Positions 1-23,200 of a stretch of 23,200 bases of DNA are shown here, piece after piece. The position numbers and the translations under genes are program-made. This stretch comes from a virus, in the IMG/VR virus record IMGVR_UViG_3300045910_000009, positions 1-23,200 of that record. The stretch is one strand, 5' to 3'. The stretch's first letter is position 1. The number at the start of each line of letters is the position of its first letter. The notes below the pieces were generated by a model. The model was not told the DNA's origin. It saw only the letters and a list, made by a program, of their open reading frames with translations, and searched no databases.

Positions 1-58
1 CCTGTCTGTCGGAACCGGGTAGTTGGCACGCTTTTTTATCCCGGAAAGAGGTTGACAA

Positions 59-688
59 GTGCCGAAACAGTATCGACGCCGCGCCAAGCTTGACAAATCC
101 GCGAAGGCGGCTCGAGCGTCCGCGCCACCGCTCACGGCGGCGCCGGTCGTAGTCAAGTCCGAAGGACAGCGAATGCTTCTCGAGATCGAAGGCACGCTCA
201 CCGAGATCGGAGATCAGATCGGCGTCTCGCCGCAGACAATCATGCACTGGCGCGCCGGTGATCGACCGGTTCCGCCGAAGTGGCGCGGACCCGTCTACTC
301 CGCCTTCGGGATTCCAGAGATCGCGTGGGTGCGCCGTCCGGGCGGCTCGCTCGAGCCACCCGAGCTCGCGGACGAAGACGAGCTCGAGCCGAGCACCGAA
401 GCCGGGACGCTCGCCGAGATGAAAGCGATCGCCCGCACGCTCAAGCGGGATCGACTGCAAGACGGCTTGTTACCCGCCGAGCGCTCGAAGCTCGCCGCGG
501 AGGAAACCCGCGTGCTCAAGCAAGTAGCAAAGCTCGAAGCCGCCGCCGAGCTATCCGAAGCGCGCTACGTCACCGATCACCCGGCGTGGTTGCGGCTCAA
601 GAAAGCAATCGTCAAAGCGCTCGAGCCGCACCCAGCGGCGGCGAAGGCTGTGATCGACGCAATCGCAACAATGGAGCGTTCACCATGA
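59..688 (+). CDS. Putative small terminase subunit (HTH DNA-binding protein)
   Basis: This 209-residue protein sits directly upstream of the large terminase, the usual place for the small subunit that binds packaging sites on phage DNA and hands it to the motor. Residues 1-35 are basic. Residues 36-90 look like a helix-turn-helix module, with 'GVSPQTIMHWRAGDR' as its core followed by 'AFGIPEIAW'. After an acidic linker (about 98-112), residues 117-172 are charged and helical, which would suit ring oligomerisation. The start is GTG at 59, chosen because GGAAAGAGG (43-51) is a strong ribosome binding site 7 bases upstream. The stop overlaps the next ATG by four bases. A short protein downstream of the large terminase carries a similar module. 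The role rests on position and the HTH; the family is not firmly recognised. Confidence 0.6.
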   Translation: MPKQYRRRAKLDKSAKAARASAPPLTAAPVVVKSEGQRMLLEIEGTLTEIGDQIGVSPQTIMHWRAGDRPVPPKWRGPVYSAFGIPEIAWVRRPGGSLEPPELADEDELEPSTEAGTLAEMKAIARTLKRDRLQDGLLPAERSKLAAEETRVLKQVAKLEAAAELSEARYVTDHPAWLRLKKAIVKALEPHPAAAKAVIDAIATMERSP

Positions 689-867
689 AAGGCGTGTTCT
701 ACGTTCTGATAGTCGCCGCGTTGCTATGGTGGCTGTGGCTGCTGTTTGTCGAAGTGTGCGAGCGGCTAGCCGATCGCATGAGCACGCCACCTAACGGACA
801 GTCTGACTTCGGCGACGAGCTCGCCGACGAGGACGTGTCCAATGACAACGACGACAAAGGCGTTTGA
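685..867 (+). CDS. Small single-pass membrane protein, unknown function
   Basis: This 60-residue protein starts at ATG 685, overlapping the upstream stop by four bases (ATGA), and ends 26 bases inside the large terminase gene. Residues 4-23 ('VFYVLIVAALLWWLWLLFVE') are hydrophobic and aromatic, consistent with one membrane span. The rest is polar and ends in a strongly acidic tail. Longer readings of this frame that start at 280 lie inside the upstream gene and have shadow-like arginine-rich composition, so they are not used. In Mu-type phages small membrane proteins, often lysis-related, lie before the terminase genes, so a lysis accessory role is possible. Nothing in the sequence proves it. 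Confidence 0.6.
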   Translation: MKGVFYVLIVAALLWWLWLLFVEVCERLADRMSTPPNGQSDFGDELADEDVSNDNDDKGV

Positions 868-2503
868 AGTCGCACGGCGGCGCGTCGCGCTCGATCCCGA
901 GCGAACCTTCGCGGACGATCTCGCGAGCGTCTTGCAGGAGTTTGTACGGCGCGCAAACACGGTCCGCTTCCCGTCGCCGAAGTACGCCCGCGATCCGGTC
1001 GGCTTCTTTCGCGAGGTGCTCGGACTCGAGCCGTGGGAAAAGCAAATCGAAGTCCTCGAAGCGCTTCGCGACCATTCGCGCGTAGCTGTGTGCTCGGGTC
1101 ACAAGATCGGCAAGTCGAACCTGATCGCGGGCGCCGCTATGTGGTTCTACTGCAGCTTCGACGACGCTCGAGCAATCATGAGCTCGACGACGAGCCGCCA
1201 AGTGGATCAGATCCTATGGCGTGAGTTGCGCATGCTCCGAGCTCGCTCCGGGCGTTGCGTCGCGTGCAAGGCGGAAGATCCCGAAGGCTTCCTGATTCCG
1301 ACGCCGTGTCCGCACAGCGCGATCATTGACGGCGAACAAGGCGAGCTCGCGCGGACCGGACTCAAGTCGAAGGACTTCCGGGAGATCGTAGGCTTCACGG
1401 CGCGCGAAGCCGAAGCCGTCGCCGGTATCAGCGGGCGGAACCTGCTCTATCTCGTAGACGAAGCGAGCGGCGTCCCGGACGTGATCTTCGAAGCGATCGA
1501 AGGCAATCGAGCGGGCGGCGCGCGCTTGCTTCTCGCCGGGAACGGAACGCGCAACGAAGGCGAGTTTTTCGAGGCGTTCACGTCGAAGGCACATCTCTAC
1601 AAGACGATACGCGTCTCGAGCGAGACGACGCCAAACGTCCGCGCCGGTCGAATCGTGATCCCGGGTTTGGCCACGTCCGAGTGGATCGAGGAAAAGAAGA
1701 TCGAGTGGGGCGAGTCTAGCGCTCTGTACCGGGTGCGCGTGAAAGGCGAGCACGCGACACACGAGGAGGGGAAGATCTTCTCGCTCCACTCGATCGCCGA
1801 AGCCGAGAAGCGGTGGCATGAGACGAGCGACAGCGGGCGCTTGTTCATTGGCATCGATCCCGCGGGCGAGTCGGGAACCGGCGACGAAACCGTGTTCGTT
1901 GTGCGGCGCGGACTCAAGATGCTTCTTATGCGCGCGCACTCGGGACTCACACCGGAAATGCACCTCGTCCACTTGCTCCCGCTGCTACGCATGCGCTTAC
2001 CGCGCGAAACACCCGTCGTCGTGATCGATCGCGAAGGCTCGATCGGCAGTAAGCTCGCTGTAGTGCTCCGGGACTACGAAGAACAACACGCGGGAATCTT
2101 CGAGCTCGTGACGGTGAAGGCGAGCGCGGGCGCAGTGCGGCAACCTCAAGTCTACGACCGGATACGCGACGAGCTCGCGGCGAACCTCGAGCAATGGTTC
2201 CGAGACGGCGGCGCAATCCTCGAGGACGTGAAGCTGTCCGCCGAGCTACATCAGTTCGAGTGGAAGCAACAAATCAACGGCAAGGTGAAGCTCACACCAA
2301 AGGACGCCGTGCGGAAGATCCTCGGACGTTCGCCGGATCGCTACGACGCGCTCGCCCTATCGGTGTGGGAGCCGCTGTCGCTTCGCGAGTCGAACGCCGT
2401 CCCGGCGAGCGTTGCTCAAGTCGCCGCGAACGAATCGAGCGACTACGCACCGACGCTCGATCCCTACGCGGGCGCGGAGTTTTGGCAACGGGGCGGCTCA
2501 TGA
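842..2503 (+). CDS. Terminase large subunit (TerL), DNA packaging ATPase-nuclease
   Basis: This 553-residue protein is the motor that pumps phage DNA into the prohead and cuts it. The ATPase half has a Walker A motif SGHKIGKS (85-92), a Walker B motif LLYLVDEAS (201-209, D206 and E207) and a probable coupling motif LAGNGT (231-236). The RNase H-like nuclease half shows the expected acidic residues: D339 in FIGIDPAGE, D396 in VVVIDREG, and D499/D502 in DRYDALAL. An unusual insert between Walker A and B holds C139-x2-C142 and C156-x-H158, spaced like a small zinc site. The length is normal for the family. ATG 842 lies inside the end of the small membrane protein gene, and the stop overlaps the next ATG by four bases. 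The overall kind resembles Mu gp28-type terminases. Confidence in function is high. Confidence 0.95.
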   Translation: MTTTTKAFEVARRRVALDPERTFADDLASVLQEFVRRANTVRFPSPKYARDPVGFFREVLGLEPWEKQIEVLEALRDHSRVAVCSGHKIGKSNLIAGAAMWFYCSFDDARAIMSSTTSRQVDQILWRELRMLRARSGRCVACKAEDPEGFLIPTPCPHSAIIDGEQGELARTGLKSKDFREIVGFTAREAEAVAGISGRNLLYLVDEASGVPDVIFEAIEGNRAGGARLLLAGNGTRNEGEFFEAFTSKAHLYKTIRVSSETTPNVRAGRIVIPGLATSEWIEEKKIEWGESSALYRVRVKGEHATHEEGKIFSLHSIAEAEKRWHETSDSGRLFIGIDPAGESGTGDETVFVVRRGLKMLLMRAHSGLTPEMHLVHLLPLLRMRLPRETPVVVIDREGSIGSKLAVVLRDYEEQHAGIFELVTVKASAGAVRQPQVYDRIRDELAANLEQWFRDGGAILEDVKLSAELHQFEWKQQINGKVKLTPKDAVRKILGRSPDRYDALALSVWEPLSLRESNAVPASVAQVAANESSDYAPTLDPYAGAEFWQRGGS

Positions 2504-2727
2504 CTCGCGGCGAGCGATTGCTCCGCGCCGTGTTGCAGCGCACCACCTCGGAAGACGTGGCGGCGCGCTGTCGCGTCGCCGGACAGACAGTGCGGCTGTG
2601 GGCGGCGGGCGAACGTTTTCCAACGCTCGAGCACCGCGAGAAACTCGAGTCTCTATACGGGATTCCAGCGGGCGCGTGGGGCGCTCGCTTCGAGCCCGCG
2701 ATCGCCGCTAAATCGCTTCGCAGCTGA
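2500..2727 (+). CDS. Small HTH protein resembling the terminase small-subunit module
   Basis: This 75-residue protein starts at ATG 2500, coupled to the terminase stop by an ATGA overlap; longer upstream readings of the frame lie inside the terminase gene. It looks like a free-standing helix-turn-helix domain: residues 5-40 include 'GQTVRLWAAGER', followed by 'LYGIPAGAWGARFEP' (52-66). Both segments match the order and spacing of 'PQTIMHWRAGDR' and 'AFGIPEIAWVRRP' in the protein encoded at 59-688. It is therefore probably a paralogue or an exchanged copy of that DNA-binding domain without the oligomerisation part. It could assist packaging or regulate late genes, but neither role can be shown here. 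Confidence 0.7.
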   Translation: MTRGERLLRAVLQRTTSEDVAARCRVAGQTVRLWAAGERFPTLEHREKLESLYGIPAGAWGARFEPAIAAKSLRS

Positions 2728-2731
2728 GTGT

Positions 2732-2762
2732 CACGCGCGCGCGTGGTTTTAGTCCACGCGTG
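2732..2762 (+). promoter_or_regulatory. GC-rich palindrome and hairpin over the portal start codon
   Basis: The 32-base gap before the portal gene holds a 14-bp alternating CG palindrome (CACGCGCGCGCGTG, 2732-2745). It overlaps a hairpin whose arms are CGCGTGG (2740-2746) and CCACGCG (2754-2760) with loop TTTTAGT; a wobble and one more pair extend it to 2762. The second arm contains the GTG start codon, and no good Shine-Dalgarno sequence is visible. The hairpin is seen in the sequence; that it limits portal translation is inference. No T-run follows, so it is not an ordinary terminator. Confidence 0.5.
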
Positions 2763-4430
2763 TTCGAGCGAATCGCAGCTCTACTCGGAAGGTCGGCATA
2801 CCAGCCACCGCTACCCGACTATCAAGCGGCGACGCAATCGCTCGATAGTCCGGGCGTCGAAGAACTTCGCCGCCGTATGGGCGGACAGCTGCAAATCCCG
2901 ACGACGCCGCAAACGCGGTGGTACCTCGCGCAACTCGAAGCCGCGGAGGTTGCCGCCGACGGCGGCATAATCGAAGGCGCCGGCTTGCTCATGCGAGCCG
3001 CTCGAACGGACGGCGTCTTCGCCGGTGTGCTGTCCACGCGGACGGCGGGACTCGTCCGGCTCCCGAAGTATTTCCGCGGGGACAAGGAAGTCGTAGCGGA
3101 TCTCGAGCTCGGACACGAAGCGACCGGCTCGACGTTCAGCGTCTTCGACGAAATGTTCCCGCCCGGCGAGCTCGCCATGTTGGCGGCGGACGGCGTGTGT
3201 CTCGGCGTCGGAGTCGGCGAGCTCGTCCCCGTCGACGGGAGGGACTTCCCGCTATTCGTCCGGCTCGAGCCGCAATGGCTCGTCTATCGGTGGATCGAAA
3301 ACCGCTGGTATTACCGCTCCGTCGCCGGCTTGCTCCCGATCACTCCCGGCGACGGTCGGTGGATCCTGCATACGCCGGGCGGGCGCATGTCGCCGTGGGC
3401 GGGCGGGATCTGGCGCGCTGTCGGACGAGCGTACATCCGTAAGACGCACGCGGCGCTACAGAAAGACAACTGGGAAGGGAAGCTCGCAAATCCGGCGCGT
3501 GTCGCGGTGTCGCCGCACGGCGCGGGCGAAGCTCAACAGGAAGCGTGGTTCCGCCAAGTGATGGCGTGGGGCATCAACACCACGTTTGGCTTACGTCCCG
3601 GATACGATTGCAAGCTCATAGAGAGCAACGGCCGTGGGTGGGAGTCCTTCAACACCACGATCGATCAACAGAATCAGGAGATGATTTTGAGCGTCACCGG
3701 TCAAACGGTGACCGTGGATGGTGGAGCCGGTTTCCAGAACGGCGACGTGTTCAAGTCCATTCGCGCCGACTTGATCAAAGCGACGGCGGACGATCTCGCT
3801 CACACGATCAACACGCAAGGGATCCCGGCGTATGTGCTCGGCGTCTACGGCGAAGACGCCGTCGACGAAAAGATTTGCGTGATGTGGTGGGACGTGACGC
3901 CGCCGAAGGATCGGACGGCGGAAGCGCAATCGCTGCTCACGGCGGCGCAAGCGATCACGGCGCTTCAAACCGCGCTCGCGCCAAACGCCGTTGCGCTCGA
4001 CGTTGCCGCCATGTGCTCGCGCTTCGGGATCCCGGTGAAAGACGACAAGGATCAAGACGGCGTGAGCGACACGCCACAGCTCGGCGCGGGCGACGAGTCG
4101 GCCGACGGCGCGATCGAAGGCGGCGCCGAGAATGTCGCCGACACCGCAATGAACGGCGCGCAAGTGAGCTCGCTACTCGAAGTCCTCGGACAAGCGGCGG
4201 CGAATCAGATCCCGCGCTCCACCGCCGTCGAGATGATTATCGACGCGTACCGTATGCCACGCGATCGCGCCGAAGCGATCGTAGGCGAGATCGGACGCGG
4301 CTTCGTGCCGACGAGCACTGCTGTCGACGTGGCGCCGATCGAGCCGGTGGACGAGGACGCGGGCGGCGACGAGCTCGAGCTCGAGCCGCTCGACGGTGAG
4401 GACGACGCACTACCGGAGGCGGCCGAATGA
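2760..4430 (+). CDS. Portal protein, DUF935 / Mu gp29-like
   Basis: This 556-residue protein is the likely portal, the ring at the capsid vertex through which DNA passes and to which the tail attaches. Its features fit DUF935: an N-terminal 'MFERIAALLGR', a Trp-rich middle (about 175-230), and a segment near 290-350 with 'FNTTIDQQNQEMILSVTGQT' followed by 'NTQGIPAYV'. The length is close to Mu gp29. The last 130 residues are acidic and low in complexity. The start is GTG 2760, chosen for the typical portal N-terminus although it lies inside a hairpin and lacks a clear ribosome site. The next in-frame Met is about 40 residues later and would remove conserved sequence. It overlaps the protease gene by four bases. 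No Mu gpF-like minor head gene follows. Confidence 0.85.
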   Translation: MFERIAALLGRSAYQPPLPDYQAATQSLDSPGVEELRRRMGGQLQIPTTPQTRWYLAQLEAAEVAADGGIIEGAGLLMRAARTDGVFAGVLSTRTAGLVRLPKYFRGDKEVVADLELGHEATGSTFSVFDEMFPPGELAMLAADGVCLGVGVGELVPVDGRDFPLFVRLEPQWLVYRWIENRWYYRSVAGLLPITPGDGRWILHTPGGRMSPWAGGIWRAVGRAYIRKTHAALQKDNWEGKLANPARVAVSPHGAGEAQQEAWFRQVMAWGINTTFGLRPGYDCKLIESNGRGWESFNTTIDQQNQEMILSVTGQTVTVDGGAGFQNGDVFKSIRADLIKATADDLAHTINTQGIPAYVLGVYGEDAVDEKICVMWWDVTPPKDRTAEAQSLLTAAQAITALQTALAPNAVALDVAAMCSRFGIPVKDDKDQDGVSDTPQLGAGDESADGAIEGGAENVADTAMNGAQVSSLLEVLGQAAANQIPRSTAVEMIIDAYRMPRDRAEAIVGEIGRGFVPTSTAVDVAPIEPVDEDAGGDELELEPLDGEDDALPEAAE

Positions 4431-5932
4431 TTCGCCGAAGCACGCACCCGCCGCAACGCTTCGATCGACACGGTTTCCTGGCCGTGGATCCGCGGGCGTT
4501 CTTCGAGTTGTTCATTCCGCCGAGCTCGCGCGCGAACGTGCGTTGCGGCTCGGTCGAAGTCGTCGAGATCTCGGGTCCGCTCGTTCAGCGCGACGAAATG
4601 TGGTGCGACAGCTACGAAGCGATTCGCGCTCGTTTCACGGCGGCGCTCGCGAGCGACGCCACCGCAATCGTGCTCCGATTCGACTCGCCGGGCGGCGACG
4701 CGTCCGGGTGCTTCGAGACAGCTCGAGCGCTACGCACCGAAGCGCTCGCCGCCCGTAAGCCGCTCTACGTCTATATCGATAAGGCTTGCAGCGCCGCCTA
4801 CGCGCTCGCGAGCGCGGCAACGCACGGGATTGGAATCGGCGACACGTGTTGCGCCGGATCGATCGGCGTTCTCTCGAGCCGGCCGGACTACACGGCGCAG
4901 AACACGGCGGCGGGCGTTCGCTACGCCTTCGTCGTGAGCGGCTCGCGGAAGCTCGACGGGAATCCCGACTTCCCGATCACTGAAGCCGAGATCGCCGAGA
5001 CGCAACGCCACGTCGACTCGCTCGCCGTGAAGTTCTTCGCGTTGCTCGAAGAAAACCGATTGCAGCTATCGGCGGCAAGCGTCGCCAGCTTCGACGGCGC
5101 CGTGTTCTACGGCGAAGACGCCGTCGCCAATGGTTTGGCGGACGCCGTGTTGACGTTCGACGAAATGCTCGCCGGTGCGAGCGAAGGAAAGGCATTCAGC
5201 ATGAAAACCGAATACGACACCGCCCGCGCTTCGCTCGAGAAGGTGGCGAAGGGTAACGACGCGAACGCCGCCGCCGCAAAGCGCGCACTCGCGGCAATGG
5301 CGGAGTCCGAGCCGCCGAAGGAAGAACCGGACGGCGACGAGGAACCGTCGAGCGAGGAACCGGACGGCGACGAGCCGAAGGAAGAGTCCGAGGACGACGA
5401 CAAGCAAGCGGCGAGCACCACCGCAATGGACGACGAGCCGCCCGCGGACAAGAAACCCAAGTCCGAAGGCGCCGGTGCGTCCGCGCAAGCCGCCGCCACC
5501 GAAACCGAGATCAGTCTCGCGGCGAAGGTGCAACGCCTCGAAGCCGCCGAAGCGGCGCGCAAGGATGCGAGCACGCGTCGAGCGTTGCTCGCGAAGCGTC
5601 CGGACTTCGGACCGGAAGTCCGCGCCGTGTTGTCGAAGGCGCCGATCGAGACGCTTCGCGAAGCCGTCAAAACCTGGCCGAAGTCGAAGGCGCCCGCGCC
5701 GAAGCCGAAGGCTGCAACCACGGTTCCCGCCACCCGCGCCGAAGGACAAACGGACGTAGAGGTTCCGGGCGGGACGAAGGCGCCGCGTGTTGCGACGCGC
5801 CACTCGCCGGACGCCGACGAGCTCGACGAGCGCATGGGCTTGCGCGCGCCGCGTCTCGGCTGTCGCCGGGACGGCTCAACCCTCTACTTCGGTGTGCTGA
5901 ACGCCGAAGTGGTCGACGCGAAGGACGCCTAA
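4427..5932 (+). CDS. Prohead protease (S49/ClpP-like) fused to scaffold
   Basis: This 501-residue protein combines a head maturation protease with a scaffold. The N-terminal part (about 40-250) is an S49 (SppA-like) serine peptidase: 'IVLRFDSPGGDASG' (81-94) forms the oxyanion region. The likely nucleophile is S122 in 'KACSAAYALASAA', and the likely general base is K175 in 'GSRKLDGNP', giving the Ser-Lys dyad of this family. The C-terminal part (259-501) is rich in Glu, Asp, Lys and Ala, with an acidic repeat (about 293-335), predicted helices and a basic end, as scaffolds have. An internal ATG at 5201 with its own ribosome site suggests that the scaffold is also made alone, as in lambda C/Nu3 and Mu I/Z. 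The protease would cut scaffold and itself during capsid maturation. Confidence 0.9.
   Translation: MIRRSTHPPQRFDRHGFLAVDPRAFFELFIPPSSRANVRCGSVEVVEISGPLVQRDEMWCDSYEAIRARFTAALASDATAIVLRFDSPGGDASGCFETARALRTEALAARKPLYVYIDKACSAAYALASAATHGIGIGDTCCAGSIGVLSSRPDYTAQNTAAGVRYAFVVSGSRKLDGNPDFPITEAEIAETQRHVDSLAVKFFALLEENRLQLSAASVASFDGAVFYGEDAVANGLADAVLTFDEMLAGASEGKAFSMKTEYDTARASLEKVAKGNDANAAAAKRALAAMAESEPPKEEPDGDEEPSSEEPDGDEPKEESEDDDKQAASTTAMDDEPPADKKPKSEGAGASAQAAATETEISLAAKVQRLEAAEAARKDASTRRALLAKRPDFGPEVRAVLSKAPIETLREAVKTWPKSKAPAPKPKAATTVPATRAEGQTDVEVPGGTKAPRVATRHSPDADELDERMGLRAPRLGCRRDGSTLYFGVLNAEVVDAKDA
5201..5932 (+). CDS. Nested scaffold protein (internal start in the protease gene)
   Basis: This is a probable separate 243-residue product in the same frame as the protease, starting at Met 259 ('MKTEYDTARASLEK'). 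The start is supported by GAAGGAAAGG at 5183-5192, an unusually strong purine-rich ribosome binding site whose end is 8 bases from the ATG at 5201. The start also falls exactly at the boundary between the peptidase domain and the helical, charged scaffold region. Protease genes with a nested scaffold in the same frame are established for lambda (C/Nu3) and Mu (I/Z). The scaffold would direct capsid assembly and be removed before packaging. The start is inferred and could be tested by N-terminal mass spectrometry. Confidence 0.72.
   Translation: MKTEYDTARASLEKVAKGNDANAAAAKRALAAMAESEPPKEEPDGDEEPSSEEPDGDEPKEESEDDDKQAASTTAMDDEPPADKKPKSEGAGASAQAAATETEISLAAKVQRLEAAEAARKDASTRRALLAKRPDFGPEVRAVLSKAPIETLREAVKTWPKSKAPAPKPKAATTVPATRAEGQTDVEVPGGTKAPRVATRHSPDADELDERMGLRAPRLGCRRDGSTLYFGVLNAEVVDAKDA
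5311..5390 (+). repeat. Short in-frame direct repeat encoding acidic segment
   Basis: An identical 18-base unit (GAACCGGACGGCGACGAG) occurs at 5324-5341 and 5357-5374, 33 bases apart, flanked by similar CCGAAGGAAGA stretches. It encodes EPDGDE twice within a Pro/Glu/Asp-rich segment of the scaffold. The 33-base period keeps the frame, so copy number could change by slippage without breaking the gene. Confidence 0.7.
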
Positions 5933-5933
5933 C

Positions 5934-5945
5934 GAGCGCGCGCTC
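5934..5945. repeat. GC palindrome after protease-scaffold gene
   Basis: GAGCGCGCGCTC is a perfect 12-bp palindrome starting one base after the protease stop, in the 37-base gap before the decoration gene. The same GAGCGCGCGC and GCGCGCGCTC strings form the outer stem of the hairpin after the capsid gene. Its function is unknown; RNA processing or stability is possible. Confidence 0.55.
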
Positions 5946-5969
5946 TAACACCTCACACGGGATCTAACA

Positions 5970-6710
5970 ATGACTGCAATGTCCAAAGAGAAAACGCGCT
6001 CGTTCGAGCGCTGGACCTATCGCCAGTTTCCGCTGGCGGTGGGAAATAAGGCGTGGAAGCACGCCTCGATCGGTATCGACTTGTCCACTGGCAAGGTCGA
6101 ACCGGCGCACGCCGAATCCGATCTCTTTATCATCGGCGTAGCAGCCGAGACGATCGACGCGACGAGCGTAGAGAAGCTCCTGAACGTCAATCTCGGAACC
6201 GAGATCGAAGTCGAGTGGTGGGCGAACGGAAGCGCGATCGCGGCGACGGATCTCGGCAAGATCTGTTACTTCGCGGACGATCAAACCGTCACGCTCACGG
6301 CGGGTGGTTGCATCGCCGGTCGTATTTGGGCGGTGGACACCGCAAAGGGTGTCGCCGTTCAGAAACTGACAAACTCGCTTCTCAGCGGCGGCGACTCGCC
6401 GCTCGCGGAAGTGGATCCCGGCGCGTTCGCCGCGGGCGATCTCGTGATCGCGGCGTCGCCCGCGAGCGGCGCGGCAATGCCGATTCCCGCCACGGCGGCG
6501 GCGTCGACGGTGACGCTACCAGCGGCGGCAACCGAAGGAACCGTCCTCTACTTCACGGCGGACGGCGTGGCGAACGCGCACACGGTTCAATACCGAGACG
6601 CGACCGGTCCCACGAACCTCACAACGGCGTTGACGGCGCTCAAGCGCCATCTCGTCGTGGCGTTGTTCCTCGGCGGCAAGTGGCGTGCAAACGCCTATGT
6701 CAGTCCCTGA
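5970..6710 (+). CDS. Putative head decoration (capsid cement) protein
   Basis: This 246-residue protein lies between the protease-scaffold and the major capsid genes, the usual place of a decoration protein that binds the capsid shell and stabilises it. The N-terminal half (about 10-130) is predicted to be mainly beta strand, with 'RQFPLAVGNKAWKHASIGID' near the start and 'IAGRIWAVDTAKGVAVQ' later, a pattern seen in phage head decoration proteins. The second half (about 135-246) is Ala/Gly/Pro-rich and may be a separate surface domain. The start is ATG 5970 with a weak GGGA (5959-5962) seven bases upstream; a second in-frame ATG at 5979 is also possible. Function is inferred mainly from position and general fold. 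Confidence 0.6.
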   Translation: MTAMSKEKTRSFERWTYRQFPLAVGNKAWKHASIGIDLSTGKVEPAHAESDLFIIGVAAETIDATSVEKLLNVNLGTEIEVEWWANGSAIAATDLGKICYFADDQTVTLTAGGCIAGRIWAVDTAKGVAVQKLTNSLLSGGDSPLAEVDPGAFAAGDLVIAASPASGAAMPIPATAAASTVTLPAAATEGTVLYFTADGVANAHTVQYRDATGPTNLTTALTALKRHLVVALFLGGKWRANAYVSP

Positions 6711-6749
6711 TCCCTAACAGGGCCTAACACTAAGAAAGGAATCAGGGAC
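6703..6749 (+). promoter_or_regulatory. Inverted repeat enclosing the capsid ribosome binding site
   Basis: GTCCCTGAT (6703-6711) and ATCAGGGAC (6741-6749) are perfect 9-base complements separated by 29 bases. The left arm contains the decoration gene stop codon (TGA 6708-6710). The loop holds the capsid ribosome binding site (AAGAAAGGA, 6732-6740 region), and the right arm ends one base before the capsid ATG. A 4-bp mini-hairpin (CCCT-AAC-AGGG, 6712-6722) sits inside. The repeat is seen directly. That it couples or tunes capsid translation is inference. Confidence 0.55.
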
Positions 6750-6750
6750 C

Positions 6751-7770
6751 ATGCCCGCATTGACACCACAGTTGGTTATGGACGTTGAGTCTCGCATGCA
6801 GATTATCACTGAGCGCGAATACGAGCGGCTCAATGGGAATCTGTGGTGGGACAAGGTTGCGAAGATGCGTCCGAGCACCGGACGCCGCGAAGTTGTGCAA
6901 TGGCTCTTGTCCACTGCACAGATCGTCGATCAACAGAAAGGCGGACAGATCCGCTTCGACGATATCGTGTCGCAATACACGGAGTTTGAAAACAAGTTCA
7001 GCGGCGCCGGCTTGAAGTTGAGCCGTGCGCAACTCGAAGACTCCGACGGCGGCGGACTCGAGCTGTCCAGCCAGTGGAGCGCCGATATCGGCGCGTACAT
7101 GTCCTATTGGCCGCAGAAGCAAACGGCGTTCTTTCTCAAGAATGCTCACACGGCGTCGTTGTTCACCGGGTACGATCAAAAGGCGTTCTTCGCGACCGAT
7201 CACCCGTACAACCCTTACAACGATGCGGCGGGTAGCTACGCGAACCTGCTCACCGGCTCGAACGCGTTCCGGATCGACGACGGTGTCACGCTCGACGTGG
7301 CGCTCGTGAACCTCGGAAAGTTGTTCGCCTATATCGCATCGCTCAAGATGCCAAACGGCGAAGATCCTCGCATGCTGCGCGGAAAGTGGATCTTCTGCAG
7401 TCCGCGTATGTTCCCGCGCGTGGTGCAACTCACGAGCGCGAAGTTCCTCGCTCAAGTGGCGGGAAGCGGCGCCGGCTCGGCGGACGTGGAAGCCGTGATC
7501 AAAGCGCTCGGCTTCGCAACTCCAATCCAGTGCGACGAGCTCGCCGGCTTCGAGTCCGATACAACGTACTTCGTCGGCTGTGAGACGCTATCCACGAGTC
7601 AGCTCGGCGGGATCGTATACTCACAGCGGGAGCCTTACAGGATCAACTACTATGGGACGGTCGATCAAGCGATCCTGTCCCGCGCTCAAGAGCTCGAGTG
7701 GCATTGCCACGGTCGTAATGTGATCGCGCCGGGACACCCGTTCCTGGTCATGAAGTGCCTTCCGACTTGA
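6751..7770 (+). CDS. Major capsid protein, Mu gpT-like
   Basis: This 339-residue protein is the likely major head subunit. It resembles the Mu gpT family: an N-terminal helical stretch with a Trp-rich motif ('LNGNLWWDKVAKM', 28-40), a substrate-like 'SWP/YWPQKQTAFFLKNA' area (119-132), and 'YDQKAFFATDHPYNPYN' (141-157). That last segment matches the gpT signature in which a Tyr-Asp-Gly/Gln turn precedes Phe-Phe and an Asp-His-Pro. It is slightly longer than Mu gpT. The ATG at 6751 has AAAGGA (6735-6740) upstream. It follows the decoration gene and is followed by a strong hairpin, an arrangement common for this most highly expressed gene. Confidence 0.9.
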   Translation: MPALTPQLVMDVESRMQIITEREYERLNGNLWWDKVAKMRPSTGRREVVQWLLSTAQIVDQQKGGQIRFDDIVSQYTEFENKFSGAGLKLSRAQLEDSDGGGLELSSQWSADIGAYMSYWPQKQTAFFLKNAHTASLFTGYDQKAFFATDHPYNPYNDAAGSYANLLTGSNAFRIDDGVTLDVALVNLGKLFAYIASLKMPNGEDPRMLRGKWIFCSPRMFPRVVQLTSAKFLAQVAGSGAGSADVEAVIKALGFATPIQCDELAGFESDTTYFVGCETLSTSQLGGIVYSQREPYRINYYGTVDQAILSRAQELEWHCHGRNVIAPGHPFLVMKCLPT

Positions 7771-7776
7771 GTAGTA

Positions 7777-7820
7777 GAGCGCGCGCCGGTCGCCCGCACC
7801 CTTCCGGCCGGCGCGCGCTC
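7777..7820 (+). terminator. Strong hairpin after the capsid gene (partial terminator or RNA stabiliser)
   Basis: GAGCGCGCGCCGG (7777-7789) pairs perfectly with CCGGCGCGCGCTC (7808-7820) around an 18-base loop, in the 63-base gap after the capsid stop. The 13-bp, almost all G/C stem is the strongest structure found in the window. No T-run follows (the next bases are GGATTGATCTG), so it is not a typical intrinsic terminator. Attenuation of downstream tail genes or protection of the capsid mRNA 3' end are the likely roles. Confidence 0.65.
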
Positions 7821-7833
7821 GGATTGATCTGTC

Positions 7834-8322
7834 ATGGCCAGCTATCTAACACTCGCGCGCTACAGGCTGCTCGCGGCGATTCCCGGCGTCTACATAGACG
7901 ACGTGGAGCACGCCGCACCCGGCTTCACGGAATCGCAGCTCGAGATCTTCTCGGCGTGGCTCGATAGCAAGCTCGCGAAGCGCTACGCGGCGCCGTTCCG
8001 TGCGCCCTATCCGATCGTGATCGAGCCGTGGCTCGCGCGACTCGTGACGCCGCAAGTGATGCTCAAGCGCGGCGTAAACTCCACCGACGAGCAGTGGACG
8101 CATATCGTCGATCAAGAGAAGACGACGCGCACCGAAGTTCAGGAAGCCGCGAACGCCGAAACAGGTCTCTATGACTTGCCATTGCGCTCGAACACGGACG
8201 CGAGCGGGATCGCGCGCGGCTTCCCCGCTGGTTACTCCGAGGCTTCCCCGTATGTGTGGACGACGATTCAAGCGCAACGCGCAAGGCAGGAAGACGACTC
8301 CGGGAGCGGGACGAGCACATGA
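7834..8322 (+). CDS. Head-tail connector, Mu gp36-like (DUF1320)
   Basis: This 162-residue protein has the features of the DUF1320/gp36 family: an N-terminal 'YLTLARYRLLAAIPG', then helices with 'ESQLEIFSAWLDSKLAKRYAAPF', in which a Ser/Asp at the start of a helix is followed by Ala-Lys-Arg-Tyr-Ala-Pro-Phe. A helical middle ends in 'QEAANAETGLYDLPLRS'. These proteins act at the capsid-tail junction in the position of gp6/gp15-type adaptors. It is the first gene after the capsid, as in Mu-type modules. The last 20 residues are charged and Ser/Gly-rich and likely disordered. It ends in a four-base overlap with the next gene. Confidence 0.8.
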   Translation: MASYLTLARYRLLAAIPGVYIDDVEHAAPGFTESQLEIFSAWLDSKLAKRYAAPFRAPYPIVIEPWLARLVTPQVMLKRGVNSTDEQWTHIVDQEKTTRTEVQEAANAETGLYDLPLRSNTDASGIARGFPAGYSEASPYVWTTIQAQRARQEDDSGSGTST

Positions 8323-8726
8323 GCGATGTACACGCCGAGTTTTGGCAACGCATAACGGCGCTTCGAAAGCTCGAAGGCTTCGGGCGCTCGATTGCGCCGG
8401 ACGTGGCTCGCGTCGTCGAAGCTGACTTGCGCCGCACATTGAAAGCCGGGACGACTCCCGACGGCGAGAAGTGGCAACCGACGAAGGACGGCGAAGCGCC
8501 GCTACAGAACGCCGAGTCCGCGCTCTACGTGGGCGCCTACTTGAATAAGGTGTTTGTCCGGATCAAAGGTCCGGAAGCGTTGCACGATCGCGGGCGAGCT
8601 CGCGGACGTATCGAGCGACAGTTGATTCCGCACGGACAAACGATCCCGCGCGTAATGGCTGAACGGATTCGCGTCGTGATCGAAGACGCCTTCGCGAAGT
8701 GGGAAAGCGAGGCGTTCAATGGCTAG
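8319..8726 (+). CDS. Putative virion morphogenesis / tail completion protein
   Basis: This 135-residue protein starts at ATG 8319 (ATGA overlap with the connector gene); longer readings upstream lie inside that gene. The segment 'AGTTPDGEKWQPTKDG' (about 44-59), followed by 'ESALYVGAYLNKVFVRIKG' and a C-terminal 'HGQTIPRVMAERIRVVIEDAF', resembles phage virion morphogenesis and gp10-type proteins. In these, a Pro-Asp-Gly-x-x-Trp motif precedes a beta sheet. They act in head closure or tail completion before head-tail joining. The family assignment is tentative, and position supports it. It overlaps the next gene by eight bases. Confidence 0.55.
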   Translation: MSDVHAEFWQRITALRKLEGFGRSIAPDVARVVEADLRRTLKAGTTPDGEKWQPTKDGEAPLQNAESALYVGAYLNKVFVRIKGPEALHDRGRARGRIERQLIPHGQTIPRVMAERIRVVIEDAFAKWESEAFNG

Positions 8727-9327
8727 CGTCCTCGCGCTCGAGAATCTCTACGACGCCGTATGCGCGCGCTTCCTGGCCGAAGGTCCGTTCCTACTGCCGT
8801 CGCTCCCGCCCGGCGATCCGACGCCCGCAAACACGCCCGTTCCCAACTTGTTCGGGTGGCGCTTCGTCGCTCAACACCACACGGGATCTCGGATCGTTTG
8901 GGTGCCTGGAAACCCGCTCGGCGTCGCCGGTCGCTACGGTCCGCCACGCAATCCGGGCGGCGAACCTCGCTCACTGTTCACTGTGTTTGAACAGTTCTAC
9001 GTGGTGATCTCGAGCAACGATCCCGCGGCGCCCGAAGACGAGCGGAAGAACTATCACGCGACGCGCATGCTTCACGACTATTGGGCGCGCGCTGTCTATC
9101 TCGCGGCGCACGGCGTTCTAACGCTCGAGTCGCCCGAGTGGATCACCGACAAGCTCGAGCGGCGCTTCGGAACGGCGCTTCGAGTGCTGGGAACCATACA
9201 GGCAACGGTTCCGGACGAGGGTCCGGACGGCCCGCCCTATGTAGACGCTCCGGCCGATACGAAGGCTGAGATCGACGTAACCGAGCTCGATAACACGGAA
9301 CACCTAACAGTGGAGCTAGATCCATGA
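8719..9327 (+). CDS. Putative tail terminator / Mu gp37-like protein
   Basis: This 202-residue protein lies just before the sheath gene, the usual place of the tail terminator or neck protein that caps the tail tube. An N-terminal helix (2-20) is followed by a Pro-rich loop (28-45). A mixed alpha-beta middle includes 'LFTVFEQFYVVISSND' (about 86-101) and 'HATRMLHDYWARAVYLAAHG' (about 112-131), then an acidic C-terminus. A beta strand then helix arrangement of this kind is typical for tail terminators, but I do not recognise a specific signature. GAGG upstream of ATG 8719 supports the start. Function is inferred from gene order. Confidence 0.5.
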   Translation: MASVLALENLYDAVCARFLAEGPFLLPSLPPGDPTPANTPVPNLFGWRFVAQHHTGSRIVWVPGNPLGVAGRYGPPRNPGGEPRSLFTVFEQFYVVISSNDPAAPEDERKNYHATRMLHDYWARAVYLAAHGVLTLESPEWITDKLERRFGTALRVLGTIQATVPDEGPDGPPYVDAPADTKAEIDVTELDNTEHLTVELDP

Positions 9328-10778
9328 CACTACCCGGAGTAACCATTACCGAGCTCGACGGTGCGCTCGGCGTGCTCCCACCGACGACGGGAAAGATGCT
9401 CGCCGTGGTGGGAGTGACAGACACCGGTCCGGTCGCAACGCCCGCCGCATATGGGCGCGTGACTGATCTCGTAGCGGACTTCGGCGCCGGACCCGGAGTC
9501 GAGTCCGCGGCGCGCTACATCCAAGTGCACGGGCGTCCGGTGTTGTTCACCCGCGTAGCGGCGAGTGACAACGGAAGCGTGGGCGCCGTGACTTCGGACG
9601 CGCTCGGCGGAACGAGCGTAGTCACGATCGCCACGTCGCCGACTCCAAACGACGACTACGAGTTTCTATTGAAGATCCTCACTGACGGGACGGTCGGGAC
9701 GGCGGGAATCACTGCACAGATCTCGTACGATGGCGGACGAAGCTTCGGACCGGCGTTCGCGCTCGGAACGGCTGTCACCTACGAGATTCCGGGTGCGGGC
9801 GGCGTGTCGTTCGCGTTCGCCGTCGGAACGCTGAAAGCCGGTGCGACCTACGCCGCTCGAGCGACGGCGCCGGCTCCCGACGCCACCACGCTCGCAACGG
9901 CGTTGACGGCGCTCGGCGCGACGATCGCCGCGTGGGAGATCGCTTTGATGGCGTTCCCGTTGATCGCGGCAACGTTCGACGCGGTGGAAACCGCATTCGC
10001 GAGCTTTTTCACGCGCGGCAAGTATTGCGCGTGGGTGGGCAACACGCGGATTCCAAACGCCGCGGAGTCCGAGTCGTCCTACAAGACCGCGCTCGATACG
10101 ATCTTCTCGGCGAAGACGACGAAGACGGGATCGCTCTACGGCGGCGCGCTGAAAGTCATTTCGTCGGTGAGCGGGCGGCAGTATCGCCGGCCGGTCGCGT
10201 TCGTAACCGGCGCGCTCGAGCAAAGCGTGTCCGAGGAGATCGATATCGCGGACGTGAACCTAGGCGGCTTGATCGGCGTGTCCATTCGCGACGCGAACGG
10301 CAATCCCGACGAGCACGACGAGTCGATCAATCCCGGACTCGACGACAGCCGCTTCGCGACGCTCCGCACGTGGGACGGCTTGTCCGGCGTCTACGTCACG
10401 CGTCCGCGCTTGTTCAGCGCGGAAGGTTCGGACTTCCAACTGATGCCACACCGGCGCGTGCTCAACCTCGCTCACGCGGCGTTGCGCATGTACTTCATTC
10501 GCCGGCTCAACAAACCGATCCGGGTGGACCGAACTTCCGGACTGATTCTCGAGTCCGAAGCGCTCGAGATCGAAGCGGGAGCCACGGCGGCAATGTCCGC
10601 CGTACTCATGGCCAAACCGAAGGCTTCGGGCGTTCAGTTCGTTCTCTCACGCTTCGACAACGTGTTGAGCACGAAGACGCTCACCGGAACGGCGCGCGTG
10701 ATTCCGCTGGCCTACCCGGAATACGTGAACCTCGAAGTCGGATTTTACAACCCGGCGATCACCGTTCAGGCGGCCTAA
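9324..10778 (+). CDS. Contractile tail sheath protein
   Basis: This 484-residue protein is the sheath subunit that contracts during injection, which makes this a myovirus. It begins with 'LPGVTITELDGALGVLPPTTGKMLAVVGVTDTGP' spread over residues 3-36. This is the standard sheath N-terminal strand and handshake domain followed by the 'x-x-x-G-x-x-x-x-G-P' turn. The C-terminal domain has 'WDGLSGVYVTRPRLFSAEG' (around 350-370) and 'DFQLMPHRRVLNLAHAAL', the conserved sheath core, and ends with a beta extension ('YVNLEVGFYNPAITVQ'). GGAG (9312-9315) precedes the ATG. The tube gene follows after 15 bases. The length agrees with Mu gpL. Confidence 0.93.
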   Translation: MTLPGVTITELDGALGVLPPTTGKMLAVVGVTDTGPVATPAAYGRVTDLVADFGAGPGVESAARYIQVHGRPVLFTRVAASDNGSVGAVTSDALGGTSVVTIATSPTPNDDYEFLLKILTDGTVGTAGITAQISYDGGRSFGPAFALGTAVTYEIPGAGGVSFAFAVGTLKAGATYAARATAPAPDATTLATALTALGATIAAWEIALMAFPLIAATFDAVETAFASFFTRGKYCAWVGNTRIPNAAESESSYKTALDTIFSAKTTKTGSLYGGALKVISSVSGRQYRRPVAFVTGALEQSVSEEIDIADVNLGGLIGVSIRDANGNPDEHDESINPGLDDSRFATLRTWDGLSGVYVTRPRLFSAEGSDFQLMPHRRVLNLAHAALRMYFIRRLNKPIRVDRTSGLILESEALEIEAGATAAMSAVLMAKPKASGVQFVLSRFDNVLSTKTLTGTARVIPLAYPEYVNLEVGFYNPAITVQAA

Positions 10779-10793
10779 CAGGAGCACACGTCA

Positions 10794-11273
10794 ATGTCTG
10801 ATAACATCAGAGTGAACGGTAACCAACTGTCGTGGGGATCGATCGAGCTCAAGATCGATCTCGAGCGCTTCACCGGTTTCACGTCGATCTCGTTCGCGGA
10901 CAAGCGCGAACGCGTGAAGGCGTACGGTATGACGCGCCACCACGCGCCGCGCGGACGCTCGCGCGGCAAGTACACGATCGAGCCGGTAAAGCTCGTCGGG
11001 TGGAAGTCCAGCGTTCAGGCGCTGAGACAGGGACTCGCGGCGCGCTCGAAGGACGGGATCTCCTACGGTGACGTAGAGTTTCAAATCATGGTGAGCTACG
11101 TGGAAGCCGACGAGCTTCCGCTCACCGTCGAGATCGATCGGTGCGTGTGGGGCGGCAATAGCTCGTCCGACGAGGAAAGCGCCGATCCCTTGAAGGAAGA
11201 GATCGAGATCGACGCAATGCTCATTCGGCGGAACGGACTCGTGTTGTTCGATTCGTCCGAAGGTGCGCCCTAA
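10794..11273 (+). CDS. Tail tube protein
   Basis: This 159-residue protein follows the sheath directly, as tail tube genes do. It is mostly beta strand, with 'NQLSWGSIELKIDLERFTGFTSISF' across 10-34 and 'YGDVEFQIMVSYVEADELPLTVEIDRC' across 92-118. This fits the two-layer tube barrel that stacks in hexameric rings inside the sheath. The C-terminus ends with an acidic segment and a beta strand ('IEIDAMLIRRNGLVLF'). AGGAG (10780-10784) is a good ribosome site nine bases before ATG 10794. The assignment relies on the sheath-tube-chaperone-tape measure order, which is highly conserved, plus the predicted fold and length. Confidence 0.85.
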   Translation: MSDNIRVNGNQLSWGSIELKIDLERFTGFTSISFADKRERVKAYGMTRHHAPRGRSRGKYTIEPVKLVGWKSSVQALRQGLAARSKDGISYGDVEFQIMVSYVEADELPLTVEIDRCVWGGNSSSDEESADPLKEEIEIDAMLIRRNGLVLFDSSEGAP

Positions 11274-11289
11274 CTGAAAGGACCGTGTT

Positions 11290-11751
11290 GTGACACCAGC
11301 CAAACCACAGACCGATTCCACGCTCGACAGCGAGCTCGCTCAAGTCAGATCGGAGCGAGCTCGCGTGCTCGAGCAACGCGAAGCGCGTTTGCGCGCGGGC
11401 GAAGCCGCCGCACAACTCGCGGAGGAAAAGCTCAACCTCGCGAACGAGCAAGCCGTCGAAGCCGCCGAGATCGAACACGGTCCGGTCGGAACGAAGATCG
11501 CTCTAGTTCACACGTCGCTCGGCGTCGTGATCGTGAAGCGCCCGCACGTCGCCACGTTTCGGAAGTTTCAGGATCGCGGCAAGACAGAGTCTAAGTATTT
11601 GCTCGAATACGTTCGACCCTGTCTCGTGTATCCGACGCTCCCGGAGTACGAGCGGATTTGCGACGAAGAACCGGCGACGCTCGCCCGGTGCGCAAGCGCG
11701 TTGCACACGCTCGCGGGTGTGCGGCTCGAGGAGATTTCGGGAAAACCCTAG
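11290..11751 (+). CDS. Tail assembly chaperone, short product (lambda G / Mu gp41 position)
   Basis: This 153-residue protein lies between tube and tape measure, where phages encode the tail assembly chaperone. Residues 8-60 are a long charged helix rich in Glu, Ala, Arg and Leu, likely coiled-coil. After it comes a compact domain ('TKIALVHTSLGVVIVKRPHV', about 70-90, and 'YVRPCLVYPTLPEYERICDEEPATL', about 108-133). The start is GTG 11290, seven bases after GAAAGGA (11276-11282). The gene ends at a slippery heptamer that shifts some ribosomes into an extension in the -1 frame. The long N-terminal helix is unusual for such a protein. The function is well supported by the frameshift site and position. 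Confidence 0.82.
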   Translation: MTPAKPQTDSTLDSELAQVRSERARVLEQREARLRAGEAAAQLAEEKLNLANEQAVEAAEIEHGPVGTKIALVHTSLGVVIVKRPHVATFRKFQDRGKTESKYLLEYVRPCLVYPTLPEYERICDEEPATLARCASALHTLAGVRLEEISGKP

Positions 11752-11933
11752 AGTTGTACCGGGCGAGCCGTGACAGAGTCGGTGTCGCCGCTACGTGTCT
11801 ACTAGCTGCATTCGGACACCGCCCGGACAAATCCGACGAGCGAGAAGCGGAAGCCTACGCGGGGATCCTGCTCTTACTCGACGCGCTCATAGAGCTTCGA
11901 AACATCCGTAAGGCGCTCACAACGACGAGCTAG
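11290..11933 (+). CDS. Tail assembly chaperone, frameshifted long product (G-T type)
   Basis: Ribosomes slipping by -1 at 11739-11745 read the first 152 residues of the chaperone, through GGA-AAA. They then continue at 11745 as 'TLELYRASRDRVG' and so on to the TAG at 11931-11933, giving a 214-residue fusion with a 62-residue C-terminal domain. The extension is helical ('SDEREAEAYAGILLLLDALIELRNIRKAL'). In lambda, the G part binds the tape measure and the T part recruits tube subunits, and the G to GT ratio is set by the slip rate. The second frame has no plausible start of its own near the junction, which supports expression by frameshifting. The tape measure gene follows four bases after the stop. 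Confidence 0.85.
11728..11789 (+). promoter_or_regulatory. Programmed -1 ribosomal frameshift site
   Basis: GGGAAAA at 11739-11745 is read as G-GGA-AAA in the chaperone frame, an exact X-XXY-YYZ slippery heptamer and one base from the lambda G site (GGGAAAG). The zero-frame stop TAG (11749-11751) comes one codon after it, and the -1 frame is open to 11931. A Shine-Dalgarno-like GAGGAG (11728-11733) lies just upstream, and an imperfect hairpin (GGCGA 11762-11766 with TCGCC 11785-11789, plus inner pairs) lies downstream. Both are kinds of elements known to stimulate slipping. Only the heptamer and frames are certain. Confidence 0.88.
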
Positions 11934-11937
11934 GGCT

Positions 11938-13998
11938 ATGGCGGGCGACACTACCAGCTGGACAGTCAATATGGAGGACGGCGTCACCGACGCCGCCACG
12001 AGCGCCGCGGACGCGCTCGCCAAGCTCGACGCTCAGATCGCCGCGGACACGAAAGCGCTCGCCGGAATGAACAAGGCTATGAAGGTTCTACAGAGCGGAA
12101 GCTCGGTGAACGTCGACGCCTACCGGAAGCTGAACGCGCAAATGGTTGCGACGAAGGCGCGTCTCATAGACAACCAACAACAGTCGATCGCGCTCGGCGG
12201 CTCGTTCACCACAGCAAAGAAGAGTAGCGGCGGACTCGTCGAGAAGCTGAAACAGATCGTCGACAAACAAGCCGAAGTGAAGCCACCCGACAAGCTCGAG
12301 TCGTTTACGAAGTCGCTCGACGGCTTGCAGAAAACCGCGGGCGCCGTCCCGGGTCCGCTCGGACAGCTCGCAAGTTGGCTCGGTAGACTCAAGACGTTGA
12401 TCGGTGGCGGACTCGTCGCCGCGATTCTCGCGATAGCGGCGGCGCTCGTCGCCGTGACGGTCGCAACGATCGCCGCGGGTAAAGCGCTCTACGACTACGG
12501 CAAAGCGCAAGCCGAAGCGCGGCGTAACGAGCTGCTACGGCTCGAAGGCTTGACGAAGCTTCGTTTCATGTATCAGCGCGTGAAAGGCAACGCGAAGGAA
12601 ATGCAAGACGCGATCGATCGCGTGGCGGCGTCGACTCCGGCGAGCCGTGATTCGATCGCGAAGTACGAGACGCAACTCTACCGTATGGGCCTTCGCGGCG
12701 CCGCGCTCACGAAGACGCTCGAAGCCGTGTCTATCAAGCTCGCCGTGCAAGGCGAGGAAGCCGCGAACGCGTTCGCCGGGTGGGCGGCGGGCGCGAACAT
12801 GTCAGGTCAAGGCGTCGATCGACTCGTGAACCGAGTGAAAAACGAGCTCGGTCCGACGGCTAAGCAAATGATGGTGTCGAGCGAGGTGCAGGCGCAGAAG
12901 CTCAAAGAGTCTTGGAATGCACTCTTCGCCGGGATCAAAATGGACAAATACTTGTCCGCGTGGGCGGAAGTGAACGACCAGATCAGTCAGAACACGGCGG
13001 CGGGACGTGCGCTGAAGTCCGTACTCACGGCGGCGCTGCAACCGTTCTACGATCTCAGTGGCAAGGGTGCGCCGCTCGTAAAGCGCTTCATACAAGGAAT
13101 GGTGCTCGCACTTCTCGATCTCGCAATCGAGGTGGTAAAGCTTCGTCGCGAGTTTCGTAAGACCTTCGGCGAAGGCTCACTGTTCGACGGCTTAGGCGAA
13201 GGCACGGCGGCAGTAGTAACCGCGAAGCTCGCTTTCAAGGCGTTCTTCTATGTGATGAAAACCCTAGTCGCGCCCGTGTGGGACGTAATCAAAGCGTTCT
13301 TCGCAATCTACACATTGCTCGAAGACGCGGGCGATATCATCGGCCGTGTTGTCAACTGGTTTAGGCTGCTGTTCAAAGACGTTAGTCTCGTGTCGCCCAC
13401 GCTCGCAAAGGCGCTCGGCTTCCTACGCCAAAAGCTTTCCGAACTGTGGACCTATATCCAGGAGCTGTTAGGCGCGAGCTCGATCGGAAAGTTCCTACTC
13501 GAGACAATCGATGTATGGGTGGACTTCGGAAAATCGATCGTGAAGGGAATCATAAAGGGGATCTCAGCTGTCGCCAAAACTGACATGGGACACGTAATGA
13601 AAGAGCTCGCTATGGATGCTGTGAGCTCGTTCAAAGACTTCCTAGGAATCTACTCGCCGTCCGTGGTGTTTGCGCAACTGGGTAAAGAGATCCCCGCGGG
13701 CGTCGCCGAAGGCGTCGACGAAAACGCCCCCGCCGCACAGCAAGCCACGGAGCACATGGTAGATGCCGCGGCGACTATGCCCGATCTCGGCGGCATGCCG
13801 AAGGCGGGCGGCTCGCTCGCGGGCGGCGGCAAAGCTGCAGCTAAGAGCGGCGGCAAGCCGGGCGGTAAGAGCGTGACGATCGAGACGCTGAACGTCTACG
13901 CGCAATCGAACGATCCGAAGGGGATGGCGCTCGACATTCGCCGCGAGCTCGAGTCTGTGCTCGAAGGACTCGCCGTCGAGATTGGAGCGCCCGCGTGA
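11938..13998 (+). CDS. Tape measure protein
   Basis: This 686-residue protein is the likely tape measure, which sets tail length and is expelled ahead of DNA. The N-terminal 150 residues are helical and rich in Lys, Gln and Ala. Residues 155-182 form a Gly/Ala/Val-rich hydrophobic segment ('LIGGGLVAAILAIAAALVAV'), with further hydrophobic helices around 385-480, as tape measures have. Near 565-610, 'FLGIYSPSVVFAQLGKEIPAGVAEGV' matches the conserved tape-measure motif 'SPS-x-x-F-x-x-hG-x-x-h-x-x-G-h-x-x-G'. A Gly/Lys-rich linker and a short beta-helix domain end the protein. At about 1.5 angstrom per helical residue it would measure a tail of roughly 100 nm. The ATG lies four bases after the chaperone fusion stop. 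Confidence 0.92.
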   Translation: MAGDTTSWTVNMEDGVTDAATSAADALAKLDAQIAADTKALAGMNKAMKVLQSGSSVNVDAYRKLNAQMVATKARLIDNQQQSIALGGSFTTAKKSSGGLVEKLKQIVDKQAEVKPPDKLESFTKSLDGLQKTAGAVPGPLGQLASWLGRLKTLIGGGLVAAILAIAAALVAVTVATIAAGKALYDYGKAQAEARRNELLRLEGLTKLRFMYQRVKGNAKEMQDAIDRVAASTPASRDSIAKYETQLYRMGLRGAALTKTLEAVSIKLAVQGEEAANAFAGWAAGANMSGQGVDRLVNRVKNELGPTAKQMMVSSEVQAQKLKESWNALFAGIKMDKYLSAWAEVNDQISQNTAAGRALKSVLTAALQPFYDLSGKGAPLVKRFIQGMVLALLDLAIEVVKLRREFRKTFGEGSLFDGLGEGTAAVVTAKLAFKAFFYVMKTLVAPVWDVIKAFFAIYTLLEDAGDIIGRVVNWFRLLFKDVSLVSPTLAKALGFLRQKLSELWTYIQELLGASSIGKFLLETIDVWVDFGKSIVKGIIKGISAVAKTDMGHVMKELAMDAVSSFKDFLGIYSPSVVFAQLGKEIPAGVAEGVDENAPAAQQATEHMVDAAATMPDLGGMPKAGGSLAGGGKAAAKSGGKPGGKSVTIETLNVYAQSNDPKGMALDIRRELESVLEGLAVEIGAPA

Positions 13999-14516
13999 GC
14001 TGGATTCCACTCATAGAGCCGGCCGATCGGATTTGGCTCGCGCAAAAGTGGTCGCCCGGATTGTGTGAGATCCAAGGTGCAAACTCGCCGCGCGAGTGGG
14101 AGGAACGTCCGGGTTACGGGTGGTCCGGATCGTTTCTGTGGTTCAAAGGGATCCGGCTCGCTCACTTCTCGATCACGTTCCGGCTCTACTCTGAACAAGA
14201 TTGGATCGACTGGTACAAGTTCAAGCCGCTGTTAGATCGCCCGCCCGTCGGGAAGCGTCCGCGTGCGCTCGATATCTGGCACCCGCTGTTAGTCGATCAA
14301 GGCATTTACGCCGTGCAAGTCGAAGACATGGGACCGCCCATACAGACGAGTGACAACGGCGAATGGTCGATCGAAGTGAAGTTTCTAGAGTCGCGTGTGC
14401 CGAAGTATTCGCTCACGAAGCAAGACGGCTCGAAGGCTACGCCCGTCGATCCGTGGGAAAAGAAGATCGAAGACAAGCAAAAAGAGTTTGAGGACGAGCT
14501 AGCGAAAAAGCCATGA
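13995..14516 (+). CDS. Tail/baseplate protein of unknown family
   Basis: This 173-residue protein starts with a four-base overlap after the tape measure and ends with one into the hub-spike gene, so it is made within the tail-tip operon. It is unusually rich in Trp and aromatic residues ('WEERPGYGWSGSFLWFKGIR', 35-54; 'DWIDWYKFKPLL', 69-80). A beta-rich core is followed by a charged helical C-terminus ('DPWEKKIEDKQKEFEDELAKKP'). Its place matches the gene between tape measure and hub in Mu-like phages, where tube-tip or tape-measure cap proteins occur. I do not recognise the family. A structural role at the tail tip is an inference from position. Confidence 0.55.
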   Translation: MSWIPLIEPADRIWLAQKWSPGLCEIQGANSPREWEERPGYGWSGSFLWFKGIRLAHFSITFRLYSEQDWIDWYKFKPLLDRPPVGKRPRALDIWHPLLVDQGIYAVQVEDMGPPIQTSDNGEWSIEVKFLESRVPKYSLTKQDGSKATPVDPWEKKIEDKQKEFEDELAKKP

Positions 14517-15709
14517 CTGCATTCTTTACAGAGCTCGGCGGACAGCGTCTCACGGCTTGCAAACTGCAAGTGTCGCAGCGTGGGGCGTGGCGCGCCGAGT
14601 GCGAGTTTGAGGCGGCGCCCGCGTTCACCGGTCGAACCACGCTCAAGCTCGGCGCGCTGCAGCTGTCCGGGACGATCGTCGCTCAGTTCGACGGCGCCTT
14701 CGGCGAGCGGCGCCGGTGCATGGTGGTGGGTGGAGCGGGCGCGTGGGGCGCTCCCGTGTCCGCGCGCGCGTACCATAACGACGCGGGCGTGAAAGCGATC
14801 CTCGTCGCTCAAGACGTGGCGCGCGAGGTGGGCGAGGTGCTCGGCGACTTCACGCCTGAAACGGATCGCATCGGAGCGAACTACGTCCGAGACGCGAACG
14901 AGCCGGCTTCCCGTGTCCTCGAAGACGTGATCGGGTCCGCGCTGTGGTGGGTGGACTTCGAAGGCGTGACGCAAGTCGGCGAGCGCCCCACGCCCGCGCC
15001 CCTACTCGCCGACTCGTACAAGGTGCAAGCGTTCGATCCGAGGACGAAGATCGTCCAAGTCAATCTCGACGATCCGAGCTTGCTATCGATCGGACACACG
15101 CTCACCGGTCCGGCGCTTCCCGCGCCGCAAACGGTCCGCGAATACACGGTACAAGTCGACGCCGCGGGTGTGCGCGTCTCGGCTTGGTGTGGCGGCTCGA
15201 GCCGCTCGGCTGGTCGGCTCGCCGAGCTCGTCGCGCGAGTTGCGACGCGTTCCACCGAAGCACCGCTACTCGGCTTGTACCGTTATCGTGTGGTGAACAT
15301 GGCGGCCGGACCCGAAGGTCGCGTGTCACTGCAAGCCGTCAACCGTGCGATCGGCTTGCCTGATATCGAACCGATCTCACAGTGGCCAGGAGTCGCGGGC
15401 GTGCACGCGGACCTAACGCCCGGCGTCGAAGTCCTCGTCTCGTTCATTGAAGGCGATCGCTCGCAACCGATCGTGACTCACTACGCCGGGAAGGACGGGA
15501 GCGCCTACGTCCCCGTCGAGCTCGTGATCGGTGGTGAGCCGGCTTCGCCCGCGGCGCGGCAAGGTGACACCGTCGAAGTGTTGTTACCGCCGACGGCGTT
15601 ATTCAGCGGGACAGTGGGCGGCTCGCCAGCGACCGGCGTAATCACGTTCCCGATCAACTATGCGCTCGGATCGATTCAAACCGGATCGGGAAAGGTCAGG
15701 ATCGGGTGA
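14513..15709 (+). CDS. Baseplate hub fused to central spike-like domains
   Basis: This 398-residue protein appears to join two baseplate parts. Residues 1-280 resemble a hub (Mu gp44 / P2 gpD kind): alternating beta sheets, 'AYHNDAGVKAILVAQDVAREVGEVLGDF' spread over 87-113, and a helix 'AGRLAELVARVA' (233-244). Residues 282-325 look like the OB-fold of spike proteins (gpV/gp45), with 'GVHADLTPGVEVLVSFIEGD' (297-315 region) followed by 'RSQPIVTHY' (316-324); the pattern 'F-x-x-G-D-x-x-x-P-h-V-x' is a known signature. Residues 345-398 ('PAARQGDTVEVLLPP', then 'GVITFPINYALGSIQTGSGKV') resemble the short beta domain at the end of such spikes. This would form the tail-tip needle and hub ring. The hub assignment is less sure than the OB-fold. 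Confidence 0.72.
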   Translation: MTAFFTELGGQRLTACKLQVSQRGAWRAECEFEAAPAFTGRTTLKLGALQLSGTIVAQFDGAFGERRRCMVVGGAGAWGAPVSARAYHNDAGVKAILVAQDVAREVGEVLGDFTPETDRIGANYVRDANEPASRVLEDVIGSALWWVDFEGVTQVGERPTPAPLLADSYKVQAFDPRTKIVQVNLDDPSLLSIGHTLTGPALPAPQTVREYTVQVDAAGVRVSAWCGGSSRSAGRLAELVARVATRSTEAPLLGLYRYRVVNMAAGPEGRVSLQAVNRAIGLPDIEPISQWPGVAGVHADLTPGVEVLVSFIEGDRSQPIVTHYAGKDGSAYVPVELVIGGEPASPAARQGDTVEVLLPPTALFSGTVGGSPATGVITFPINYALGSIQTGSGKVRIG

Positions 15710-16239
15710 CGCTCGTCTATCTCGGCGGCTTGAGTGTGGGCGACGCGATCCCGGGAGCGGCGCTCGCGGTGGACGCTGGCATCGCCGGTATCTCGCCGGG
15801 ACTCGCGAACCTGCAAGCGCAAGTCGCCGCGCTCGCGAGCTGGACTCCGGCGCCCATAAGCTTCGCCGCACAGATCACGATCGCAACGGATTTGATCTCG
15901 AGCCTGAACGCCGCGATCGGACTCGGACTCACGCCGCCTACCATGAGCGAGCAAATCGCCATGATATCGGCGAAGATCTCCGAGCTCACTTCGATCACAG
16001 CGGGTATCGAAGCACAACTCGCCGTGTTGACCGGCTTGCAAACGCCGCTAGGGGCGGCGGGAGTGCACGGGTATGCATTCGACGGGGACACGGACGATCT
16101 CGGAAGCGAGCTCGACGGTGAGCTCGCGGGTGGTGTTCCGGGTGGGAGCGGGAGCGACCACGCAAACGCCGTTGTGCTCATTACGACGATTCCCGCCACG
16201 TGGGCGGCGCTCGGCGAGATCGTCAAGGTGGAGCCGTGA
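15706..16239 (+). CDS. Ala-rich tail-tip protein, unknown function
   Basis: This 177-residue protein uses GTG 15706, overlapping the hub-spike stop by four bases (GTGA), and overlaps the next gene in the same way. Residues 25-115 are rich in Ala, Ile, Leu and Ser, with repeated amphipathic helices ('LANLQAQVAALASW', 'ITIATDLISSLNAAIGLG', 'EQIAMISAKISELTSI'). The C-terminal third is Gly/Asp-rich ('HGYAFDGDTDDLGSELDGEL') and ends in a short beta segment. Its location between spike and wedge genes suggests a baseplate component or assembly factor. I do not recognise a family. Confidence 0.55.
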   Translation: MTLVYLGGLSVGDAIPGAALAVDAGIAGISPGLANLQAQVAALASWTPAPISFAAQITIATDLISSLNAAIGLGLTPPTMSEQIAMISAKISELTSITAGIEAQLAVLTGLQTPLGAAGVHGYAFDGDTDDLGSELDGELAGGVPGGSGSDHANAVVLITTIPATWAALGEIVKVEP

Positions 16240-16715
16240 ATCCCGACTTCGAAGCCGCCTTCGCGCTCGAGCTCGCGAGCTTTACACGGATCGTCGCCGT
16301 CCCTACGGGCGCGCTCGCGTATGGAACCGATCTCTCGTGCACGCTCGATCTCGATCCGAAGCTCGCCGAAGTTGACCCGGCTTCGCCGAAGGCGATCGTT
16401 CAAGCAATCATCCGACGATTCGTGACTCCGCGTGGTGCGTTGATCGACGACGAAAACTTTGGCTTAGACGTGCGTTCGCTTCTCAATCGCGGAATCACAC
16501 AAACCGATTTGCGCGCGCTGTCCGGTGCGCTCACCGGCGAATCGCGGAAGGACGATCGCGTCGCGCTGTCGGACGTGAAACTAACAGTCAACCTCGTCAC
16601 GCTCGAAGCGTCGATCCAAGTGTTCATTACGCCGGAGGATCCCGAGCTACGGGACTTCGACTTCACCTTCGCCGTGATTGACGGCGAAGTCCTAGGGGTA
16701 ACGATCAATGGCTGA
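16236..16715 (+). CDS. Baseplate wedge protein, gp25/gpW-like (Mu gp46 position)
   Basis: This 159-residue protein starts at GTG 16236 (GTGA overlap with the previous gene). Longer readings of the frame lie inside that gene. The segment 'IIRRFVTPRGALIDDENFGLDVRSLLNRG' (across about 63-91) matches the T4 gp25 / P2 gpW family, where a Thr-Pro-x-Gly turn is followed by Phe-Gly-hydrophobic. The C-terminal beta-rich part ('DVKLTVNLVTLEASIQVFITPED') also fits. These proteins form the inner wedge of the baseplate and nucleate the sheath. The J-like gene overlaps the end by eight bases. Confidence 0.78.
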   Translation: MNPDFEAAFALELASFTRIVAVPTGALAYGTDLSCTLDLDPKLAEVDPASPKAIVQAIIRRFVTPRGALIDDENFGLDVRSLLNRGITQTDLRALSGALTGESRKDDRVALSDVKLTVNLVTLEASIQVFITPEDPELRDFDFTFAVIDGEVLGVTING

Positions 16716-17898
16716 CTTCGAGCTAGACGATCTCATTCAACCCGTGACCCGGGCGGAAGTCCAACAATCGATCTACGACGTGCTCGGGATCGTCGGCGTT
16801 GTGACTACGACGTGGAAGCCGGGAGCTGTCGTCCGGACAATCATCGTTGCCGTGTCCGCTGTGCTCGCGGCGCTGTCGAACCTGCAAGCCAATATCTGTC
16901 GAAGCGGCTTCCTACAGTTCAGCTCGGGATCGTGGCTCACGCTGGTAGCGCGCTACGGGTACGGCGTCGAGCGGCTCGGAGCGACGTTCGCGAGCGGCTC
17001 GCTTACGCTCGTGAACGGTGGCGGCGGCGTGTACACGGTCGATCCCGACGATTGGATCTTCCTGAACACGGCAACGAACAAGACCTATCGCAACACGCAA
17101 GCCTTCACGCTGAACGCGCTTCAAACGCTCACGATCCAAATCCAGGCAACGGAAGCGGGCGCGGACTCGAGCGCGGACCCGGGCGAGATCGCGGCGCTCG
17201 TGACTACGATCCTAAACGTCACTTGCTCGAACGCGGGAGCGCTCACGGGAACGAACGCCGAAAGCGATCCCGAGCTTCGATCGCGTGCACAGCAGAAGTT
17301 GGGCGCGCTGTCGCCTATGGGACCATGGGACGCGTACACCTACGCCGTTCGATCGGCGACTCGCGAGGACGGGACGCCACTCGGGATCAATCGCGTTCGG
17401 ATCGTGAAGGACGGGAGCGGACATGTTTGGGTGTACGTCGCGAGCGTGAACGGCGAAGTCCCGGGCGACGTGGACGATCCGACGAGCGATCTCGGGATCG
17501 CCATGGAAGCCGTGCAACGCAAAGCGGCGCCGCTCGCCGTGACAGCGGAAGTCATCTCGGCGACGGCGTTTGTAGTCGCCGTGACCTATGAGCTGTGGAT
17601 GTACAACACAAGCGCGCTGTCGGGTCCGCAAATCACCGAAGCGATCGACGACGCGATCGAAGCGTTCCTCGCGTCGCAACCGATCGGTGGCAACGTGATT
17701 GGAACGGATCCGGGCAAGGTGTTTATCAACGCGATTGAGAAAGCGATCTTCAACGCGATTCCCGAGATCTTCCAAGTGACGGTGTCGCTCCCGCTCACCG
17801 ACGAGGAACTAGATCCGAACGACGTTCCGATCAAAGGATCGATCTCGGGAGTGGTGCACGAAGAACCACCGCCCGAAGGCTTCGGGGGTGACCTATGA
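16708..17898 (+). CDS. Baseplate J-like wedge protein (Mu gp47 / P2 gpJ)
   Basis: This 396-residue protein shows the order of motifs of the baseplate J family. A helical N-terminus (14-60) is followed by 'GSWLTLVARYGYGVERLGAT' (74-93), in which the Leu-x-x-x-Ala-x-x-x-Gly-hydrophobic-x-Arg pattern precedes 'ASGSLTL'. Residues 170-200 hold 'NAGALTGTNAESDPELRSRA', the typical Thr-Asn/Gly then 'E-S/T-D-x-E-L-R-x-R' signature. The C-terminal domain is a beta-alpha fold. J proteins link the inner baseplate to fibre-bearing parts. AGGGG (16694-16698) lies nine bases before ATG 16708. The end overlaps the next gene by four bases. Confidence 0.9.
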   Translation: MADFELDDLIQPVTRAEVQQSIYDVLGIVGVVTTTWKPGAVVRTIIVAVSAVLAALSNLQANICRSGFLQFSSGSWLTLVARYGYGVERLGATFASGSLTLVNGGGGVYTVDPDDWIFLNTATNKTYRNTQAFTLNALQTLTIQIQATEAGADSSADPGEIAALVTTILNVTCSNAGALTGTNAESDPELRSRAQQKLGALSPMGPWDAYTYAVRSATREDGTPLGINRVRIVKDGSGHVWVYVASVNGEVPGDVDDPTSDLGIAMEAVQRKAAPLAVTAEVISATAFVVAVTYELWMYNTSALSGPQITEAIDDAIEAFLASQPIGGNVIGTDPGKVFINAIEKAIFNAIPEIFQVTVSLPLTDEELDPNDVPIKGSISGVVHEEPPPEGFGGDL

Positions 17899-18596
17899 GC
17901 GACACGCCCGTCCCTGTTGTCTTGCGCTTCCGCGACACGATCCGGAAGGTGTCGCCGCCGTGGCTGCAGACTGGCCTAGCCGAAAAGATTCTCTATGCCA
18001 TGGGAATCCAGCTCGACGGCTTCGGCGACGCGCTACGCGCGGGCGTGTGGCAACGCTTTCCCGGTTACTACTCGTTCGACTCGCTTCCGGTGCTCGGACG
18101 TGAGCGGCGAATCTACCGCGGCTTGTTCGAAACCAACGAAGCCTACGCCGCTCGGTTGACAGGGTTTCTCGCGAGCCATCAAGTCCGCGGTGGACCCTAC
18201 GCGCTACTCTCTCAGCTGTATTACTACTTCGCGCCTAACGACTTTCCGATCGAGCTCATATACCGCAGCGGGCGACGCTTCACGCTGAACGGGAGCATTG
18301 ACACAATCACGCGGGACGATCTCGCATGGTCGCCGGACGGCAGTCCGGAGCTATGGGCGAGGTGGTGGCTTATCTATCACACCGACCAGTGGATAAGCAC
18401 GCCGCCCACGGACGCCGAGATCGCCGAGCTTCGGAAGATCCCTCAGCAATGGAACGCCGCGCACTGCAAGGGAACGATCGTACTCATGTCGAGCGACTCG
18501 GAGTTTTGGAACGCGCTCGATCCCGCCGAGACGTGGAACACGCCCGGGAACTGGAACGCCGTCGCATCGCCGCACTATATCGAGGTTGACCCATGA
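17895..18596 (+). CDS. Tail protein I-like (Mu gp48 position)
   Basis: This 233-residue protein follows the J-like gene with an ATGA overlap, the usual place of the I/gp48 protein that joins the baseplate periphery to the tail fibres. The N-terminus 'RFRDTIRKVSPPWLQTGLAEKILYAMGIQLDGFGDAL' spans 11-47 and is helical. It is followed by a Tyr-rich middle ('LYYYFAPNDFPIELIYRSG') and Trp-rich segments ('ELWARWWLIYHTDQWIS', 'EFWNALDPAETWNTPGNWNA'). This mixture resembles the tail-tip proteins at this position in myoviruses, but I cannot give a firm family. It ends with an ATGA overlap into the first fibre gene. Confidence 0.68.
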   Translation: MSDTPVPVVLRFRDTIRKVSPPWLQTGLAEKILYAMGIQLDGFGDALRAGVWQRFPGYYSFDSLPVLGRERRIYRGLFETNEAYAARLTGFLASHQVRGGPYALLSQLYYYFAPNDFPIELIYRSGRRFTLNGSIDTITRDDLAWSPDGSPELWARWWLIYHTDQWISTPPTDAEIAELRKIPQQWNAAHCKGTIVLMSSDSEFWNALDPAETWNTPGNWNAVASPHYIEVDP

Positions 18597-19672
18597 GCCA
18601 CACACTCACCGAAGCCGATAGCTATCCGGCGACGATCACCGTTCCCGACGGTACCGATCCCGGCGCCTTCCGAACGGACGACGTAGAGACGCTAGCGCAA
18701 GGTCTCGCGAACCGGACGCACAATCTCAACTTGCACGCGGCGAAGTTCGACGAAGCTAAGACGTGGACTCAGGGACAGCTATTCCAGATCCTCGCCGCGG
18801 GAACGTCGATGCTCAAATCGATCGCGGCGGCGAACGATGACACGAGCTCGCCCGCGAACATTTGGAAAGAACAGTTTGCATTCAAGCTGAACGACGGCGG
18901 ACAGTATGTCCGCTTCTATAGCGGCTCAGGCAACGGCTCGTTTGGCAACTGGGCGATCACGAGTAACGCGAAGTGGAACGAAGCGCCGTCCCCGTCGCCG
19001 GGTCAAACCTGGTCGAAGGATAACGATGCGTACGAAAGCAACGTGTTGCGTTGCTTCAACGGTGAGCTTCATTGGTACGGCAAAGCGCCGGGCGCGGGAG
19101 TGTGGGCGCCTACCGCGTGGGACACGAATCGCGGGAATATGCTGGTCGGTGACACGCTCAGCGCAAACACGATTCACGCGTTCGGAAACTTCCGTGCCGA
19201 TCTCGAGTATCTCTATCACTCGCCGCCGACTCGGACGATCGTCCTACCGTATCAACTCGCCGATCGGACTTCGGGCGTCTCACTAACAACTGTCCCGGGA
19301 AGCCTCACGCTCGCCCCTAACTCGCGTGTAGAGTTTCCGCTCCGGTTGCCAGCGGGAGCGACGCTCGGCACATGCAAGGTCTGTGTAGCGACGCCCGGCG
19401 CCAGTGCGGACTGGGCCATCGATATCAGCAAACAAACGCCCAACTTTTCAACCGGCGTCTTCGGTTCGCCCGCCGCTGTCGGAACCGGCTCGTCGGGAAC
19501 CGTCACGTCCGGAAGCACACCGGACGTTGCAACGGCGAACGGTGGCGGCGCGACGATTGCAGGTGACTCGAGCTATTGGATCACGATCGGCTGCCCTAAC
19601 ACGAGCGCGAACGACTTACAGATCTCGGGCGTCGAAGTGAGCTTCGTGGACCCGGGTCCGCGTAACTACTGA
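18593..19672 (+). CDS. Putative tail fibre / receptor-binding region protein
   Basis: This 359-residue protein is the first of the appendage genes after the baseplate block. The N-terminal 'ATITVPDGTDPGAFRTDDVETLAQGLANRT' (across 13-42) fits a pattern common at the start of phage fibre proteins, where a Thr-Val-Pro-x-x-Gly/Asp turn is followed by a 'L-A-x-R-T' helix. The remainder is beta-rich, with many Gly, Ser, Thr and Trp, and ends in a beta-sandwich-like domain ('RVEFPLRLPAGATLGTCKVCVATPG' region at about 242-268). Fibres of this kind bind the host surface. The gap to the next gene is eight bases, with GAGGTGG as its ribosome site. Confidence 0.65.
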   Translation: MSHTLTEADSYPATITVPDGTDPGAFRTDDVETLAQGLANRTHNLNLHAAKFDEAKTWTQGQLFQILAAGTSMLKSIAAANDDTSSPANIWKEQFAFKLNDGGQYVRFYSGSGNGSFGNWAITSNAKWNEAPSPSPGQTWSKDNDAYESNVLRCFNGELHWYGKAPGAGVWAPTAWDTNRGNMLVGDTLSANTIHAFGNFRADLEYLYHSPPTRTIVLPYQLADRTSGVSLTTVPGSLTLAPNSRVEFPLRLPAGATLGTCKVCVATPGASADWAIDISKQTPNFSTGVFGSPAAVGTGSSGTVTSGSTPDVATANGGGATIAGDSSYWITIGCPNTSANDLQISGVEVSFVDPGPRNY

Positions 19673-19680
19673 GGTGGCAC

Positions 19681-20070
19681 ATGGGTTTCCTCGAAGGACT
19701 ATTCGTCGAGACGGTTCCCGAGCTCCCGGTCGCAACGGCGATCGCGAGCGCGGACGCGACCGTCGAGCCGGGATACTTGCACCGGGTAGCAGGAAGCGAC
19801 GATCCGATCGTGCTCACCATGGTTACGCACACGCTCGCGGAAGTGTCCGGGAAGCGCTTCGGCGTGAAGGTCTACTCGAGCGCTCCGACCGTTCCGGGTG
19901 GAGTGTTGAGCGTCGCCGTTCCCGTCGGACAGCAAATCGAGGACGACGCGGGCGAGCTCGGGAACGTGTTCGCCTTCGACGATCAAACGGTCGGACAGTA
20001 TCGCGAGTGGCTGTGCGACGCCGAAGGAAACTGGCTCATGGTCGGATCGATTGTGAGGGTTAGCGCGTGA
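19681..20070 (+). CDS. Small appendage protein with duplicated adaptor-like domain
   Basis: This 129-residue protein consists of one beta-rich domain. Residues 27-38 ('ATVEPGYLHRVA') and 107-121 ('YREWLCDAEGNWLMV') match segments of the next protein ('TTVEPGFVYRVQ' and 'YREWICDPDGNWLLI') in the same order and spacing; 'LAEVSGKRFGVKV' also matches 'LAELVGKRIAFKV'. It therefore looks like a stand-alone copy of the N-terminal domain of the next fibre protein. It starts at ATG 19681 and overlaps the next gene by four bases (GTGA). It may be a fibre adaptor or a decoration of the tail fibre; that is an inference. Confidence 0.68.
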   Translation: MGFLEGLFVETVPELPVATAIASADATVEPGYLHRVAGSDDPIVLTMVTHTLAEVSGKRFGVKVYSSAPTVPGGVLSVAVPVGQQIEDDAGELGNVFAFDDQTVGQYREWLCDAEGNWLMVGSIVRVSA

Positions 20071-21167
20071 GCATTCTCGATCGATACTTCGCGAAGCATG
20101 CTTCGCGCGGCTTGTCGGTGGTGCTCGAGCCGGTGGCGGGCGAAACCACGGTTGAGCCGGGTTTCGTCTATCGCGTGCAAGCCGCGCACCCGAATGCAAT
20201 CTACGGGATCGCGGCGCACCCGCTCGCCGAGCTCGTCGGCAAGCGGATCGCTTTCAAGGTCGTAGGCTCGGACGACTCGCCCGGCTTGCTCGAAGTGATG
20301 GCGCCCGAAGGCTACTTGCTCGAGGACGACGGGGGCGAGCTCGTCTCCGGACTCGCGAACGCGGGATTGCAGCTTACCGGCGCCTATCGCGAGTGGATCT
20401 GTGATCCCGACGGGAACTGGCTTCTCATCTCGAGCGCCGAAGGCGGCGAAGGGATCCCGCTCGGACAGATCGTAATCAAGGGAACGCCCGTTGTGATTCA
20501 AGGCGTCCCGCTCGTGAATACGGTTCCCGCGCCGCTCGCGCCCGCTACGCCTCGCCCGCTCGTCGCCACGCCCGCGACTATCGTCCCGCGCTCGGCGCCC
20601 GTAGCGCGCCCGCTAGGTCCCTCGCTGCTGTCCGGCGACGTGATCGAGCTCGAAGACGCCTTCGCGGACGCAAGTCTAGAAATGGACACGGCCGGCGAGA
20701 AGTTCCGCGTAGCGGAAGCCTTGCAGACTCAGATCACCACGCTCGACACGGACCTAACCGCGCTCGAAACCGAAGTCGACGGCGTACAAACAGACGTGGC
20801 GGCGCTCGAAGCGCAAGCCGAAGGACTCCGGTTCCTATTCGACTTGCGCAAGACGACGACAGTCGAAACCGACTACGAGGAGATCGGTGTCTATCGCTTC
20901 GACGCCACACCGTACGGCTCGGCGTTTACGCTCGTCGCCGAGCTCGAAGCGAGCGCCGCGGGACAGACAGTCCAGCTCGAGCTGTGGAACCTCACAGCGG
21001 GAACGATCGTCGGAACCACGCTGTCTACCACCGCGATCAAGACGACGAAGGTCACGGCGGCGATCACGCTCCCGGCGAGTGAAGCGCTCTACAGCGTGCG
21101 GCTTCGTCGCGTGGGCGGATCGGTGAATCAGTACGTGTCGTGTCGAAGTGTCGCGTTTGAAAGGTAA
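20067..21167 (+). CDS. Tail fibre-like protein: adaptor domain, coiled coil, beta domain
   Basis: This 366-residue protein starts at GTG 20067, coupled to the previous stop. Residues 15-125 are a copy of the domain found in the preceding 129-residue protein. A Pro/Ala-rich linker (152-188) leads to a coiled coil (about 216-257; 'LQTQITTLDTDLTALETEVD' shows clear heptads), which would trimerise the chain. Residues 265-366 form a beta domain ('AFTLVAELEASAAGQTVQLELWNL', about 285-310) like the beta-sandwich binding tips of phage fibres and base receptors. This arrangement of an anchoring head, stalk and tip is typical for fibre proteins. A perfect 18-bp palindrome lies at the start of the gene. 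Confidence 0.72.
   Translation: MSILDRYFAKHASRGLSVVLEPVAGETTVEPGFVYRVQAAHPNAIYGIAAHPLAELVGKRIAFKVVGSDDSPGLLEVMAPEGYLLEDDGGELVSGLANAGLQLTGAYREWICDPDGNWLLISSAEGGEGIPLGQIVIKGTPVVIQGVPLVNTVPAPLAPATPRPLVATPATIVPRSAPVARPLGPSLLSGDVIELEDAFADASLEMDTAGEKFRVAEALQTQITTLDTDLTALETEVDGVQTDVAALEAQAEGLRFLFDLRKTTTVETDYEEIGVYRFDATPYGSAFTLVAELEASAAGQTVQLELWNLTAGTIVGTTLSTTAIKTTKVTAAITLPASEALYSVRLRRVGGSVNQYVSCRSVAFER
20090..20107. repeat. Perfect 18-bp palindrome at the start of a fibre gene
   Basis: CGCGAAGCATGCTTCGCG is self-complementary over all 18 bases and lies 23-41 bases after the GTG start of the fibre gene, encoding 'FAKHAS'. It could form a hairpin in the mRNA close to the start or be a protein binding site. 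Its function is unknown, and chance remains possible at this base composition. Confidence 0.6.
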
Positions 21168-21170
21168 GCC

Positions 21171-22190
21171 ATGGCGGACGCAATCATCGCAAACGTGATT
21201 CCGACAACGTACGGTCAAGCGTTGTCGCTACTCGTAGAAATGTTAGTTAGCGCCGGGTGGAGTTATAAGGCGAGCGGCGACGGGTTGTCAGGTTACAACG
21301 CAACCGGGAAGGTGTTTACGGGAACCGGCTCCGGTGCGCTCGGCTGGTCGAACGCGCGCGCGTGGGCGCGTTTACAGGATCCCGGTGCTCGACGCGAGAT
21401 AGTAGTCCAGCACAACAACGCCGGCCCGTTGCGCGTCAAGTATTCAGCGCTCGCGAAGTTTACGGGCGGCTCACCTTCGGCAACCGTCACGCCGAGTGCG
21501 ACCGATGAAAAGTATTTACCGGGCGGCACTAGCGACGCAACGCCGACCTATTCGGGTTCGTTCTTTCCGGCTAGCGTGCTAACAAGCGCTGTCAAGTGTC
21601 AGGGATTCGCGAGCGGCACGGCGCCTTACGGATTTTGGTTCACGGGATTTGCTACGCCGGGCGGCGCTACACAGTTCGGTTTGATGATGGATCCGGTTCA
21701 AAGCGTACCGGAAGATCCGGATCCTGTAGTGTGGCACTGGGGAACCACCGATTGTTTTTGGATCGGCGCACTCGGCCAAGGTGCGGGAACCGGACTCACT
21801 TCGGGATTGTTCTTAGCGAATGGCGGAAGCAATCACGGGACGTGGGGGTGGATGGATGCGGCGATGACAGTCTTTGGGTATGTCATGCCAGGCTGTTCAG
21901 CGTTCGGGAACTTGCAAAACGGCTTGATCACGTCAAGCCAGTTAGCCGCCGTATCCTACGGCGGCACGGGCCTAAATCCATTCAACGCGAAGAACGACGC
22001 TTTGCCGTTGCTTTGGGGGCGGCCTAACGTCGCTTCTACAAACCTCGGTTTGAAAGGCTGGTCAACGCTCGCGCGCTGGACCGTTGCCGCTCAGCGCACT
22101 ACTGGCTTAGACACGCTCGACAGTAAGCGCTGGGTTTGTCACGGCGCGCTGTGGTTACCGTGGGACGGCGCTACCACGCCGACTAACTAA
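21171..22190 (+). CDS. Putative tail appendage protein of atypical codon use
   Basis: This 339-residue protein begins with a helix ('TYGQALSLLVEMLVSAGWSY', 13-32), followed by Gly, Ser, Thr, Trp and Ala-rich sequence predicted to be beta strands. No catalytic motif is seen. Ribosome site AAAGG (21160-21164) precedes the ATG. The base use differs from the upstream genes: TTA, TTG and GTT, TTT codons are noticeably more common and the typical CTC-rich pattern is weaker, so the gene may have been acquired separately. The location among fibre genes suggests a virion surface role. I do not recognise a family. Confidence 0.6.
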   Translation: MADAIIANVIPTTYGQALSLLVEMLVSAGWSYKASGDGLSGYNATGKVFTGTGSGALGWSNARAWARLQDPGARREIVVQHNNAGPLRVKYSALAKFTGGSPSATVTPSATDEKYLPGGTSDATPTYSGSFFPASVLTSAVKCQGFASGTAPYGFWFTGFATPGGATQFGLMMDPVQSVPEDPDPVVWHWGTTDCFWIGALGQGAGTGLTSGLFLANGGSNHGTWGWMDAAMTVFGYVMPGCSAFGNLQNGLITSSQLAAVSYGGTGLNPFNAKNDALPLLWGRPNVASTNLGLKGWSTLARWTVAAQRTTGLDTLDSKRWVCHGALWLPWDGATTPTN

Positions 22191-22191
22191 C

Positions 22192-23200
22192 ATGACTGCA
22201 TACGATCTCGGACTCGACGGGACGATAGCGGGAACGCTACACAAAAATCTGTTGTTCGATCCGAGCAACCTCGGATATCAGGGACTCAATCTGTGGACCG
22301 TCGGAACGGTCGGATCGGTGGCATCTATGACAGCCGCTGTCACATACAAGATGCGAGGCATGGACGCCGCGATCAATGGCACCTATGACACGTGGTTGTC
22401 GCAAGGCGCGCCGGACCCGAGCGGCGTTTACTACAGCGGCGCGCTCGCCCGCCCACTTCGAGACGTTGTGATCGTGGACTCGTGGGCGACGCCACCCGCC
22501 TATGTCTCGAGCGGCAATCCCTATCAGGATCCGCCGTCGGTACCTAACGCTTTCGACGACGAGTTTAGCAGCGGATCGGCCGATCTCAGTGTGCGCGGGT
22601 GGACAGTTAGAACGCTCGCCGGAGTGACGCTCACCCGGGGCGGCGATATCAATCCGTGGGATACCACGGGGCCGGTTGGCAACACCTATTGGTCAAGCAT
22701 TATTGGATCGTGGCTGTTCATTCAGGGTCCGGCGTCACAACAAATCTACGTGTTCAAATCGATCACGCTCGCGCCGGGGGACACCTACTTTACAAGGTGC
22801 GGAACACCATACAGACACGACTCGTCCGCGAGCGGGCGCTATCAGGAGGTTGCGTTTTGGGCGAACGCGGGCGGAACGCCGGACCCTGCAAACCGTGTAT
22901 ACGTCTCAGTGTATGAGACGAGCACGGCGCCGGTGAATCTCGATATGGGACGCAACCTCGCGAGCGCGTTCGGCGGAACGAGCCGGAACAAGTGGTACCG
23001 AACGGACATCAAAGGGATCAACTATCAAGCGGCAACTAACACCTATCGGACCTTCGGCGTCGACTCGGGTAGCGGGGACGCCATAGTCAACTCGCCGACG
23101 GGTGGTCCGGCCGGCTCGAGCTTGGTTTACTTCGGCATTGCACACGTGGCAGGCGCCGCGGGCGCCACGCCTTCAATGCTCGCGATAGACTACGTCCGGA
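22192..23200 (+). CDS. Partial fibre gene with concanavalin/LamG-like domain (cut by window end)
   Basis: ATG 22192 lies one base after the preceding stop, without a visible Shine-Dalgarno sequence, so it probably depends on coupled translation. The frame is open for at least 336 codons to the window end, and no stop was found. Residues 1-120 are an N-terminal region of unknown type. From about 123, 'FDDEFSSGSADLSVRGWTV' is the classic opening of a concanavalin A-like (LamG/glucanase fold) beta sandwich. The visible end 'PSMLAIDYVR' matches the last strand of that fold ('hDhVRh'). Such domains on fibres bind sugars. The fold is inferred from these two end segments, and binding residues cannot be read. 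Confidence 0.7.
   Translation, partial: MTAYDLGLDGTIAGTLHKNLLFDPSNLGYQGLNLWTVGTVGSVASMTAAVTYKMRGMDAAINGTYDTWLSQGAPDPSGVYYSGALARPLRDVVIVDSWATPPAYVSSGNPYQDPPSVPNAFDDEFSSGSADLSVRGWTVRTLAGVTLTRGGDINPWDTTGPVGNTYWSSIIGSWLFIQGPASQQIYVFKSITLAPGDTYFTRCGTPYRHDSSASGRYQEVAFWANAGGTPDPANRVYVSVYETSTAPVNLDMGRNLASAFGGTSRNKWYRTDIKGINYQAATNTYRTFGVDSGSGDAIVNSPTGGPAGSSLVYFGIAHVAGAAGATPSMLAIDYVR

Follow-up and report, generated by a model that had tools for sequence, protein, structure and literature searches.

A probable −1 programmed frameshift in the tail assembly chaperone gene of a family of contractile-tail phages

Directly before the tape measure gene of a viral contig, two overlapping reading frames very probably encode a tail assembly chaperone pair of the lambda G/GT type, produced by a −1 slip of the ribosome near the end of the first frame. 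The initial annotation of this DNA had proposed a −1 programmed frameshift joining the halves of such a chaperone, and that proposal is supported by 71 relatives, in which both the slip site and the second frame are conserved. The frameshift signal, a conserved and selected second frame, the lack of starts in that frame, and conserved elements upstream and downstream of the signal were all obtained here. Frameshifts of this kind have long been known; the family is not so named in the libraries searched. The window, i.e., the whole stretch of DNA under study, is a 23.2 kb viral contig. Its own features are not striking when taken by themselves, and the case for frameshifting rests on conservation in relatives.

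The slip site and its place among the tail genes

All features described here lie on the + strand. The window carries genes for a Mu-like head (Portal_Mu, gpT), followed by a DUF2586 tail sheath gene (9324..10778), a probable tail tube gene (10794..11273), the G and T frames, and a tape measure gene with PHROG tape measure matches (11938..13998). The name given to the tube gene rests on its position between sheath and chaperone, which is kept in relatives, because its sole PHROG match is phrog_9206, named major head protein. With the tube named in this way, G and T lie between tube and tape measure genes, as expected for a lambda-type G/GT locus.

The zero-frame open reading frame, G (11290..11751), begins with GTG, encodes 153 aa, and ends GAG GAG ATT TCG GGA AAA CCC TAG. 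The heptamer G GGA AAA (11739..11745), read directly from these letters, is in the X_XXY_YYZ phase, and its P- and A-site codons can both re-pair in the −1 frame; in relatives the slip codon is AAA or AAG. The stop codon TAG (11749..11751) lies one codon beyond. From 11745 the −1 frame, T (11745..11933), reads TLELYR and stays open for 62 residues to a TAG at 11931-11933, just 5′ of the tape measure start at 11938. The phase of the heptamer at the end of the first frame, the distance to the stop, the 62-residue frame reaching up to the tape measure gene, and the single-base difference from the lambda heptamer (G_GGA_AAG) had all been stated in the initial annotation, and all of them hold. Its description of the site as “textbook” suits the window’s own heptamer but not the family, in which the stop is usually adjacent, TGA is excluded and the first codon is often non-slippery.

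Two features were rejected as evidence, as both are ordinary in the GC-rich DNA here: the number of heptamers and the length of the open −1 frame. GGGAAAA occurs three times in the window, against 2.15 expected, and by our own arithmetic the other two copies (at 1035 and 14455) lie in the wrong phase of the genes that contain them. Of 597 other gene ends in the loci compared, 373 also have a −1 frame open for at least 58 codons.

An AlphaFold model of G (pLDDT 93) was compared with the PDB by Foldseek, with 3fgx, an uncharacterised protein of Bacillus stearothermophilus, as first match (prob 1.00) and 2ob9, the tail assembly chaperone of HK97, as second (prob 0.30), all matches having E >0.001; several of the viral-model matches are named tail assembly chaperones. 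The model may resemble HK97-type tail chaperones, although no library names the family so: neither G nor T matched a tail assembly chaperone above threshold in any HMM library. The best matches of members of the G family are the LIC_10177 family NF047505 (29 of 52), phrog_5128 (26) and DUF6848 (11), for all of which function is unstated; the G homologues of the phages Mx4, MMP17 and Riverbug also match NF047505, an NCBIfam entry, with scores that fall short of its cut-off. The window’s own G matches none of NF047505, phrog_5128 and DUF6848. Searches of phages by tblastn with the G of three members, and of plasmids with the Meiothermus homologue, found nothing, a PDB sequence search with the G profile gave no match, and family searches gave no lambda-like match. 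In Meiothermus phage MMP7 the homologue carries an XkdN-like annotation; window G differs from the HK97 and XkdN-like proteins in a long N-terminal helix (residues 8-63), and the match scores are weak. This helix (window 11311-11478) is predicted to run for more than 50 residues and precedes the chaperone-like portion of the protein; the Thermus and Myxococcus homologues of G are shorter proteins.

Conservation of the slip site and the second frame

Using the sheath protein and its alignment as queries, scans yielded 71 further distinct loci with the same gene, giving 72 with the window, which owing to kinship amount to fewer than 72 independent observations. In the 71 other loci the G homologue is syntenic, lying between tail tube and tape measure. 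The gene ends at a lysine slip codon in 72 of 72 loci, this codon being AAA in 69 and AAG in three (68 and three of the 71 relatives), against an AAA share of 27% among lysine codons of the same loci. A slippery site in phase and a second frame open to the tape measure gene are likewise present in every locus, and a homologous −1 frame runs on for 58-73 codons past the stop. Conservation of slip site and second frame had been named as a check on the frameshift, and both are kept in the 71 relatives; in none of them is the second frame disrupted or a separate gene with a conserved start, an outcome that would have spoken against it. One relative (L151) is a prophage locus in the isolate chromosome of Sorangium cellulosum So ceGT47. 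Some loci differ in neighboring genes: about 0.9 kb, probably an inserted gene, separates tail tube and chaperone gene in L027 (7975-8938), where other loci have much less, and in L057, L060 and L066 (around 6001-7800) the match between sheath and query is split in two and covers a longer span, which suggests an extra or duplicated domain.

The second frame behaves as a protein. Homologues of T align from the slip codon on, with the first 25-28 residues almost free of gaps, and NG86 dN/dS values of 0.04-0.25 in the closest pairs demonstrate that the frame is under purifying selection; only close pairs were used, the all-pair medians (about 0.57 for T, 0.61 for G) being inflated by saturation. 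The model of T has three helices (pLDDT 94), and a fold search with it returned no meaningful match.

The position of the stop codon and the identity of the codon before the lysine codon set this family apart. As in lambda, the proposed −1 shift lies close to where the first frame ends, and the gene precedes that for the tape measure protein. Unlike in lambda, 61 of 72 loci have the stop immediately behind the slip codon; in the remaining 11, the window among them, a single codon intervenes. These stops are TAG in 54 loci, TAA in 18 and TGA in none, whereas the 605 other open reading frames of the same loci end in TGA (440), TAA (119) or TAG (46). An adjacent TGA would read ATG in the −1 frame, behind a Shine-Dalgarno (SD)-like element, and the preference for TAG over TAA may in part reflect which amino acids are favored at T residues 2-3. 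The P codon is GGA in 44 loci, GCA in 10, AAA in eight, GAA in seven, TCA in two and GGG in one; it thus ends in A in 71 of 72, while in the background 11% of glycine codons are GGA and 13% of alanine codons are GCA. As heptamers, GGGAAAA is found in the window and 39 other loci, AAAAAAA in eight, and the exact lambda site GGGAAAG in three relatives. The 12 loci with GCA or TCA have P codons unable to re-pair in the −1 frame. A phylogeny built from the G and T proteins joined together requires about eight changes to account for such codons, at least five of them on well-supported branches, and L033 and L041, with near-identical proteins, have GGA and TCA, respectively. All 12 have an adjacent stop; a phylogenetic pair test of whether they need one was without power. 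The lasting core is A_AAA, with A_AAG in three loci and G_AAA in L150 as exceptions. A core of A_AAA followed by UAR suggests slippage of tRNA-Lys with a stop codon beside it. What is new at the level of the family is the adjacency of the stop, the complete avoidance of TGA and a variable P codon that includes GCA and TCA.

Stimulatory elements and alternative explanations

Stimulation of the slip from both sides had been proposed, and the upstream half of that proposal stands. The SD-like GAGGAG claimed five bases upstream is present (11728..11733, 5 nt before the heptamer) and is a family feature: predicted pairing to the anti-SD peaks sharply in a 9-nt segment starting 12 nt before the heptamer, with a family mean of −7.5 kcal/mol. 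Compared with synonymous shuffles the excess is modest (mean −8.25 vs. −6.66 kcal/mol, median rank 0.34), and the element may be partly a consequence of the encoded residues. The downstream half fared differently. The imperfect hairpin claimed about 16 bases downstream in the window is unsupported as a selected feature, as downstream stability there is not above that of synonymous sequences in which the peptide is left unchanged (z +0.6 to +0.9).

A different, long stem is nevertheless found across the family, though it is unsupported in the window itself. It comprises nine pairs between bases 6-14 and 58-66 after the heptamer; the corresponding arms in the window (11751..11759 and 11803..11811) are degenerate, retaining 5/9 pairs. 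The register was picked by eye from single-sequence folds and then tested by slides, shuffles, arm swaps and synonymous resampling. In a gapless alignment of 34 sequences, 84.6% of cells were paired, against 77.3% after shuffling and 26-47% in slid registers, and covariation was seen at six pairs that had changed on both sides. These sequences were picked partly for gapless fit, and the controls on 70 loci weigh most: pairing at the six core positions exceeded all 500 synonymous resamplings and all 1000 between-locus arm swaps. RNAalifold found no consensus structure on 72 sequences.

Three other explanations of the overlapping frames can be set against programmed frameshifting, all of them improbable. 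The least improbable, still very unlikely, is that T forms a small gene in its own right, translated after termination at TAG 11749 either by re-initiation or from a start of its own. The window offers a candidate start in TTG 11754..11756, codon 4 of the −1 frame and the only start-like codon in T, which begins 3 nt after the stop with GAGGAG about 20 nt before it, and the annotation of Mx4 treats the T homologue as an independent gene that starts internally. The earlier statement that T has “no start of its own” is therefore nearly right rather than exact. This TTG is not conserved, most relatives having a CTN leucine codon there; 56 of 72 loci have no ATG, GTG or TTG in T codons 1-12, six have none anywhere in T, and no locus has one in the ten codons upstream. 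Leaving the window’s TTG aside, the second frame is conserved as a protein without a start, as in lambda-type G/GT. A separate gene would also fit poorly with homology that begins at the slip codon itself, and re-initiation leaves the conservation of AAA and the preceding A unexplained. The arrangement A_AAA-TGA, which would supply a −1 ATG, occurs in no locus, though TGA is the usual stop.

Slippage of RNA polymerase on a run of A’s, rather than of the ribosome, is even less probable. A few relatives do have runs of seven A’s or more (the AAAAAAA heptamer, eight loci), but the slip site holds only four in the window and the other 39 GGGAAAA loci, a run shorter than those usually held to cause RNA polymerase slippage, and the conserved SD-like and stem elements point to the ribosome. 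That the −1 frame is the decayed end of a once continuous gene, or an assembly error, has a negligible probability and is already refuted by conservation: the same arrangement recurs in 72 loci from many assemblies, including the isolate genome of So ceGT47, and dN/dS of T is low in close pairs.

Proposed mechanism and relation to known systems

In a −1 frameshifting mechanism, most ribosomes would terminate at TAG 11749 to give G, 153 aa, and a minority would slip one base back at G_GGA_AAA (11739-11745) to give GT, with 152 + 62 residues joined as EISGK-TLELYR. The ribosome is probably held by the SD-like GAGGAG upstream and, in most relatives, probably also by the long stem from 6 nt downstream. 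The essential event would be slippage of tRNA-Lys on A_AAA, with re-pairing of the P-site tRNA dispensable in some relatives. By analogy with lambda, where the chaperone roles of gpG and gpGT have been reviewed (PMC5009743), G would form a coat on the tape measure protein, and tail tube subunits would be brought in by the T domain; for that reason the GT:G ratio would matter for tail assembly. We infer the slippage itself, its rate, the ratio of the two proteins and these chaperone roles. The phage here differs from lambda in its contractile tail and Mu-like head.

Homologous arrangements occur in other phages. Mx4 (p57/p58), the Thermus phage Riverbug and the Meiothermus phages MMP7 and MMP17 have homologous sheath and G proteins and a T-like second frame. 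In the cultured Myxococcus phage Mx4 (L071 7136-7683), p57 and p58 are annotated as separate genes; they are probably G and T of one frameshifted chaperone, with a −1 shift at A_AAA_AAA, and differ in that the stop is TGA, two codons further on. In MMP17 and Riverbug (L069 7866-8331; L070 6856-7318), the T-like frame is in +1 (= −2) relative to G, and each overlap contains TTT C; a +1 (or −2) frame would mean that the direction of the shift has changed within the chaperone family.

Both parts of the A_AAA-UAR core have precedents. Z_ZZN tetramers are known −1 sites in IS elements and, at CGA_AAG, in B. subtilis cytidine deaminase and IS1222, and A_AAR slippage without P-site re-pairing has been described (PMC5009743, PMC4066793). 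In E. coli, A_AAG is the strongest of the tetramers and A_AAA is weak (PMC4066793, PMC5009743), the bare A_AAA tetramer being the weakest among stimulator-responsive motifs (PMC4066793); GCA- and TCA-AAA sites may therefore give little shifting except in a favorable context. A stop codon immediately following a −1 slip site has been described for Rous sarcoma virus and barley yellow dwarf virus (PMC4373837). Here the two are combined in one phage gene family, with UAR only. The slip codon is AAG in lambda and AAA in most loci here. S. cellulosum So ceGT47 has tRNA-Lys anticodons UUU and CUU; AAG could then be decoded by the CUU tRNA, a poor partner for AAA, and this may underlie the preference for AAA here as opposed to the AAG used by lambda in E. 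coli.

A tentative and rather doubtful extension is that the functional unit is A_AAA-UAR and not the heptamer, such that peptidyl-tRNA-Lys(UUU) slips −1 with UAG or UAA in the A site, in competition with RF1. If this were true, the GT:G ratio would depend on RF1 activity, and TGA would be avoided because of the −1 ATG behind the SD-like element, because an RF1-readable stop is needed, or both. The site would correspond, in the minus-one direction, to the stop-coupled frameshift of prfB, and the window, where CCC separates AAA from TAG, would represent a variant that lacks the adjacent stop.

Overall, these results point to recoded tail assembly chaperones of contractile-tail phages as the probable role of a family of unstated function, whose members match NF047505, phrog_5128 and DUF6848. 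They also reveal a 62-residue protein half that gene callers would omit or give a false start. The natural variation of the family, with about eight changes of the P codon, a constant preference for AAA, an adjacent stop and no TGA, is a ready-made mutational series for identifying the slipping tRNA at bacterial −1 sites and for probing whether there is competition from release factors.
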